The notes under the pieces: generated by a model
The model's database searches: none
What the model saw: only the letters and a program-made list of their open reading frames with translations
What the model was told of the DNA's origin: nothing
Part shown: one piece after another, positions 1 to 64,000 of the stretch
Layout: each line of letters starts with the position of its first letter
Numbering within the stretch: the stretch's first letter is position 1
NCBI RefSeq assembly: GCF_009765825.1
Contig: NZ_LMUR01000018.1
Span: forward strand, 1,678,301-1,742,300
DNA: 64,000 nt
Origin: Granulicella sp. L60
GTDB taxonomy: Bacteria > Acidobacteriota > Terriglobia > Terriglobales > Acidobacteriaceae
Direction: 5' to 3'
Translations under genes and position numbers: made by a program

Positions 1-2
1 GA

Positions 3-2210
<2,208 letters not shown>

Positions 2211-2222
2211 GGTCTGACTTAG

Positions 2223-2501
2223 GTGGTGTCGACATATAAAACGATGTGGAACTGTCCCGGATGCGGTGCGAGATATGGAGAGAGTGTTGGCAGGTTGAGT
2301 GTATGGCGGGTCCTTCGACTGCGCCTCTCGCGATGAGGCTGCGAGAGGCTTCGCTCAGGATGACGCTTTTTGTATCAATCCACACTTCCCATTACTTCCG
2401 CTTAGGATGACGCTTTGTATCCATCCATCACAGATGCTCAGGATGACACTTTGTATAGCAATGCATCACTTACGCTCAGGCTATATGTCGATACTGCTTA
2501 G
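2223..2501. repeat. Convergent-gap repeat element, copy A
   Basis: This 279-bp non-coding stretch aligns along its full length with 14963-15158, apart from extra internal units. Landmarks shared by both copies are CTGTCCCGG, GCGAGAT, GGTCCTTCGACTGCG, a hairpin with 9-bp perfect arms (GCCTCTCGC 2323-2331, GCGAGAGGC 2341-2349), CTCAGGATGACG, and a right end reading ATACTGCyTAG. Copy A holds three imperfect tandem units beginning GCT(C/T)AGGATGAC at about 2353, 2400 and 2436, where copy B has one. It fills almost the whole gap between the convergent ligA and GH144-like genes. The TCCTTCGACT/CTCAGGATGA pair resembles REP-like palindromic repeats scattered in many environmental bacterial genomes. 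Confidence 0.8.
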
Positions 2502-2508
2502 GCCTGAC

Positions 2509-3945
2509 TTAGGACCTGGAGGGGCGGTTTGTGCTTGGGGTCGCAGGCTGGCTTGGGCTGGGGACCGGGCCGGGATTTGGGGCAGGTGGATAGTTGCCTC
2601 GGCGGGAGCTGTGGAAGCCGCAGGCCTTCATGGCGGCGACGGGCTCTTTGTTCTGCATGAAGGTCTCCCAGACGAAGGCGGTGCGGAGGTTTTCGGCCAT
2701 GAGGACGCTGATGCCGAGGTCGATGCCGAGGACGTCGGGATCGTACCAGTGGAGAGATGGATGGAAGGCGTCGCAGAAGCCGTAGCGGCCCCATGCGTCT
2801 TTGCCGTAGGTGTCGCGGAGGGAGCGGAGGACGCGGACACACTCGCGTGGAAGGAAGGGAAGCGAGCCGGCGGTGGCGCAGGGAACGACGGAGCCGTCGA
2901 CGGGGCCCATGAGGGGAGGGCCTCCCCAGGCGGTGTAGCCATGCTCCCAGTCGGATGCGCTGACGCCCCAGTAGTCGTCGGTGTAGCCGCGGTTGAGACC
3001 AAGGCAGAAGGATTTGTGGGCGCGGGTGGCGGTGATGGAGTTGGCGAAGTAGTCGGTGTAGGCGTCGCGCTGACCGGCGAAGTCGAACCAGGCGTGGGAG
3101 TACTGGTGGATGAAGAGCGGGTCTTTCCCGCTGATGTAGGTATAGGGGCCGAAGTTCATGGGGGGCCGGGTGAAGGCGTTCCATGATTCGGGCGGTATGG
3201 GATGGGTGGGGGAGCCGATGGCGAGGAGATAGAGCATCATGAGCTCGCTGTAGTGGTCCCAACGGGTGAGGATGAAGCCGGTCTCGGTATGCCAGCCCAT
3301 GGAGAAGGTCTTGCCGCCGTTGAGCATCCAGGGCCAGTCGACGCGGTTGTAGAGCTGGGTGGCGAGGTCGGTGATTCTGGGGTCGTTGAAGTAGGCGCGG
3401 CAGGTGAGAACGCCGCAGAGGAAGATGGCGGTGTCGATGGAGGAGACTTCGACGTTGATGAGGGGCTTGCCGGTCTTGACGTCGTTGAAGTGATAGAAGA
3501 AGCCGTGCACGTTCGGCATCTTGTTGAGATGGAAGTCGAGGGTGTTGATGATCTGGTTGTGGATGCGGGCGTTGGGGAGGAAGCCGCGCCGGTCGGCGAT
3601 ACAGAGGGCAGTGAGACCGAAGCCGGTGGCGGCGATGCTGGAGGCGAAGTGGCTGTCGAGCTGGCCGGTAGTGGTTTTGTTGCTGGCGCGATCGAGGACC
3701 TGTCCGGACGCGGGGTCGGATTGTTCGGCGAAGTAGAGGCAGCCGGTGCGCTCCAGGTCGTCGAGGAACTGCAGGTCTTCTGCGCTGAGCAAGCGGGAGG
3801 GAGTGGCCTGTGCTGTGGGTGTGGTGGAGGCCTGTTGGGCAAGCATGATGTGTGGGGCCGCGATGCTCGAGAGAAGAGTTCCGCCCAGAAGCCTGGTGGC
3901 GGTGCGTCGTGAGATCTTTTCTCGGGTCGAGGAGCTTGCTTTCAT
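2509..3945 (-). CDS. Secreted glycoamylase-family (GH144-like) glycosidase
   Basis: A 478-residue exported protein of the 'glycoamylase' family (Pfam PF10091), whose characterised members include GH144 endo-beta-1,2-glucanases. The N-terminus carries a twin-arginine stretch (SRRTATRLLGG) and a hydrophobic segment ending near ALA-type residues, so Tat or Sec export is likely. Family-like stretches include GFFYHFND, EVSSIDTAIFLCGVL, GWHTETGFILTRWDHYSE and GVSASDWEHGY. The C-terminus is Pro/Ser-rich. The gene lies 107 bp downstream of the GH39 gene on the same strand, suggesting joint glucan or xylan breakdown. The substrate (beta-1,2-glucan or another) cannot be read from sequence. Its stop codon sits 8 bp from repeat copy A. 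Confidence 0.75.
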   Translation of the reverse strand: MKASSSTREKISRRTATRLLGGTLLSSIAAPHIMLAQQASTTPTAQATPSRLLSAEDLQFLDDLERTGCLYFAEQSDPASGQVLDRASNKTTTGQLDSHFASSIAATGFGLTALCIADRRGFLPNARIHNQIINTLDFHLNKMPNVHGFFYHFNDVKTGKPLINVEVSSIDTAIFLCGVLTCRAYFNDPRITDLATQLYNRVDWPWMLNGGKTFSMGWHTETGFILTRWDHYSELMMLYLLAIGSPTHPIPPESWNAFTRPPMNFGPYTYISGKDPLFIHQYSHAWFDFAGQRDAYTDYFANSITATRAHKSFCLGLNRGYTDDYWGVSASDWEHGYTAWGGPPLMGPVDGSVVPCATAGSLPFLPRECVRVLRSLRDTYGKDAWGRYGFCDAFHPSLHWYDPDVLGIDLGISVLMAENLRTAFVWETFMQNKEPVAAMKACGFHSSRRGNYPPAPNPGPVPSPSQPATPSTNRPSRS

Positions 3946-4052
3946 TCGTTATGTCGAGTGTTGCGGCAGTGAGTTGAGCACAGTCATGGGATGCAGGGGT
4001 TCAGGGTGTTGCGCCGGAGTGGGAGTCGCTCCTCTTCGGTTATTTGCTTCGG

Positions 4053-5645
4053 TCATCTGCGGCCTGGGATGGTGACGAGGGCCAGGCCTTGCGGCGGGAT
4101 GGTGATGGTCAGGGTGCCGTTGTGCAGCGATGCGTGCTCTGCTGGCGATGGCTGGCCTGCGGCGCGGAGTTGCGTGATCTGATCGCGGGTGGGGAAGGGT
4201 GGGCGTCCCATGGAGTCGAAGGTTTTGAGGACGTTGCCGTGGTCGGTGTCGAGACGGAGGATCTGCACGGAGGCGTTCTGCGAGGTGCCTGAGAGTTTGA
4301 GGGTGAGTGTTTTGGTGGGGCCGAGGTCGGCTGGTGGCGGCGTGTAGGTGGGGCCGGTGCCGTGAGGAGGGCCGTAGTTCCAGAGGGCGAGGACGATGGA
4401 GCCGTCGGAGCGGCGTGTGGCGAGGACAGAGTCGGAGTCTACCTTGATGCGACGGTCGCCGAGCTGGTGGAGCATGGCGAAGGCGTTGAAGGCGGGCTTG
4501 GGGATGCTGTCTTCGGCGAGGATGCCGAAGCCGCCGTAGAAGGGAGTCTTGATGACGCCCTGCTCTTCGAAGACGTCGGAGAAGGTCCAGTAGCTCATGG
4601 CCTCGGTGAGGCCGTCGCACTGGCTGATGGTGGTGGCGAGCCAGGGGCCCATGTAGATGGTGTCGGTGACGTTGGGTTCGTTGGCGTAGCTGGCGTTGTA
4701 CTCGCTGAAGAGGAGCGGGGTGTGCGGGAAGGGCGAGGCTGCTATCTCGTTGTGGACTTTACTGACGGCGCGGCAGACCATCTGGTCGCGGGGGATCTGC
4801 TCGTCGGTGTGCATGACGTCTTTGGCGGTGTCGTTGGCGTAGACGTGGGTGGTGACGAAATCGACGGGGATGTTGTTCTGCTTGCAGTGATCGAGAAAGG
4901 CTGTAACCCAGGCGGCTTGCGCGGTGGAGGGACCGCCTACGCGGATGCGGCTGTTGACCTTCTTGAGGGCAAGGACGGTGTGGTCGTAGAGTTCGAAGTA
5001 GGTGGACTGAGCGGGCTTGCCAGCCCAGAAGTCGAGGTTGGGTTCGTTCCAGACTTCGAAGTCCCAGTGGGAGACCTCGTCGATGCCGTAGCGGTCGATG
5101 AGGTGTTGGGCGAAGGCGGTGATCATCTGGTCCCAGAGCGCGTAGTCCTTGGGAGGCGAGACGACAGGCTTGTACCAGAAGGGCTGGGTCTTGTCGGGAT
5201 CGGAGGCCATCTTCTTCGGCATGAAGCTGAGTTCGACGAAGGGGCGAACGTGGTTGGCGAGGAGTCCGTCGTAGATCTGATCGACGTAGGAGAAGTTATA
5301 GGTGCCGGCGTCTACGGTGACGGCGGCCTGGCCGGGGTTCTGGGTGTGGGCGTTGGGATCGTAGAAGCCGACGTCGTCCATGAGGATTCCGTGGAAGCGT
5401 ACGGCGTCGAAGTCGGTGGCGGACTTTACGGTGCGGAGATCGTTGCGGTAGCTCTCACGTAGCGAGAGAACGGCGCGGCCTGAGCCGAAGATCTGCTCCC
5501 AGAAGTGAGGGAAGGGCGTTGTTGTAGCTTTGGTGTCGATGGTGATGACTGCTGCGGGCGTGGCGCTGTTCTGCGACTGTGCACCGAGTGCAGGCAGCAA
5601 CGATAGCATGACCAAAACTCCCGCTCTACGTAGGTGAGATCCCAT
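4053..5645 (-). CDS. GH39-like glycoside hydrolase (beta-xylosidase type)
   Basis: A 530-residue protein with a signal peptide (LRRAGVLVMLSLLPALGAQSQ) and a TIM-barrel typical of GH39. The acid/base region HWDFEVWNEPNLDFWAG lies near residues 195-211, and LLFSEYNASY with the candidate nucleophile glutamate lies near residues 300-310. Upstream HGILMDDVGFYDP and the FVELSFMPKKMA strand also match GH39 xylosidases. The C-terminal part is a beta-sandwich, as in the family. It probably releases xylose or related sugars from glycosides in the periplasm or outside the cell. It is transcribed before the GH144-like gene. The ATG at 5645 is preceded by a weak purine-rich AAGAGAGA. Confidence 0.82.
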   Translation of the reverse strand: MGSHLRRAGVLVMLSLLPALGAQSQNSATPAAVITIDTKATTTPFPHFWEQIFGSGRAVLSLRESYRNDLRTVKSATDFDAVRFHGILMDDVGFYDPNAHTQNPGQAAVTVDAGTYNFSYVDQIYDGLLANHVRPFVELSFMPKKMASDPDKTQPFWYKPVVSPPKDYALWDQMITAFAQHLIDRYGIDEVSHWDFEVWNEPNLDFWAGKPAQSTYFELYDHTVLALKKVNSRIRVGGPSTAQAAWVTAFLDHCKQNNIPVDFVTTHVYANDTAKDVMHTDEQIPRDQMVCRAVSKVHNEIAASPFPHTPLLFSEYNASYANEPNVTDTIYMGPWLATTISQCDGLTEAMSYWTFSDVFEEQGVIKTPFYGGFGILAEDSIPKPAFNAFAMLHQLGDRRIKVDSDSVLATRRSDGSIVLALWNYGPPHGTGPTYTPPPADLGPTKTLTLKLSGTSQNASVQILRLDTDHGNVLKTFDSMGRPPFPTRDQITQLRAAGQPSPAEHASLHNGTLTITIPPQGLALVTIPGRR

Positions 5646-5827
5646 TGTTCGTTCTCTCTTGGATGCATGCTGCGAGCGAAAAGTGACGGAGCTTTCGTGG
5701 TCACGATGAGAAGCAAAGATATTTCATTAGAAACACAGCTTTGTGAATAAAGCTGCGTTTGTGCGCTGCAGTGCGTGCTCTACATTCTGACTGCGTGCGT
5801 TCTGGTGACGTTACACATTCGGATTGG

Positions 5828-5874
5828 ACGGGCTGTCTTCGTAGAAGTTTGCATAGAGGTTGAAGACAGCCCGT
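5828..5874. terminator. Hairpin downstream of serA
   Basis: Perfect 13-bp arms (ACGGGCTGTCTTC 5828-5840; GAAGACAGCCCGT 5862-5874) enclose a 21-base loop, just beyond the serA stop codon. The hairpin is strong but has no U-tract on the serA side, so it may be a Rho-assisted terminator or a 3'-end stabiliser rather than a classical intrinsic terminator. The remaining sequence back to the GH39 start (5646-5827) shows nothing else recognisable. Confidence 0.55.
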
Positions 5875-5895
5875 GTTGTGATTCGAGTTGGTTGA

Positions 5896-7533
5896 TTAGA
5901 GTTTGCCGAGTTCGATGAGGCGGACGTTGGCGATGGCTTCTACCTTGCGCAGGGCATCGACCGCGGCTGTGGCCGATGCGGCGGAGGGTACGTCGATCTG
6001 CACGACGGCGAGCGCCTGACCGTGAGGGACGCGCTGGCTGCGGGCGGCTTCGGAGGTTGCATTGGTTGCACGGCCGAGGGCGAAGTTGGCGATGTTGACC
6101 GAGTTTTCGCCGAGGATGGTGCCTATGCGACCGATGACGCCGGGGACGTCGTGGTTGCGGATGGCGACGAGGGTGCCGTTGAGGGGCGCCTCGATGTCGA
6201 TGCCGTCGAGGGTGAGGAGACGGGGCGAGGTGCCGTGGAGGACGGTGGCGGAGGCGCTGGCGTCGCCGTCTGAGGAGTGGAGGACGAGTTTGAGGACGGA
6301 GCCGGTGCCTCCGCTGACGAACTCTTTTTTATCTTCCTGGATGCGGATGCCGCGCTCGGCTGCGATGGCGGCGGCGTTGATGCGGTTGACGGAGTCGGAG
6401 CCTTCGGAGGTGGCAAAGATACCGGCGATGGCGGCGTTGCGGATGAGATCGGTCTTGCCGGTGGCGATGCGTCCGGTGTAGGTGATCTGGACGTTTTCGA
6501 GGTTGCCGGGGGTGGCGTGGGCGAGGAACTTGCCGAGGCGCTCTGCCATCTCGATGAAGGGCGCGACCTCTTTGTACTCTTCGTGCGAGAGTGAGGGCAA
6601 GTTGACGGCGTTCTGGACGACGCCGAGTTTGAGGTAGTCGCGGACCTGCATGGCGAGCTGGATGCCGATGGCCTCCTGGGCCTCGTCGGTGGCTCCGGCG
6701 ATGTGCGGGGAGAGGATGACGTTGTCGAGGTTGTAGAAGGGGGATTCTTTCAGGGGTTCCTGATGGAAGACGTCGAGGGCTGCGCCGCCGACGTGGCCGG
6801 ATTTGATGGCGTCGGCAAGGGCCTGTTCGACGATGAGTTCGCCGCGGGCGCAGTTGATGATGCGGATGCCCTTCTTCATGATCTTGAGGGAGGTGGCGTT
6901 GATGAGGCCTTCGGTCTGGGTGGTGAGGCCGACGTGGAGGGTGAGGTAGTCGGATGCCTTGAAGATCTCGTCGATGGGGACGAGGGTGACGTTGTTCTCG
7001 CGGGCGATGACGGGGGCGACGAAGGGGTCGTAGCCGATCAGCGTCATGCCGAAGCTGGCGGCGCGGCGGGCGACTTCGAGGCCGATGCGTCCGAGGCCGA
7101 CGATGCCGAGGGTCTTGCCGCGGAGCTCCTGGCCCTGGAGGGATTTTTTGTCCCACTTGCCAGCGTGCATGGTGGCGTTGGCGCGGGGGATGGAGCGGGC
7201 GAGGGAGATCATGAGGCCGAGGGTGAGTTCGGCGACGGCGACGGCGTTGGCGCCGGGGGTGTTCATGACGACGATGCCGCGATGGGTGGCGGCGGCGGTG
7301 TCGATGTTGTCTACGCCTACGCCGGCGCGACCGATGACGCGGAGCTTGGGGGCGGATTCGAGGAGCTTGGCGTCGGCCTGGACGGCGGAGCGGACGACGA
7401 GGGCGTCGGCATCGGCCAATTCGGCGGCGAGGCCGTTCTTAATTTGGTCGGGGGTGACGATGTTCCAGCCGGGCTCCTGCTGGAAGACGGCTAGGGTGGC
7501 GGGAGAGACTTTTTCGGCGAGAACGATCTTCAT
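5896..7533 (-). CDS. serA: D-3-phosphoglycerate dehydrogenase (long form)
   Basis: Catalyses the first step of serine synthesis, oxidising 3-phosphoglycerate with NAD+. The 545-residue protein has the long-form layout: a substrate-binding domain, an inserted Rossmann NAD domain (GIVGLGRIGLEVARRA, about residues 143-158), the catalytic Arg/Glu/His region (INCARGELIVEQ; GAALDVFHQEP; SPHIAGATDEAQ), an allosteric substrate-binding domain, and a C-terminal ACT domain (NHDVPGVIGRIGTILGENSVNIANFALGR) for serine feedback. Reading could begin 39 bases earlier, but those residues (LPTARRRGIRRF) are not family-like. The ATG at 7533 starts the conserved MKIVLAEKVS and has purine-rich AGAGGAA/AGAAG upstream. 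Confidence 0.95.
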   Translation of the reverse strand: MKIVLAEKVSPATLAVFQQEPGWNIVTPDQIKNGLAAELADADALVVRSAVQADAKLLESAPKLRVIGRAGVGVDNIDTAAATHRGIVVMNTPGANAVAVAELTLGLMISLARSIPRANATMHAGKWDKKSLQGQELRGKTLGIVGLGRIGLEVARRAASFGMTLIGYDPFVAPVIARENNVTLVPIDEIFKASDYLTLHVGLTTQTEGLINATSLKIMKKGIRIINCARGELIVEQALADAIKSGHVGGAALDVFHQEPLKESPFYNLDNVILSPHIAGATDEAQEAIGIQLAMQVRDYLKLGVVQNAVNLPSLSHEEYKEVAPFIEMAERLGKFLAHATPGNLENVQITYTGRIATGKTDLIRNAAIAGIFATSEGSDSVNRINAAAIAAERGIRIQEDKKEFVSGGTGSVLKLVLHSSDGDASASATVLHGTSPRLLTLDGIDIEAPLNGTLVAIRNHDVPGVIGRIGTILGENSVNIANFALGRATNATSEAARSQRVPHGQALAVVQIDVPSAASATAAVDALRKVEAIANVRLIELGKL

Positions 7534-7850
7534 GAATCTTCTAATTCCTCTTCTTCTTGCTGTTGGGAGCAAAGTGGCCGCTGGTGCGGTTTGGGGTGGG
7601 AAGACAGGAGATGGTGTCAGCCTTCAGTGTACTTTGGATTGCCGGTTTGCCGGGGCGAGAGTGGATGATGTTGGTGCTGCGGTGCGCGTGGATTGGGTAT
7701 GCCCCCTCCCTGCACTTTGTTGCGTAAAGTCTTCATTCTGGGTTGGTTGTGGCTGGACTTCGGGTGCGAAGTCTTGTATTTCGTGGGTTTATTTGTGCAA
7801 AGTCTTGGATCGATGTGGTTTAGCTGGGCGAGGCTAGTGTTTTAAATGCG

Positions 7851-7880
7851 AAAGCCCCTGCTTGTGGCTGGGGCTTTTCT
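7851..7880 (+). terminator. Rho-independent terminator-like hairpin with no upstream plus-strand gene
   Basis: Arms AAAGCCCC (7851-7858) and GGGGCTTT (7870-7877) are followed by TTTTCTTCTATTTC, so the hairpin is oriented to end plus-strand transcription. The nearest upstream protein gene (serA) runs on the other strand, so the terminator either belongs to an unannotated plus-strand RNA or is part of the mobile or duplicated module. Confidence 0.6.
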
Positions 7881-7965
7881 TCTATTTCTATTTTATCGCG
7901 TGGGGTGGAACTAAAGTGCATGGTCGATCTTGATTGTTTTGAATGGCTTGGGGGGCGGTGGGGGT

Positions 7966-8165
7966 TGACAGCTTGCGGGATGACAAACAAGGTGACAAAC
8001 AAAAGGAGAAGCAACGGCAAGAGCAAGAACAACCGCAGATCCCTGCGGGATGACAAATAAAGGGACAAGACAACGGCAAAAACAACGTGCAAATGCAGAT
8101 CCCCTGCGGGGATGACAAGCAAAAGGGCAAAACGATGACAGGCAAAAAGGACAAACAGAGCAGGA
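7966..8165. repeat. Tandem CAGATCCC/GGGATGACAAA repeats, module copy 1
   Basis: After GGGGTTGACAG come about three degenerate units of about 61-65 bp. Each contains GCAGATCCC(C)TGCGGG(G)ATGACAA, followed by an A-rich AAAGGGACA.. GCAACGGCAA segment. The core ATCCC-TGC-GGGAT is itself a small palindrome. Matching units occur at about 29430-29570. Confidence 0.75.
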
Positions 8166-8214
8166 TTGGAATAGGTCGATACACTGGCCGCTCTATAGCA
8201 ATGGCGAAACGGCT

Positions 8215-9390
8215 TTAGAGAAAGAAATGGGGGACGAAGGAGCTTAGGTTGTCGGTGATGGGGTTGAAGGACTCGCGGACGCCGAGGCCGCAGCAGTCCT
8301 GGTCGATCATCCAGAGGCCGAGGACGGTGTGGCGGTGGTCGAAGACGGCGTCGGGGGCGAGGGCCTGGACGATCTGGCGACCGTTGTAGGGGCCGGGGGT
8401 GGAGGCGATGGAGGCGTTGTCCCGGACGAGGGTGATGTTGGCGCCTTCGCGGGACATGAGGGGTTTGCGGACGTAGTTGGTGACGGTGGTGGGGGCGGTT
8501 CCGGCTTCATCGGTGAAGTGGGATTCGAGGAGGAGTTCGTGGTTGGGGTAGAGCTGCCAGAGGATGGGCAGGATGCCTTTGTTGGAGAGGAGCATCTTCC
8601 AGATGGGCTCGATCCAGCGGGTGCTGGGATAGGTGTCGATGGCGTGGGGGGCGAACTCCTCCTGGAGCATGGCCTCCCAGGGGTAGAGCTTGAAGATGGA
8701 GAACATGGGCTGCTCGTCGGGGTCGAGGAAGAGCTGCTGCTCGTCGTTCCAGCCGATCTCGTTCATGAACATCTGAAGGGTGTCGAGGCCGGCCTGCTGA
8801 GCGGTGTCGCGGAGGTAGGTGGTGGTGAGTTGGTCTTCGGGGTTGTCGAGCGCGGCGAAGTAGATGGGTTTCGAGAGGTAGGGGTCGATGTCCTTCCACT
8901 TGGCGATGAGCTTTTCGTGGATGGAGTTGAACTGGTCGGGTTTGGGGTTTGTCGAGAGCGACGGGGCTGACTCTTCGAGCCAGTTCCACTGGATGACGGC
9001 GGCTTCGAGGAGCGAGGTGGGGGTGTCGGCGTTGTACTCGAGGAGCTTGGGGGCGTGGCCGGATTGGGCGCCGGCCCAGGAGAGGTCGAAGCGTCCGTAG
9101 AGGGCGGGCGGCTCGTTGTTCCAGGCCCACTCGATGGCTTCGACGGCCTGGGCGGGGATGTCGAGTTCGGCGTAGCGGCGCTCGTCGATGATGTGCTGGG
9201 CGGCGGCGAGGCACATCTGCTGGAGGGTGTTGCCGGCGGCTTCGAGGGTGTCGATCTCGGCGGCGGTGAACTGGTAGGCGGCGGACTCGTCCCAGTAGGG
9301 CTTGCCGTTTTCGAGGGTGTGGAAGGTGAGGCCCTGGGATTCGACGGTGTGCTGCCAGTTGCGGCGGGGGGTGATGGGGATGCGCTGCAT
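8215..9390 (-). CDS. ygiC: Glutathionylspermidine-synthase-like ATP-grasp protein (YgiC family)
   Basis: A 391-residue protein close to the length of E. coli YgiC (386), belonging to the Gsp_synth C-terminal ATP-grasp family. Characteristic stretches are ALYGRFDLSWAG, KLLEYNADTPTSLLEAAVIQWNW, DIDPYLSKPIYFAALDNPEDQLTT, and the C-terminal GLGVRESFNPITDNLSSFVPHFF. The family ligates peptides or amines with ATP, but YgiC-type proteins lack a proven substrate. The reading frame extends upstream to 9702, but that part is low-complexity Ser/Ala/Thr and overlaps the next gene. The ATG at 9390 has a clear AGGAG 4 bases upstream and begins MQRIPITPR, as in the family. It lies 16 bp after the ygiB-like gene, so the two are one operon. 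Confidence 0.88.
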   Translation of the reverse strand: MQRIPITPRRNWQHTVESQGLTFHTLENGKPYWDESAAYQFTAAEIDTLEAAGNTLQQMCLAAAQHIIDERRYAELDIPAQAVEAIEWAWNNEPPALYGRFDLSWAGAQSGHAPKLLEYNADTPTSLLEAAVIQWNWLEESAPSLSTNPKPDQFNSIHEKLIAKWKDIDPYLSKPIYFAALDNPEDQLTTTYLRDTAQQAGLDTLQMFMNEIGWNDEQQLFLDPDEQPMFSIFKLYPWEAMLQEEFAPHAIDTYPSTRWIEPIWKMLLSNKGILPILWQLYPNHELLLESHFTDEAGTAPTTVTNYVRKPLMSREGANITLVRDNASIASTPGPYNGRQIVQALAPDAVFDHRHTVLGLWMIDQDCCGLGVRESFNPITDNLSSFVPHFFL

Positions 9391-9406
9391 GATTCTCCTG
9401 AGTTTT

Positions 9407-9799
9407 TTATTCGCCTGCGCTGCCGCCGTGGCCGCCTTCGCCGCCGCCGAAGGAGCTGCCGAAGCCTCCGCGGGTGGTGATGCCGGAGCGAGTGGCGTAG
9501 CTGCGGCCAAAGGCTGGGGCGTAACCGCCGCCGCCGACTGTGCTGCCGATGCCGTAGCCTCCCCAGCCGCCGTAGTAGAAGCGATAGGGGATGAAGAGGG
9601 GGAGAAAGCCGCCGTGGCCGTCGGGGCGTTGCTGCTGGAGGCCTTGCTGGTTGGGAGGGAGGTTGGCGCAGAGGCTGTCGTCGACGACTTTGTTGTTTTC
9701 ATCGACGCAGCGCTGCATGTCGGGCTGGCGACAGCCGATGGTGATGGCGAGGGCTGCGGCGGCGAGGAGTGGGGCGGCGACTTGGGTTGAGCGTTTCAT
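9407..9799 (-). CDS. Small YgiB-like (DUF1190) glycine-rich lipoprotein
   Basis: A 130-residue protein with an export signal (QVAAPLLAAAALAITIGC) whose last residues before Cys fit loosely with a lipobox. A short cysteine motif follows (CVDENNKVVDDSLC, residues about 31-44), then a Gly/Tyr/Phe-rich tail (YYGGWGGYGIGSTVGGGGY) ending in GGEGGHGG. The cysteine motif, the Gly-rich tail and the position directly before a ygiC-like gene all fit YgiB/DUF1190, which is paired with YgiC in enterobacteria. Function is unknown; an envelope location is likely. Confidence 0.65.
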   Translation of the reverse strand: MKRSTQVAAPLLAAAALAITIGCRQPDMQRCVDENNKVVDDSLCANLPPNQQGLQQQRPDGHGGFLPLFIPYRFYYGGWGGYGIGSTVGGGGYAPAFGRSYATRSGITTRGGFGSSFGGGEGGHGGSAGE

Positions 9800-10119
9800 A
9801 GGCTGCGGTTAGATTGCGGGGTGCGGTTTCTGCGGCGCTGCAAAGCCTAACTATATCGCGACCTCTTGACGGATTGATCGAAGGCGACGCGGCGTTGTAA
9901 TGACAAGGAGAGCAGGTGGGGTATAGTATCGTGCCGCTGAGAGACGTACGTTGCAGGCTGAGACGAGATCAACCGTTTTGCCTGGAAGCGTCGATGCCCG
10001 GGCCGTGGCACTTCGCGCCTCTCGCAGGCCCCCACCAATTTTGTGACCGGATGTCTCGACGCCTGGATGCTGGCGCGGCACTGGCCTTTGTGGCTGCAGG
10101 TAAACCGTGGAGGATTCTC
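9800..10119. other. Intergenic region between divergent ygiB-like and propeller genes
   Basis: The reading frame of the following gene stays open back to 9916, but the extra residues look non-coding and have no ribosome site, so the region is taken as untranslated. It must hold two divergent promoters. TTGACG at 9866 and TATAGT at about 9921 are possible but badly spaced. Nothing else is recognised. Confidence 0.4.
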
Positions 10120-11265
10120 ATGAAGAGAACTACATTTGCTGTGCCGTTTTTGTGCGCCGCTGTTGTTGTGGGTGGCGTGTCGGGTGTTCGGATGCTGGCT
10201 CAGATGCCGGCCAATGCGACGGTGTATGCGTCCGGGTTGGAGGATCCGAGGGGATTGGCTTTTGGGCCGGATGGAAGTCTCTATGTTGCTGAGGCGGGAT
10301 TAGGGGGTAAGAACTCGACGGTGGGCACTTGTGAACAGGTGCCGCCACCGATTGGTCCCTACAAGGGCGGCCCGACTGCGCGTATCTCTAAGATCGACAC
10401 GAAGGGAGACAGAACGACACTTGTCTCCGGACTTCCTTCGGCGGTTGATTCTCAAGGCGATGTTTTGGGAGTCGCAGACCTCGCATTCCTGAACGGAGGT
10501 CTCTATGCGTCGTTAGCGGGGGGAGGATGTTCGCATGGAAATCCGAGCTTTCCTAATTCGATTCTGAAGGTGGATACGAAGAGCGGGAAGTGGACCTCGG
10601 TTGCGAATATGAGCAATGCGCTGGTTGAGTTTCCGGCGAAGTATGAGAGCGCGGGTGACTTTGAGCCGGACGGAAGCTGGTATGGGATGATTGCGAGCAA
10701 CGGTCAGCTGCTAACGGTGGAGCCGAATCACGGTCAGGTGTTCTCGGTGACCACGGGCGGGAAGGTGAGTCAGGCGATCGATGTGTCGGCTTCGCAGGGG
10801 CATATCGTGCCGACTTCACTGGTGGAGGAGCAGGGTGTGCTGTACGTCGGCAACCTGAATCTCTTTCCCATCAATCCGCAGTGGGCGAAGGTGATGACGG
10901 TGGCGAAGGGGGTTTTGATCTCGAATCCGCTGCCGGGATTTGCCGGGCCGATTGATTCGTTCTTCAACTGGAATATTGTGAGCTCGAAGGCAGGGTTTAC
11001 GACGGTGGTTTCGTTGAAGGTTGGACGGGATGGACTGTTGTATGTGCTGGAGTTGTCGGCTGCCGCCGGATATCCAACGCCGGGCGATGGCAAGGTCGTG
11101 CGGGTGACGCGCTCGGGCGACATTGAAGATGTGGTGACTGGGCTGTCGGTACCGACGGGCATGGCCTTTGGGCCGGATGGTGCGCTGTATATATCGAACC
11201 TGGGCGCTGCGCCACAGGGGACGCCGGGGCAGATCTGGCGGGTAGAGGTGCCGGCTGTGCAGTAG
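10120..11265 (+). CDS. Secreted ScyD/ScyE-family beta-propeller protein
   Basis: A 381-residue protein with a signal peptide (TTFAVPFLCAAVVVGGVSGVRMLAQ), followed by propeller blades carrying the recurring GLAFGPDGSLYVAEAG and GMAFGPDGALYISNLG motifs. It matches the 'ScyD/ScyE' annotation family, named after cyanobacterial scytonemin genes, but in heterotrophs the family has no known role and there is no scytonemin context here. The ATG at 10120 has GGAGG 6 bases upstream and directly precedes the signal peptide. A weak GGCAGG/CCTGCC stem with a T-rich tail (11283-11323) may terminate it. Confidence 0.75.
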   Translation: MKRTTFAVPFLCAAVVVGGVSGVRMLAQMPANATVYASGLEDPRGLAFGPDGSLYVAEAGLGGKNSTVGTCEQVPPPIGPYKGGPTARISKIDTKGDRTTLVSGLPSAVDSQGDVLGVADLAFLNGGLYASLAGGGCSHGNPSFPNSILKVDTKSGKWTSVANMSNALVEFPAKYESAGDFEPDGSWYGMIASNGQLLTVEPNHGQVFSVTTGGKVSQAIDVSASQGHIVPTSLVEEQGVLYVGNLNLFPINPQWAKVMTVAKGVLISNPLPGFAGPIDSFFNWNIVSSKAGFTTVVSLKVGRDGLLYVLELSAAAGYPTPGDGKVVRVTRSGDIEDVVTGLSVPTGMAFGPDGALYISNLGAAPQGTPGQIWRVEVPAVQ

Positions 11266-11334
11266 GGTGATTGTTTGGAAATGGCAGGTGCGGGTGGAGG
11301 CTCGGCCTGCCTTCTTATCTTTTTGTAGACGAGA

Positions 11335-12105
11335 TCAATGGGGCGGGATGGGTTTGATCTCGAAGATGGTTGGCCACTGCTTGCCGGTGACGAAGATGCG
11401 GTCGCGCTTGGCGTCGTAGGCGATGCCGTTGAGGACTGACTCGGCGTTGATGCGTTGGTCGTCGGGGAGGAGGCCGGTGAGGTCGATCCAGGCGATGATG
11501 TGGCCGTCTTTTGGGGAGATGCGGGCGATGCGGTCGGAGTGCCAGATGTTGGCGTAGATCTCGCCGTGGATGTACTCAAGTTCGTTGAGCTGGTCGATAA
11601 TCTTTGCGCCGTCTTTGACGGTGATGTGGTGGGTCTCTTTGAAGTTGGCGGGGTCGCGGAAGGTGAGGATGGCGGTGCCGTTGCTGGTGATGAGTTCTTT
11701 GTCGGTGCGGGTGATACCCCAGCCTTCGCCGTCGTAGTGAAAGGAGCTGAGGACGCGGAAGGAGAAGCGATCGTAGACGAAGCCGATGTGGGTCTGCCAG
11801 GTCCAGCCGACGATGTTCGGGCCCCAGTCTACGATGCCTTCGCCGAAGTACTTTTCGGGGAGGTCGAACTGCTGGAGGGGCTTGCCGGTCTCGGGCTGGA
11901 TGGCCATGATGGCGGAGCGTCCGTTGAGGCCGGTGCTCTCGTAGAAGAGACCGTTGAGGAAGAAGAAGCCTTCGGTGTAGCTCTCGGTGGAGTGGGGATA
12001 TTTGGCGATGACTTTGTAGGTGTAGATGGGGGCGGCGAAGGTACTGGCGGTGAGGATGCAGGCGGCGAGGACGATTTTGAAGATGAGGGTTTTTCGGAAG
12101 GACAT
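11335..12105 (-). CDS. Glutaminyl-peptide cyclotransferase (plant/bacterial type)
   Basis: A 256-residue exported protein of the five-bladed-propeller glutamine cyclotransferase family (PF05096), which turns N-terminal glutamine of peptides into pyroglutamate. Family stretches seen are YPHSTESYTEGFFFLNGLFYESTGLNGRS, YFGEGIVDWG, LTWQTH-like GWTWQTHIGFVYD, GWGITRTDKELITSNGT, LNELEYIHGEIYANIWHSDRIARI and VLNGIAYDAKRDRIFVTGKQWP. The start is taken at 12105 because it opens the signal peptide (SFRKTLIFKIVLAACILTASTFA); upstream in-frame codons give an unlikely Pro/Thr-rich lead. It probably acts in the periplasm. Confidence 0.85.
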   Translation of the reverse strand: MSFRKTLIFKIVLAACILTASTFAAPIYTYKVIAKYPHSTESYTEGFFFLNGLFYESTGLNGRSAIMAIQPETGKPLQQFDLPEKYFGEGIVDWGPNIVGWTWQTHIGFVYDRFSFRVLSSFHYDGEGWGITRTDKELITSNGTAILTFRDPANFKETHHITVKDGAKIIDQLNELEYIHGEIYANIWHSDRIARISPKDGHIIAWIDLTGLLPDDQRINAESVLNGIAYDAKRDRIFVTGKQWPTIFEIKPIPPH

Positions 12106-12263
12106 CGAGAGACCTGTCTTCAACATTAGCAGGAGGTTGAGTGGGGCTGGTGGGGTAGATACGGAGCAGTGTGTCGGAGCGAATGTCATGGTTCCGTGAA
12201 TTTGCTGCTTCCGCAATGATGGCTGATGGGACGACGCCGATATCGGGATAAGACGGAGGAATC

Positions 12264-12596
12264 ATGCGGCGCCTGAGTTTTTATCGAATCGCTTTTACGG
12301 CAGTGTTTTTATTTGGCGGTGTAAACCGGATGGGGTGGACGGCGACGATGGAGCGCCCGGTTTTGTCGCGTATCACGCCTAACTATCCCGAGGTGGCGCG
12401 GCGTATGCGCGTGGAGGGGACGGTAGTGGTGGAGGTGACGGCGATGCCGAATGGATCGGTGACGCACGTTCATGCGATCTCCGGGCATCCGTTGCTGATG
12501 CAGGCGGCTGAGGACTGCGTGTCGCACTGGCGGTTTATGCCGATGTCGAAGCCCGAGCAGGGGACGGTGTCGGTGGTGTTTTCTTTGGGTGAGTAA
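12264..12596 (+). CDS. Small TonB C-terminal-domain protein
   Basis: A 110-residue protein with an N-terminal hydrophobic segment (FYRIAFTAVFLFGGVNRM), followed by one TonB-family C-terminal domain: PNYPEVARRMRVEGTVVVEVTAMPNGSVTHVHAISGHPLLMQAAEDCVSHWRF. It lacks the long proline linker of true TonB. Such single-domain proteins are abundant in acidobacteria and may pass energy to, or compete for, outer-membrane receptors. GGAGG lies 5 bases before the ATG. Confidence 0.8.
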   Translation: MRRLSFYRIAFTAVFLFGGVNRMGWTATMERPVLSRITPNYPEVARRMRVEGTVVVEVTAMPNGSVTHVHAISGHPLLMQAAEDCVSHWRFMPMSKPEQGTVSVVFSLGE

Positions 12597-12629
12597 TGAT
12601 GGCGATTGATATGGCTGTAGGGGGTGATG

Positions 12630-12657
12630 GCCCACGCCGTGGAGATGAGACGTGGGC
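12630..12657. terminator. Hairpin between convergent genes
   Basis: Arms GCCCACG (12630-12636) and CGTGGGC (12651-12657) lie midway between the stop codons of the TonB-domain gene (12596) and the aminotransferase gene (12667). There is no long T-run on either side, so this is a modest bidirectional terminator candidate. Confidence 0.4.
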
Positions 12658-12666
12658 GCTGGAGGA

Positions 12667-13866
12667 CTATTTGGTGTGTTCGGCGTAGAGGGTTTGGGCG
12701 GCGATGAGGCCTTGGCCGAAGGTGAAGTTGGGAAGGGGGAGTTTGGTGGATGCGATGACTTGTTCGAGGGCGCCGATGATGGCGATGGTGTCCATGTAGT
12801 CGAAGAAGCCGATGTGGGCGATGCGGAAGAGATGGCCCTTCATCTCGGCCTGGCCGTCGGTGACGATGGCGGCGAACTGGGACTTGAAGGCTTTGACGAT
12901 GACGCCGGAGTCGGTGCCTTCGGGGGCGAGGATGGCGGTGGTGGCAGCGGCTTCGTGGCCTGCGGGGGCGAAGAGTTTGAGGCCGAGGGCGGTGGCTGCG
13001 GCGCGGGTCATGGCGGCGCAGGTGATCGCGTTGTCGATTAGCATCTTGCGGCCTTCGGCTAGATGGCCTTCGGGGTTTTCCGGTGTGGCGGCCTGGGCGG
13101 CGATGTAGTTGAGGGAGGCTCCTAGGGCAGCGATGAGTGCGACGGGTAGGGTGTAGGCGGACTCGCCTTTGGCGGCGTTCTTGCGCTCTTTGCGGAGGTC
13201 GAAGTAGTAGCGGGGGTTGTAGGTAGCCTCCATGCGGTCCCAGGCGCGGTCGCTGACGGCGAGGTAGGAGAGGCCGGGGGGGATCATGACGGCTTTTTGC
13301 GAGCCGCCGATGAGGACGTCGATGCCCCAGGCGTCCATGTCGAGGTGGGTGGTGCCGAGGCCGGTGATGGCGTCGACGATGAGCAGGGCTTCGGAGCTCT
13401 CTGCTTTGAGGAGGTTGGCGATGGCTTCGATGTCGTGACGGACGCCGGTGGAGGATTCGGTGGCCTGGACGAAGACGGCGCGGGTTTCGAGTTTGAGGGC
13501 GGCTTTGATTTGATCGAGGTTGAAGGTCTGGCCGTAGGGGACTTCGATGACGTCGGCGTGGCAGCCGAAGTTTTTGACGAGGGCGGACCAGCGTTCGCCG
13601 AACTTGCCGGCAGAGAGGACGAGGACGCGGTCGCCGGGAGAGGTGAGGTTGGAGACGGAGGCCTCCATGGCTCCGGTGCCGGAGCTGGAGAGGACGACGA
13701 CGTCGCTTTTGGTGCAGATGAAGTCTTTGAGCTGTGAGAGGACGCGGGTGTAGAGGGCGCGGAACTCGGGGGTGCGGTGATGCGTGTCGGCGGCGGCCAT
13801 GGCGAACTGTGCGGCGGGGAGCAGGGGCGTGGGGCCGGGGGTGAAGAGGCGGGTTTTGCGGATCAT
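12667..13866 (-). CDS. Class V aminotransferase (alanine-glyoxylate / serine-pyruvate type)
   Basis: A 399-residue PLP enzyme of the alanine-glyoxylate/serine-pyruvate aminotransferase group. It starts with the typical FTPGPTPLLP. It contains VLSSSGTGAMEASVSNLTSPGDRVLVLSAGKFGERW, the aspartate motif LLIVDAITGLGTTHLDMDAWGIDVLIGGSQKAVMIPPGL with the PLP lysine in GSQKA (about residue 200), and a C-terminal FRIAHIGFFDYMDTIAIIGALE. It may handle glyoxylate/serine exchange; hydrogenase-type class V homologues are a less likely alternative. A TACAAT box ends six bases before the ATG with no ribosome site, so translation may be leaderless. Confidence 0.88.
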   Translation of the reverse strand: MIRKTRLFTPGPTPLLPAAQFAMAAADTHHRTPEFRALYTRVLSQLKDFICTKSDVVVLSSSGTGAMEASVSNLTSPGDRVLVLSAGKFGERWSALVKNFGCHADVIEVPYGQTFNLDQIKAALKLETRAVFVQATESSTGVRHDIEAIANLLKAESSEALLIVDAITGLGTTHLDMDAWGIDVLIGGSQKAVMIPPGLSYLAVSDRAWDRMEATYNPRYYFDLRKERKNAAKGESAYTLPVALIAALGASLNYIAAQAATPENPEGHLAEGRKMLIDNAITCAAMTRAAATALGLKLFAPAGHEAAATTAILAPEGTDSGVIVKAFKSQFAAIVTDGQAEMKGHLFRIAHIGFFDYMDTIAIIGALEQVIASTKLPLPNFTFGQGLIAAQTLYAEHTK

Positions 13867-13951
13867 CAGGTTATTGTAGCGAGTTAGCGGCGGACGAACG
13901 CTCTGGTGAGTGGGGCGCGAATTTATAATCGGGAGAGCGAATTGAGAGGGA

Positions 13952-14422
13952 ATGATGACGATCGGCGAGAAGATTCAGACGGATATTGTGGTGGCGATGA
14001 AGGCGAAGGATGAGCACAGGTTGACGACGCTGCGGATGGTGAAGTCGGCGCTGAAGAACAAGGAGATCGACAAGCGCGAGAAGCTGACGGATGCGGAGGA
14101 GTCGCAGATACTGACGACGCTGATCAAGCAGCGGAAGGAGTCGGTGGAGTCGTTCACCAAGGGCGACAGGCCGGAGCTGGCGGCGAAGGAGCAGGTCGAG
14201 ATTGGAATGATCGAGGGGTATCTGCCGCAGGCTGCGGGTGAGGATGTGATTCGCGGGGTGGTGCTGGGAGCGATTGAGACGCTGACGGTGGATGGAAAGA
14301 GACCGGGTGCGAAGGATATGGGAACGGTGATGAAGACGGTGCAGCAGAGGATTTTGGCGGATGGGCTGCGGGCGGATGGGAAGCTGGTGAGTGAGATGGT
14401 AAAGGCGGAGCTGGCGAAGTAA
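13952..14422 (+). CDS. GatB/YqeY-domain protein
   Basis: A 156-residue YqeY-family protein, related to the tail domain of the GatB amidotransferase subunit: EKIQTDIVVAMKAKDEHRLTTLRMVKSALKNKEIDKREKLTDAEESQILTTLIKQRKESVESFTKGDRPELAAKEQVEIGMIEGYLPQ. It is thought to bind tRNA, but free-standing YqeY has no settled role. Two ATG codons stand in tandem at 13952/13955, preceded by GAGAGGGA. A TATAAT box at 13923-13928 fits a promoter divergent from the aminotransferase promoter. Confidence 0.9.
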   Translation: MMTIGEKIQTDIVVAMKAKDEHRLTTLRMVKSALKNKEIDKREKLTDAEESQILTTLIKQRKESVESFTKGDRPELAAKEQVEIGMIEGYLPQAAGEDVIRGVVLGAIETLTVDGKRPGAKDMGTVMKTVQQRILADGLRADGKLVSEMVKAELAK

Positions 14423-14460
14423 AGAGGAGACCGTTCTTCTCTTTGAGGAGTCAAAGTTCC

Positions 14461-14925
14461 ATGTCGAGCGCTCCAGTCAAACCGTTGCAGTCGGAAGATT
14501 CTCAAGGGCTGCTCATTCCGGAAGAAGCCGTCAAGGTGCAGGGTGTAGTCGCCTGGTCGAGCTTGATCTTTGCGCTGTTGCAGAGCGTCTGCACGTTTTT
14601 TACTGCGCTGGATGGTCTGCGGCTGTTGATTGGAGCGGGTTCGCTGGCGAGCGTTATAGGGGCAGGGGAGAGTTGGGACAAGTTCCATACGGCCTGGATT
14701 CGTGTGCCGATGGTGGTCTTTGCGCTGGTGGGATCATCGTTGAACCTGACGATCCTGATGCATGTGCGGCATCTTCGCAGCCGTCCGGCCTCGCAGTGGC
14801 GCCAGCAGCCGCTGACGCCGAGCAAGATTCGTAAGGAGCGTCTGCAGCTAACTTTATCGTTGGTGACGCTGGCTCTTATTGTGCTTGAAGAGGTTACACA
14901 TTGGCGCACGTTTCATCACTTGTAG
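14461..14925 (+). CDS. Hypothetical multi-pass membrane protein
   Basis: A 154-residue protein with about three or four hydrophobic spans: VVAWSSLIFALLQSVCTFFTAL, LLIGAGSLASVIGAG, IRVPMVVFALVGSSLNLTILM and LTLSLVTLALIVLEE. A basic cytoplasmic loop (RHLRSRPASQWRQQ) lies before the last span. I do not recognise the family. The ATG at 14461 has GAGGAG 10 bases upstream; an in-frame TTG at 14443 lacks such a signal. It follows the YqeY gene by 38 bp and may be cotranscribed. Confidence 0.7.
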   Translation: MSSAPVKPLQSEDSQGLLIPEEAVKVQGVVAWSSLIFALLQSVCTFFTALDGLRLLIGAGSLASVIGAGESWDKFHTAWIRVPMVVFALVGSSLNLTILMHVRHLRSRPASQWRQQPLTPSKIRKERLQLTLSLVTLALIVLEEVTHWRTFHHL

Positions 14926-14962
14926 CTTCGAAGTGCTGGATGGGAGGGATGGCGTTCCTAGC

Positions 14963-15158
14963 GTGGTATCGACCTATAGGACGATGCGGAGCTGTCCCGG
15001 AAGTAGTGCGAGATGAGGAGAGAGTATTAGCACGTTGAGCGTATGGCAGGTCCTTCGACTGCGCCTCTCGCGATGAAACTGCGAGAGGCTGCGCTCAGGA
15101 TGACGATTTCTAGATCAAGCCATCACTTGCGCTCAGGCTAGATGTTGATACTGCCTAG
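14963..15158. repeat. Convergent-gap repeat element, copy B
   Basis: About 196 bp matching copy A (2223-2501) from GTGGTrTCGAC to ACTGCyTAG. It includes the 9-bp-arm hairpin (GCCTCTCGC 15063-15071, GCGAGAGGC 15081-15089) but only one of the three internal CTCAGGATGAC units. It fills the gap between the convergent membrane-protein and receptor genes. The receptor's TAG stop (15155-15157) lies inside the last bases of the repeat. Confidence 0.8.
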
Positions 15159-17014
15159 CGTCGGGACCAGTTGAACTCGGTGCCGGCGATGATGGTGCGG
15201 CCTTGCAGGGGGACGTCGGGGATCTCCTGGTAGCCGGTGTTGCTGAGGTTGAGGAGGCGCAAGTAGGGGCGGAGGTGGCCGGTGTTGCGAGAGAGGCTGA
15301 TGTCCCAGAGCGGGTAGGCGGTGTGCTGGGTGCGCTGGACGATGTTGACCTGGGTGCGGGCTGAGATTTGGTGGCCGAGGGTGCCGGGGAGGGTTCCGTT
15401 CCAGGCGAAGATGGCGTTTTGGGCGGCGTAGTTGTAGGCGTACTCGGAGATGAGGTTGGGTGGGGGCGAGGCTGCGTGGACGGCGGTGTAGCTGAACTGG
15501 AGTTGCTGGTTTTCTGAGAGGCGGAGGCGGAGGGTGGTCTCGGCTCCGGTGATATTGAGGTTCTGGATGTTGACAGCCTGGTAGGGTTCGGCAAAGGTGA
15601 GGGCGTCGGTGGCGAGGGCGAGTTTGGAGTAGTCGATGGAGTCTTTTTGCTGGAGGCGAAAGGCGATAGCGGTGAGGGTGAGGCGGCCGTTAGAGGGGGT
15701 CCAGTCGAGACCGGCTTCGTAGCTCCAAGAGGACTCGGGTTTTAGATTGGGGTTGCCGATGGTGGTGGGGTCGGCGTAGTAGAGATCGAGGAAGGTGGGG
15801 AGACGGAAGCCGTGGCCGGCGGAGGCTCGGAGGCGGGTGGTGTGAGTAAGGGTGTAGGCGGCGGCGACGGAGGGGGAGAAGACGTTGCCGTTGCTGGAGA
15901 GGACTTCGTCGCGGGCTCCGAGGGATAACGAAAACTTGCCGAGGGCGCGGAGGCTGAGGTTGGCGTAACCTGCGCCCTGGTTGCGGGCGTGCTCGCCGAG
16001 GGAGTTGGAGTGGATGGCATCGCCGTCGGCTTCGAGGCCGTAGGAGAGGGTGGTGTTGGGGGTGAGGTTGTCGGCGCGGCGGAGGGCTCCCTCGTAGCTG
16101 GTGGTGATGTGGTTGTTCTCGTAGATGGCGGGCTGGTCGACGTAGAGGACGTAGAGGTCGGAGTGGCGGCGGTAGCTGAAGCTGGCGGCGGTCTGCTGGC
16201 CGAGCTGCTGCTGGATGCTGGCGAACCAACCTTTGGTGCGCTCCCAAGAGGGGTAGGGGCCGTAGAAGAGGTTGGCGCCGTAGGGGCGGTCGCTGGTGGC
16301 GAGGAGGATGTCGGTGGTGCCAGGTTTGGTGGTGAGCCAGGTCTCGGATGCGAGGGCGTTGCTGCTGTAGTTTCGGTCGGGGATGAAGCCGTCGGAGGTG
16401 TCGCGGCTGCCGGTGAGTTGTTCGGCGATGGGGCCTTGCGTGTAGGAGGCGCGGAGGTGTTGCTCGATGGAGTAGAAGCTGCCTGCGCCGGCGCTGCCGA
16501 CGATGGTGAGGCCGGGGGTGGGGGGCTGGGTGAGGAGGTTGACGGCGCCGCCGATGGCGTCGGAGCCGTAGAAGGTGGAGCCGGAGCCGTGGAGGACGTC
16601 GATGCGTGTGATGGCGTCGAGGGGGATGGGGATGTCGAGGTTGAGGTGGCCGGTCTCGGGGTCGTTGATGCGGAGGCCGTTGAGGAGAATGAGGGACTGC
16701 TCGAAGGTGGTGCCGCGGATGGAGAGGTCGGCTTGGACGCCGTTGGGGGCGCGGGATTGGAGGTTGAGGGAGGGGTCCTGACGGAGGAGGTCGACGACGG
16801 AGTTGGATACGAGAGGCTGGTCGCGGGGGGAGATGATGTCGACGGAGCGGTTGCTTTCGGCGAGGGGGAGGGGTTCTAGGGTGGTGGTGACGGAGACGCT
16901 TTGGGCGACTGGCGCGACGGGGCTGGAGGGTTGCGATTGCTGGGAGAAGGTAGAGGCACAGCAGAGAAGCAGGGCGAGAGTGGGGAGCGGGTTTTTCATC
17001 GTGTGTGAGTTCAT
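15155..17014 (-). CDS. BtuB-like TonB-dependent outer-membrane receptor
   Basis: A 619-residue receptor with a signal peptide (NPLPTLALLLCCASTFSQQ). The N-terminal plug contains VSNSVVDLLRQDPSLNLQSRAPNGVQADLSIRGTTFEQSLILLNGLRINDPETGHLNLDIPIPLDAITRIDVLHGSGSTFYGSDAIGGAVNLLT. A 22-strand-type barrel follows, with RLRASAGHGFRLPTFLDLYY and a C-terminal strand ending in FNWSRR. It resembles vitamin B12 and small-chelate receptors. No cobalamin riboswitch fits in the 82 bp before the divergent marR gene, so the ligand is unknown. The start may be 17014 or the ATG at 16999; neither has a good ribosome site. Confidence 0.88.
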   Translation of the reverse strand: MNSHTMKNPLPTLALLLCCASTFSQQSQPSSPVAPVAQSVSVTTTLEPLPLAESNRSVDIISPRDQPLVSNSVVDLLRQDPSLNLQSRAPNGVQADLSIRGTTFEQSLILLNGLRINDPETGHLNLDIPIPLDAITRIDVLHGSGSTFYGSDAIGGAVNLLTQPPTPGLTIVGSAGAGSFYSIEQHLRASYTQGPIAEQLTGSRDTSDGFIPDRNYSSNALASETWLTTKPGTTDILLATSDRPYGANLFYGPYPSWERTKGWFASIQQQLGQQTAASFSYRRHSDLYVLYVDQPAIYENNHITTSYEGALRRADNLTPNTTLSYGLEADGDAIHSNSLGEHARNQGAGYANLSLRALGKFSLSLGARDEVLSSNGNVFSPSVAAAYTLTHTTRLRASAGHGFRLPTFLDLYYADPTTIGNPNLKPESSWSYEAGLDWTPSNGRLTLTAIAFRLQQKDSIDYSKLALATDALTFAEPYQAVNIQNLNITGAETTLRLRLSENQQLQFSYTAVHAASPPPNLISEYAYNYAAQNAIFAWNGTLPGTLGHQISARTQVNIVQRTQHTAYPLWDISLSRNTGHLRPYLRLLNLSNTGYQEIPDVPLQGRTIIAGTEFNWSRR

Positions 17015-17096
17015 CTTGCGCTGTTGTGAGAGCGGCGGGGAGCTAGTTTTATTCTGTTATAAATAGTTGATCTGGTAAACCATTCGCGAGGGTGTT

Positions 17097-17552
17097 ATGC
17101 GCATTGAGGCTTTTTTGCGGCAGAGTCCGGTAGTGCAGGCGAGCAGGATGGCGCGGCGGATGGAGGCTTCGCTGAATGTTGTGTTGAAGGACGAAGAGGT
17201 GACGGCGTTCGAGGCGATGGTGCTGGCGGCGATCTTCTTTGAGAAGCGCGGGGAGATCAAGCCGTCGGCGCTGGCGGAGGCGTTCGAGACGACGCGGAGT
17301 AATGTGAGCCACTGCATCTCGTCGTTGGAGGCGAAGGGGTTGGTGCAGCGGAGGATCGATCCGGAGGATGCAAGGGCGGTGCAGTTGGTGCTGCGGCCGT
17401 TGGGGAGACGGCGGGCGGTGCGGGTGGTGGGGATTCTGGATCGGATGCAGAGGCGGTTTGAGGAGGATTTTGGTGCGGCGAAGTTGGAGGGGATGTTGAC
17501 GCAGATGAGTGCGGTGGAGAAGCTTTGTGCGCGGATGGCTGGGGGACACTGA
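17097..17552 (+). CDS. MarR-family transcriptional regulator
   Basis: A 151-residue winged-helix protein: VTAFEAMVLAAIFFEKRGEIKPSALAEAFETTRSNVSHCISSLEAKGLVQRRIDPEDARAVQLVLRPLGRR contains the recognition helix and the D-x-R wing motif (DPEDAR) of MarR regulators. It is divergently placed 82 bp from the TonB-dependent receptor, so it probably controls that gene and itself. The ligand is unknown. Confidence 0.85.
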   Translation: MRIEAFLRQSPVVQASRMARRMEASLNVVLKDEEVTAFEAMVLAAIFFEKRGEIKPSALAEAFETTRSNVSHCISSLEAKGLVQRRIDPEDARAVQLVLRPLGRRRAVRVVGILDRMQRRFEEDFGAAKLEGMLTQMSAVEKLCARMAGGH

Positions 17553-17636
17553 GCTTTATTTTTAAGTCGGCGAGATGCGTCCGATCGGGCTTTCCAGTAT
17601 TAATCAAATGTTCGATGAATCCAGGAGGTACGACCG

Positions 17637-18065
17637 ATGATTGCTGAAACATTTTGGATGAAGGAGATGGAGTTTGAGGGGCGCTCCGAGAGTGGCCATA
17701 GCATTGTTTTCGATGCCGGCGACCGGCACGCTAACGGCCCTTCACCGATGGAGGCGGTGCTGATGGCGCTTTGCGGTTGCACCTCCGTCGATGTCGTTTC
17801 GATTCTCAAAAAGAAGCGCGAGCCTCTGACGAGCCTTACGGTGTCTGCAACTGCTGAACAGGCCGCCGCGCCGCCGCGGGTGTTTACAAAGATCGTGCTG
17901 ACTTACCGGATTGGTGGTGCTATCTCAAAGAAGGCTGCCGAAGATGCGGTTGAACTCTCGAAGAATAAGTACTGTTCGGTCTCGAAGATGCTGGAAAAGG
18001 CCGCTCAGATCGACTTCAGGATCGAATACGCAGACGACTCCAGCGTGGACGTCTTGAGCAAATAG
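17637..18065 (+). CDS. OsmC-family protein
   Basis: A 142-residue OsmC/YhfA-like protein: GPSPMEAVLMALCGCTSVDVVSILKKKREPLTSLTVSATAEQA carries the conserved GxxP...LxxCxxxD motif. The resolving or second cysteine is at KYCSVSKMLEKAAQI. OsmC members reduce organic hydroperoxides with paired cysteines, but YhfA-type members lack proven activity. A strong AGGAGG lies 8 bases before the ATG. The stop is 3 bases from the stop of the convergent RNase H gene. Confidence 0.87.
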   Translation: MIAETFWMKEMEFEGRSESGHSIVFDAGDRHANGPSPMEAVLMALCGCTSVDVVSILKKKREPLTSLTVSATAEQAAAPPRVFTKIVLTYRIGGAISKKAAEDAVELSKNKYCSVSKMLEKAAQIDFRIEYADDSSVDVLSK

Positions 18066-18068
18066 GGT

Positions 18069-18743
18069 TTATTCGCGGATGATTTTGACGAAGATGCCGT
18101 TGGGGAGGGTGGTGCCTCCGAGGATGTGGACGACGCCGTCTTTAGTGAAGCCGCGGAGCATGGCGTCGGCTTTGCTTGGAGCTGCGGGTGGGGGTGGGGT
18201 GGGTGAGGCTTTGGGGTAGGGGGTGGCGATGATGGGGGTTGGGGCGGATTGGCCGGAGGAGGGACTGCGGTTCATGCCACGGTCCATGGCTTCGTTGGCG
18301 AGGCGGTCGGCGTCCCTGTTTTTGTGGCGGAGGGCGTGGCTGATCTCGAAGCCTTCGAGGCGGGCGATGCGGCGTTTGGCTTCGTCGTAGAGGGGTTTGA
18401 GGTCGGGGGATTTGACCTGATATTTGCCCTGGATCTGTTTGACCATCAGTTCGGAGTCCGAGACGACGCGGAGGCGGGGGTGGTGGTGGTCGAGGGCGTA
18501 CTGGAGGCAGCCGAGGAGGCCGGAGTATTCGGCGTAGTTGTTGGTGCGGAGGCCGAGGAACTCGCTGAGTTCGGCGAGGACGGTGCCGTCCTGGGATTGG
18601 ACGAGGGCTCCGTAGCCTGCGGGGCCGGGGTTGCCGCGGGCTCCGCCGTCGCAGTGGGCGCTGATCCAGTTGGTGTTAGCGGATTTCGGGGTGGGTGATG
18701 GGGTGTCGGCGAAGAGGCCTGGTGCGGTCGGGCGGGGAGGCAT
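18069..18743 (-). CDS. RNase HI-like protein with extended C-terminus
   Basis: A 224-residue protein whose residues 25-150 form an RNase H fold: HCDGGARGNPGPAGYGALV (catalytic Asp about 32), NNYAEYSGLLGCL (Glu), VVSDSELMVKQIQGKYQVKSPDLKPLY (Asp) and HKNRDADRLANEAMD (final Asp). It is of the short 'RNase HI family' type that lacks the basic protrusion. A Pro/Ser-rich linker (about 155-195) leads to a small C-terminal beta-rich end (DGVVHILGGTTLPNGIFVKIIRE) that I cannot assign. It would remove RNA from RNA-DNA hybrids. Confidence 0.85.
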   Translation of the reverse strand: MPPRPTAPGLFADTPSPTPKSANTNWISAHCDGGARGNPGPAGYGALVQSQDGTVLAELSEFLGLRTNNYAEYSGLLGCLQYALDHHHPRLRVVSDSELMVKQIQGKYQVKSPDLKPLYDEAKRRIARLEGFEISHALRHKNRDADRLANEAMDRGMNRSPSSGQSAPTPIIATPYPKASPTPPPPAAPSKADAMLRGFTKDGVVHILGGTTLPNGIFVKIIRE

Positions 18744-18851
18744 GAGGTGAGTTTACCGGAGTCGGGGGCGGTGGGACAGATGCCGGGGGAGGATGATTTT
18801 GCTGCTTACCTTTCCTAAGTGGAGATGTCTATTGAGGTGTACTTCGATTTT

Positions 18852-18867
18852 CTGACTCCGGAGTCAG
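18852..18867. promoter_or_regulatory. 16-bp perfect palindrome covering the sigma-factor ribosome site
   Basis: CTGACTCC/GGAGTCAG is a perfect inverted repeat ending 3 bases before the ATG at 18871. Its right arm contains the only Shine-Dalgarno-like GGAG. It could be an operator or an RNA hairpin limiting translation of the sigma gene. Confidence 0.6.
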
Positions 18868-18870
18868 TTG

Positions 18871-19665
18871 ATGAATGCAGATGCCGTAGGGATGGACCTT
18901 GGCGGGGAGATGTCTTCTCCGCTCGATATTGTGGCTCGGAGGCGGCATATTAGTCCGTTTGCAGTGGGATTAGTAGGCGCAACAGCGGTAAAATCATTGC
19001 CAGTGATGGCAAAGGCGGCTGCCCAACCCGGTGCGAGGAACAGTGGCAAGCTGACGCAGGCGCAGTTGGATGCGCGTGCCCAGCAGCGGACCGAGGATGA
19101 TGAACTGATCCGGCAGGCGCAGGCGGGCCAGCGGACCTCGTTCGATGCGCTGGTGCGGCGATACGACCAGTCGGTGCTGAGGCTGGCGCTGCATATGCTG
19201 GGCAACGAGCAGGACGCGCAGGATGTCCACCAGGAGGCGTTCATCAAGGCGTATCGCCACCTGGGGAACTTCAGGTTTGAGTGCAGCTTTTATACGTGGC
19301 TGTATCGGATTGTGACGAACCTTTGCCTGGACCAGCTGCGACGGCGAAAGAGCCGCAGGGAAGATCCGGCGACGGTGCTGGATGCCAGTGGCGATGAGAT
19401 GGACCTGATGGCCAATATCACCGACGACCGGGCGATGGCGAATCCGGCACGGGAGCTGGACCGGAAGGTGATGGGCGAACGGATCGGCGCGGCGCTGGAT
19501 AAATTGACGCCGCGGGAGCGGACGGTCTTTGAGCTGAAGCACTACCAGGGGCTGAAGCTGAGGACGATCGGTGAGATGTTGAGCACGACCGAGGAGACCG
19601 CGAAGAATACGCTGTTTCGGGCTACGCGAAAGCTGCGGGCGAATCTGGCGGAGCTTCGAGGCTAG
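18871..19665 (+). CDS. ECF RNA polymerase sigma factor (RpoE-like)
   Basis: A 264-residue sigma-70-family factor with an unusually long N-terminal lead (about 75 residues) before region 2. Region 2: DELIRQAQAGQRTSFDALVRRYDQSVLRLALHMLGNEQDAQDVHQEAFIKAYRHLGNFRFECSFYTWLYRIVTNLCLDQLRRRK. Region 4: GAALDKLTPRERTVFELKHYQGLKLRTIGEMLSTTEETAKNTLFRATRKLRANL. The ATG at 18871 has GGAG 7 bases upstream; a later ATG (MAKAAAQPG) is possible and would give a more usual length. The anti-sigma-like gene follows at 19779, as in typical sigE-anti-sigma operons. Confidence 0.9.
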   Translation: MNADAVGMDLGGEMSSPLDIVARRRHISPFAVGLVGATAVKSLPVMAKAAAQPGARNSGKLTQAQLDARAQQRTEDDELIRQAQAGQRTSFDALVRRYDQSVLRLALHMLGNEQDAQDVHQEAFIKAYRHLGNFRFECSFYTWLYRIVTNLCLDQLRRRKSRREDPATVLDASGDEMDLMANITDDRAMANPARELDRKVMGERIGAALDKLTPRERTVFELKHYQGLKLRTIGEMLSTTEETAKNTLFRATRKLRANLAELRG

Positions 19666-19778
19666 AGCATCTGGGCTAGATCGAAGTGGATGTCTGTGTT
19701 GGCAGGACTTGATTGGTATAGGGCGATGTTAAAGACCCAAGAGCAGTACATATTTTTGAGGCTGGTTGAGGTAAGACA

Positions 19779-20747
19779 ATGAAGTGCGAGATGGCAAAAG
19801 ACAACATAATTTTATTGCACTACGGCGAACTGCCGGATGAGTCGGCGGGTGGCTTGGAGCAACATCTGGCGGACTGTGAGGAGTGCCGCAGGGAGCTGGA
19901 GTCATTTCAGTTCTTTGAAGAGCAGATGGCGTTGATGCCGGTGGTTGAGCCTTCGCCGAATCTGCTGGCGCAGTCGCGGATGCGTCTGGACGATGAGCTG
20001 GACATGATTCCGCCGCATGGGTTTGTAACTCGACTACGAACAAATTTTTATCGCTGGCTGGGACATGTGCAGAGCGCTCCGGCGCTGGCCACGCTGTTGC
20101 TGGGTGTGGGCTTTCTGGCGGGGAACTTTACTTATCGCTATGAGGTTGCGCATGCAGTGAAGCCGAAGCAGCCGGGCACGGTGACGATCAGCAAGCCTGC
20201 GGATGGTGTGATTGCGAATGTGACTGGGATTGTGCAGACGCCGGACTCGGAGCTGGTGCAGGTGAACTACAACAAGGTGGTTCCGGAGACGATTGAAGGT
20301 TCGCTGGATAGCCCGGAGATTCGTCAGTTGCTGCTGGCGGCGACGAGTTCGGGAGCGACGGATGGAGTACGAAAGAACTCGGTTGCGCTGCTGGGGAACG
20401 AGTGCAAGGCGGGGCATGAGTGCCAGTCGATGTCGGACGGCAAGGGGATTCGGCATCAGCTGATGGTGTCGCTGCGCTACGACCAGGATGCCGGGGTTCG
20501 GATGACGGCGCTGGAGGGACTGCAGCGGTTTGTCGGGCAGGACCAGCATGTGCGCGATGCGGTGCTGGAGGCGGTGATGCATGACCAGGATCCGAAGGTG
20601 CGGGAGGCGGCGATTGGTTTGCTGAGCCCGGTGCAGTCGGATTCGAGTGTGCGGCAGGTGTTGCGGACGGTGTCGACGCAGGATGCGAATCCTTATATTC
20701 GGACGGCGTCGTACAACGCGCTGCAGAGCTCCGGGGATATTCAGTAG
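19779..20747 (+). CDS. Zinc-finger anti-sigma factor with HEAT repeats
   Basis: A 322-residue protein. It opens with a ZAS-type anti-sigma zinc finger (KCEMAKDNIILLHYGELPDESAGGLEQHLADCEECRREL; H-x3-C-x2-C about residues 29-36). A single membrane span follows (ALATLLLGVGFLAGNF, about 104-120). The outer part carries HEAT-like repeats (RYDQDAGVRMTALEGLQRFV; QDPKVREAAIGLLSPV; DANPYIRTASYNALQ). The cytoplasmic finger should hold the preceding sigma factor, and the external HEAT part could sense an envelope partner. GAGG lies 8 bases before the ATG. Confidence 0.85.
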   Translation: MKCEMAKDNIILLHYGELPDESAGGLEQHLADCEECRRELESFQFFEEQMALMPVVEPSPNLLAQSRMRLDDELDMIPPHGFVTRLRTNFYRWLGHVQSAPALATLLLGVGFLAGNFTYRYEVAHAVKPKQPGTVTISKPADGVIANVTGIVQTPDSELVQVNYNKVVPETIEGSLDSPEIRQLLLAATSSGATDGVRKNSVALLGNECKAGHECQSMSDGKGIRHQLMVSLRYDQDAGVRMTALEGLQRFVGQDQHVRDAVLEAVMHDQDPKVREAAIGLLSPVQSDSSVRQVLRTVSTQDANPYIRTASYNALQSSGDIQ

Positions 20748-20823
20748 GCGGCGGATAGAGGCGCCATATCAGGTTCGCTTCGTTGATGTCGGTGCGGTTT
20801 CGGGCTTTGGTTGAGATGAGGTT

Positions 20824-21846
20824 ATGCAGATGAGGGACCGCAATTCGTTGAGGTTTGTGGTGCTGGTGGCGGGTGGCGCGACCTTTCTGTATGGCGGTGA
20901 TGCACTACGGGCAGCTACGTTTTCGGTGACGGTGGGTACGCGGATGATCGCGGCGGCGGCCTCGGGGGCGGGGATGACTGTCCGTGGACGCCAAGGATAT
21001 CTTGGGGTGGAGACGCGGGATTTGGGTGACGATGCGTTGGCTGCGTTGAAGCTGAAGGAGCTGCGCGGGGTGGAGATCGTCAGCCTGGACCACGATGGAC
21101 CGGCGTGTAAGGCTGGGATGCGGATGCATGACGTGATCCAGCAGGTCAACGGGCAGATGATCGATGGCGAGCAGCAGATGCGAAAGACGCTGAGAGAGCT
21201 GCCGGCGGGACGGACGGTGAACTTTGTGATCGTTCGGGATGGGCAGACACAGACGTTGACGCTGCAGATGGCGGATCGGCGGATGGTGGAGCAGCAGGCG
21301 TGGGAGCAACACTACACGGTGCCCGCTCCTGCTGGTGGGGCAGGTATGGCGACTGGATATGCAGGGGGAAATAGCTTTTTGAACTCTGGGTCTGCGTCGG
21401 CTTCACCTTCGACGGTGGTGGTGGCGCCGAAGGGGCATCGGGATTTTCTGGGGACGTCGATGATCCTGAGCTCGTCCTTTACCGGGGCGAAGCTGGAGGT
21501 GATGGGTCAGCAGTTGGCGGAGTTTTTTGGCGCTGAGGGTGGCGCGGGTCTGCTGGTGCGGAGCGTGGATGGAAACAGTCCGGCGGAAGAGGCTGGGTTG
21601 AAGGCCGGGGATGTGGTGGTGCGGATCAACTCGATTCCGCTGTCGAGCGGGGCGGACTGGACGAAGACAGTTCACGACAATAAGGGACGCCCGGTGCCGG
21701 TGGTGGTGTTGCGGGACAGGCAGGAGAAGACGCTGACGTTGACTCCGGATGCGAAGAAGCGGTCGAGTCTGATGATGGGTCAGCAGTTGGAAGATTTTTT
21801 TGAGGGTACGAGCCAGTACACTCGCGAGTTGTGGGCTAAGTTGTAG
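20824..21846 (+). CDS. Periplasmic protein with two PDZ domains
   Basis: A 340-residue protein with an N-terminal hydrophobic signal (FVVLVAGGATFLYGG) and two PDZ domains. The first (about 55-150) has RQGYLGVETRDL...EIVSLDHDGPACKAGMRMHDVIQQVNGQMI, and the second (about 215-320) has GAGLLVRSVDGNSPAEEAGLKAGDVVVRINSIPL. No trypsin-like protease domain is present, unlike DegP. It lies 76 bp after the anti-sigma gene and is probably cotranscribed, so it may help sense misfolded envelope proteins or guide anti-sigma turnover. Confidence 0.83.
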   Translation: MQMRDRNSLRFVVLVAGGATFLYGGDALRAATFSVTVGTRMIAAAASGAGMTVRGRQGYLGVETRDLGDDALAALKLKELRGVEIVSLDHDGPACKAGMRMHDVIQQVNGQMIDGEQQMRKTLRELPAGRTVNFVIVRDGQTQTLTLQMADRRMVEQQAWEQHYTVPAPAGGAGMATGYAGGNSFLNSGSASASPSTVVVAPKGHRDFLGTSMILSSSFTGAKLEVMGQQLAEFFGAEGGAGLLVRSVDGNSPAEEAGLKAGDVVVRINSIPLSSGADWTKTVHDNKGRPVPVVVLRDRQEKTLTLTPDAKKRSSLMMGQQLEDFFEGTSQYTRELWAKL

Positions 21847-22000
21847 TTTGTCGTGCCGGACGGGCATCCTGCGCGGATGGCGGTCACTTCGTGACTTATA
21901 TATCTTGTTAGGGTGAGTGATGGGTTGGGACCTCCCGTTGGTCGGGATGGAGAGTGCGGCACTGCTGATTGGGGCGCGGTTCTATATACTTGAAAGTGAT

Positions 22001-23065
22001 ATGTCTTCTGTTTCTACATCTGCCGGAGTGAACGGCAAACGTCCTATGCCTGCCCGGCGCCGCTGGAAGGCTGTGACGCGCAAGCTGCGTGAGTTGGGTT
22101 CGATCGGGTCTGCTGTTGCTTCCACGGGACACCCCTACATGGCGCATATTGTGCCGATGCGGCGGTGTAACCTCGCCTGCACCTACTGCAACGAGTATGA
22201 CGATTTCTCCGATCCGGTGCCGCTGGAGGAGATGCTGCGACGCATCGATCACCTGGGACGGTTGGGGACTTCGGTGATTACGATCTCGGGTGGGGAGCCG
22301 CTGCTGCATCCGGAGCTGGACCAGATTATTGCGCGGATCCGGAAGACGGGCGCGATTGCCGGAATGATCACGAACGGGTATCTGCTAATGCCGGATCGGA
22401 TTGAGCGCCTGAATAAGGCTGGGCTCGATCATATGCAGATCTCGATCGATAACGTGATGCCGGATGAGGTGTCGAAGAAGAGTCTGAAGGTGCTGGACAA
22501 GAAGCTGCAGATGCTGGCTGAGCATGCGGACTTTCATGTGAATATCAACTCGGTGGTGGGCGGCGGGATTGCGAATCCGAACGACGCGCTGACGGTGAGT
22601 GAACGGGCGCTGGGGTTGGGGTTCAGCTCGACGATTGGGATTATTCACGATGGAAGCGGGCAGTTGAAGCCGCTGGGGGCAGAAGAGCGCGGGGTCTGGG
22701 ACAAGGTGAGGAACCTGACGCGGCGGAGTTATTCGCGGTTCAATCACTTCCAAGAGGCGATTGCTAACGGCAAGACGAACGACTGGCGTTGCAGGGCGGG
22801 TGGACGGTATCTGTATATCTGCGAGAACGGGTTGGTGCACTATTGCAGCCAGCAGCGCGGGTATCCGGGGGTTCCGCTGGCGCAGTACCAGACGGCGGAT
22901 GTGAAGCGGGAGTTTTTGACGGAGAAGAGTTGTGCGCCGAGCTGCACGATCAGCTGTGTCCACCAGGTGAGCTATATCGATCACTGGCGAGCGCCGCAGA
23001 CTTCGTCGGTGACGCCGGGGGCTTCGGGACATGGGGCGGGTGCGGAGCTGGTGCAGATTCGCTAG
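22001..23065 (+). CDS. Radical SAM protein with cysteine-rich C-terminus
   Basis: A 354-residue radical SAM enzyme. The 4Fe-4S motif CNLACTYC (CX3CX2C, Cys 56/60/63) is followed by VITISGGEPLLHPELDQII (SAM-binding GGE) and MITNGYLL. The C-terminal part has two further cysteine groups (CRAGG...YICENG..HYC and CAPSCTISC), suggesting a SPASM-like auxiliary cluster. Such proteins modify peptides, lipids or hopanoids; the substrate is unknown. The ATG at 22001 is chosen because the upstream in-frame extension (from 21917) looks non-coding. It lies 133 bp before an exported methyltransferase-like gene. Confidence 0.82.
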   Translation: MSSVSTSAGVNGKRPMPARRRWKAVTRKLRELGSIGSAVASTGHPYMAHIVPMRRCNLACTYCNEYDDFSDPVPLEEMLRRIDHLGRLGTSVITISGGEPLLHPELDQIIARIRKTGAIAGMITNGYLLMPDRIERLNKAGLDHMQISIDNVMPDEVSKKSLKVLDKKLQMLAEHADFHVNINSVVGGGIANPNDALTVSERALGLGFSSTIGIIHDGSGQLKPLGAEERGVWDKVRNLTRRSYSRFNHFQEAIANGKTNDWRCRAGGRYLYICENGLVHYCSQQRGYPGVPLAQYQTADVKREFLTEKSCAPSCTISCVHQVSYIDHWRAPQTSSVTPGASGHGAGAELVQIR

Positions 23066-23198
23066 GTGTTTGTGGCATAGGCAGCTGCGATTCTCAATAC
23101 ATAATTACGAAGAGGGGGCCGGGTGCGGGCTCCTTTTTTCTTTGCTTTGGTGAGGCGAGACTCTTGCCAACTGTCGGCGAGATGGCGGATGGTTGGGT

Positions 23199-23894
23199 AT
23201 GAGATTTTTCCCCTTGAACCGATCTTCGATTGTTTGTGGTTCCATTCTTTGTTTTTGTATGGCGATGGATGGTGGTTCGGCTATGGTGCAGGCGCAGAAC
23301 GCGCCGGGTGCGCAGACAGCGGAGCGGCCTACAAGTACGCCGTATTCGGGAGACCTTTCGATCTTCGATTATCCGGATCGAGACAAGAAGCTGCAGATTG
23401 AGAAGGTGATGGATCTGCTGGGAGTTACGCCGGGAAAGAATGTTGCGGATCTCGGCGCGGGGTCGGGATGGTTTACGGTGCGGGCGGCTCGGAGGGTGGG
23501 GCCGACGGGCGCGGTGATTGCGGAGGATATCAGTCCGCTGGCGATAGAGGCTGTCGGAAAGAGGGTTTTGAAGGAAGATCTGCAGAATGTTCGGACGGTG
23601 CTGGGTGTGCCGGACGATCCTCGGCTGCCGCCGGGAAGCGTGGATGCGGTGCTTCTGCTGAAGATGTATCACGAGATTGCGCATCCCGTGCCGATGATGA
23701 AGACGCTGCAGGCGGCGTTGCGACCGGGGGCGAGGGTGGGGATCATCGACCGGAATGGAAACGGGACTAATCATGGTGTGAATCATGATGTTGTGGAGAG
23801 GGAGATGGCGCAGGCAGGATACAAGCTTACGGGGACGTACGACTTCACCAAGGGAGACGGGGAGGATTACTTTTTGATCTTCCAGGTGCGGTGA
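23199..23894 (+). CDS. Exported class I SAM methyltransferase-like protein
   Basis: A 231-residue protein. A signal-like N-terminus (FFPLNRSSIVCGSILCFCMAMDGGSAMVQAQ) precedes a Rossmann methyltransferase: IEKVMDLLGVTPGKNVADLGAGSGWFTVRAARRVGPTGAVIAEDISPLAI (motif I, VADLGAGSG), VDAVLLLKMYHEIAHPVPMMKTLQAALRPGARVGIIDRNG, and a C-terminal DYFLIFQVR. Secreted methyltransferase folds of this type recur in acidobacteria and planctomycetes, though SAM is not expected in the periplasm, so the protein may be anchored inward or have another role. A start downstream of the hydrophobic part is possible. Confidence 0.75.
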   Translation: MRFFPLNRSSIVCGSILCFCMAMDGGSAMVQAQNAPGAQTAERPTSTPYSGDLSIFDYPDRDKKLQIEKVMDLLGVTPGKNVADLGAGSGWFTVRAARRVGPTGAVIAEDISPLAIEAVGKRVLKEDLQNVRTVLGVPDDPRLPPGSVDAVLLLKMYHEIAHPVPMMKTLQAALRPGARVGIIDRNGNGTNHGVNHDVVEREMAQAGYKLTGTYDFTKGDGEDYFLIFQVR

Positions 23895-23943
23895 AGGCAT
23901 GTTCGCTTCGTGTGTGCTGGTTGCTTCCATTGAGCTAATACAA

Positions 23944-23975
23944 AAGGCCCGGACGGGTGTCCGGGCCTTCTTATT
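23944..23975. terminator. Bidirectional intrinsic terminator
   Basis: Perfect 11-bp stem AAGGCCCGGAC / GTCCGGGCCTT (23944-23954, 23959-23969) with a GGGT loop, followed by CTTCTTATTT on the plus strand and TTTTG on the minus strand. It serves the convergent methyltransferase-like and thioredoxin-like genes. Confidence 0.85.
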
Positions 23976-23993
23976 TGTGTGGTGAAGTAGAGA

Positions 23994-24647
23994 CTATTTG
24001 TGGGCCGTGGTTTTCGGCTTGGCGACTGTGCTCGGATTGTCCGCGATGGCGGTATCGAGCATCTGGTAGAGCTGGGTGACGTCGGTGACCTGGACGTAGC
24101 CCTTCTGGGTGACGATGAAGATGGTCGGGGTCTGGGTGAGGCCGACGCGCTCGCCGAGGGTGTAGTCGGCTTGGACCTCGGCTGCGAAGCGTCCGGTGGG
24201 ATCGACGACGAAGGGCATAGCACGGTTGTGGGATTGGAAGTATTTCTGGGTGAAGCTGTTGAGGTCATCCTTCGAGGCGATGGATTGCTGGCTGGCGAAG
24301 ACGGCGCGGCGATACTCCTCGGCGGCCTGGGGGGAGATCTTGTCCTGGATGTAGCGGGCGATGATGGCGGCGTCGCGGCTCCAGACGTGCATCTGGAGGG
24401 GGAAGTCGTGGCGGAGGAGGGGGATCTTATACTTGTCCACGGCTGCGTGAACGATGGGGAAGGCGCGGGCGCATGCGGGACATTCGAGGTCTTCGAACTC
24501 GAAGATGGCGACGGTGGAGCCTGCCGGGGCGCGGAGCATGGAGGTGTCTTTGAAGGCGGTGCCCTGGGCGAGTGCTAAGATACTGGCCGGAAGGGTGAGC
24601 AGGAGGGCGGCGGCGAGGACGATGCGATTCATTGGTATAAGACGCAT
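23994..24647 (-). CDS. DsbA-like thioredoxin-fold protein
   Basis: A 217-residue exported thioredoxin-fold protein with signal peptide NRIVLAAALLLTLPASILALAQ. The active site CPAC (Cys 56/59) lies in FEDLECPACARAFP, and the cis-proline loop is QTPTIFIV. It resembles DsbA/DsbG-like 'thioredoxin domain' proteins that oxidise or isomerise periplasmic disulfides; the family also includes BdbD. The N-terminal Met may be residue 1 or 6. The C-terminal tail (STVAKPKTTAHK) is basic and probably disordered. Confidence 0.85.
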   Translation of the reverse strand: MRLIPMNRIVLAAALLLTLPASILALAQGTAFKDTSMLRAPAGSTVAIFEFEDLECPACARAFPIVHAAVDKYKIPLLRHDFPLQMHVWSRDAAIIARYIQDKISPQAAEEYRRAVFASQQSIASKDDLNSFTQKYFQSHNRAMPFVVDPTGRFAAEVQADYTLGERVGLTQTPTIFIVTQKGYVQVTDVTQLYQMLDTAIADNPSTVAKPKTTAHK

Positions 24648-24756
24648 AGGATTATCTTTCGATTTTAGCTGAGGGAGGGCGAGAGTCCGGGGGTGGGGAA
24701 TGGTTTTTGCATCATTTAAGCATCGGAGGGGTGATGTGGCACTCTAATAAGAGATC

Positions 24757-26232
24757 ATGTTATTTCCGATGGGATCTTTCAGGGGTATCAGGGTGGGATT
24801 TCGGACTCTGGCTTGGCCGCTCGCGTTGGTTTTGTGCGGCTCCGTGGCTGGTGCGCAGACGCCGGATGGAGTAGCGGAACTGCCTCCTGCTCCTGTTCCG
24901 AATGGGTTGAAGCTGCCGGGTGGCGTGGTGGTGGAGCGGGCTACGTCCGGGGCGCTGCCGCTGAGCCTGGACGATGCGATCGCTCGCGGGGAGAAGCAGA
25001 ATCTGCAGATGAAGCTGGTCATCCAGAACGAGCGTCTGGTGCATGGCGAACTGCTTACGGTGGAGAATAACCTGCTGCCGAGTCTGACGGCCTCGGGGTC
25101 GGCGGAGGCGCAACAGATCAACCTAGCCGCGTTGGGGTTCAAGCCGTCATCGCTGGCGGAGTTTGGTTTTGCGCCCGGGACGATCGCTTCGGTGGTGAAG
25201 GTGAACGTGGCTTCTGCGAAGATCAGTATGGATCAGGAGCTGTTTGATCTGCCGGCGTTCTATCTGTATCGATCCGCAAAACAGGCGGCGAAGGCGGCGA
25301 ACCTTTCTACTCTGAATCTGCAGGGTGGCGTGACGCTGAGTGTGGGAACGCAGTATCTGCTGGCGCTTGCGGATGCTTCGCAGATAGAGAACGCGCAGGC
25401 GCTGGAGAAGGCTGACGAGGTGGTACTGCAACAGGCGACGGCCTCGCATGATGCGGGTGTGGGGACGAACCTGGATGTGCTGCGTGCGAGAGTGCAACTG
25501 CAGACACAGCAGCAGACGCTGATCAACGATGAGAATACGTTTGAGAAGGACAAGATTTCGCTGAACCGGATGATCGGACTGCCGGCGGACCAGGAGATTA
25601 CGCTGACTGATGCGGCTCCGTATGCGGAGTTTGCGGAGATGCCGCTAGAAGATGCGAAGAGGGTGGCGTATCAGCGGCGGAAGGATCTGCTGAATCTGCA
25701 GGCGCAGCTGGAGGTGGCGGATCAGGCGCGTAAGGCAGTGAGGGCGGAGAGGCTGCCGGTGCTGTCTTTCAACGGATACTACGGCGTGATCGGTGAGATT
25801 GGCGGGCTGTATCACGGGGTATTTGCCGCGACCGGGAAGGTAAGTGTGCCGGTGTTTCAGGAGGGCCAGCTGCGCGGCGAGCGAGAGGTGGCCGATGCGC
25901 AGGTGATTGCATTGCGGCAACAGATTGAGTCGCTGCGGGTGACGATTGAGCAGCAGATTCGGGCGGCTATGTTGGATGTGCGGTCGTCGAACGACCTGGT
26001 GAAGGTGGCGAAGAGCAATGTCGAGCTGGCGACCCAAGAGCTACAGGACGCGACTGACCGGTTTTCGGCGGGTGTAGATGACAATCTGCCGGTGGTTCAG
26101 GCTCAGGCGACGCTGGCACAGGCGCAGAGTCAGTTGGTGAATACTCTGTATCAGTACAACCAGTCGAAGTTGTCGCTGGCGCGAAATACCGGGGTGGTGG
26201 AGACGCAGTACAAGGTCTATCTGGGGCGGTAG
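24757..26232 (+). CDS. TolC-family outer-membrane efflux protein
   Basis: A 491-residue TolC/OEP protein with a signal peptide (RTLAWPLALVLCGSVAGAQ). It carries the duplicated coiled-coil OEP repeats: SLDDAIARGEKQNLQMKLVIQNERLVHGELLTVENNLLPSLTASGSAE and QQATASHDAGVGTNLDVLRARVQLQTQQQTLINDENTFEKDKISLNRMIGLP, then ATDRFSAGVDDNLPVVQAQATLAQAQSQLVNTLYQYNQSKLSLARNTG. No RND or ABC partner is adjacent, but an MFS exporter gene follows at 26882, so the proteins could serve one efflux route or the partner may be elsewhere. Confidence 0.9.
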   Translation: MLFPMGSFRGIRVGFRTLAWPLALVLCGSVAGAQTPDGVAELPPAPVPNGLKLPGGVVVERATSGALPLSLDDAIARGEKQNLQMKLVIQNERLVHGELLTVENNLLPSLTASGSAEAQQINLAALGFKPSSLAEFGFAPGTIASVVKVNVASAKISMDQELFDLPAFYLYRSAKQAAKAANLSTLNLQGGVTLSVGTQYLLALADASQIENAQALEKADEVVLQQATASHDAGVGTNLDVLRARVQLQTQQQTLINDENTFEKDKISLNRMIGLPADQEITLTDAAPYAEFAEMPLEDAKRVAYQRRKDLLNLQAQLEVADQARKAVRAERLPVLSFNGYYGVIGEIGGLYHGVFAATGKVSVPVFQEGQLRGEREVADAQVIALRQQIESLRVTIEQQIRAAMLDVRSSNDLVKVAKSNVELATQELQDATDRFSAGVDDNLPVVQAQATLAQAQSQLVNTLYQYNQSKLSLARNTGVVETQYKVYLGR

Positions 26233-26274
26233 GCTGGGCTGACATGGGAAGTGCTTCATGCTAGGATGGCGGGC

Positions 26275-26829
26275 ATGAAGGAGCTGACGCAGACATCGCC
26301 GATGCGGCTGGCAGGCTGGGTGGGAGCTGGTAGCTTGCTTTGGGCGAGCGCGTTTCTTTTGGGATTCACTCATGCTCCGTGTAAGCCCATCGGCTTCTGC
26401 GGCGAGGGTGCGGCGTTATGGGGCGGTAGGCTGCTTGTATTTCTGGGCTTAGCATGCCTGCTCGGCGGATTTGCATTAGTGTTTTGGGCGGAGAGAAAAC
26501 TCAAGCTAGGGATGAAAGAAGGCGTCTGGAGCGAGGCGGAGTTGGAGCCTTTGCGGAGGCGGCTCGATCATCCGGTGTGGGGTTGGCTGGGCGTTGTGGG
26601 GATGATTGGTGTTGTTGCCGTTCTGGTTCTGTATGCTCGCGGCTCTGTTCACCTTCCCTTGTTTTATCTTCTGCTCTTTCCGTTCCAGAACTTCAACCGC
26701 GTGAAACAGATTGTGAAGCGTGCGCAGAATGAAGGAGTGGGTGCAGGGGCTCTGCGGGATTGGAGAAGCTTTAGACCGATTCGCTCTGAGCACTGGGGTG
26801 AGGCTACGGGGACAGGCGAGCGTCTGTGA
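26275..26829 (+). CDS. Hypothetical four-span membrane protein
   Basis: A 184-residue protein with hydrophobic spans at LAGWVGAGSLLWASAFLLGF, LLVFLGLACLLGGFALVFW, WGWLGVVGMIGVVAVLVLYA and LPLFYLLLFPF. A short loop with two cysteines (CKPIGFCG) follows the first span. Family not recognised. GTG 26251, ATG 26266 and ATG 26275 are all in frame; the last is taken because AGGATGG stands about 6 bases upstream. It lies between the tolC and MFS genes on the same strand. Confidence 0.65.
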   Translation: MKELTQTSPMRLAGWVGAGSLLWASAFLLGFTHAPCKPIGFCGEGAALWGGRLLVFLGLACLLGGFALVFWAERKLKLGMKEGVWSEAELEPLRRRLDHPVWGWLGVVGMIGVVAVLVLYARGSVHLPLFYLLLFPFQNFNRVKQIVKRAQNEGVGAGALRDWRSFRPIRSEHWGEATGTGERL

Positions 26830-26881
26830 ATGTCCGCAGCGATGATGACATCCACGTAACGGAAGTATGAAAACATAGGGT

Positions 26882-28222
26882 ATGGCGGATGGTTCGGAAC
26901 GTACGGAGCTGGCGGTAGAGGGTGACTATCGCTCGGCGTTCAAGTCGCGGGACTTCAGGTTGTATCAAGCGGCGCGGTTGATGGTGATTCTGGGTGCGGA
27001 GGCGCAGTCGGTTGCGGTGGCGTGGCAGGTGTATGCGCTGACTCACTCGGCGCTGGATCTGGGATATACGGGGTTGGCGCTGTTTCTTCCTGGGCTGTTT
27101 GTGATGCTGGCGGCGGGACATGCGGCGGACAGATATGACAGGCGAAAGATTATCCTGATGTGCTATGGGCTGCAGGCTTGTTGTACGGCGGTGCTGCTCT
27201 GGCTTTCTCTGAGCGCTACCGCACTGAAAGATGGGCGGGTGTGGCCGATCTATGCAGTGCTGGTGGGGATTGGTTTGGGCAGGGCGTTTAGCGGACCAGC
27301 GGCGAGTGCGATGCTGCCGAGTCTGGTGCCGAAGAAAGATTTCGTGAATGCGGTGACGTGGGGAGCGACGATCTACCAGATTGCGAATATGTCGGGGCCG
27401 GCGGTGGGTGGGATTCTGTTTACACTGCCGCTGGCGGGTGCCGTGGTGATGTGGAAGGGCGCGCCGATTGTGTATGGGTTTACGCTGGTGATGCTGCTTG
27501 GGTTCATGGCGCTGGTGGGCATGATTCGGGCGAAGATGGTGGTGACGGAGAAGAAGGCGTTCAGCATGAAGACGGTGCTGGCGGGCCTGGAGTATGTGTG
27601 GCGGGCGAAGCTGCTGCTGGGGTCGATCTCGCTGGATCTATTTGCTGTGCTGCTGGGTGGTGCGACGGCGTTGCTGCCGATCTTTGCGACAGATATTTTG
27701 CATGCGGGGCCGCGAGGGCTGGGTTTGTTGCGCGCGATGCCTTCGGTGGGGGCGCTGGTGGTGTCGCTGACGATGGTGGTGCGGCCGATCAAGCGTCGGG
27801 CTGGGGCGACGATGTTGGTGTGCGTTGGAATCTTTGGTGCGGCTACGGTGGTGTTCGGGTTGTCGAAGAGCATCTGGCTGAGTGCGGGAGCGCTGATCGT
27901 GGTTGGAGCGAGCGATATGGTGAGTGTCGTGGTTCGGTCGAGCGTGTTGCAGTTGGCGACGCCGCCGGAGATGCGGGGCCGGGTGAGTGCGGTGAACTGG
28001 CTGTTCATAGGGGCTTCGAACGAGTTCGGCGAGTTTGAGAGCGGTCTGACGGCGCATTGGTGGGGTGCGGTGCGGGCGGTGGTGATTGGCGGGGTTGGGT
28101 CGATGATGGTGACGGCGACTGCGGCTGGACTGTTTCCGCAGCTACGGCGGGCGGATGCTTTAACGGCGGATGCGTTGATGGAGGCAAACGAGGAGTTGAG
28201 TGTGGCGGAGCCGGTGGATTAG
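26882..28222 (+). CDS. MFS transporter, EntS-like exporter group
   Basis: A 446-residue major facilitator of the MFS_3/EntS type with 12 predicted spans. The cytoplasmic loop-2/3 motif is AAGHAADRYDRRKIILMCYG, and the equivalent second-half region is MRGRVSAVNWLFIGASNEFGEFESG, typical of this group. Members export siderophores, macrolides or other small molecules. The position after a TolC gene suggests an efflux function. The substrate is unknown. Confidence 0.88.
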   Translation: MADGSERTELAVEGDYRSAFKSRDFRLYQAARLMVILGAEAQSVAVAWQVYALTHSALDLGYTGLALFLPGLFVMLAAGHAADRYDRRKIILMCYGLQACCTAVLLWLSLSATALKDGRVWPIYAVLVGIGLGRAFSGPAASAMLPSLVPKKDFVNAVTWGATIYQIANMSGPAVGGILFTLPLAGAVVMWKGAPIVYGFTLVMLLGFMALVGMIRAKMVVTEKKAFSMKTVLAGLEYVWRAKLLLGSISLDLFAVLLGGATALLPIFATDILHAGPRGLGLLRAMPSVGALVVSLTMVVRPIKRRAGATMLVCVGIFGAATVVFGLSKSIWLSAGALIVVGASDMVSVVVRSSVLQLATPPEMRGRVSAVNWLFIGASNEFGEFESGLTAHWWGAVRAVVIGGVGSMMVTATAAGLFPQLRRADALTADALMEANEELSVAEPVD

Positions 28223-28267
28223 AGTGGCAGTGACGAAAGACTTGCGGACGAGAGGATATAGATATCG

Positions 28268-29002
28268 ATGCAGAATGGGGTGAAGGCTGCGATTGGGGCC
28301 AGCGTGGTGCTGGTGTTGGCGGTGGGTGTGAGGGTTGGGCTGATCTATCGGGAGCGGAATGCTCCGGACAATTCGGTGAAGCCTGCGGCGCGTGAGGTCA
28401 TCGCAGACGACGATCTGGTGTTTTTGAAGAAGAAGCGGCCGGACTCGATGAAGGATATTAAGGAGCTGGTGGGGAGTACGGTGTGGGTTTCGGCGGGTGG
28501 GCAGATGGAGTACTATCCGGTGGCCGGGCACACGGCGCAGTATGCAAAGAGCGCAGGGACGCTGCTGGGTGCGGAGCCGATTGTGGTGAAGGATGCGTTC
28601 GAGCAGGTGGCACCTAAGGCTGCGACCTTCCGGATTCCGGGTGGGGAGAAGCAGGTGTTGCTGGTCTTTACGAAGCCGGGAGAGACGAAGGCGTACGCGG
28701 TGCCGGTGGGGTATCGGCAGGATGGGCAGTACACGTTCTATACGGATGAACTCTTCTTCTATGACGATCCGCATGGGCTTTACAAGCACTGGGGGCCGGA
28801 GATCTGGAAGGCAGTGGACACGCACCAAGTGATTCTGGGGATGAACGAGCGGCAGGTTGAGCTCTCGCTGGGCCAGGTTTCGAAGAGTACGAGCAAAGCC
28901 TATGGAGACCGGATGGTGGTGTTCGCCAATCTGGGGAAGCCGATGGCGGTTACGTTTGTGAAGAACAAGGTGACGGCGTTCCGGGCGGACCAGGGGTTCT
29001 GA
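28268..29002 (+). CDS. Hypothetical membrane-anchored protein
   Basis: A 244-residue protein with one N-terminal membrane anchor (VKAAIGASVVLVLAVGVRVGLIY) and a soluble periplasmic domain containing KELVGSTVWVSAGGQMEYYPV, KQVLLVFTKPGETKAYAVPVGY and VILGMNERQVELSLGQVSKSTSKAYGDRMVVFANLGKPMAVTFVKNKVTAF. The last part resembles SmpA/OmlA-like BLIP folds (a GMNERQVELSLG-type 'G-x-s-x-x-x-V-x-x-x-x-G' element). I do not recognise a named family. GAGAGGAT lies 11 bases before the ATG. It is 45 bp after the MFS gene, so probably the same transcript. Confidence 0.7.
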   Translation: MQNGVKAAIGASVVLVLAVGVRVGLIYRERNAPDNSVKPAAREVIADDDLVFLKKKRPDSMKDIKELVGSTVWVSAGGQMEYYPVAGHTAQYAKSAGTLLGAEPIVVKDAFEQVAPKAATFRIPGGEKQVLLVFTKPGETKAYAVPVGYRQDGQYTFYTDELFFYDDPHGLYKHWGPEIWKAVDTHQVILGMNERQVELSLGQVSKSTSKAYGDRMVVFANLGKPMAVTFVKNKVTAFRADQGF

Positions 29003-29124
29003 GGCCCCCACCCCCGGCGATGTGTGTCAAAGTCTTGGGAAGGTTGGGGTTAGGTCTGGACTTCATGTCTCCTGAGTGCTTTGGCATCGACATTTTCTCA
29101 ACTCCTTTCTTGATATGAACATAG

Positions 29125-29154
29125 AAAAAGCCCCGGATGGCCCGGGGCTTTTTT
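29125..29154 (+). terminator. Intrinsic terminator after the tolC-MFS gene group
   Basis: A perfect 12-bp stem AAAAAGCCCCGG / CCGGGGCTTTTT with a 5-base loop (29137-29141), ending in six T residues. It is a strong Rho-independent terminator for the plus-strand genes ending at 29002. Confidence 0.88.
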
Positions 29155-29276
29155 ATGTTCTATTTCTATTTTAAGGGATTGAGGGTAACTACTACGCAAG
29201 GCGATTGTTCAGGATTGGCGCGGGTTTGGGTGGGGTTGGGGGTTGACAGGGGTTCGGGGGAGAACAGACAAAGGCA

Positions 29277-29395
29277 ATGGCAATCATTTTGTCGCTTCGG
29301 CTTCGCCTTTCGCTCCGGCCTTCGGCAGAGCGGAGGCGCTTGCGCGGCGGCTTTAGACGCGAGGCTGAAGCCTCGCTCTATCCAAGGGCAACGGC
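29277..29395. repeat. GC-rich REP-like palindromic patch
   Basis: It begins with a run of imperfect palindromes (GGCTTCGCC, CTCCGGCC, GCGCTTGCGCGGCGGC) and ends with a perfect hairpin GCGAGGC-TGAA-GCCTCGC. It interrupts the shared module order relative to copy 1, so it was probably inserted separately. It is the only copy in this window. Confidence 0.5.
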
Positions 29396-29427
29396 AAAGG
29401 AAAACGCAACAACGTCGGCAGCGACAA

Positions 29428-29570
29428 CCGCAGATCCCTACGGGATGACAAACAAAGGGACAGGCAACGGAAAGAACAACCGTAACCGCAGATCCACTAC
29501 GGGGATGACAAACAGAAGGACAGGCAAAGGACAGGTAAAAAGGACAAACAACGGCAAGAGCAGAAAGCTA
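29428..29570. repeat. Tandem CAGATCCC/GGGATGACAAA repeats, module copy 2
   Basis: Two clear units, each CCGCAGATCC(C)TACGGG(G)ATGACAAACA followed by an A/G-rich GGGACAGGCAACGG segment and shorter GGACAGG/AAAGGACAAAC repeats. The unit is about 62-65 bp. Sequence and orientation match 7966-8165. Confidence 0.75.
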
Positions 29571-29625
29571 CAGCAGAGGCTTGGGCGGCCTCTGCTGGTT
29601 TCACATTAGGGTGGTGGAAGGTGCT

Positions 29626-31710
29626 CTAGTGTTTGACGACGGTGATGGTTAGGGTGCTGGGGTATTGGGGGCTGTGGTGGATGGCGGTGTGGGCGGTGAT
29701 GGCGGTGGTTTCGTCGTAGTTATTGCCGCCGGTGTTGAGGTTGCGGTCGAAGCGGGGGAAGTTTGAGCCGGCGACTTCGATGCGGATGCGGTGGCCTGCG
29801 TCGAAGAAGTTGCTTGTGTTCATGGGCGTGAGTGTGACCTTGTAGACCTTGTCTTTTTCCATCCAGACGGTGTGGTCGTCGCCGTCACGATAGCGGAGGC
29901 GCTGGATGGTCTCGTCGAGGTTGTAGGCGGTGCCGTCGGGTAGGACGTCGATGACCTTGACGGTGACGTCGGTGTCTTTGACGTCGGAGGAGACGTAGAG
30001 GGTTGCGGTGATGGGGCCTGAGAGTTCGATGCCCTCTTTGAGAGGCTCGGAGGTGTAGACGAGGATGTCGGGGCGCTCTTCCATCTTGCGCTGGTCGAGC
30101 GCGCCGCCCATGCCGGGGATGGTGTTGGCAGCGCAGCAGACGTTGCCGCCGTAGCTTGGGGTGGGGTGGAGGGGATCGTAGGTGAAGAGGTCGGCTATGT
30201 CGCGCTTCGTGTCGTGTTTGCCGGAGGGTGCAACGGGCTGGTTGGCGTGTGGGTTGGCGTCGGTGCTGGCTGCGAGTTGAAGCAGGGGTGCCTGTCCCTT
30301 GGCGGTTTCGAGTACGAGGCGGCCGTCTCCGTGGAGTGTGTTGGCGTGGCCGTCGCTGGTGAGGGCGAGGGTGACGGGCTTTGCACTCTCGGGGGGCCAG
30401 GTCTCGGAGTGCTGCCACTTGTTGATGCCCATGGTGAAGTACTGGACCTTGGGGGTCTTCTGGAGGAAGCCGTTGTCTTCGCCTTTGAGGAAGTGATCGA
30501 ACCAGGCGTAGGTGAGGGCGTCGTAGTCGAGGCGGGCGTCGCCCATGCTGCGTTCGCCGACGATGGTGTTTTCGGTGGCGCGGGTGTAGCCGCAGTGGAG
30601 GGTGGGGGCGATGACGGCGTACTGCTCGTTGGCGGCTTCGCCCTTGGCGGTGGAGCGGACGAAGTTATAGGCGGCGAGGTTGGGGCCGATGGAGACGTCG
30701 TACCAGGTCATGAACCAGAAGGCGGGGACGTTGATGGGCATGGTGTCGGACTGCCAGAGGCCGCCTTTGCGCCAGGCAGGATCGTTGGGGGTGCGCTCGA
30801 TCATGGCGCCGCCGGTGGTGTTGGGCATCTTGTTGGAGAAGATGCCGCGGGGGCCGTCGACGGCGGAGATGATGTCTTTTTCGGGGAGGTGTTCGAAGGC
30901 TTTGGCCCAGTCGACGGGCGGGAGCTGCGGGGCGAGGTCGAAGAGTTTGGAGGCTTTGATGAGATCGGCTTGCGAGGTGTCTTTGGGGAAGGTGGGGCGG
31001 ACCTGGTTTTGTTCGCCGTTGAGCCAGTCGATGAAGAGCATCTGTACGGCACCGCCACGGTACCAGTTGCCCTGTTCGTTGTAGGGGCCGACCTTGCCGA
31101 CGCCCGCGCCGAAGCTCTGGGGGATGATGGTGGTGAGGGCTTTGTTGCCGAGGGATGCGGCGGCGAGCTGCCATTCGGCGGTGGAGGAGCAGCCGATGAG
31201 GCCGATCTTGCCGGAGGACCAGGGCTGGGCGGACATCCAGCTGAACTGGTCATCGGCGTCGGTGAGGGGCGCGCCGAGGATGTCGTAGTTGCCCTCGGAG
31301 AAGAAGTGGCCGCGCTCGTTCATCTCGACGAGGACGTAGCCGCGTTTGACGGCTTCGAGCTCGGTGGACATGTCGCGGTAGGTGCCGAGGCGGACGTCCC
31401 AGAAGTTGAAGTTGTAGGGCGTGCGGCTGAAGATGATGGGGTACTGCTTGCTGGTGTCTTTGGGGCGGTAGATGTCGGCGGCCATGCGGATGCCGTCACG
31501 CATGGGGACCATAACTTTGCGGTCGACGATGGCGATGTCTTCGAGCTGCTTTTCGATGGACTGGCGCTTTTCGATGAGGGCTTTGGTTTGCTCGGGGGTG
31601 AGCTGCGGGCGTTGCTGGGCGAGGGCGGGCGAAACGAGGGTGAGAGGCAGGACTGCGAACAATAGAGCAGCGAAAAACAAGGCGGCGGGGATACGAAGGC
31701 GCATTCTCAT
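29626..31710 (-). CDS. Secreted CocE/NonD-family hydrolase
   Basis: A 694-residue protein with signal peptide [27 protein letters not shown] and the X-Pro dipeptidyl-peptidase (S15)/CocE layout: [20 protein letters not shown], the alpha/beta-hydrolase core with nucleophile region [20 protein letters not shown], and [19 protein letters not shown]. The C-terminal jelly-roll domain contains [45 protein letters not shown]. These enzymes hydrolyse esters or acyl-peptide bonds outside the cytoplasm; GCSS replaces the more usual GxSYxG. The actual substrate is unknown. Purines (GAAAGAAG) precede the ATG at 31710; a second ATG is at 31704. Confidence 0.88.
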
Positions 31711-32054
31711 CTTCTTTCAGGTTGATTCAGACTGTCTTTTAGGCTAACAGGGAGACGAGGCAGTGATGCGATTGGTTTCGCAAGATTGGAGATTCGTTTC
31801 GGCTATTTGTTGGATATGGTGCTGATCTATTCATCAGGGGTGTTGGACCTGTCGCTTCTGCTCCGAATAAGGGTTACGACAAAGCACTAAGCAAATTAAT
31901 TTGTGAGGAGACTGTGTGCAGGTGTCCCAAAGTTGGGCTTGGTGAAGCATTTAGCATGAAGCGCCATAAAGGTGAGGCGAATTGACTACTTCTCTGTAAT
32001 GACACGGGTACGGAGTTATGCGACTATTGCACACATGTAGCGGGAGGTTATCGC
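31711..32054. other. Intergenic region between divergent hydrolase and broken methyltransferase genes
   Basis: About 340 bp with moderate A/T content. No RNA gene, repeat or credible ORF is seen; only a 10-codon ATG frame is present at about 31956. It presumably holds the promoter of the CocE-type gene. Confidence 0.4.
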
Positions 32055-32730
32055 GTGCTTAATTGGGCGGTGCGATATTATCCGATTCTCCGTGTTCTGA
32101 GACAGCATCGTCTGCTGGACGATGGGACTCTCTCGAGATAGGTTCGGGTCCGCGCGGTATCGGCACCTATCGTAAGGTTCCATTTACGGGTTGCGATCTG
32201 GAGCTTCCTGAGCGGCCGCACTGGCCGATGACTCCGATGGTTGGGTCGGCTACCAGCCTGCCGGTGCCGGACAAATCGTTTGATGTTGTTCTGGCTTCGG
32301 ACATGCTCGAACATGTGCCGCCGACGCTGCGGAGACAAGTTATTGGAGAGGCACTGCGGGTTGCGCGCAGGCTGGTGATCTTCGGCTTTCCGTGTGGGAG
32401 GCTGCCCATGACGGGGACGAGGCGTTGAAGCAGTGGTATCTGGATCAGCAGAAGGATGTTCCGGTCTGGCCGGAGGAGCATATGGAGGCAGAGTTTCCGG
32501 AGCCGTCGCTGTTCAGCGATCTGCCGGGGTGGAAGGTGGATCAGTTCGGAAACGAGAGCATTCGATTTCACTCGTGGCTGATCCAGCGGGAGGTGCATAG
32601 GAACTTTGTGCGGATTGCCGGAAGGCTGGCGAGGTGGAGCCCATGGCTGATGGAGCCGCTGATACGGCGGGCAGATGCAGAGCCGTACTATCGCCAGATC
32701 TTTGTGCTGAGTCCTGCTGATCAGGCGTAG
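32055..32730 (+). pseudogene. Class I SAM methyltransferase with two frameshifts
   Basis: A methyltransferase reading frame is broken at two places. A GTG at 32055 with GGAGG 8 bases upstream opens VLNWAVRYYPILRVLRQHRLLDDGT, then runs into TAG at 32139. The next frame carries motif I LEIGSGPRGIGTY and SFDVVLASDMLEHVPPTLRRQVIGEALRVARRLVIFGFPCG up to about 32395. The third segment, in the first frame again by phase shift, carries EAAHDGDEALKQWYLDQQKDVPVWPEEHM to the stop at 32730. Each break fits loss of one base (near 32128-32133, and in the GGG run near 32394-32397). Either the gene is decaying or the assembly has two indels. Confidence 0.8.
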
Positions 32731-32740
32731 CGGAGGTTGA

Positions 32741-35698
32741 TCAGCCGGTGTTGCGGAGGCCGGCGCTGATGCCGTTGATTGTGGCGGAGATGGCGCGGTC
32801 GAGTTCGGTGGAGATGGGTTCGCTTTTTTCGATGGCGGAGCGTTTGCGGCGGATGAGTTCGACCTGGATGAGGGACATCGGATCGACGTAGGGGTTGCGG
32901 AGGCGGATGGAGCGCTCGAGGACGGGGTTGGTCTGGAGGAGCGACTTCTGGCCGGTGATCTCGAGGATCATGCGGTGGGTGAGGTTGAACTCGGCTTCGA
33001 GGGTGTTGAAGACGCGGTCGCGGAGGGCGGGGTCTTCGACGAGCGAGGCGTAGAGGCGGGCGATGCCGAAGTCGGCTTTGGCGAGGGCCATCTCGACGTT
33101 GCGGATGATGTCGAGGAAGAGGGGAAACGAGCGCGCCATAGTTTGTAACTGTGCGAGCCCGTCGGGATTTTGCTGGATGAAGAGGTTGAGCGCGTGGCCT
33201 ACGCCGAAGTACGCGGGGACGAGCTGGCGGGACTGCATCCAGCCGAAGACCCAGGGGATGGCACGGAGATCGGCCATGGATTTTTTTGCGCTGCGTTTTG
33301 CGGGGCGTGAGCCGAGGCGGGCATGTTCGAGTTCGGCAACGGGGGTGGCCTGTTCGAAGTAGGTGAAGGTGTCGGGGTTGTCGATGATGTGTTTGCGGTA
33401 GAAGGCGTAGGAGGTGGCAGAGAGCTGGTCGAGGGTGGACTCCCAGGCGGGAAGGATCTCGCCGGTGAGGTGGGGGATGCGGGGTGTTTCTGAATTTGTA
33501 ACTTTCTCTGTGGCTTTTAGTTGGAGGGTCGCGTCGGGGCGGGCGAGGGCGTCCAGCGAGGCGGCGATCATCAGCTCGAGATTGCGCTCGGCGAGGATGA
33601 CGTCGGAGTACTTCCAGTTGAGGACTTCGCCTTGCTCGGTGATGCGGAGTTCGCCAGTGAAGCTGTCGACGGGCTGGGCGAAGATGGCGCGGTGGGTGGG
33701 GCCGCCGCCTCGGCCTACGGTGCCGCCGCGTCCGTGGAAGAGGCGGAGGTTGATGTTGCACTCGCGGGCGACTTGATGGAGGGCGCGGTGAGCCCTCCAT
33801 ATCTCCCAAGTGCTGGTGATCATGCCGCCGTCTTTGTTGGAGTCGGAGTAGCCGAGCATGACCTCTTGGTGGTGGTTCCATGATTTGAGAAGGGGCTGGT
33901 AGGCTTCGCTGGTCCAAAGCTCGCGCATGATGGCGGGGGCGTTCTGGAGGTCTTCGATGGATTCGAAGAGAGGGACGGGCTGGAGGCCGGGGTCGGTTTC
34001 GTTGGCTTCGACGTTGACGCCGCCGAGGCGTGCGAGCCAGATGACGTGGAGGACGTCTTCGGCGCTGGTGGCTCCGCTGATGACGTACTGGCGGATGGAC
34101 TCGGGAGAGTAGGTTTGCTTGAGTTCGGCGATGGTGCGGAAGGTGTCGAGGACTTCGGCGCTCTGTTCGCTTAGTGCGGCGGGAAGGCTGAGCGGGTGAT
34201 TGGGGTCGCAGTGCTTCCAAGCGGAGATCTCGGCGATGGCGGCGGAGTGAACGCGCGCGTGCTGGCGGATGTCGAGGGTCTGGAGGTGCAGGCCGTAGGT
34301 GCGGACCTCGATGAGGAGCGGGTCGATCAGCAGTTGCGCAAGGCGTTGGCCGCTGTTTTCGAGGAGGCTGGTGCGGAGAACGGTGAGGTCGGAGAGGAGG
34401 TCGGCGGCGCGGGTGTAAGGAGTGAGCGCGGGGTTGGGCGGCAGGGGGACGGCGGACTGTGGAGTGGCGCCGAGGCGCATCATGATGCAGGCGACCAAGA
34501 GACGGAGGTATTCGAAGTGGAAACGCTCTTCCAATGCAGTCTGGCCGGCGGTGCGAAGTTGAGCGAGGTAGGTCTCGAGGAGTTTGGAGACGCTGGATGA
34601 GACGGGGACTTGCTGGGTGGAGCTGCCTAGCTGCTCGAAGATGTTTTGTAATCTTCTGCGGTAGTGAGATTGCAGGAGTGAGTAGGCCATGGCGAGGGCG
34701 TCGCGTGTGGCCTGCGGTGTGACGAAGGGATTGCCGTCGCGGTCGCCGCCGATCCAAGAGCCGAAGCTGATGAGCTGGGGGAGATCGGAGATGGAGGCTG
34801 GTGAGTTGGGGGATTCTTTTGAGTTTGAATTTGTAACGATTTTAGTTTCTTTTTCGGGTGGGTATTCGGCGTGGAGGGCACTGGCTACCTCGCTGTATAG
34901 GACGGGCAAGGTATCGAAGAGGCTGGACTCATAGTAGTCGAGGGCCATGCGGATCTCGTCGCGAACGGTGGGGCGGGCGCTGCGGACGTCGTCGGTCTGC
35001 CAGAGGGCGGTGATCTCGGCGGTGAGATCGCGCTCGAGAGATTCGAGGTGGGGTTCGGGAACGGGGATGCGATCCAGCTGTTCGAGAAGATCGGAGATGC
35101 GGCGGCGCTTGAACATGACGCTGCGACGGGCGACCTCGGTAGGATGCGCGGTGAAGACGGGAGAGACACAGATGCGCCGGAGAAGGGCGTGGGCCTGGTC
35201 GGCGGTGATGCCGGCCTGGCGTAGGCGGCGGAGGGTGCCGCGGAGGTCGCCGCGTTGGACAGCGCCGGTAGCGGAGAGGCCTTCGCTAAGTTGATGGGAG
35301 ATGCGGCGGCGCTTGCGGTGGTTGGTCTCGGCGAGGTTGATGAGTTCGAAGTAAAAGCTGAAGGCGCGGGCTAGCTGATAGGCGACGGTGAGATCTTTGG
35401 AGTAGCTGTGGACTAGAGTGAGGGCGTGCTGGAGATGCGCGGAGGCGTCGGGTGCTCCGGCCTGCGAGGCCTCGGTGTCTTGCCGGGCTTCGGCTTCGCG
35501 GCGGGCGATGGCAGTGCGGCGGAGGGCTTCGACGGCGTCGTAGAGAGGGTCGCCGGCCTGTTCGCGGAGAACCTCGCCGAGGAGCACGCCGAGGGAGCGG
35601 ACGTCGCGGCGGAGAGGAGCTTCTTTGACCTCGCCGGTGGGGGCTTGCAGTTCAGCGAGGCGTTGGGGCCAGTCGGTAGGGGTCCAGAGAGACGGCAT
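32741..35698 (-). CDS. ppc: Phosphoenolpyruvate carboxylase
   Basis: Adds bicarbonate to phosphoenolpyruvate to give oxaloacetate, refilling the TCA cycle. The 985-residue protein has all family landmarks: VFTAHPTEVARRS with the catalytic His (about 185), SFGSWIGGDRDGNPFVT, GYSDSNKDGGMITS (about 614), FHGRGGTVGRGGGPTHRAI (about 653), and the invariant C-terminal xNTG (RNTG). It is somewhat longer than E. coli Ppc (883), with a longer N-terminus and a Ser/Asn-rich insertion around residues 285-300 (TKIVTNSNSKESPNS). CATAAT ends six bases before the ATG with no ribosome site, so a leaderless start is possible. Confidence 0.97.
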   Translation of the reverse strand: MPSLWTPTDWPQRLAELQAPTGEVKEAPLRRDVRSLGVLLGEVLREQAGDPLYDAVEALRRTAIARREAEARQDTEASQAGAPDASAHLQHALTLVHSYSKDLTVAYQLARAFSFYFELINLAETNHRKRRRISHQLSEGLSATGAVQRGDLRGTLRRLRQAGITADQAHALLRRICVSPVFTAHPTEVARRSVMFKRRRISDLLEQLDRIPVPEPHLESLERDLTAEITALWQTDDVRSARPTVRDEIRMALDYYESSLFDTLPVLYSEVASALHAEYPPEKETKIVTNSNSKESPNSPASISDLPQLISFGSWIGGDRDGNPFVTPQATRDALAMAYSLLQSHYRRRLQNIFEQLGSSTQQVPVSSSVSKLLETYLAQLRTAGQTALEERFHFEYLRLLVACIMMRLGATPQSAVPLPPNPALTPYTRAADLLSDLTVLRTSLLENSGQRLAQLLIDPLLIEVRTYGLHLQTLDIRQHARVHSAAIAEISAWKHCDPNHPLSLPAALSEQSAEVLDTFRTIAELKQTYSPESIRQYVISGATSAEDVLHVIWLARLGGVNVEANETDPGLQPVPLFESIEDLQNAPAIMRELWTSEAYQPLLKSWNHHQEVMLGYSDSNKDGGMITSTWEIWRAHRALHQVARECNINLRLFHGRGGTVGRGGGPTHRAIFAQPVDSFTGELRITEQGEVLNWKYSDVILAERNLELMIAASLDALARPDATLQLKATEKVTNSETPRIPHLTGEILPAWESTLDQLSATSYAFYRKHIIDNPDTFTYFEQATPVAELEHARLGSRPAKRSAKKSMADLRAIPWVFGWMQSRQLVPAYFGVGHALNLFIQQNPDGLAQLQTMARSFPLFLDIIRNVEMALAKADFGIARLYASLVEDPALRDRVFNTLEAEFNLTHRMILEITGQKSLLQTNPVLERSIRLRNPYVDPMSLIQVELIRRKRSAIEKSEPISTELDRAISATINGISAGLRNTG

Positions 35699-35848
35699 CT
35701 ATTGATTATGCCTTGTCGGAGTTGTCGATGAGTACTACCGCGCGGGCTGTGCGGTGGCTAATCGGATGGCTGCGGGGTTGATGTGGGATGCGTTTGGAAG
35801 ATGCTCATGTGCCGTTGCTGCTTTAGTGTTTTGAGGGAGCAGACAATT

Positions 35849-35872
35849 GCGGCTATCTATATAGATAGTCGC
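35849..35872. promoter_or_regulatory. 24-bp near-perfect palindrome
   Basis: The centre CTATCTAT/ATAGATAG (35853-35868) is perfect. The flanks extend pairing to 24 bp with a single G-T mismatch pair. It lies downstream of the PQQ dehydrogenase stop and upstream of ppc. No T-run follows, so it may be a protein-binding site or an mRNA-end structure rather than an intrinsic terminator. Confidence 0.5.
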
Positions 35873-35912
35873 AGTCGTGCATTATGCCGAATGCCATCGA
35901 AGGCGGTAAGTT

Positions 35913-38180
35913 TTATTTGGGCAGAGAGAAGACATAGTACCCTTGCACCTCCGGCTTGCCGGTGGGGTTCTTCGAGTCTGGTTTGTAGGACGGGTCGCTG
36001 TTTTGACGAGACCCGGCCTCGGTGCCAGCCAGGACGGTGCCTGGTCTGGCGCTGATGACGACATACTCGTTGCCGCCGGTCTCATAGACTGCGGGAATGC
36101 CTTCGGGGGCAGAGGGTAGCTCCTTTACCCAAAGTACCTTGCCGGTGTCCTTATCGTAGGCACGGAGTTTGGAGTCGGACTTTGTGCCTGCGAAGATGAG
36201 TCCTCCTCCTGTGACTGCGACGCCGCCTCGTGGCCAGTAGCTGCCGGTATCGGTGATTCCCTTTGCGGCTAATCTTGAAACTTCGCCCAGAGGAACCTGC
36301 CACTTAATCGTTCCGCTGTTGAGGTCATAGGCTGTGAGAGTTGACCAGGGACCTTTGATGGCGGGAAGTCCATCGGTGGAGTCCATGTAGCCGTAGCCGG
36401 TCCAGTATCGCGCAGGAGTTGCTTCGTCAGGGGTCGCTGGATCCGGTAGCGGCGGAGCTTTGAGATTGGCTGGGAGAGCAGGTGCGGCTTTGGCGCTGGA
36501 GGGATCTGCAAGGTAAGCGATGAGGGAGTCGATATCGCCGGAGCTCAGATCGGGAAAGGCAGGCATGGGGGGTAGTCCGTTGGTGATGACATTCGTTATT
36601 TGATCGGGGCCTATTTTTTTCACGACGCCGGTGAGGGCAGGTATTCCGGGCGGCTGGCCTTGTAGTTCAGACTGATGGCAGATCTGGCAGTTCTGTTTAT
36701 ATAGAGAGAGGCCCTGAGTGGCGGGTGAGCCGGAGACGCGCCGGGTGGGAGGCTTTGGCTCCAGCTTCAGCATGGATGGCGCGTTCTTTGCCTGCACATA
36801 AACGACTCCGGTGGTGGGGTCTGCGGCTTCTGCTCCCCAGTTGGCGCCTCCGCCGTTGCCGGGCATTTCAATGGTGTTGGTGAGGCCGGGTGGGGTATAT
36901 AAGCCTTCGTTGCGTGCATGCAAGACTTCGTTGCGTATCTTCTCTCGCTCGGCTGGGTCGGCGATGTAGGGGTCTATATCATCTGCGGTGAAGGTCTGTC
37001 GGGCGAAGGGTGGTGGGGCGGTTGGGAACGGTTGTGTGGGCCATGCCTGTTCGCCGGGAACGTCGGACTTGGGCACGGGACGCTCCACGATGGGCCACAG
37101 CGGTTTGCCGGTCACTCGATCAAATACATAGAGAAAGCCGTTTTTGTCGGCCTGAGCTATTACGTCTACCTTCTTGCCGTTGTGCGTGACGGTGAGAAGT
37201 TTTGGGGAGGGAGCGGGATCGTAGTCCCATAGATCGTGGTGGATGAGCTGGAAGTGCCATAGATATTTTCCGGTGCGGGCGTCGAGGGCGAGAAGGCAAT
37301 CGCCAAAGAGGTCGGCGCCGATGCGGTCTGCGCCGTAGAAGTCGTAGGTGGGAGCGCCGAGCGGGAAGTAGGCTATGCCGCGCTTCTCGTCTACCGTGAT
37401 CTCGCCCCAGGTATTGACTCCGCCAATTCGCTTCCAAGCATCTTTGGGCCAGGTATCGTATCCAAACTCGCCTGGGTGCGGGATGGTGTGAAATACCCAT
37501 GCCATCTTGCCGGTCTGTATATCGTATGCACGGACGTCACCGGGAGGCGATCCGTACTCCTCGCCTGGCGCGGAGCCGAGGATGAGCAGATTTTCAAATA
37601 CCTTGCCGGGAGTGCCTGATTGAATGTGGCGTACGGTTTGAGGATCACGTCCGAGACCGACGCGCAGATCGACGTCTCCGTGGTCGCCGAATGTATCGAT
37701 CGTCTTTCCGGTGGAGGCGTCGATTGCGTGCAGCTTGTCATTGGTTGAGAAGAGTAGCCTGCGATCTTTGCGATCTTTACTCTCCCAATAGTTAATTCCG
37801 CGACTGGTGATGGACCTTGCGTGGCCGGTGTCGTGAACCCAGATCTCCTGGCCGGTCGCTGCATTGAGGGCGACGATGTTGTTGCTCTTTCCAATGACGT
37901 ACATCACATTGTCGACGACGATCGGATTGGAGCCGAATAGGAGGCCGTTGTCTCCTGCTGGATAGAACCATGCCTGTTGCAACTGACTTACATTCGACTT
38001 ATCGATCTGTTTGAGGGAAGAGTATTGGGATGAATCGGGACCACCTTCGAAGTCGTTCCATGTGGTGTAGGGCTTTGATGAAGGATGTTGAGGTGAACTA
38101 AAGCTTGTAAGCGCAAGCGTTGTGGCGCCAGCACCGATGACCAGAGATCTTGCTGCTCGCCCCAACGATGTATGCCTCAA
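35913..38180 (-). CDS. PQQ-dependent dehydrogenase with cytochrome c domain
   Basis: A 755-residue quinoprotein of the glucose/sorbose-alcohol dehydrogenase type. Propeller blades such as NIVALNAATGQEIWVHDTG, GKMAWVFHTIPHPGEFGYDTWP, LLALDARTGKYLWHFQLIHHDLWDYDPAPSPKL and LRAYDKDTGKVLWVKELPS surround an inserted cytochrome c segment with heme motif CQICH (about 497-501) and axial-Met candidates (LPPMPAF). It should oxidise a sugar or alcohol in the periplasm and pass electrons to the respiratory chain. No ATG fits. TTG at 38180 has AGAGGT upstream and opens a signal peptide (SLVIGAGATTLALTSFSS); the frame is open to 38231. It lies downstream of the TonB receptor gene. Confidence 0.85.
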   Translation of the reverse strand: MRHTSLGRAARSLVIGAGATTLALTSFSSPQHPSSKPYTTWNDFEGGPDSSQYSSLKQIDKSNVSQLQQAWFYPAGDNGLLFGSNPIVVDNVMYVIGKSNNIVALNAATGQEIWVHDTGHARSITSRGINYWESKDRKDRRLLFSTNDKLHAIDASTGKTIDTFGDHGDVDLRVGLGRDPQTVRHIQSGTPGKVFENLLILGSAPGEEYGSPPGDVRAYDIQTGKMAWVFHTIPHPGEFGYDTWPKDAWKRIGGVNTWGEITVDEKRGIAYFPLGAPTYDFYGADRIGADLFGDCLLALDARTGKYLWHFQLIHHDLWDYDPAPSPKLLTVTHNGKKVDVIAQADKNGFLYVFDRVTGKPLWPIVERPVPKSDVPGEQAWPTQPFPTAPPPFARQTFTADDIDPYIADPAEREKIRNEVLHARNEGLYTPPGLTNTIEMPGNGGGANWGAEAADPTTGVVYVQAKNAPSMLKLEPKPPTRRVSGSPATQGLSLYKQNCQICHQSELQGQPPGIPALTGVVKKIGPDQITNVITNGLPPMPAFPDLSSGDIDSLIAYLADPSSAKAAPALPANLKAPPLPDPATPDEATPARYWTGYGYMDSTDGLPAIKGPWSTLTAYDLNSGTIKWQVPLGEVSRLAAKGITDTGSYWPRGGVAVTGGGLIFAGTKSDSKLRAYDKDTGKVLWVKELPSAPEGIPAVYETGGNEYVVISARPGTVLAGTEAGSRQNSDPSYKPDSKNPTGKPEVQGYYVFSLPK

Positions 38181-38267
38181 TTTATCTGACCTCTCGTAAA
38201 AGTAATTTTCATGGCTAGTGGCTACGTTCAAGCTTTACGCTGTCCGCGGCTTGTTGTGTATCTGCAG

Positions 38268-38312
38268 TTCATCCCGCGGTACGTATCGGGGAGATACGTA
38301 CCGCGGGATGAA
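38268..38312. other. Perfect 20-bp-arm hairpin between receptor and dehydrogenase genes
   Basis: The arms at 38268-38287 and 38293-38312 are exact complements over 20 bp, with GGGGA as loop. The core is CCCGCGGTACGTATC. It lies in the 150-bp space between the receptor stop (38383) and the dehydrogenase start. In the direction of transcription no T-tract follows, so it is more likely an mRNA processing or stabilising element, or an operator, than a simple terminator. Confidence 0.75.
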
Positions 38313-38382
38313 GTAGTTGTTGCGTTGATCACTATCCATCTGCTGCACTTATTTATAGAAGCGTTATGGAATTTGCATCAAG

Positions 38383-41300
38383 TTAGAAAGTAACCCGCGC
38401 GTGCATTTGAATCTGACGCGGATCAAAGGTATTTACCGGTAGCGTGCCATAGGTGCTGCTTGTGCCCAGTCCTGGGTTGAGGCCCTGAGCAGTGTTATTT
38501 ACGAGATTGGGGCTACCCAAATCTCCGGCGTAGGCACCGTTGAACTCGGCATGGTTGAGGAGATTAGAGGCCTCTCCTGCGATCTCGAGTTTGAATCGTT
38601 CGGTGAGTGGGAAGGTTCTGCGAAGACTGAAGTCGATGTTGAAGCGACCCGGTCCACGAAGATCTCCATCGGTCTGTGCAGCATTTCCGCTCCAGAATTG
38701 ATCAGGAACGATGCTTCCGTTTGGAGTCTGTACGGTTTGACTGCTGAAGGCGCAGGAGTTGTATTTCAGCAGTTGGTATGCGCCAGGTGTGACGGTCTTT
38801 CCGCAGGGAAGTGTGACTGTCGTGGCTCCGTTGTATCTATGCTGGAGGTTTGAAGGCACTTCCAACGGCACACCCGGAACCCGATTGACGCGGGCGTTGA
38901 GTGCTCCGTTGTTTTCCATGCTGATCACGAATGGAAATCCACTTTGAAGAGAGACAACCGAGCCGATTGCCCAATCACCGAGGATGGTTCGTGCGAACCC
39001 GTTGCTGAGAGCGTACTGGCCCCCTTTGCCGAATGGAGATTTGTACACAACCGTCCCTACGAATCTGTGCGGGATATCTGCCAGACCATAGTTTCGGTTG
39101 AGCCGATTGTTGACCAGGTCCGGAGTGCCGGTTGTTCCACCAGCGTTTACACCCTGGCCATCTTCGATGCCGGTCGTGGTGAAGTCAAGTTCCTTGCTCC
39201 AGGTGTAGTTGGCTTCGAGATGAAGCCCGGAAGAGAAGCCGTGGGCTATGCGCATCTGCATTGAGTTGTAACTGGCAAAGCCCGTGGATCCATTCAAACC
39301 GCCGCCAAAGATAAGTGGATACTTTAGCTGCGGAATGTATTGCTGGATGGTGCTGCCGGCCAGATCTCCTTGAAATGGAGTAAGTGGTCCAGTTGCCGGT
39401 TGATAGGGATTCGAGACCAAAATATTGGCTGGATTGGTCGTTCCGTTGCTGGCGATGTACTGACCTCTCCAAGTGGAGAGCGTGCTTGAAGGAAGTGTCT
39501 GCAGGCCTTCGAAGGGAAGATTGCGGGTTGTCAGGTTATTGGAGAAAGAGCCGCTCCAGCCGAGGGAGAACAGCCACTGAGCCTTCGCTCCAAAGGTCTG
39601 CTCCATGAAGACGTTGCCCTGTTTGGCCACCTGATTTTTTAGGTGACGATCGAAGAATGCTGCACCCGATCCGTAGATCTGCGGGGCGGAGGGGTTCGAG
39701 CCGACTGCAGGAACCAAAGGCGCCGGGTCCGTGAACTGCGTGGTAGGGATGCCGTCGGGATTGGTGCCGTAGGGCAGGGCCAGATTTCCTGCGGCGAAGG
39801 GTGCTTCGCCGTAGTCATTTGGGCTAGAGAAGTAGCCGGTGTTGCTGGGCAGATAGGTGATACCAAAGCCGCCGCGGAAGACGAGGCCCGGGACGACCTG
39901 CCAGGCTACGCCGACGCGTGGTTGGAAGTCGTGATACTCGGTATCCCAAAGATTGCGGCTATATCCATTTGTGCCTGGGAAGTCGATTGCGCCAAGCGTT
40001 CCAAAGGCGTTCTGCTTGGTGAAGTCGTAGCCGGACATGCGGTTGTAACGCTCCGTAGGTCCTGGCTGCACGTCCCAGCGAAGTCCGAGATTGATCGTTA
40101 CGCCTGGCTTCACCTTCCAATCATTCTGCGAATAGAGGCCGAAATATTTCGCTGCATACGCAGGTTTTAGATTGGCGCCTGGACGAACGAACCAGACTCC
40201 TTCTCCCACCAGCATCGTTGCGCCGCCGACTCCACTCTGGTTTGGCGACGTGTTGTTGGGTGCCGATGCTCCCGATGCGGTGAGGTATTCGAAGGTATAG
40301 TTGCCGCCAGGATCGCCGGCACAGCAACCTCCGATATTTGCCGATGCCTCTTCGAAGTCGGTGTAGTTCGCGAGGATGACCCGATACTCCGATCCGGCTT
40401 TGTAAGTCCAGTTGCCGTGTACTTTTGTGACGCTGCCGTTTACCGCATGGCTGATCTGATGCTCCTGCTTGTTCGTGAACTGTCCCTGGGAGAGAGCAGT
40501 CCAGTTGCTGCCTCCTCCACTACCTCCGAAGCCGCCTGGGTTGACGACCGGCGCGGAGCCAGGAACAGCGAAGAGTGCTTGTGTGGCGGGAGCGATTCCG
40601 AATGCATCGTACTGCGTGAATCCAGAGTGATTGCCAGCGAAGTTGATGGTGTTGATGCGCGTCGCGCCATAGCGAACGTCGACGAAGAGCGTGGGGTTGA
40701 TGACGATGGTATCGCCAACCTGAGCGTAGGGATTTGTGTCCTTGGTGGTCGTCGGATCATTGTTGAACCCAGCGGTGCCAAAAGAGTTGGGCTGAAGAAC
40801 GGTGCCAAAGTCAAAGCCACCGCTACCGTAGATGGAGTGCCTTCCACGTCTGTAGTCAATTCGGTTATTTGACGTCTGTCTGCGCACTGTATTTTCAACG
40901 GTTGAGGTGAAGTTATTCGTGTTGTAGACATCATCGGGAGTACGGTTCGGAAGCGGATAGTAGCTGTACATCAAGAGGGCAGCAGGATTGGGGTTCGGGA
41001 TAATTGCATTGTTGAATGCAGCGCGCTGATAGAGGTTGTTCCCTATCTGGGTTACCTGGAACGGGTTGAACACCTGAGCAGGAACCGGCAGACCGTTCGC
41101 GTCCTGCTGGAATGTTTTACTGAAGTCTCCAATGCGCTCCAACGCAGTAGGCACTGTCTGCAGGTACGTCTGTCCCTGATTGAAGATGAGGTAGTGATAA
41201 CTGGCGAAGAAGAACAGCTTGTCCTTAATGATGTGGCCGGAGATTGCGCCGCCGAAGTCGTCGTCTTTGAATGCGGGACGACGAATGCCCTGCGCCTTGT

Positions 41301-42156
41301 TGCCCCAGGTATTGGCGTTCAACGCTTCGTTGCGGATCATGTAGGAAGCTTGTCCGTGATAGTCGTTCGTACCTGACTTCGTGCTGATCGCCATGACAGA
41401 CTGGCCATGACCATAGTCGGCAGTGAAGTTGTTGCTGATGACGCGGACTTCCTGAATGCCTTCTTCGTTGGGAATAATGGCGGCTTCATTGAATCCATCT
41501 CCAGTGATAGGGAGGCCGTCCAACTGAATGTCATTTTCGAAGGCACGACCGCCGTTGACGCCAATGGCAGAGAACTCAGCCCGGCCTGCTACGCCAATTC
41601 CAAATGAATTGAGGGTCTGGCTATCCGAGGTTTCGTTGCGGGGTGCGACTCCGTTCTGAAGTGTTGCGTAATAAAGAGGGTTCTCGGTGATGTTGGGAAT
41701 TGTGTCGATCACCAGAGCACTCACACCTCCAGAGACAGTACTGGTGTCAGTCTGAAGCTGCGTGGCTGAGGCCTGGACGTCGATCTTGGTCGCGGTCGTA
41801 CCAATTTGCAGCGCTGCATCCACTCGAACGGTCTCCGATGATTCGAGGTGAACACCATTCTCAATGTAGGTGTCAAAGCCGGGTTTCACGATCGAGACGG
41901 AGTAGCTACCGGCTTCGAGATAAGGGATGGTGAAAGCCCCGGACTGAGAGGTGGTGGCGGTATATCCGGCGTTGGTTCCGGTATTTGTGACCACGACCTT
42001 GGCGTCGGGCACAAGGGCTCCGGTCGAGTCTTTTACTGTACCTGTGATCGTTGCAGATCGAATCTGAGCATGCAGTCCACTCGCAACCAACAACGAACAT
42101 AGGAGTGTGCACGCCAGGAATACTTGATGCTTTACGGTAGAACGTACGTTGAACAT
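38383..42156 (-). CDS. Oar-like TonB-dependent receptor with N-terminal carboxypeptidase-like domain
   Basis: A 1257-residue outer-membrane protein of the large acidobacterial type. A signal peptide (VFLACTLLCSLLVASGLHAQ) is followed by a carboxypeptidase regulatory-like Ig domain (ATITGTVKDSTGALVPDAKVVVTNTGTNAGYTATTSQSGAFTIPYLEAGSYSVSIVKPGF). Then come a plug domain (GRAEFSAIGVNGGRAFENDIQLDGLPITGDGFNEAAIIPNEEGIQEVRVISNNFTADYGHG) and a long barrel ending in an aromatic C-terminus (MHARVTF). It probably imports an oligosaccharide or other large substrate. The ATG at 42156 has GGAG 8 bases upstream; the longer frame begins with TTG. A candidate IclR site and a TTGACA -35 box lie upstream. Confidence 0.92.
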   Translation of the reverse strand: MFNVRSTVKHQVFLACTLLCSLLVASGLHAQIRSATITGTVKDSTGALVPDAKVVVTNTGTNAGYTATTSQSGAFTIPYLEAGSYSVSIVKPGFDTYIENGVHLESSETVRVDAALQIGTTATKIDVQASATQLQTDTSTVSGGVSALVIDTIPNITENPLYYATLQNGVAPRNETSDSQTLNSFGIGVAGRAEFSAIGVNGGRAFENDIQLDGLPITGDGFNEAAIIPNEEGIQEVRVISNNFTADYGHGQSVMAISTKSGTNDYHGQASYMIRNEALNANTWGNKAQGIRRPAFKDDDFGGAISGHIIKDKLFFFASYHYLIFNQGQTYLQTVPTALERIGDFSKTFQQDANGLPVPAQVFNPFQVTQIGNNLYQRAAFNNAIIPNPNPAALLMYSYYPLPNRTPDDVYNTNNFTSTVENTVRRQTSNNRIDYRRGRHSIYGSGGFDFGTVLQPNSFGTAGFNNDPTTTKDTNPYAQVGDTIVINPTLFVDVRYGATRINTINFAGNHSGFTQYDAFGIAPATQALFAVPGSAPVVNPGGFGGSGGGSNWTALSQGQFTNKQEHQISHAVNGSVTKVHGNWTYKAGSEYRVILANYTDFEEASANIGGCCAGDPGGNYTFEYLTASGASAPNNTSPNQSGVGGATMLVGEGVWFVRPGANLKPAYAAKYFGLYSQNDWKVKPGVTINLGLRWDVQPGPTERYNRMSGYDFTKQNAFGTLGAIDFPGTNGYSRNLWDTEYHDFQPRVGVAWQVVPGLVFRGGFGITYLPSNTGYFSSPNDYGEAPFAAGNLALPYGTNPDGIPTTQFTDPAPLVPAVGSNPSAPQIYGSGAAFFDRHLKNQVAKQGNVFMEQTFGAKAQWLFSLGWSGSFSNNLTTRNLPFEGLQTLPSSTLSTWRGQYIASNGTTNPANILVSNPYQPATGPLTPFQGDLAGSTIQQYIPQLKYPLIFGGGLNGSTGFASYNSMQMRIAHGFSSGLHLEANYTWSKELDFTTTGIEDGQGVNAGGTTGTPDLVNNRLNRNYGLADIPHRFVGTVVYKSPFGKGGQYALSNGFARTILGDWAIGSVVSLQSGFPFVISMENNGALNARVNRVPGVPLEVPSNLQHRYNGATTVTLPCGKTVTPGAYQLLKYNSCAFSSQTVQTPNGSIVPDQFWSGNAAQTDGDLRGPGRFNIDFSLRRTFPLTERFKLEIAGEASNLLNHAEFNGAYAGDLGSPNLVNNTAQGLNPGLGTSSTYGTLPVNTFDPRQIQMHARVTF

Positions 42157-42213
42157 GTCGAGATCTCCTGGCCAAATTGGCAAACGTCATCTGCCTTGAA
42201 GGGGGTAAATATC

Positions 42214-42230
42214 ATTGCGCATTATGCACT
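42214..42230. promoter_or_regulatory. Candidate IclR operator, receptor promoter
   Basis: ATTGCGC-ATT-ATGCACT has the 7-3-7 layout of the palindrome at 44287. A second TTGCGCATT half-like site follows at 42237. On the minus strand a TTGACA -35 box (42281-42286) with a 17-bp spacer to a poor -10 (42258-42263) would put the site just after the transcription start. Confidence 0.5.
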
Positions 42231-42373
42231 GTGAATTGCGCATTCAAAGACGAGGAAGCGTAACAGTCGAACTTCTGGAATGTCAACTTGAAATTTACGG
42301 AATATTTGGCAGAGATCCTGGGTTCGGTTTGTGCACGAGCCAGGAGGAATTAACAGGTACAAAGAGTCGATAA

Positions 42374-42390
42374 AGCGCTTAGAAAGCGCT
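42374..42390. promoter_or_regulatory. 17-bp palindrome downstream of the SDR gene pair
   Basis: AGCGCTT-AGA-AAGCGCT is a perfect inverted repeat, 35 bp past the SDR stop and 218 bp before the receptor start. It could be the SDR terminator hairpin (followed on the minus strand by TTATCGACTCTTTG) or an operator different in sequence from the TTGCG sites. Confidence 0.4.
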
Positions 42391-42424
42391 ATTGTGCTTT
42401 CCGCTTCCTCTTAGCTACGGCCAG

Positions 42425-43180
42425 CTATTTCCCGACCCAGCCGCCATCTGCGAAGAGAGACTGGCCAGTAACGTATGCAGCTTCCTCGGAGGCGAGGAAA
42501 GCGACGACGCTGCCGATCTCTCGCGGCAGGCCGGGTCTACCCAGCGAGATCTGGCCCACAACCTGTGAACGCAGATTAGGACTCTCCAGAACCCAGCTAA
42601 TCATCGGCGTATCAATGAGTCCAGGATGAACGCAGTTGACTCGAATTCCGTGTGATCCCATCTCCGCAGAGATGTTGCGGGTCAGAGCTTCCACCGCGAG
42701 CTTGCTTGGGGCGTAATGTGTTCTTCCGGGAAGAACGCGCGCCGCTTGAATGGAGCCGATGTTGACAATCGAAGCTTTGCGGCTGTCTGCGATGACTCTC
42801 TTGCAGAAGCTCTGACAACTCATCCACTGGCTCTTAAGATTTGTGTCCATTACTTTTTGCCACTGTTCGTCGGTGAGATCGAGGAATGGGATGATTGTTT
42901 CGATGCCTGCATTGTTGACCAAGATATCGACTGGGCCGAGGTCGGCCCAGCCGCGGTCGAAGATCTGCTCGACATCGGAGCGGAGAGAGACATCTCCCAA
43001 TACGGTGACGGCGCGGCGTCCTTTCCCGCGAATCCAATCGCCGAGTTCTTCGAGCCCTTTCGACGGGACCACGTCATTGAGGATGAGGTCAGCGCCCTGT
43101 TCTGCAAAGATTTCAGCGATACCTCTTCCGATTCCCTGGCCAGCGCCCGTCACCACGGCAATTTTTCCCTGCAACTTCAT
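42425..43180 (-). CDS. Short-chain dehydrogenase/reductase (FabG-like) 1
   Basis: A 251-residue classical SDR: NAD(P) motif TGAGQGIGRG (residues 11-20), NNAG, catalytic tyrosine/lysine in THYAPSKLAVEALTRNIS, and a C-terminal GQSLFADGGWVGK. The acidic residue after strand 2 (LILNDVV) suggests NAD preference. In this cluster it probably oxidises or reduces a sugar or sugar-acid intermediate. AGAGGAAC precedes the ATG. It lies 66 bp after SDR 2 in the same operon. Confidence 0.9.
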   Translation of the reverse strand: MKLQGKIAVVTGAGQGIGRGIAEIFAEQGADLILNDVVPSKGLEELGDWIRGKGRRAVTVLGDVSLRSDVEQIFDRGWADLGPVDILVNNAGIETIIPFLDLTDEQWQKVMDTNLKSQWMSCQSFCKRVIADSRKASIVNIGSIQAARVLPGRTHYAPSKLAVEALTRNISAEMGSHGIRVNCVHPGLIDTPMISWVLESPNLRSQVVGQISLGRPGLPREIGSVVAFLASEEAAYVTGQSLFADGGWVGK

Positions 43181-43246
43181 ATCTGTTCCTCTTAATCCTC
43201 AGCGTGATTGTCTTCGTCCCATTGCGGCGATATGCGCGCATGAGAT

Positions 43247-44023
43247 CTAGTGAAGCGTCCAGCCACCGTCGACCATGAGCGTATGTCCTACCACCATGTC
43301 GGACAGGTTACTTGCAAGGAATAGCACTGGGCCGACGAGGTCTTCCGGCTGGTTCCATCGACCACGCGGAATCATCTCTTGTGTCGCCCACTCCTTGTAT
43401 CCGGGCTTTTCAAGAATATTTTTTCGTGAGGCTGTCTCCGTAATACAAGGCGCGACGACGTTGACGACAACTCCAGCATGGGCCCACTCAAGCGATAGAG
43501 CTCGCGATAGATGATGCACGCCGGCCTTTGCGGCAGCGTATACAGAGCGTTTTTTGAACGCAACCACACCGAAGTTCGAGCCTATGTTGATGATTCGGCC
43601 ACCACCCTGCGGGATCATAATTTTGGCGGCTGCCTGGCAGCTGAAGAAGACGCTCTTCAGAGACGCGTCCATGGTCTTGTCATACTCTTCTTCGGTGACA
43701 TCCAAAGCATCGGTTGTGCCTGTCCAACCGGCGTTGTTGACGAGAATATCGATGCGGCCATACTCTGCTTTCGCTTTGTCCATGAGTGCCTGGAGTTGTT
43801 TGACTTCCGAGACATCGGTCATCACGATGATGGCCCTGCGGCCGATGGATTGGATCTCGGCCTCGAGCTGCTGGATCTCAGCCATGGGAGAACCTGGGTG
43901 CTTGGCTAAAACCAAGTGCGCTCCAGCCTGAGCCAAGCCAAGAGCAATTGCCTTTCCTATACCCTGTGACGCTCCCGTTACGACCGCGATTTTGTCTTTG
44001 AGTCCAAAAGCTGAGTAATCCAT
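43247..44023 (-). CDS. Short-chain dehydrogenase/reductase 2
   Basis: A 258-residue classical SDR: TGASQGIGKA near the N-terminus, VNNAGWTGTTDALDVTEEEYDKT, IINIGSNFGVVAFKKRSVYAAAKAGVHHLSRALSLEW with catalytic Tyr/Lys, and a C-terminal GHTLMVDGGWTLH. It resembles gluconate 5-dehydrogenase/2-keto-3-deoxygluconate-type enzymes. AGAGG stands 5 bases before the ATG. First gene of the SDR operon, divergent from iclR across 647 bp. Confidence 0.9.
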   Translation of the reverse strand: MDYSAFGLKDKIAVVTGASQGIGKAIALGLAQAGAHLVLAKHPGSPMAEIQQLEAEIQSIGRRAIIVMTDVSEVKQLQALMDKAKAEYGRIDILVNNAGWTGTTDALDVTEEEYDKTMDASLKSVFFSCQAAAKIMIPQGGGRIINIGSNFGVVAFKKRSVYAAAKAGVHHLSRALSLEWAHAGVVVNVVAPCITETASRKNILEKPGYKEWATQEMIPRGRWNQPEDLVGPVLFLASNLSDMVVGHTLMVDGGWTLH

Positions 44024-44254
44024 CGTCCTCTATCTCCTGCGATGCGCTAATTCCTGCCCCACTGTAATCTGTTTATTGCGTGTGCCGGGCTCTAAATTTA
44101 CGAATCAGTATTGCATAAAAAGACATGATAGTTGCGTATAGAGAAATATTTTTCTAACGTTACCTCTTCTAAATCAAATGCTGCGAAGGCAAATTCGAGT
44201 TTTCTTGCAGATATACTCTGCATTTAGCCTATCGACCTGCGCATCGGGATGTAC

Positions 44255-44282
44255 TTGACAAGTCCGTATTGCACTCTACAGT
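44255..44282 (+). promoter_or_regulatory. Sigma-70-type promoter directed toward iclR
   Basis: TTGACA (44255-44260), a 16-bp spacer, then TACAGT (44277-44282). The predicted start, near 44289, falls in the palindrome 44287-44303, an arrangement fitting repression by the IclR protein. Confidence 0.55.
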
Positions 44283-44286
44283 ATGG

Positions 44287-44303
44287 ATTGCGTTATACGC
44301 AAT
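44287..44303. promoter_or_regulatory. Candidate IclR operator, perfect 17-bp palindrome
   Basis: ATTGCGT-TAT-ACGCAAT has perfect 7-bp arms and a 3-bp centre. It is the best of four related sites (42214, 44287, 45589, 47910), all in intergenic DNA of the catabolic cluster. Confidence 0.65.
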
Positions 44304-44670
44304 TAATTATGCGATGAATGCAATCGATTGGTGTTGATATAAGTATCTGCCTGAGATAAAGATCGCGAAATAAGGAGTAAATCAGAGGACAGATTATTGG
44401 ATTATCTTTTGAAGATGACGCTCTGTTAGAAGATTCTATGATGATGGCCGGACACGCCTGGACTACATCAACATGCAATATTCCGATCGAAGGAAAGGTC
44501 GACATTCCGGCGATTCTGGTTCTAATGACCAGTAGAAAGATCGTGGTATGGTTATGGTAGAACTAGACACAGACGAGAAGGACCAACCATCTACTCCATT
44601 CTGAGGAACTCGCTGGAAAGAGTAATCGTACCTAGAGGCGATGGGTTGAAGTTCCGACCGTAAGAGGTAT

Positions 44671-45456
44671 ATGCCACCCAAGAAGGCGTCTCCACTACCG
44701 TTTATTCAGAGTCTGGATCGAGGCCTGACGATTCTTCAGTCGGTAGCCCTCTCCAAGCAGCCAGTATCACTCGGAGAAATTGCTGAACGACTCGATATCG
44801 ATCGCAGTAGCGCGTTCCGCCTAGCTCACACGCTTCGTCGACGCGGGTTTCTCTCGTGCCCCGCTGGGCGCAAGGACTTCATTCTCGGATCTGCCATGTG
44901 GACGCTGTCCCATCAATATGACTGGAGCAATATGCTGGTCCGTGTGGCGCATCAGGAGTTGAAGTCGCTGGCGAATCAGATTAACGAAACGGCCCATCTT
45001 GCGATTCGTGAAGGTAAGAATGCTCTGTTCATCGATTCCGCTCATGCCAATCATGTGATCGCTGTTGCCGGGCAGACCGGAGAGCTTGTTCCTCTCTACT
45101 GTACTGCTCATGGCAAGGCTCTGCTGGCGGATGCGGACGAGCGTTCGCTGAAGGTGCAGTTTGGGTCGGCTCCATTGAAGAAGTTCACAAAGACTACGAT
45201 TACGAGCATCCAATCTCTTGCGAAGGATTGCATCTCGATTAAGAAGCGTGGGTTTGCTACGGACGAGTCTGAATTCCGCGAAGATATGCGATGTGTGGCG
45301 GCTCCTATTCGCGTTCAGAACGATTTGATTGTAGGTTCGATCGGTATCTCCGCTCCACTGTCTCGCTTCGGGAAAGATCTTTATCCAGAGTATGCGGCGA
45401 AGGTGTGCAAGGTGGCGAACGATATCGGCCAGCTTTTGAGTAACGCGGAACAATAG
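44671..45456 (+). CDS. IclR-family transcriptional regulator
   Basis: A 261-residue IclR regulator. N-terminal winged helix: FIQSLDRGLTILQSVALSKQPVSLGEIAERLDIDRSSAFRLAHTLRRRGFLSCPAGRKDFILG (about 11-75). Effector-binding domain: HLAIREGKNALFIDSAHANHVIAVAGQTGELVPLYCTAHGKALLAD and CVAAPIRVQNDLIVGSIGISAPLSRF. This family usually controls sugar-acid or aromatic catabolism, binding small organic acids. Its place amid SDR, lactonase and transketolase genes makes it their likely regulator. AAGAGGT lies just before the ATG. Confidence 0.92.
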   Translation: MPPKKASPLPFIQSLDRGLTILQSVALSKQPVSLGEIAERLDIDRSSAFRLAHTLRRRGFLSCPAGRKDFILGSAMWTLSHQYDWSNMLVRVAHQELKSLANQINETAHLAIREGKNALFIDSAHANHVIAVAGQTGELVPLYCTAHGKALLADADERSLKVQFGSAPLKKFTKTTITSIQSLAKDCISIKKRGFATDESEFREDMRCVAAPIRVQNDLIVGSIGISAPLSRFGKDLYPEYAAKVCKVANDIGQLLSNAEQ

Positions 45457-45496
45457 AGTCACAGATCTGACAAGGCATTCACCTTTTAAATTAGAG

Positions 45497-45520
45497 CGGC
45501 ACCCTTCGGGGTGCCGTTTT
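45497..45520 (+). terminator. Intrinsic terminator of iclR
   Basis: An 8-bp stem CGGCACCC / GGGTGCCG with a stable TTCG loop, followed by TTTT. It lies 40 bp after the iclR stop. Confidence 0.85.
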
Positions 45521-45588
45521 GCATGTCGAAAAACTTCCTGCTCATACCTCGCGTCGACGAACAGCTTTGTGTTATTGTTGCAATCGTC

Positions 45589-45605
45589 GTTGCATAAAGC
45601 GCAAC
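45589..45605. promoter_or_regulatory. Candidate IclR operator, lactonase promoter
   Basis: GTTGCAT-AAA-GCGCAAC has the 7-3-7 layout with matching outer five bases (GTTGC/GCAAC). Half-sites flank it (ATTGTTGCAAT at 45574; GTTGCATGCG at 45610). It is 56 bp before the lactonase ATG. Confidence 0.55.
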
Positions 45606-45660
45606 TGCGGTTGCATGCGAATGCTTTTCAATCTATTTCAGAGTGCAGGCCCCAATACAA

Positions 45661-46689
45661 ATGTCTAATCCGATCCTCGACTTTAGCATCGATAAAAATT
45701 CCCTGCGTTATATTGGCAGCGGGCTGCAGCGTCCCGAATGCATTCTGGCTGAGCGCAACGGATCGCTATGGGCTGCGGATGCCCGCGGTGGCGTAGTTCG
45801 TATTTCGCCCGATGGCGAACAGAAGATCGTCACGCAAAAGATCTCCGGCCATTTCGAAGGCGTCACCAGTGAGGCGTCCAGGTATCTGGAAGGAACTTTG
45901 CCAAATGGGCTCGCCTTTGCGCGGAACGGAGATGTTCTGATTTCGAACTTTGGCACAGACCGCCTGGAGATCATGACGCGCGATGGCGATTCCAGTGTGC
46001 TCGCGGACAGTATCGATGGTGAGCCGATAGGTAAGGTAAATTTTGTTCTGCGGGATTCCAAAGATCGAATCTGGATCACCATCTCCACGAAGATAAAGAA
46101 CTGGATGCATGCACTACGGCCAGATCTTCCAGACGGCTATATTGCGCGATACATCGACGGAAAGTTCCACATCGTGGCGAGTGGTTTTCACTTCACCAAC
46201 GAGATTCGCATGGATGCGAAGGAAGAGTTTCTCTATGTGGCCGAGACAACAGGCGGCTGCATCAGCAGGTTGCGAGTGAACGCAGATGGCTCACTCGGCG
46301 AAAGGGAGATCTTTGGCCCTGCGAGTCTTGGCAAGGGGGCATGGCCTGACGGCATCGCCTTTGACAGCGTCGGCAATCTCTGGGGGACGATGGTTTACTC
46401 TGACAAACTCTTCGTCCTTACGCCGCAGGGTGATATGCGCCTGCTGCTTGATGAGGGGGATCCCAAAAAGGTCGATGAGTTGGAGAAGGCGTTCTTTCAG
46501 AACCAGGTTAATCAGGATGTACTATTCGCTACGGGACAAGGAGTTGCACCCTGGATGGCGAGCGTAACATTCGGTGGCCCTGATCTGCGGACCGTCTATA
46601 TCGGATCGTTGAAGGGGCATCGGATCCCTTACTTCCGCGCACCAGTGGCCGGTCTGCCGATGGTGCATTGGAACGACACCTATGCTTGA
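45661..46689 (+). CDS. SMP-30/gluconolactonase-family protein
   Basis: A 342-residue six-bladed propeller of the SMP-30/LRE family (PF08450). Stretches such as GLQRPECILAERNGSLWAADARGGVVRISPDG (metal-ligand Glu in PECI), LPNGLAFARNGDVLISNFGTD, HFTNEIRMDAKEEFLYVAETTGGCISRL (Asn ligand) and GAWPDGIAFDSVGNLWGTMVYSDKLFVL (Asp ligand) carry the divalent metal-binding pattern. It probably opens a sugar lactone made by the PQQ or SDR dehydrogenases. No signal peptide is evident. GTG at 45643 is an alternative start. Confidence 0.85.
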   Translation: MSNPILDFSIDKNSLRYIGSGLQRPECILAERNGSLWAADARGGVVRISPDGEQKIVTQKISGHFEGVTSEASRYLEGTLPNGLAFARNGDVLISNFGTDRLEIMTRDGDSSVLADSIDGEPIGKVNFVLRDSKDRIWITISTKIKNWMHALRPDLPDGYIARYIDGKFHIVASGFHFTNEIRMDAKEEFLYVAETTGGCISRLRVNADGSLGEREIFGPASLGKGAWPDGIAFDSVGNLWGTMVYSDKLFVLTPQGDMRLLLDEGDPKKVDELEKAFFQNQVNQDVLFATGQGVAPWMASVTFGGPDLRTVYIGSLKGHRIPYFRAPVAGLPMVHWNDTYA

Positions 46690-46725
46690 TGGCGGGTCTG
46701 TTGGTTGTGCAGGCCCTCGATTCGT

Positions 46726-47697
46726 TTACGACACATCTGCGTGTACGACTCCTTGATCGATCAGCCAATCCACGGACTCATGCAGCGCTTCGAGTGAGGT
46801 ATAGCGTGGTTCGTACCCCAGTAGTCTGCGGGCTTTGGCTATACTGCAGTTCGGGGAGTGTGCGATGTGGTCCCATGTTGCAGCAGCATCTTTCTCTGAA
46901 ACACCTTTTCTCCACTCCTCCCATGGGAGGAACTCCAGGACCGGCGGATGTCCAAACCATGCGCTAACTCGTTCCGCGTATCCGCGCAGCGTCAATGCGG
47001 CCGGCGATACGATGTGGAAGCTCTCTCCTAAAGCGACGCTCCTACGTTCTATAGCTCTCATGAAGCTCTGAGCTACGTCATCCGCATGGACGTGATGCAG
47101 AGTCTCCATCCCGATATTGGGTAGTTGAATCGGCAGTCCTTGAAGCAATCTGGAGAATACCTCAGGATTGAAGTTTCCAGCTGGATTGACTGGCGCCCAT
47201 CCCGGCCCGACCAAGTGCCCTGGGTGCAGGATCGTCACCGGTAGTCCTGATCTCCGGCTCTCTCGCAGCAGGTACTCTTCAATCGCGGACTTTCTTTTGC
47301 CGTAGTCGCCGAATGCTTGGCGCGGCTGGGTTTCAGAGGTTGGTACTTCCATGCTTGGTCCGTGTACCCAAATGGTTCCGCAGTGCAGGAGATGGCCCAC
47401 CCGTCCGCGAAGCGCTTCGACGAGCTGCTCTGCATTTTCAAGTCTGTAGCAGGTGAGATCGATGACCGTGTCGGCATTCAGGCTTGCGATCTTCTCTCCG
47501 AAGTTTCCTTCCGCTTCTTCCATCGCCCGATCGCACTCCAATCGCTCCAATCGCTCCATCGTCCGCCACACGGCATGCTTCCGGTATGGCTTCTTTAGGC
47601 CTCGGGTGACACAGACAACCGAATGGCCCGCTTCGATGAGTCGAGGAGTTAAAAAGCTGCCGATATGGCCCGTTCCTCCAATAATTGCAACACGCAT
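46726..47697 (-). CDS. NAD-dependent epimerase/dehydratase-family protein
   Basis: A 323-residue extended SDR: Rossmann motif IIGGTGHIGSFLTPRLIEAGH at the N-terminus, DTVIDLTCYRLENAEQLVEALRGRVGHLLHCGT, and active-site YxxxK in FGDYGKRKSAIEEYLLRES. It resembles atypical epimerases/uronate dehydrogenase-like proteins acting on nucleotide sugars or free sugar acids; the substrate cannot be told. AAGGA stands 11 bases before the ATG. It runs opposite to the adjoining lactonase and transketolase genes and is divergent from the latter. Confidence 0.82.
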   Translation of the reverse strand: MRVAIIGGTGHIGSFLTPRLIEAGHSVVCVTRGLKKPYRKHAVWRTMERLERLECDRAMEEAEGNFGEKIASLNADTVIDLTCYRLENAEQLVEALRGRVGHLLHCGTIWVHGPSMEVPTSETQPRQAFGDYGKRKSAIEEYLLRESRRSGLPVTILHPGHLVGPGWAPVNPAGNFNPEVFSRLLQGLPIQLPNIGMETLHHVHADDVAQSFMRAIERRSVALGESFHIVSPAALTLRGYAERVSAWFGHPPVLEFLPWEEWRKGVSEKDAAATWDHIAHSPNCSIAKARRLLGYEPRYTSLEALHESVDWLIDQGVVHADVS

Positions 47698-47979
47698 GTT
47701 TGAACTTATCCTTTTCTAAAACCGAGGGATGTATCGGCAGACCCTTCGCGATTTTTGCACATGTTTACAAGCAGGTACGAGAATATGACGTGAAAGGAGT
47801 ATGGAACGTACAGCAACCGATATTCTATGTTGCCTCCCATGAGGGGGCATAGAACTGGTTGACTGTCCCACTCTTGCGAGCATATACTTCCGCACTATTA
47901 GCAATAACTATTGCGCAATACGCATGATTAGCATTCGCTGAGCGAAAAATACTTCCGTCAAGGATACTGCCCCGAAATC
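47698..47979. other. Divergent promoter region, epimerase / transketolase
   Basis: About 280 bp, A/T-richer than the neighbouring genes. It contains one candidate IclR operator (47910). No ORF or RNA gene is supported. Confidence 0.5.
47910..47926. promoter_or_regulatory. Candidate IclR operator, transketolase promoter
   Basis: ATTGCGC-AAT-ACGCATG: the left half and the ACGCA core of the right half match the 44287 palindrome; the last two bases differ. It lies 54 bp before the transketolase start. Confidence 0.5.
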
Positions 47980-50130
47980 ATGATGAATGAAACCGCGACC
48001 TCCGCACCAGCTCGAACACTTGACCGAGAGCTCTTTTTGCATGGGCATCCACTGCTACGCGAAGGCATCTTGAAGTTGTTGGCGATCAAAGATTCGGATG
48101 TTCGCATTCTGACACTGGGACAGAGCCGGGATGCGATCGATAACGGGCTGCACTCTGGCGGAGCTTTCTCGGCGACTATTCCGCTCGTCGCTCTCTTCTA
48201 CGGTGGCTTTCTTCGCTTGAATATTGAAGATCCTACCAAACGCGGCTACGACATGTTCACTCTCAGCAAGGGACATGCCGTGGCTGCGCTTGCTTCGATC
48301 TACGCGGAGCTAGGCTACTTCGATGAAAAGGTGCTTCGGCACTCGCGTTCGCACGAGAGTATTTTGAATGGACATCCAGGGCCGATTCTTCCGGGCATCC
48401 ACATTGCCACAGGTCCTATGGGGCAAGGTATTGGCGTCGCGCAGGGTTTTGCTATCGCCGGCCGGACGAGCCCTCGTTTTGACTCTTACTGCATGGTGGG
48501 TGATGGAGAGTTGCAGGAGGGTTCCGTGTGGGAGTCTGTGATGTATGCCGGACAGAACCACCTCGACAACTTTTGCGTTCTGGTGGATCGCAACAACGGG
48601 CAGCTCGATATTCATAACCGCATGTTGTTTCCCATGCCGCCATTGGAGCAAGTCTTCGGATCGTTTGGCTGGATTACGCACAACGTCGATGCGACGCAGT
48701 ATGACGGCGTCTTCGCAGCGCTTGAACAGTTCCGCTTTGGACCGCGCAACGGCAGGCCGACCGCGATCATCTGCAATACCAGCAAGGGGTACGGAGCATT
48801 CTCCGACTTTATGAACAAACATAAAGTCACTACCACCGAAGCGCTGCTGGTGCAGGAGTTGGAGCTGCAAAAGCGACAACGCGCGAACCGTGTCGCAGAG
48901 TTTGTGTCCTATGTGGATCAGTTTGATCAGAGTGAGCGTGCTGATTCAGTACGCCGATTGCTGTTCGATGCTGCGCGGCAGATGCATCTGGATGCTGAGG
49001 AAGGCTCACTGAAGAGGAGCACCTTCGACGCGATCGTGGGACCAGTGCTCACAAAGCGCGTGCCGTCCCGAGACAAGCGCATTCGCTACGATGACAGGCT
49101 GCTTCCTAAGCTGGACGCAAAGAAGAGCTATAGTGCTGCGGAGATTGTCACGGCTGCGATGAAGGTCTTTGCTGTCGATAGCTCAGTGGCTTCGATCGAC
49201 TCAGACCTTGCATCGACGAGTGGCCTTGAGGCCGGGGTTGCGGCAGTGGACCAGAGGCGCGCACTCAATGTGGGAGTCGCTGAAGCGAACATGATGTTGA
49301 TTGGGGAGGCCTTTGCAGCCCTGGGAATGAATACGTGGGTCAGTACGTTTTGTCCCTTCTTCAATTGGCAGGTTCTCCGTCGTATCGCTGTAGGGCAGCA
49401 GGAGCGACTGGAGGCGATGCAGTCGAGAGATGGGTGGTTGAGTGAAGGGCATGGGCTGGATCTCACCTTTCTGGCGACGGCGGCAAACCTTGAGACGCGG
49501 ACCAACGGCGCGACTCATATGGGCAACGATGACATTACAACGTTCGATGCGGTAGGAAGTCTCAACATCATCGACGTCTCTTGCCCGCAGCAGATGCTTT
49601 CGATTATGCGGTGGATCATGGAAGGCAATCGGGGACTGGTCTATGTTCGCGTCATGAGGACTGGCTCCGCGGTTCTCTATAGCCAGGACTACACCTTTCG
49701 TTTTGGTGAAGGAAAGATTCTGCGTGAGAGCGATGCTGATGCAGCGATCATTATTAGCAGCGGCCGTGGGGTCCATGAGGCGCTCGCGGCAGCAGATCTT
49801 TGCGCGAAGCAGGGTATCGCCGTTCAGGTGATCGACATGCCTTCCGTCGATGAAGAGCTTTTGCTTAGAGCTTATGTCTCGTCCAAGCCACTGATTTTTG
49901 CGGAGCAGAACAACGGCTATCTGTGGCAAAACTTTCTGAAGGTGCTCTATCGTAATCGGACTAAGACGGATATTGCAGGGCTAAATCGTGTCGTTACGAT
50001 CAATACGCTCACCGCCGAAGGGAAGCCACAGTTTATCCATTCCGCCACGTACGAGGAGTTGATTGCTGCGTTCAACCTGACGCCAGCTGCCATCATGGAA
50101 GCCGTCCAGAGTGCGGTCGCATCGAAATGA
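47980..50130 (+). CDS. Transketolase, single-chain, catabolic type
   Basis: A 716-residue thiamine-diphosphate enzyme. The TPP domain contains SKGHAVAALASIYAELGYFDE, GHPGPILPGIHIATGPMGQGIGVAQG and the metal motif GDGELQEGSVWESVMYAGQNHLDNFCVLVDRNNGQLD (about 168-207). The pyrimidine domain contains VGVAEANMMLIGEAFAALGMNTWVSTFCPFFNWQ. The C-terminal domain is transketolase-like. Sequence style is nearer the two-subunit archaeal-type transketolases fused in one chain than housekeeping TktA, fitting a dedicated sugar pathway. It may split or join a keto-sugar made by the upstream enzymes. An alternative would be a dihydroxyacetone-type synthase. Confidence 0.87.
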   Translation: MMNETATSAPARTLDRELFLHGHPLLREGILKLLAIKDSDVRILTLGQSRDAIDNGLHSGGAFSATIPLVALFYGGFLRLNIEDPTKRGYDMFTLSKGHAVAALASIYAELGYFDEKVLRHSRSHESILNGHPGPILPGIHIATGPMGQGIGVAQGFAIAGRTSPRFDSYCMVGDGELQEGSVWESVMYAGQNHLDNFCVLVDRNNGQLDIHNRMLFPMPPLEQVFGSFGWITHNVDATQYDGVFAALEQFRFGPRNGRPTAIICNTSKGYGAFSDFMNKHKVTTTEALLVQELELQKRQRANRVAEFVSYVDQFDQSERADSVRRLLFDAARQMHLDAEEGSLKRSTFDAIVGPVLTKRVPSRDKRIRYDDRLLPKLDAKKSYSAAEIVTAAMKVFAVDSSVASIDSDLASTSGLEAGVAAVDQRRALNVGVAEANMMLIGEAFAALGMNTWVSTFCPFFNWQVLRRIAVGQQERLEAMQSRDGWLSEGHGLDLTFLATAANLETRTNGATHMGNDDITTFDAVGSLNIIDVSCPQQMLSIMRWIMEGNRGLVYVRVMRTGSAVLYSQDYTFRFGEGKILRESDADAAIIISSGRGVHEALAAADLCAKQGIAVQVIDMPSVDEELLLRAYVSSKPLIFAEQNNGYLWQNFLKVLYRNRTKTDIAGLNRVVTINTLTAEGKPQFIHSATYEELIAAFNLTPAAIMEAVQSAVASK

Positions 50131-50165
50131 ATTTTGATTTTCAGTAAAGAGAAGAGGATACTGGC

Positions 50166-50552
50166 GTGAAGCTACCGATCATCGACGAGACTACTATCGA
50201 AGCGCTGAATCTTCCCGGTAGGGATCTGCGCTGGATCATTACAAAAGACAATGTCAGCGCACAACACTGCACCATGTGCATGATTGAGGTCGAGCCTGGC
50301 CAGACGGTTCGTCCGGCCCACTCTCACCCGAATGGCGAAGAGGTGATCTACCTTATTCAGGGCAGTGGACGCGTGATGATTGATGGAGTCATCGAACCGG
50401 TGAAGCAAGGCTGCGCCGTGCTTTTTCCGCAGGGAAGTATTCACATGCTTCAGAACTCGGGAGAAGAGCTTATGAAGGTCGTTTGCTTCTTCGCGCCGCC
50501 TTCGGACTTGAGTACCTACAAGTTCTTCGACGACATTTCGTTTCCTGAATAG
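50166..50552 (+). CDS. Cupin-domain protein
   Basis: A 128-residue single cupin barrel with motif 1 VRPAHSHPNGEEVIYLIQGSG (metal ligands His, His, Glu) and motif 2 GCAVLFPQGSIHMLQNSG. Small cupins in such clusters are often sugar isomerases or epimerases, or lack proven activity. GTG start at 50166 with AGAGGAT upstream. It is 35 bp after the transketolase, so it is in the same operon. Confidence 0.85.
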   Translation: MKLPIIDETTIEALNLPGRDLRWIITKDNVSAQHCTMCMIEVEPGQTVRPAHSHPNGEEVIYLIQGSGRVMIDGVIEPVKQGCAVLFPQGSIHMLQNSGEELMKVVCFFAPPSDLSTYKFFDDISFPE

Positions 50553-50610
50553 ATACCAAAAGTTAGCGGTTCCCAAAGCGATACATTATGGCTAAATCTA
50601 AGGAAAAGTA

Positions 50611-52539
50611 ATGTCAAAGAAGCGTAGGTTGATTGTTGTGGCATCGACGTTGCTCTGTGTGTTACCCGCCTTAGCCTCTGGTCCTTCGTTTCGCCCCGAT
50701 CTCACCATAAGCACAACAAGCCTCAACGGCTGGCATACCTTCGGCCAGGCAAGCTGGCGTGCGGAAGGTGGCGAGATTGTGGGGACGCCTAAGCAGGGCG
50801 GTGGCGGCTGGCTGGTGCTGGATCACTCTTATCAGGACATCAACTTTTACACCGAATATCGGTGCGCGGATGGCTGCGTTACGGGTGTTCTTTTGCGCGC
50901 ACAACAACTCCCTGGTGGAGGCATGAAGGGTGTGTATGTGTCTCTCAGCGATCCGGGACTTGAAGCCTATGCTGTAACGATCGATGCGCAAGGCAAGATA
51001 CTTGAACGCGACAAACTACGACGAGGTGGAGGCCTGGTCCGCGTAGCTCCTCCTCCGCCTCCTAATCCTCCGGCCCAGAAAAGCGGCGGGGCTCGAGCAC
51101 AGAATTCGACGGTGAATCTGCCGCTTCAGCCGAGTGACACCAGTCTTCGACCCAATGAATGGAATAGTGCCGAGATCTTCTTTGATGCGAACATTGTTCG
51201 GGCTTTCCTCAACAATGGTCATGAAAATGGCGCCGTAGGAGACGAGGGTTATGGGCCGATTGCGCTTTATATCGGAGGAAGCGGATCTGTGCACTTCAAG
51301 GGTATGGCTTTGGGTGACCTCGGACTTAAAGTGCGTGAAAAGGAAGTTGTATCGAATGACTTCAGCAAGCAGAGGCTGAGTGACTTCTATTACTCCTGGG
51401 GTTCTGCGGCCGCGGACTTTAACCATGACGGTGTCTTGGATGTTGTCTCCGGACCTTACATCTACTATGGACCCGACTATTTGAAGTCACGAGAGATCTT
51501 TCTGGCTCAAAGTTCAAATCCCACCACGGAGTTTGCGACTGACTCGACGATGGAGTTTGCAGCAGACTTCACCGGTGATGGCTGGCCCGACGTTATCACC
51601 GTTATGTTTGGTGGTGGACCGGGTGTGCAACTGTATGTCAATCCGAAGGGCGAGGGGCGGCGCTGGGACAAATATACGGTCGTAAGCGGCGTTCAAAGCG
51701 AGATCGCGGTCCTTCGGGATGTAGATGGCGACGGCAAGCCAGAGCTTGTTTACTCCGGTGATGGATACGTTCGGTATGCAAAGCCTGATCCTGCAAATCC
51801 CGCTGGGCCGTGGATCGTCCATAACATCTCCGAGAAGGGCTATGGAGCGGGTCATGGTATTGGAGTTGGCGATATCAATGGCGATGGACGAATGGATATT
51901 GTAGACCCTTACGGTTGGTGGGAGCAGCCCGCACCCGGCGTCAGTCAGGAGTCATGGACTTACCATCCCGCTGCATTTGCGCGATATGGCCGGGGGATGA
52001 TGGGTGGCAGTGTCATGGCTGTATATGACGTGAATGGTGACGGCTTGAACGATGTAGTCACGTCGCTGAACGCCCACGGTTGGGGTCTGGCATGGTTCGA
52101 ACAAAAACGGGACGCGCAGGGGAAGATCTCCTTTGTTCAACACACTGTGATGGATGACTTCTCGACAAAGAATGCCGGAGGTGTGACCTTCTCCGAGCTT
52201 CATGGATCGACCTTTGCTGATGTGGACGGCGACGGAGTTCCGGATTTCATTGTAGGCAAGCGATATTTCTCGCACCTGGATACAAATATCGATCCGGATC
52301 CCCGTGGCTCACCGGTCTTGTATTGGTATCAGACGGTTCGAAATCCAAAGGCTCCGGGGGGAGGCGAGTTAGTCCCTCACCTCATTGATAACCATAGCGG
52401 TGTGGGCTCGGATGTATTGGCGGTCGATCTGAATAAGGATGGCGCGATGGATATTGTGACAACGACGCGGTTTGGCACATTCATCTATTGGGGAAACCCG
52501 GGTCCTCACACGAATGCGCAGACCAAGTTACGGCAGTGA
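50611..52539 (+). CDS. Secreted DUF1080-like domain fused to FG-GAP/VCBS propeller
   Basis: A 642-residue exported protein (signal RRLIVVASTLLCVLPALASG). Residues about 35-245 look like a 3-keto-disaccharide hydrolase/DUF1080 beta-sandwich: GWHTFGQASWRAEGGEIVGTP, WLVLDHSYQDINFYTEYRC, GVLLRAQQ, RPNEWNSAEIFFDANIVRAFLNN. Residues about 265-640 carry at least six calcium-binding FG-GAP motifs (DFNHDGVLDVV, DVDGDGKPELV, DINGDGRMDIV, DVNGDGLNDVV, DVDGDGVPDFI, DLNKDGAMDIV), suggesting a propeller. It may bind or cleave a modified disaccharide at the surface. A proline run (about 150-157) links parts of the first domain. AAGGA precedes the ATG. Confidence 0.82.
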   Translation: MSKKRRLIVVASTLLCVLPALASGPSFRPDLTISTTSLNGWHTFGQASWRAEGGEIVGTPKQGGGGWLVLDHSYQDINFYTEYRCADGCVTGVLLRAQQLPGGGMKGVYVSLSDPGLEAYAVTIDAQGKILERDKLRRGGGLVRVAPPPPPNPPAQKSGGARAQNSTVNLPLQPSDTSLRPNEWNSAEIFFDANIVRAFLNNGHENGAVGDEGYGPIALYIGGSGSVHFKGMALGDLGLKVREKEVVSNDFSKQRLSDFYYSWGSAAADFNHDGVLDVVSGPYIYYGPDYLKSREIFLAQSSNPTTEFATDSTMEFAADFTGDGWPDVITVMFGGGPGVQLYVNPKGEGRRWDKYTVVSGVQSEIAVLRDVDGDGKPELVYSGDGYVRYAKPDPANPAGPWIVHNISEKGYGAGHGIGVGDINGDGRMDIVDPYGWWEQPAPGVSQESWTYHPAAFARYGRGMMGGSVMAVYDVNGDGLNDVVTSLNAHGWGLAWFEQKRDAQGKISFVQHTVMDDFSTKNAGGVTFSELHGSTFADVDGDGVPDFIVGKRYFSHLDTNIDPDPRGSPVLYWYQTVRNPKAPGGGELVPHLIDNHSGVGSDVLAVDLNKDGAMDIVTTTRFGTFIYWGNPGPHTNAQTKLRQ

Positions 52540-52612
52540 GGTAGGGAAGCAAGACATCGTACCGTTAATCACTGAACTTCGTATCCTAAATGTACCTAGC
52601 TAAGAGGGCAAA

Positions 52613-54385
52613 GTGGTAAACCCCGATCAGATGCTATCTGCGAAACCGATGGAAGAGTGTTCTGAGAGTTTTTCCGCGGGAAGACGAAGTTTCGTCGCTG
52701 GCTTGGTGGGCGGAGCTTTAGCCGGTTCGGTCCTTGCCCCGCGAACGATGCTTGCAGAGTCTGAACAGGCTCCGTCGGCTGGTGGACGCGTGCGTCCTAC
52801 AGTTGTTGCATCCGACTCGGTGACGGTTGCTGAAACAGCTTCAGGGAAGATACGCGGGTTTGAACGAAAGGGCGTCTACGTCTTCAAAGGTATCCCGTAT
52901 GGGGCTTCTACTGCTGCTGAGAGGCGTTTTATGCCGCCTGCGAAGCCGGAGCCGTGGAGGGGGATTCGCAATGCATTGCAGTATGGCCCTGTCTGCCCTA
53001 TGCAGGACTCCGCACACGCGAATACCGACAGCAAAAATCTTGCGACTACGGATGAAGATGCATTTCTGCTTCATCGTGGCTCGGCCGTCATGGTGCCCGC
53101 CGAAGATTGCCTGCGTCTCAACATCTGGACTCCTGAGATCAACGGTTCTCACAGACGACCGGTGATGGTTTACATGCACGGCGGAGGATTTTCCATCGGA
53201 TGCGCACACGATCTTCTCTCCTATGAAGGAGAAAGTCTCGCGCGCAATCACGATGCTGTCGTCGTCAATCATAATCATCGCCTCAATGTTTATGGCTATC
53301 TCAACCTCGCGGGTCTAGGTGGAGAGCAGTATGCTTCATCCGCAAACGTCGGGATGCTCGACATCGTGGCAGTGCTCGAGTGGGTTCGCGATCATATCGC
53401 AACCTTTGGAGGAGATCCCGGAAACGTAACTATCTTCGGTCAGTCAGGTGGCGGCGGAAAGGTTGTGACCTTGATGGCAATGCCCGCGGCCAAGGGCTTG
53501 TTTCATCGTGCCATCGTGCAAAGCGGACCTTTTCTGAAGATGCTCTCGCCGGATTATTCTCACCAGGTGGCTGAGATGACGATCGCTGAGCTCGGCTTAT
53601 CCAAGCATCAGATAGACGCCCTCCATAAAATCTCCGTCGACCGACTCTCTGGAGCGGCGACTGAAGCGATGAAGAAAATGACCAAATCCGTTCCTTCCTT
53701 GCGGGGCACGTTTGGTGAAGATGGTTGGGCGCCCACGGTGGACGGCGGCGTCCTGCCGCATCATCCCTTCGATCCGGGCGCGCCCAGCCTATCTGCGAAT
53801 GTTCCGTTGCTCACTGGCTCTAATCTCAATGAGTTTGTTAGTGGGCTCGATCATCCGGACGCTCGTGCTATGACAATTGAAGAGGTGAGTCGTCTGCTCT
53901 CCGAATCATTTGGTAAGGATAGCGCAGCAATTATGGATGCATATCGCAGCGAATACCCGAAAGCTACGCCATTCGATCTCTACGCAGCGATCGCCGCGTC
54001 TCGATTTCGCATACCGGCATTTGCGCAGGCTGAAAGAAAAGCTGCTCAGGGAGCTGCACCCGCCTACGCTTATATTTACTGCTGGAGAACACCAGTTCTT
54101 GATGATCGCGTCGGCACATTTCACGGAAGTGAGATATCATTCGCCTTCGACAATGCAGAGCTCTGCGATCACTATAGTGCTGGCGCCCCGGATGCGATGC
54201 TACTCTCCCGGCAGATGGGTTCAGCATGGGTAAGTTTCGCACGCAGCGGAGATCCAAATCACAAAGGTATGCCGTATTGGCCTGCATATATCATAAAAGA
54301 TAAAGCCACAATGCTCTTCGATAAGCCTTGCCGGGTTCGTAATGACCCAGAGGGCAAAGGATTGATGTTGATCGCACGGTCCTGA
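52613..54385 (+). CDS. Exported type B carboxylesterase
   Basis: A 590-residue esterase of the PnbA/cholinesterase family. Twin-arginine signal: GRRSFVAGLVGGALAGSVLA (Arg 24-25). Catalytic parts: oxyanion loop MHGGGFSIGCAHD, nucleophile elbow GNVTIFGQSGGGGKV (Ser about 276; GQSGG instead of GESAG), acidic residue in TGSNLNEF, and His in GTFHGSEISFAFDN (about 503). It may remove ester groups from a carbohydrate used by this cluster. GTG start with GAGGG 5 bases upstream. Confidence 0.87.
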   Translation: MVNPDQMLSAKPMEECSESFSAGRRSFVAGLVGGALAGSVLAPRTMLAESEQAPSAGGRVRPTVVASDSVTVAETASGKIRGFERKGVYVFKGIPYGASTAAERRFMPPAKPEPWRGIRNALQYGPVCPMQDSAHANTDSKNLATTDEDAFLLHRGSAVMVPAEDCLRLNIWTPEINGSHRRPVMVYMHGGGFSIGCAHDLLSYEGESLARNHDAVVVNHNHRLNVYGYLNLAGLGGEQYASSANVGMLDIVAVLEWVRDHIATFGGDPGNVTIFGQSGGGGKVVTLMAMPAAKGLFHRAIVQSGPFLKMLSPDYSHQVAEMTIAELGLSKHQIDALHKISVDRLSGAATEAMKKMTKSVPSLRGTFGEDGWAPTVDGGVLPHHPFDPGAPSLSANVPLLTGSNLNEFVSGLDHPDARAMTIEEVSRLLSESFGKDSAAIMDAYRSEYPKATPFDLYAAIAASRFRIPAFAQAERKAAQGAAPAYAYIYCWRTPVLDDRVGTFHGSEISFAFDNAELCDHYSAGAPDAMLLSRQMGSAWVSFARSGDPNHKGMPYWPAYIIKDKATMLFDKPCRVRNDPEGKGLMLIARS

Positions 54386-54584
54386 ATGAAACAATGTGAA
54401 GATTCGAGCTGACAAACTTCTTCGATGTGTGTTGCCTGGAGCAAATCTCAATGCTGATCCGGCTATTTGGCTACGGTGCATCGCAGTCAATCTTTTGCAA
54501 AAGACGGCAAAAGATCTCGTAATCCAAGTCACTTGCGTTCACAGTATCAAAACCTAATAATCGGCAGCGAGGATTCTTGAGCTT

Positions 54585-57407
54585 ATGAGACGCAATCCAG
54601 ATTCTTTGATTGAACGCAGGGAATTTCTGAAGCTCGCTGCAACGGCTACGGTGTTGGGCCTGACACGCAATGTGTCCGCGGCATCTTCCCGGCGCATTTC
54701 CATAGTGGTCGATGCAGGTAATCCTGTCGCTAACAGCGGCCCTGTGATGAGAGCCGTAGGCCAACTCCGAAAAGAGTTGATCTCCAAAGGGATGACGTGC
54801 GAGACTGTGGCGTCTGGTGATCAGGTAGTCGGTTCGGCCTTGTGCGTTGTCGTTGCGGGCACTGATTCGCAGCTAGCTCCAACGCCTTCTTCTGGGGTTG
54901 TCCTCACGACTGCGGAGAGCGTTCGTTTTGTTCCGGGTAATGTGGGCCAGGTGCCCGCAATCTTTGTTTTAGCGATCGATGCGTTAGGCTTCGTCTATGG
55001 GCTACTTGAGCTTGCAGAGCGGGTCCAATTCAATGATGACCCTATGGCTGCGCTCCATTTCGCGGAGTCGATTGAGAATAGGCCTGCAAACGAGGTGCGT
55101 GGCGTCGGGCGCTATTTCTGCTGTGAGATCGAAGACAAGGTTTGGTATTACGACAAAGACTTCTGGCGTGGGTATTTGGATACGCTGGTCGCAAGCCGTT
55201 TCAACCGTTTCACCTTTGCCTACGGGCTCGAATATGATTTCCCAAGAGGGGTCACCGGGGACTACTTCCACTTTGCCTATCCATACCTGGTCGAAGTCCC
55301 TGGTTATCCGGATGTTCAAGTGCTTCAACTATTCTCTCCTGATGGCACAAGGCTCTCCAAACCTGTTCCGCTAAGCAAAGAAGAGCGGGACAGGAACTTT
55401 GATATGCTGCGATTCATCGCCGCCGAGACAGGTGCGCGGGGACTTCATTTTCAGTTAGGCATATGGACGCATGCTTTCCAATGGACCGACAGTCCGAATG
55501 CTTATCATCGCATCGAGGGTCTCACGCCTGAGACACATGCCGCATACTGTCGAGACGCCCTCGCAATTCTTCTCAAGGCGTGCCCGGAGATTCAAGGTCT
55601 GACTCTTCGCGTCCATGGTGAGAGCGGTATTCCTGAAGGAAGCTATCCTTTCTGGCAGACTCTTTTTGAGGCGATCTCCGGTTGTGGCCGCAAGGTAGAG
55701 ATCGATATGCATGCCAAAGGTGTCAACCAAATCATGATTGATATGGCCGCTGGCACAGGCATGCCGGTAAAGCTAGGAGCCAAATACTCCGCCGAACATC
55801 AGAGTCTTGGCTACAATCAGGCTGACATTCGCGCACTCGAGATACCGCACGCAAATTTAAGTGGCAATGACGTGAGTCTGTTCAGCGTAAGCGGAGGTGC
55901 AAGGCTCTTCACTCGTTATGGCTATGGCGACTTTCTCCATGAAGGCAGCAAGTACAAGTTGCTTTTCCGCTCGTGGCCCGGCACGCAGCGACATCTTCTT
56001 TGCGTCGATCCGGAGATGGCAGCTGGATACTCACGCACCTCCAGTTTCTGCGGTGCGACCGGACTCGATTTAATGGAACCTTTAACCTTCAAAGGACGCG
56101 AAGGTTCGGGTGCATCTGGGGGCCGTTGCGCCTATGTTGATAAGTTTCTCAATCCCAATTCGGACTGGAAAAAATATGAATACTACTACCGCGTGTGGGG
56201 ACGAAAACTTTACGATCCGGATACCGATCCCGAGACTTGGCGCAGATTTCTCAGAAGCGAGTTTGGGGCAGGCGCGGTCTCTGTCGAGATGGCGCTGGCA
56301 AATGCCAGTCGCATCCTTCCGTTGGTGACGTCGACTCATCTTTCCTCAGCGAGCAATCACGATCTGTGGGTGGAGATGCCAACCAGTATGCCGATCGTGG
56401 TTGGAAGCGAGCCATCTCCTTACGGAGATACCCCAGAACCTAAGTGTTTCGGAACGGTTAGTCCGCTCGATCCACAGCTATTTTCCACGGTGATTGAGCA
56501 CAGCCAGGACCTGCTTCTTGGACAGCCCAATCCTAAATATTCGCCGATTGAAGTAGCTCAATGGATTGAGGATTCCGTCGCTGCATCGAACCGGGCTTTG
56601 ATCAGTGCACGTGTGACGGTGAAGTCGAAAGCATCTCCTGCATTTCGAAGGATAGAAGAAGACGTTCTCATCCAAACAGGCGTTGGCAGCTTCTTCGCGG
56701 CGAAGTTGCGGAGCGCTGTTTTGTATGAGATCTATCTGCGGACGGGAAGTCCAGAGGCTGGCAGACTCGCTCTCGATCATTACAAAACGGCGCGGGCAGG
56801 ATGGGCAACCATGGCAGGTCGAGCCAACGGTGTTTACCTCTCGGATGTCTCCTACGGACGTATTCCCAAACGCCGCGGTCACTGGAGTGATCGGCTACCG
56901 GATATCGATACGGACATCGCCACGATGCAGGTGAAGCTGCAGTCTTCATCTGCTTCAGTGGACCCCGGGCAAGATGCAGGAGAGGCTATTCGTGCAGCGA
57001 CCGGTAAGCCTAACCGACTATCTGTTCGTTCTGCACACACACAGCCTACAAGCTTTTACCCTGGACAGGCTCTCCCGGTTTCTATCCAGGTGATGAGTTC
57101 GGGTTCAGCAAGTTCAGCTACTTCGGTCCGACTCTTCTACAGACACGTAAATCAGGCAGAGCGCTGGCTCTTCGTTGCGATGAAACGTGAGAATGGCGGC
57201 TTCACGGCCGCGATTCCAGGCGATTATACAAACTCCGATTACCCTTTGCAGTACTACTTCGAGCTGCGACATGAGAATGCGTCAGCGTGGTTCTGCCCAG
57301 CATTTAATTCGACTTTTTCGAATCAGCCATATTACGCAATTTCGAATAGGAGTGAAGTCGGTGGATTGTTGGGTCGCCTCGTTTTGAATGAGGAGCCGAA
57401 GGATTAG
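54585..57407 (+). CDS. Large Tat-exported glycoside-hydrolase-like protein, family not recognised
   Basis: A 940-residue protein with a Tat signal (ERREFLKLAATATVLGLT, residues 10-27). Residues about 40-160 resemble the small alpha/beta domain preceding the barrel in GH20, GH67 and GH84 enzymes (ending DALGFVYGLLELAERVQ). Residues about 165-480 look like a TIM barrel: VRGVGRYFCCEIEDKVWYYDKDFWRGYLDTLVASRFNRFTFAYGLEYDFPR, LHFQLGIWTHAF, GLTLRVHGESGI with a candidate catalytic Glu, and KVEIDMHAKGVNQIMIDMA. A helical region and a C-terminal beta domain follow. I cannot name the family or substrate. Adjacent to the carboxylesterase. Confidence 0.65.
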   Translation: MRRNPDSLIERREFLKLAATATVLGLTRNVSAASSRRISIVVDAGNPVANSGPVMRAVGQLRKELISKGMTCETVASGDQVVGSALCVVVAGTDSQLAPTPSSGVVLTTAESVRFVPGNVGQVPAIFVLAIDALGFVYGLLELAERVQFNDDPMAALHFAESIENRPANEVRGVGRYFCCEIEDKVWYYDKDFWRGYLDTLVASRFNRFTFAYGLEYDFPRGVTGDYFHFAYPYLVEVPGYPDVQVLQLFSPDGTRLSKPVPLSKEERDRNFDMLRFIAAETGARGLHFQLGIWTHAFQWTDSPNAYHRIEGLTPETHAAYCRDALAILLKACPEIQGLTLRVHGESGIPEGSYPFWQTLFEAISGCGRKVEIDMHAKGVNQIMIDMAAGTGMPVKLGAKYSAEHQSLGYNQADIRALEIPHANLSGNDVSLFSVSGGARLFTRYGYGDFLHEGSKYKLLFRSWPGTQRHLLCVDPEMAAGYSRTSSFCGATGLDLMEPLTFKGREGSGASGGRCAYVDKFLNPNSDWKKYEYYYRVWGRKLYDPDTDPETWRRFLRSEFGAGAVSVEMALANASRILPLVTSTHLSSASNHDLWVEMPTSMPIVVGSEPSPYGDTPEPKCFGTVSPLDPQLFSTVIEHSQDLLLGQPNPKYSPIEVAQWIEDSVAASNRALISARVTVKSKASPAFRRIEEDVLIQTGVGSFFAAKLRSAVLYEIYLRTGSPEAGRLALDHYKTARAGWATMAGRANGVYLSDVSYGRIPKRRGHWSDRLPDIDTDIATMQVKLQSSSASVDPGQDAGEAIRAATGKPNRLSVRSAHTQPTSFYPGQALPVSIQVMSSGSASSATSVRLFYRHVNQAERWLFVAMKRENGGFTAAIPGDYTNSDYPLQYYFELRHENASAWFCPAFNSTFSNQPYYAISNRSEVGGLLGRLVLNEEPKD

Positions 57408-57500
57408 AAGCTTCTTAGATATCTCCTAAGTTGTGGAGTTGGGTTGGTCCTCTGGTTGCAAATGGCTAAGTGGATATTACGGATCGTCTGAGGAGTGCAT

Positions 57501-59030
57501 GTGCTGCAGAGAATCGATTCTGAGGTTCGATCGAAGGAGGCAGAGGGAGGACAGACACTCGATCCGAACGACTGGCGAGGTCTTCGGGCGCAGGCGCATT
57601 ACATGATGGACGACATGCTGGACTATCTGGAACATATTCGGGAGCGGCCAGTATGGCAGCCGATTCCGGCGGAGGTTCGTGCGCGATTTCATGCAGCTCT
57701 TCCTTCTTTACCTACACAGCTTGCCGCGGCTCATGAAGAGTTTATGCGCGAGGTGTTGCCATATGCGGGAGGAAATGTTCATCCCGGATTCATGGGGTGG
57801 GTGCAAGGCGGGGGGACTCCTGTAGGCATGCTGGCGGAGATGCTGGCGGCGGGTCTGAATGCGAACCTGGGTGGACGCGATCATATGCCGATCGAGGTGG
57901 AGCAACAGATCGTTCGCTGGATGCGTGAGATATTCGGCTTTCCGGAGAGTGCGAGTGGGCTGTTCGTAACGGGGACTTCGATGGCGAACCTGATTGCGAC
58001 GGTAATTGCGCGCGATGTTGCGCTTGGCTTCGAGGCGCGCGTGCGTGGTATTGTTGCGAGCGGGAAGAGGCTGACGGCGTATGCTTCTAACGCTGCGCAC
58101 GGGTGTGTTACGAGGGCGATGGATATCTCAGGCATTGGGAGCGATGCGTTGCGGCTGATTACGACGGATGGGCGCGGCAGGATCGATCTCGACTTACTCG
58201 AAGAGACTATCGAACAGGATCGCCGCGCGGGCTTTGCTCCCTTCCTGGTGGTAGGAACTGCCGGTACGACGGACACTGGTGCGATCGACAATCTGGATGA
58301 GCTTGCCGAGATATGTGCGCGCCAAAAGATCTGGTTTCACGTGGATGGCGCGTACGGTGCGCTGGCAATGCTCGCACCAGAGTTGGCACCTCGATTGAAG
58401 GGATTGGGGAGAGCGGATTCGCTGGCATTCGATTTTCATAAGTGGGGGCAGGTTCCTTACGATGCGGGTTTTCTTTTGGTGCGGGATGGGGTGGTCCATC
58501 GTAAGGCGTTCGCTGCTTCGGCGGCGTATCTGCAGCGGGAGCAGCGCGGGATTTCCGGAGGCTCTTCGTGGCCCTGCGACTATGGGCCGGATCTGTCGCG
58601 CGGTTTTCATGCTCTGAAGACGTGGTTCACGCTTAAGGTCTATGGCACGGAGGCGCTGGGGAAGACCATTGCCGGGACTTGTGAGTTGGCGCGCTATTTG
58701 GAAGAGCGGATCGCAGAGACAACGGAGATTGAACTGATGGCCGCAGTCGAACTGAACATCGTCTGCTTCCGATATCGCTCTGCGTTTTTTGTGGAGATCA
58801 GGGAGATTGAATCGGACCATATTAACCGCGAGATTGTGATTGAGCTTCAGGAGTCAGGAAGTGTCGCACCGTCGTCGACGATTTTGCGGGGGCGATTCTG
58901 CATTCGGGCTGCGATCGTAAATCATCGCACCACTCGTGCGGAGATCGAGATGTTGATTGAACAGACGCTCGCGCTCGGTCGTGCTCTTGAGAGTAACTAT
59001 GTGTCGTGCCTGAAGACTGAATTGAACTAA
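57501..59030 (+). CDS. PLP-dependent group II amino-acid decarboxylase
   Basis: A 509-residue enzyme of the aromatic-L-amino-acid/tryptophan decarboxylase type: HPGFMGWVQGGGTPVGMLAEMLAAGLNANLGGRDHMPIEVEQQIVRWMREIFGFPESASGLFVTGTSMANLIA, WFHVDGAYGALAML (Asp/Ala PLP contact) and the Schiff-base lysine in LAFDFHKWGQVPYDAGFLLVRD (about 314). It should release CO2 from an aromatic or other amino acid to give an amine; the substrate is not evident. GTG at 57501 is taken because GGAG stands 6 bases upstream; GTG 57495 is also in frame. It is followed after 14 bp by the ATP-grasp gene. Confidence 0.88.
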   Translation: MLQRIDSEVRSKEAEGGQTLDPNDWRGLRAQAHYMMDDMLDYLEHIRERPVWQPIPAEVRARFHAALPSLPTQLAAAHEEFMREVLPYAGGNVHPGFMGWVQGGGTPVGMLAEMLAAGLNANLGGRDHMPIEVEQQIVRWMREIFGFPESASGLFVTGTSMANLIATVIARDVALGFEARVRGIVASGKRLTAYASNAAHGCVTRAMDISGIGSDALRLITTDGRGRIDLDLLEETIEQDRRAGFAPFLVVGTAGTTDTGAIDNLDELAEICARQKIWFHVDGAYGALAMLAPELAPRLKGLGRADSLAFDFHKWGQVPYDAGFLLVRDGVVHRKAFAASAAYLQREQRGISGGSSWPCDYGPDLSRGFHALKTWFTLKVYGTEALGKTIAGTCELARYLEERIAETTEIELMAAVELNIVCFRYRSAFFVEIREIESDHINREIVIELQESGSVAPSSTILRGRFCIRAAIVNHRTTRAEIEMLIEQTLALGRALESNYVSCLKTELN

Positions 59031-59044
59031 GTGAGGGAGTAACG

Positions 59045-60550
59045 ATGCAGCAACGGTGTTCGACATATGGTAACGAGTCGGCAGGAGGATATTTGCGATC
59101 TGGATTGTGGGCCGCGCCTGCTTTGTTGCAAGATGGCAGGCTAATGGAGCAAGAGGGACGAGTCGAGGAAGCGAAGGTAATTTATTTGGCGCTACTGCAG
59201 GATGAGCCCGCGCATCGTGAGGCACTCAACGATCTCGGCAATCTCTTGTTCGCGCAGGGAAAGAACGCGGCGGCTCGTCCATATTATGAGGCGGCGGTAG
59301 CGTCTCATCCTAAGGATCCGATGAGTTTGGTGAACCTGGGAAATCTTCTGATGAAGCTAAGGGAGCTGACGAAGGCTCGAAAGCTATTTGAAGGTGCTCT
59401 CGATGTTGATCCTCATTACAGGCCTGCACATGCGGGAATGTCATTCGCATTGTCAGACCTCGGGGACTCGGAGGTAGCCGCGGAACATCGCCGCATCGCA
59501 TTTCAAGATCACTGTGTTGTTTCAGCTCCTTATCGTGGAGCTCAGCCGCCGATTACAGTTCTGGAACTGGTCTCGACGATTGGTGGCAATATCCGGACGC
59601 AGGAGTTTCTGAGCGACCGGATCTTTAAACGATTTCTGGTGGCTACGGAGTTCTATCACCCTGGGACGGTGCTGCCTCCGCATGATCTGGTCGTCAATGC
59701 GATTGGAGATGTTGATGTCGCAGACGACGCGTTAGCGGTGGCAGAGTCCATGATGGGGCGTACGGGTGCTCCTGTGATCAACCATCCCACGGCGGTGCGG
59801 GCAACGAGTCGTTGCGCTATCGCAGAGCGTCTTGCGGGGGTGGCGAATGTAGTTACGCCGAAAACCGTTTTGCTGTCGCGCGATTTGCTGGAGGCCGAGG
59901 ATGCTGAGGCGGTGCTCTCAGACCGCGGCTTCGAATTTCCTATGTTGCTGCGAAGCCCGGGCTTTCATGGGGGTGAGCATTTTGTGAAGGTCGAGGCGGG
60001 AGCTCAACTTAGGACTGCACTGGCGGATCTGCCGGGGCAGCAGTTGCTGGTGATTCAATATCTTGATGCGAGGCGGCGCGACGGAAAGATCAGGAAGTAC
60101 AGGGTGATGATGGTGGATGGAAGGATATATCCGCTGCACGTGGCTGTTTCGTGGAACTGGAAGATTCATTACTTCAGCGCGGAGATGGCGGACCATGCGG
60201 TACATCGTGCTGAAGATGCCGCGTTCCTTGGTGATATGGCAGGAGCGCTCGGGCCTCGAGCTACGGTCGCGCTGGAAGAGATACAGGCCACGCTTGGGCT
60301 GGACTATGGAGGGATCGACTTTGGCTTGAATGAAGATGGTGAGGTCCTGCTCTTCGAGGCGAATGCGACGATGGCTGTGGTCGTGCCCGATAAAGGAGAG
60401 CAGTGGGAGTATCGTCGCGGCCCCGTAGAGACGATTTACAAAGCTGTCTGGATGATGTTGATGTCGCGAGGACGCAAAGTCAGGGAAGAGATCTGGCGCG
60501 ATTCAAATCCAACCGCCATCGATGACGAAGCTTTGATTGGTAATGCCTGA
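59045..60550 (+). CDS. TPR protein with C-terminal ATP-grasp-like ligase domain
   Basis: A 501-residue protein. Residues about 25-155 form tetratricopeptide repeats (AKVIYLALLQDEPAHREALNDLGNLLFAQGKNAAARPYYEAAVASHPKDPMSLVNLGNLLMKLRELTKARKLFEGALDVDP). Residues about 175-490 resemble an ATP-grasp fold: FEFPMLLRSPGFHGGEHFVKV (nucleotide grip), QLLVIQYLDARRRDGKIRKYRVMMVDGRIYPLHVAVSWNWKIHYF, and LGLDYGGIDFGLNEDGEVLLFEANATM with the Asp/Glu/Asn metal ligands. Such ligases join carboxylates to amines. With the decarboxylase just upstream, the amine made there is a plausible substrate. Its last 48 bases overlap the 3' end of the opposing SDR gene. Confidence 0.82.
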   Translation: MQQRCSTYGNESAGGYLRSGLWAAPALLQDGRLMEQEGRVEEAKVIYLALLQDEPAHREALNDLGNLLFAQGKNAAARPYYEAAVASHPKDPMSLVNLGNLLMKLRELTKARKLFEGALDVDPHYRPAHAGMSFALSDLGDSEVAAEHRRIAFQDHCVVSAPYRGAQPPITVLELVSTIGGNIRTQEFLSDRIFKRFLVATEFYHPGTVLPPHDLVVNAIGDVDVADDALAVAESMMGRTGAPVINHPTAVRATSRCAIAERLAGVANVVTPKTVLLSRDLLEAEDAEAVLSDRGFEFPMLLRSPGFHGGEHFVKVEAGAQLRTALADLPGQQLLVIQYLDARRRDGKIRKYRVMMVDGRIYPLHVAVSWNWKIHYFSAEMADHAVHRAEDAAFLGDMAGALGPRATVALEEIQATLGLDYGGIDFGLNEDGEVLLFEANATMAVVVPDKGEQWEYRRGPVETIYKAVWMMLMSRGRKVREEIWRDSNPTAIDDEALIGNA

Positions 60551-61276
60551 ACTGTCCTCTGCAGCGAGAAAGAGGACAAGTCGTGCAACCTCGTCGGGAA
60601 GGATCATTCGCTTCAACGCCTGGCTCGACAGGATCTCGGCCTTATAGGCTTCGGTGTGCCAGAGTTGTTTCTGTCGTTCGGTTTGGATAGCGCCGGGCAT
60701 AACGCAGTTCACCCTAATATTGTGTTGTCCTAACTCGTGGGCGAGTGTGCGAGTCAAACCGACGATAGCGGCCTTCGCGGTTACGTATACAGGCAGGCCA
60801 GTAGACGGAATGGCCCAGCTGATGGAACTCATATTGATAATGGAGCCGCGGCCTGCACTTTTCATGGATGGGACGGCGGCCTGAGCCATAAAAAAATGAT
60901 GCTTCAGGTTGACGGCCATCGCGTTGTCCCAGTACTTGGAGGTCACCTCGCCGAATGTGTGTCGAGAGTCGTTGCCAGCGTTGTTGATAAGTACGTCGAT
61001 TGCACCAAGCTGGCCGATGATAGCTTCGACCGTTGCCGTCATAACTGCTACGTCCGTAATATCGCAGTGGTGGTAGATGGGGAGGGTCGCGTCAGTCGAT
61101 GCGACTTTGCTGATCAGGACGCCGGCTGCTGCGTCGTCAATGTCTAGAAAGGCGACCTTCGCATGTTGCATCGCAAATGCTTCAACGATGGATGCGCCAA
61201 TACCGCTTGCGCCTCCAGTCACTATGATGACGCGATTGCGAAGACTCGGATACGATGCTTCGTTTTCGATGCCCAA
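60503..61276 (-). CDS. Short-chain dehydrogenase/reductase 3
   Basis: A 257-residue classical SDR: VTGGASGIGASIVEAFA, VLINNAGNDSRHTFGEVTSKYWD, IINMSSISWAIPSTGLPVYVTAKAAIVGLTRTLAHELG with Ser-Tyr-Lys, and C-terminal GITNQSFVIDGGWI. Asp after strand 2 (AFLDIDD) suggests NAD use. The start is TTG, with GGGAG 8 bases upstream. The 3' end overlaps the ATP-grasp gene on the other strand by 48 bp. Related to the SDR pair at 42425-44023 but not identical. Confidence 0.88.
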   Translation of the reverse strand: MGIENEASYPSLRNRVIIVTGGASGIGASIVEAFAMQHAKVAFLDIDDAAAGVLISKVASTDATLPIYHHCDITDVAVMTATVEAIIGQLGAIDVLINNAGNDSRHTFGEVTSKYWDNAMAVNLKHHFFMAQAAVPSMKSAGRGSIINMSSISWAIPSTGLPVYVTAKAAIVGLTRTLAHELGQHNIRVNCVMPGAIQTERQKQLWHTEAYKAEILSSQALKRMILPDEVARLVLFLAAEDSSGITNQSFVIDGGWI

Positions 61277-61625
61277 CGTTTCACTCCCTTATGAAGCTCT
61301 TAGCCATCGGTTAACTATTGATCGGGCTGGCGGGCTCAAGCAGCAGCCCTCGAAAGGCGATTGCGAATCTTCAGTACACCGCTTTTGACGCTCAAGGATG
61401 TGCAAAATATACATTTGCTCATGCGTTTCAGACAACGGGCTTCGTCTTATGTTTGAGGCTGATGCGGTAGACTGGAGGTACTGTCGGGCGGTCTTCGCAC
61501 GGATTTGTTCGTGGAGAGTACTGTGTCCGATGGAAGCCGTAACTGATATTGATAGGATGCTAAGAAATTTATACCGCATCGCACGTTGAGAGTGTCAAAC
61601 GCCCGCATCAAATGTAAGAAGCTCT
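61277..61625. other. Intergenic region upstream of the beta-helix gene
   Basis: About 350 bp without a supported gene. A weak promoter-like pair TTGATA (61549-61554) / TATACC (61570-61575), with a short 15-bp spacer, lies about 50 bp before the next start codon. Nothing else is recognised. Confidence 0.4.
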
Positions 61626-63899
61626 ATGGGCGCTTCAGGAGGCGTGTTGATTAAGCGTATCGCTGTCTTTTCCGTGGTGCTCGCAGCCGCTATTTTTTGC
61701 GCGACGAGGTGGGCTGTTCCGGTGCTTGCTGTGATCTTTGATCCAGCGCCGTCCTCACTCACGCTGACTGCGTTCTCGCTTTCGTTCCACCAAGGGGATC
61801 CTGTCCCTCCGCTTGTGTTTGGGGTCTCTGGCCTCAGTGGCTCAGACACTTTTTATAGTGCCACCACGGGGGGGCGACCTGCGCTTTCTACTACCGCGAC
61901 GACAAGTTCTCCCATTGGCACTTACCCGATCCGCATCACGGCCGGCAATACAACTTCGGACAAGTACGCAATTCATGTTATGGAAGGAACTATGACCGTC
62001 CTTCCTGCGGATGGTAGCGGCGCGCGCACTAATACATATAGCTATCCACAGGATGCTATGGTTTCGGTGAAGAGCTTCGGCGCAGTCGGGGACGGAGTGA
62101 CCGATGACACGGCAGCGCTGAACCGCGCGCTCACCGACGGTCGCGGCGACTGCCGCGCGGACTACTACCGCAGGCCGAAGATCCTCTATCTGCCTCCTGG
62201 TCGATACCGCGTCAGTGGGCAACTTTCTTTTTGTGGCGCCGAGGTCAGTCTGCGAGGCGCTGGTCCGACCCAATCCGTGATTTCTCTCGCGCCACGCACC
62301 CCAGCATTCAATCAAAAAGCGAGCCTGGCGGTGCTGTACTATCCCTCTGCCGCAACATCGCACGCCTATGGGAATATCTCTTTTCGTAACTTTGTTTCGG
62401 CACTCGGAATCGATGTCGGCGAAGGCAACGACAATGCCATAGGGCTTGACGTTGTGATGAACAACGTTGGTGCGATCGAGGACGTCGTGGTGGCGAATGA
62501 GGATGGCACTGCTCCGACAGGCATCAACATGACGCATGCATGGAATGGACCTATGCTCGTCAAGAATGTCGCGGTCTACGGGTTCAAGAATGGATTTGTT
62601 CTGGGACAGCAGCAGTACTCGTCTACTTTCTCTCATATCACCACAGAGGGACAATCTTCTACGGGATTCGTCGATGTGGGAGGGCAGAGCGCGGCTATCG
62701 AACAGATGTATAGCTGTAATCGCGTACCTGCGGCGCATAATTCTGCCGCGGAGGTCGCGATCATCAACTCAACCTTCGATTGCGGCGCGCCGAATACAGC
62801 AGCATATATGGGAGATGCGAAGAGTTCGCAACATCTGCGCAATATCCGGGTACGTGGCTACGGCATGAGTCTAAAGGACGACTCATCAACAGCTCCAGCG
62901 ACCCGAACTGGAGACATCCGAGAGTACTTTACCGGGACAGGGACGTCGGCGTTCGGCACTCATGTAGCAACGATGCCGCTCGACCTTCCGATTGAGGAAG
63001 CGCCAACGCCACGAGACCCTAAACCGTCTACCTGGATTTCGCTTTCGGCAACGGATCCGTCTCGCTGGTCTGCGCAGCTCGCCAGTTGCACCTCGTCGAC
63101 GGCTTATCTTGTCGCCGGACAATATACTGTGCCAAAACAGACCTTCACTGTCAATATTCCCTCCTGTATCCATCACATGCAGTTCTTCAATTCTGGCTTC
63201 AATCCACCCGGTGGTTTGATCAATTTTGTGATCGCGGGCAAGGCAAGTGATCCCCCGCTGATCATGGAGAATACAGGAACAAACTTCGCATTAGTGCATA
63301 ACAGCCCACGCACGCTCGTGATTCGGCACTACGGAGGCGATTATTCTTCGGTGCCCGGTACTGGCACATTATTTGCAGAAGACTTCGATGTAGGTGCGGT
63401 CCAATTTCAACCGGGTCAGCATGTCTGGGTGCGACAGTTTGATAATGAATTTGCGGAAGCACCGCAAGGACCGCATTGCGCTGTAGCGACGATCTCGACG
63501 ACCTCTTGTCTTCCACCCGCAGGTATCAAGACCAAATGTAATGGATGCACTCTATGGGTGCTTGGTCCGAAGACCGAAAAGGGTTCGACGAACTTTCAGC
63601 TGACGGCGGGTGCAAAGATGGAGCTTTATGGGGGATTCTTTCTTCCGCTCCAATCTAATCAACAGCCAAACACTGCCGTGATCGAGGCCGTCGACTCTTC
63701 ATTCAGCGCAGACTTCACCCAGTACCTTTACGGGACTTCTCGCACGAACACAGGAACCGCTCACATAGTAATCGACACGCAGAAGGGTGTTACGCGATAT
63801 GTCGATCCGGTCGACCAGAACACCAGCTTTCGAACGTCGTTGGTGTATTCCCTGGGCGGTGGCGGCAGTTCGGCCACTCGGAATAGCCCTGCTCGGTAG
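61626..63899 (+). CDS. Exported right-handed beta-helix protein (pectate-lyase-3-like) with MBG-type domain
   Basis: A 757-residue protein. An N-terminal membrane or signal segment (IAVFSVVLAAAIFCATRWAVPVLAVIF) is followed by an MBG-like Ig domain (about 37-115: LTLTAFSLSFHQGDPVPPLVFGVSGLSGSDTF...PIGTYPIRITAGNTTSDKYAIHVMEGTMTVLP). Next is the pectate-lyase-superfamily entry motif VSVKSFGAVGDGVTDDTAALNRALTD and a long beta-helix (GADSL-like rungs such as GNISFRNFVSALGIDVGEGNDNAIGLDVVMNNVG). It may cleave or bind a surface polysaccharide. The ATG at 61626 has weak AAGAAG upstream; TTG at 61647 has a perfect AGGAGG but a short 4-base spacing, so the start is uncertain. Confidence 0.75.
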   Translation: MGASGGVLIKRIAVFSVVLAAAIFCATRWAVPVLAVIFDPAPSSLTLTAFSLSFHQGDPVPPLVFGVSGLSGSDTFYSATTGGRPALSTTATTSSPIGTYPIRITAGNTTSDKYAIHVMEGTMTVLPADGSGARTNTYSYPQDAMVSVKSFGAVGDGVTDDTAALNRALTDGRGDCRADYYRRPKILYLPPGRYRVSGQLSFCGAEVSLRGAGPTQSVISLAPRTPAFNQKASLAVLYYPSAATSHAYGNISFRNFVSALGIDVGEGNDNAIGLDVVMNNVGAIEDVVVANEDGTAPTGINMTHAWNGPMLVKNVAVYGFKNGFVLGQQQYSSTFSHITTEGQSSTGFVDVGGQSAAIEQMYSCNRVPAAHNSAAEVAIINSTFDCGAPNTAAYMGDAKSSQHLRNIRVRGYGMSLKDDSSTAPATRTGDIREYFTGTGTSAFGTHVATMPLDLPIEEAPTPRDPKPSTWISLSATDPSRWSAQLASCTSSTAYLVAGQYTVPKQTFTVNIPSCIHHMQFFNSGFNPPGGLINFVIAGKASDPPLIMENTGTNFALVHNSPRTLVIRHYGGDYSSVPGTGTLFAEDFDVGAVQFQPGQHVWVRQFDNEFAEAPQGPHCAVATISTTSCLPPAGIKTKCNGCTLWVLGPKTEKGSTNFQLTAGAKMELYGGFFLPLQSNQQPNTAVIEAVDSSFSADFTQYLYGTSRTNTGTAHIVIDTQKGVTRYVDPVDQNTSFRTSLVYSLGGGGSSATRNSPAR

Positions 63900-64000
63900 C
63901 ACGTCCGCATAAACGTAGGAGCTTCTCAGAGGCAATCTTCGAGAGTTTCGGCGTGAGGCGCTTCGTGGAACGAGCTCAGTCCTATAAACTGAAGACAGCA
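63900..64000. other. Window end, no feature seen
   Basis: The last 101 bases carry no recognisable gene, repeat or terminator. The sequence stops before any following gene becomes visible. Confidence 0.4.

Follow-up and report, generated by a model that had tools for sequence, protein, structure and literature searches.

Modification of bacterial flagellin is mostly known as glycosylation and methylation, and the ATP-grasp enzymes ArgX, RimK and LysX join amino acids to proteins; MfnD, too, is an ATP-grasp enzyme. In the available sections of PMC8141765, MfnA was described as tyrosine decarboxylase and MfnD as tyramine:L-glutamate ligase of methanofuran/methylofuran biosynthesis, while MyfA, a relative of MfnD, was called an ATP-grasp enzyme. 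In mechanism, MfnA and MfnD form a pair of a decarboxylase and an amine-consuming ligase, so the statement made from sequence alone that no named pathway holds such a pair had to be withdrawn (PMC8141765, same sections). As far as the accessible portions of the respective reports go, the type B flagellin modification island of Clostridioides difficile carries the ATP-grasp gene CDR20291_0245 (PMC5207246), and the sfmABCDE genes were assigned to flagellin modification in Shewanella (PMC3765264). A literature search in a largely open-access collection retrieved no paper on an ATP-grasp-TPR-PLP decarboxylase fusion, none on a RimK-type ATP-grasp with tetratricopeptide repeats and none tying a PLP or TPR-linked decarboxylase to flagellin modification or glycosylation.

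The gene pair described here resides in a window of 64,000 nt from Granulicella sp. L60 (NZ_LMUR01000018.1), i.e., the whole stretch of DNA that was analysed, and the following features, given in window positions, were assigned to it:

57495..59030, + strand: group II PLP-dependent amino-acid decarboxylase (DC), 511 aa, PF00282, GTG start at 57495 or 57501
58440..58442, + strand: codon of Lys316, the predicted PLP Schiff-base lysine (DFHKWGQVPYDAG), invariant in 14/14
59031..59044, + strand: intergenic gap of 14 bp, from the sequence and the alignment to fused proteins
59045..60550, + strand: TPR-ATP-grasp protein, 501 aa, ATG start
59135..59494, + strand: tetratricopeptide repeats, residues about 31-150, several TPR models (PF14559, 4.4e-15)
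59525..60547, + strand: ATP-grasp domain of RimK/LysX/ArgX type (the ligase), residues 161-501, from the AF2 model
60356..60364, + strand: Glu-x-Asn predicted metal ligands (FEANATM), Glu in 18/18, Asn in 15/18

Both open reading frames were found to be real and to follow each other on the + strand at a distance of 14 bp, DC being the first. The gene pair proposed by the sequence-only reading was hence retained, DC starting at GTG 57495 or at the next in-frame GTG, the 57501 of that reading. Within the gap, a ribosome-binding-like AGGGAG is located just 5´ of the ATG of the second gene, and alignment places the gap at the position of the inter-domain linker of relatives in which both proteins are fused. 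The assumed PLP decarboxylase was identified as a complete group II enzyme, which matches PF00282 in a Pfam profile search (8.3e-68, 229 bits versus a curated cut-off of 27) and possesses the catalytic residues. His202, Asp284, Lys316 and Tyr345 were found to be invariant in 14/14 aligned relatives, and we take their roles (amongst others Schiff-base lysine and catalytic-loop tyrosine) to be those known from the AADC/GAD literature. The solved chains nearest to DC are the Ruminococcus gnavus tryptophan decarboxylase (4obu, the best solved relative with E 6.2e-94 in a profile search) and DOPA/tyrosine decarboxylases. DC belongs to the same superfamily as 4obu and other AADC-like decarboxylases but, unlike these, falls into a subfamily of its own with Trp102 and Arg128 in 14/14 sequences; a substrate guess based on the pocket residues Trp102, Arg128 and Arg471 (each 14/14) gave no unique answer.

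For the second gene product, a fusion of TPR repeats with an ATP-grasp-like domain bearing metal ligands had been proposed, which is borne out by TPR models, the predicted fold and conserved D/E/N positions. Profile searches were silent on its C-terminal half, for which no Pfam match above cut-off was obtained (best ATPgrasp_ST, 0.057); Pfam and PDB profile searches with the ligase likewise gave nothing above cut-off, and the RimK family TIGR00768 scored 4.4e-5 and 23 bits, i.e., below its cut-off of 143.4. The AF2 structure predicted for the domain (pLDDT 89.2, pTM 0.86), a check suggested along with the initial fold assignment, matches ATP-grasp folds, the VIA Z values being 20.3 for ArgX 3vpb, 20.2 for RimK 5zct and 19.8 for LysX/ArgX. 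Of the predicted metal ligands, numbered according to the aligned ATP-grasp domain, Asp265 and Glu278 are present in 18/18 relatives and Asn280 in 15/18, with Ser or Asp in the other three. In the alignment, Arg appears at both usual nucleotide-binding lysine positions in 18/18 sequences, with a shift of one residue at the linker site. A departure from the usual lysines would be shared with the R2K clade (CDC123), which, in the available part of the source, was defined by a conserved Lys in strand 2 (PMC4431377); the full set of features considered was the strand-2 Lys, a second Lys/Arg in a loop and absence of the linker Lys. Pfam R2K_2 touches 4/18 family members (best E 0.0094); membership of the ligase in this clade is not supported, the strand-2 position being Arg, not Lys, in 18/18. 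Domain identities and the predicted ATP-grasp fold are established computationally, the ligase activity is predicted.

A survey of 299 genomes of the class identified the DC subfamily in full in 14 genomes, all of which (14/14) also encode the ligase domain. In 10 of these 14, both are parts of one open reading frame, the ten frames comprising 976-1139 aa in the domain order decarboxylase-TPR-ATP-grasp. Conserved linkage of the two genes, a further check attached to the sequence-only reading, was therefore found to be stronger than guessed, since it extends to fusion into one protein. The window pair shares 59-67% identity with the ten fused relatives in its DC part and 51-65% over the domain in its ATP-grasp part, and because of these values its relationship is far beyond chance. 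As the window ligase is nested among the fused proteins, the split pair is, judged from the sequence comparison, the product of a fission within the fused clade; fusion, co-occurrence and fission in the window lineage are computationally established. Chance neighbourhood of both genes was rejected considering the fusion, this nesting and the alphaproteobacterial proximity counts given below. The fused form was found only in acidobacterial records and separate-gene versions in Proteobacteria, with ligase relatives occurring also in records from several further phyla. When species genomes of bacteria and archaea were scanned with an alignment, at least 509 stretches encoding ligase relatives were recovered, while a single-protein scan of genome contigs had returned no relative. 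Since greedy ORF calling hid some true genes (e.g., the ligase of L009), gene positions were additionally obtained by tblastn. Among 19 genomes whose ligase locus is without DC, six possess no DC of this subfamily at all, and one genome (G277) carries a fused gene with an in-frame stop and gave no flagellin match. Our main reading, to which we assign a probability of roughly 0.45, is that the gene pair encodes, in split form, a protein of three domains that belongs to a widespread, motility-linked modification module. As the pair is fused in most close relatives and often located among flagellum genes elsewhere, it probably makes and attaches a chemical decoration linked to motility.

Homologs reside in flagellin/hook clusters or behind chemoreceptor genes, and this flagellar and chemoreceptor context in relatives, together with a class V PLP-fold partner, goes beyond what had been read from the window alone. 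Within the class, flagellin lies beside a module gene in four of 15 genomes with DC, all of one genus, being arranged head-to-head with the fused gene in three of these acidobacteria and, in the fourth, with a DC at the end of a contig; in the other 11, DC is not beside flagellin. One annotated flagellin-linked fused locus carries TPR-glycosyltransferase-like genes and an FkbM methyltransferase downstream. Flagellin is present in 15/16 ligase genomes versus 162/299 class genomes. No flagellin was found within the window, and in the window genome it is encoded on a different contig (C20, the window being on C17) with no module genes beside it; nor was flagellin found in the examined flanks of proteobacterial TPR-ATP-grasp genes. 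Comparison of ten linked and seven control flagellins, some of them truncated where the locus ended and one (L190) translated in a wrong frame, revealed no special C-terminus, acidic tract or tail, or other acceptor feature in the linked ones.

In an alphaproteobacterial family (n=198 genomes; DC counted at >=60% identity, ATP-grasp matches at E 1e-30), DC was identified in 31 genomes. An ATP-grasp paralog is located within 150 bp of DC in 24/31 (gaps at most 121 bp) and flbT within 0.5 kb in 18/31, and one or the other is found at these distances in 31/31, while flbT is near DC paralogs of <60% identity in 0/9 cases. The ATP-grasp of this family is absent from 7/31 DC genomes (A2 profile, 0/7), and the five loci read among these seven all have the order flgE-flgK-flgL-DC-flbT-flagellins. 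Conversely, DC at >=60% is absent from 16 of 40 genomes with an ATP-grasp match, three of which (G358, G403 and G493) possess a close DC paralog (58-67%). ATP-grasp paralogs lie <0.2 kb from flbT in G396 and G467, and <1 kb from a flagellin match on the same contig in G336, DC not being beside them. Coupling of DC and ATP-grasp is loose in this family. Among DC loci of relatives, five of 13 fall into a flagellin/hook locus, and the flagellin-island loci L146, L147 and L150 contain two ATP-grasp paralogs each. A class V PLP-fold protein recurs as third partner and forms 11 cassettes with ATP-grasp and DC; within about 9 kb of these cassettes, neither flagellin nor flbT was found (0/11). The fold of the class V protein was assigned from AF2 models, Pfam and PDB profile searches giving chance matches only. 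Upstream of eight of the 11 cassettes lies a chemoreceptor gene of the sCache_2 type (domains confirmed by Pfam in two). Since, over 493 residues, seven of these chemoreceptors share 76-81% identity with the eighth, from L206, the eight loci likely derive from related species; the same type was not found in 13 other DC loci searched.

The term "amine-ligating" is compatible with the two enzyme classes, and we infer amine and amide chemistry with flagellin or its glycan as probable target. DC would turn an amino acid into an amine, the amino acid possibly being supplied or altered, in several lineages, by a transaminase resembling SerC or by the class V PLP-fold partner. The ATP-grasp domain would then activate a carboxylate as acyl phosphate and join it to the amine as an amide, while the TPR part may hold flagellin or its assembly. 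The amide unit would end on flagellin or a flagellin glycan, which is probably the target of the module. This main reading is weakened by the loose coupling in the alphaproteobacterial family (7/31 DC genomes without the ATP-grasp, 16/40 ATP-grasp genomes without DC) and by the six of 19 genomes without a DC of the subfamily. Flagellin being away from the window pair, from DC in 11/15 class genomes, from the 11 cassettes and from proteobacterial TPR-ATP-grasp genes in the flanks examined also speaks against it, as do the unremarkable C-termini of linked flagellins, Arg at the aligned lysine positions and G277, which has the fused gene but gave no flagellin match. That a bifunctional decarboxylase-TPR-ATP-grasp enzyme makes the amine and installs the amide on a flagellin or glycan carboxylate, which would be a flagellar modification undescribed so far, is a tentative and as a whole doubtful proposal. 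An alternative held to be unlikely assumes an MfnA/MfnD-like small-molecule pathway, in which the amine is joined to glutamate or another free carboxylate, yielding a soluble metabolite or cofactor, and flagellar neighbourhood reflects co-regulation only. Methanofuran biosynthesis, combining the same chemistries, the 11 cassettes and the window copy, none of them beside flagellin, and the doubled ATP-grasp paralogs of the three flagellin-island loci are in line with it, whereas the position of DC inside the hook/flagellin cluster in all five DC-only loci read, the proximity of flbT in 18/31 genomes, the protein-modifying ligases as nearest folds and the lack of MfnA-level similarity of DC argue against it. 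Consecutive steps are favoured by the single chain that DC and ligase form in 10 class genomes and by their spacing of 121 bp or less in 24/31, which counts against the quite improbable case that the ATP-grasp adds amino acids to protein in a RimK-style manner while DC yields a distinct decoration of the same flagellin or a regulator. This would fit ArgX, RimK and LysX as closest folds, DC kept without ligase in 7/31 genomes, the ligase without this DC in 16/40 and likewise 6/19, and the ligase paralogs beside flbT in G396 and G467, but the linked flagellin C-termini examined lack an acidic acceptor. The chemoreceptor genes upstream of 8/11 cassettes would fit a role in chemotaxis, in which the module, instead of modifying a protein, makes from the amine an amide signal for the adjacent sCache_2 receptor. 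This is very improbable, as the eight loci likely belong to related species, a search of 13 further DC loci gave no receptor of this type, and the glycosyltransferase-like genes and the methyltransferase beside the fused gene would be left unexplained.

If the modification reading is true, an amine- and amide-forming module in flagellar clusters would represent new chemistry on the flagellar surface of soil bacteria and rhizobia, a surface recognised by immune systems, phages and plants, and vague annotations such as "TPR protein" or "decarboxylase" would become a testable pathway. In the accessible portions of their descriptions, the C. difficile type B and Shewanella sfmABCDE islands resemble the relatives of the module in that modifying enzymes are encoded in or near flagellin loci, but CDR20291_0245 belongs to another Pfam family (PF13535), and no decarboxylase is named there (PMC5207246, PMC3765264). 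RimK, LysX and ArgX share the predicted fold (Z about 20) and the D, E and N metal-ligand positions with the window ligase, which differs from them in scoring far under the RimK family cut-off, in the Arg seen in the alignment at both usual lysine positions and in having relatives fused to TPR and decarboxylase. For MfnA/MfnD we know of no TPR fusion; they are without the flagellar context seen for relatives of the window pair, and DC is AADC-like, not MfnA (TIGR03812 equivalog, 82.3 bits versus a cut-off of 299.4). Within the available sections of the source, what MfnA/MfnD have in common with the window pair is the principle that a PLP decarboxylase makes an amine, which a ligase amidates with a carboxylate (PMC8141765).

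The pair under study consists of two genes of the window, listed by position:

57495-59030, complete: group II PLP-dependent decarboxylase (PF00282, 8.3e-68)
59045-60550, complete: TPR-ATP-grasp ligase, starting 14 bp after the decarboxylase gene

AADC-like decarboxylases were identified as the best solved relatives of the first gene product, which stays below every NCBIfam equivalog cut-off (the top match, diaminobutyrate decarboxylase, reaching 190 of 900 bits), and for the ligase half a search of curated families revealed none above cut-off. The sequence-only reading had supposed an ATP-grasp fold, and this is what structure prediction returned: the AF2 model built from 18 relatives (pLDDT 89.2, pTM 0.86) is predicted to lie nearest to ArgX (fold-match score Z 20.3, rmsd 3.7, 262 aligned), RimK (Z 20.2) and LysX/ArgX (Z 19.8), followed by glutathione synthetase (Z 18.1) and D-Ala ligases (Z about 17). 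The metal-ligand positions are retained in the relatives, and the two usual nucleotide-binding lysines appear to be arginine in 18 of 18, a correspondence taken from alignment to LysX in which the linker site is off by one. Upstream of the pair, window 54585-57407 encodes a protein of 940 aa that matches a Tat signal and alpha-galacturonidase NF049878 (6.3e-6) only weakly and no Pfam family at all; an SDR enzyme near D-xylose dehydrogenase (334 of 400 bits) is encoded at 60503-61276 on the reverse strand, convergent with the ligase gene and overlapping its 3' end by 48 bp.

The two genes were found to be linked within the class of the window organism, as had been proposed. Of 299 genomes, 16 have the ligase domain and 14 a decarboxylase of at least 60% identity (the next identity down being 48%); in a fifteenth, G223, the decarboxylase is truncated by the contig end. 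All 14 genomes with a full decarboxylase carry the ligase, and 14 of the 16 ligase genomes carry the decarboxylase, the exceptions being G257 and G121. Both parts form one fused ORF in 10 of the 14, are neighbouring genes in the window and in G298 (whose ligase belongs to a second subtype) and lie 50 kb apart in one (G003). In the MAG G277 (L026:6755-9790) the fused-gene order is seen with a single in-frame stop inside the TPR region. In a midpoint-rooted tree of 107 ligase domains the window ligase adjoins two fused proteins (support 0.87) and is nested in a mainly fused clade (enclosing-node supports 0.28, 0.97 and 0.95), hence the split pair is read as a fission.

Beyond the class, a collection scan identified at least 509 stretches encoding ligase relatives, from which 80 loci were kept, some repeating genomes of the class set. 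Decarboxylase and ligase share one ORF in 21 of these, all in records titled acidobacterial; the decarboxylase is nearby in 6 and absent from the locus in 45, and 8 are too short upstream. Of 19 genomes without it at the ligase locus, 13 carry a decarboxylase of 52-66% identity elsewhere, an ATP-grasp paralog being adjacent in 8 of these 13 loci, and in 6 no decarboxylase of that kind was found elsewhere either. A second ATP-grasp paralog adjoins the TPR-ATP-grasp gene in L056, L062, L063 and L080 (opposite strand in L062), its TPRs being confirmed in L062 only.

Flagellin genes recur around this system. In four acidobacterial genomes of one genus flagellin stands head-to-head with the gene, i.e., three fused genes and the contig-end decarboxylase of G223; in L027, the only annotated one, the fused gene is followed by two TPR-glycosyltransferase-like genes and an FkbM methyltransferase; the glycosyltransferase part, which in one of the two does not reach the Pfam cut-off, was recognised in both by similarity to the Bradyrhizobium-type gene. 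Five of the 13 decarboxylase loci (L146, L147, L148, L150, L151) combine flbT, confirmed by Pfam in L147, with flagellin and an ATP-grasp paralog. Flagellin occurs in 15 of 16 class ligase genomes versus 162 of 299 overall (hypergeometric 6e-4, kinship ignored) and in 14 of 15 class genomes with the decarboxylase subfamily; with decarboxylase paralogs of at most 48% identity it occurs in 14 of 23, like background. Outside the class, ten of ten carriers in a set of 20 genomes possess it (the other ten being from the class), as do 7 of 8 genomes of a further set, G277 being the sole miss. A protein of about 260 aa without Pfam match, CL6, recurs in flagellin islands (L148:2303-3097, L158:4794-5555, L081:8325-9041, others) and by eye looks like a GT-A glycosyltransferase.

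Within an alphaproteobacterial family of 198 genomes, the decarboxylase (at least 60%) was found in 31, with an ATP-grasp gene within 150 bp in 24 and flbT within 0.5 kb in 18 or 5 kb in 20; inspection of the remaining 11 gave no flbT match. An adjacent ATP-grasp, a near flbT or both are present in 31 of 31, and flbT is nearby in none of nine paralogs below 60%. The ATP-grasp of the ligase family is absent from seven of the 31, five of which were inspected:

L192-L196 (G436, G530, G414, G472, G455): decarboxylase-only flagellar clusters, flgE-flgK-flgL-decarboxylase-flbT-flagellin-flagellin in 5 of 5

FlgE, FlgK and flagellin were verified by Pfam, FlgL being named from sequence and a sub-threshold flagellin match. 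Such clusters imply either that the amine is usable in the absence of this ligase or that its place is taken by a different one. The other 11 decarboxylase loci are cassettes of a class V PLP-fold protein, ATP-grasp and decarboxylase (the first gene matching in two pieces in L210), and none of them has flbT or a flagellin gene in the surrounding 9 kb or so; a chemoreceptor gene precedes 8, likely close relatives and so not independent (sCache_2, HAMP and MCP domains verified in two). Tight coupling is argued against by 16 of 40 genomes with an ATP-grasp match (E 1e-30) having no decarboxylase of at least 60%, three of which (G358, G403, G493) carry a close paralog of 58-67%. Some ATP-grasp genes without the decarboxylase still point to flagella: paralogs less than 0.2 kb from flbT lack an adjacent one in G396 (C1:3853168-3854397) and G467 (C45:8288-9511), and in G336, where none was found, less than 1 kb separates an ATP-grasp gene from a flagellin match.

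The class V protein, of about 480-570 aa, shares a gene row with ATP-grasp and decarboxylase in L148, L153, L158, L009 and L201-L211 and adjoins TPR-ATP-grasp in L044. A Pfam search matched no family; the fold of its AF2 model (pLDDT 78) is that of the PhnW/NifS/AGT transaminases (Z 21), which belong to class V. The TPR-ATP-grasp of Burkholderiales L064 and L077 carries a fused SerC-like domain, which in the L064 genome represents a second serC copy. Together, partner and fusions imply that PLP chemistry recurs with this ligase. SerC-like transaminases fused to or beside TPR-ATP-grasp were seen in Burkholderiales and other MAGs at L064:5443-8103, L077:5512-7869, L081:6989-8596 and L084:4360-5450; a decarboxylase search of the L081 and L084 genomes at E 1e-40 found none.

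Anatomy and context alone are what was observed, and a three-step amine-to-amide scheme would be their economical reading. An amino acid, modified by the class V enzyme where that gene occurs, would be decarboxylated, an amide bond would next be formed at the expense of ATP, and the product may be placed on flagellin or its glycan, a destination suggested by gene context and protein-modifying fold neighbours. For the window pair, it is through homology only that a flagellar role may be proposed.

In the available text of the literature on ATP-grasp, decarboxylase and flagellin modification, no description of this module was found. The earlier impression that no named pathway has such a pair does not hold true, as the available text on methanofuran biosynthesis describes the same decarboxylase and ligase chemistry (PMC8141765). 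A C. difficile flagellin island, as far as its available description goes, contains an ATP-grasp gene belonging to another family than the window ligase (PMC5207246). A different, CPSase_L_D2-like ATP-grasp lies in a flagellin locus with TPR-glycosyltransferases in G070 (L190:3060-4295), and this locus resembles the C. difficile type B island.
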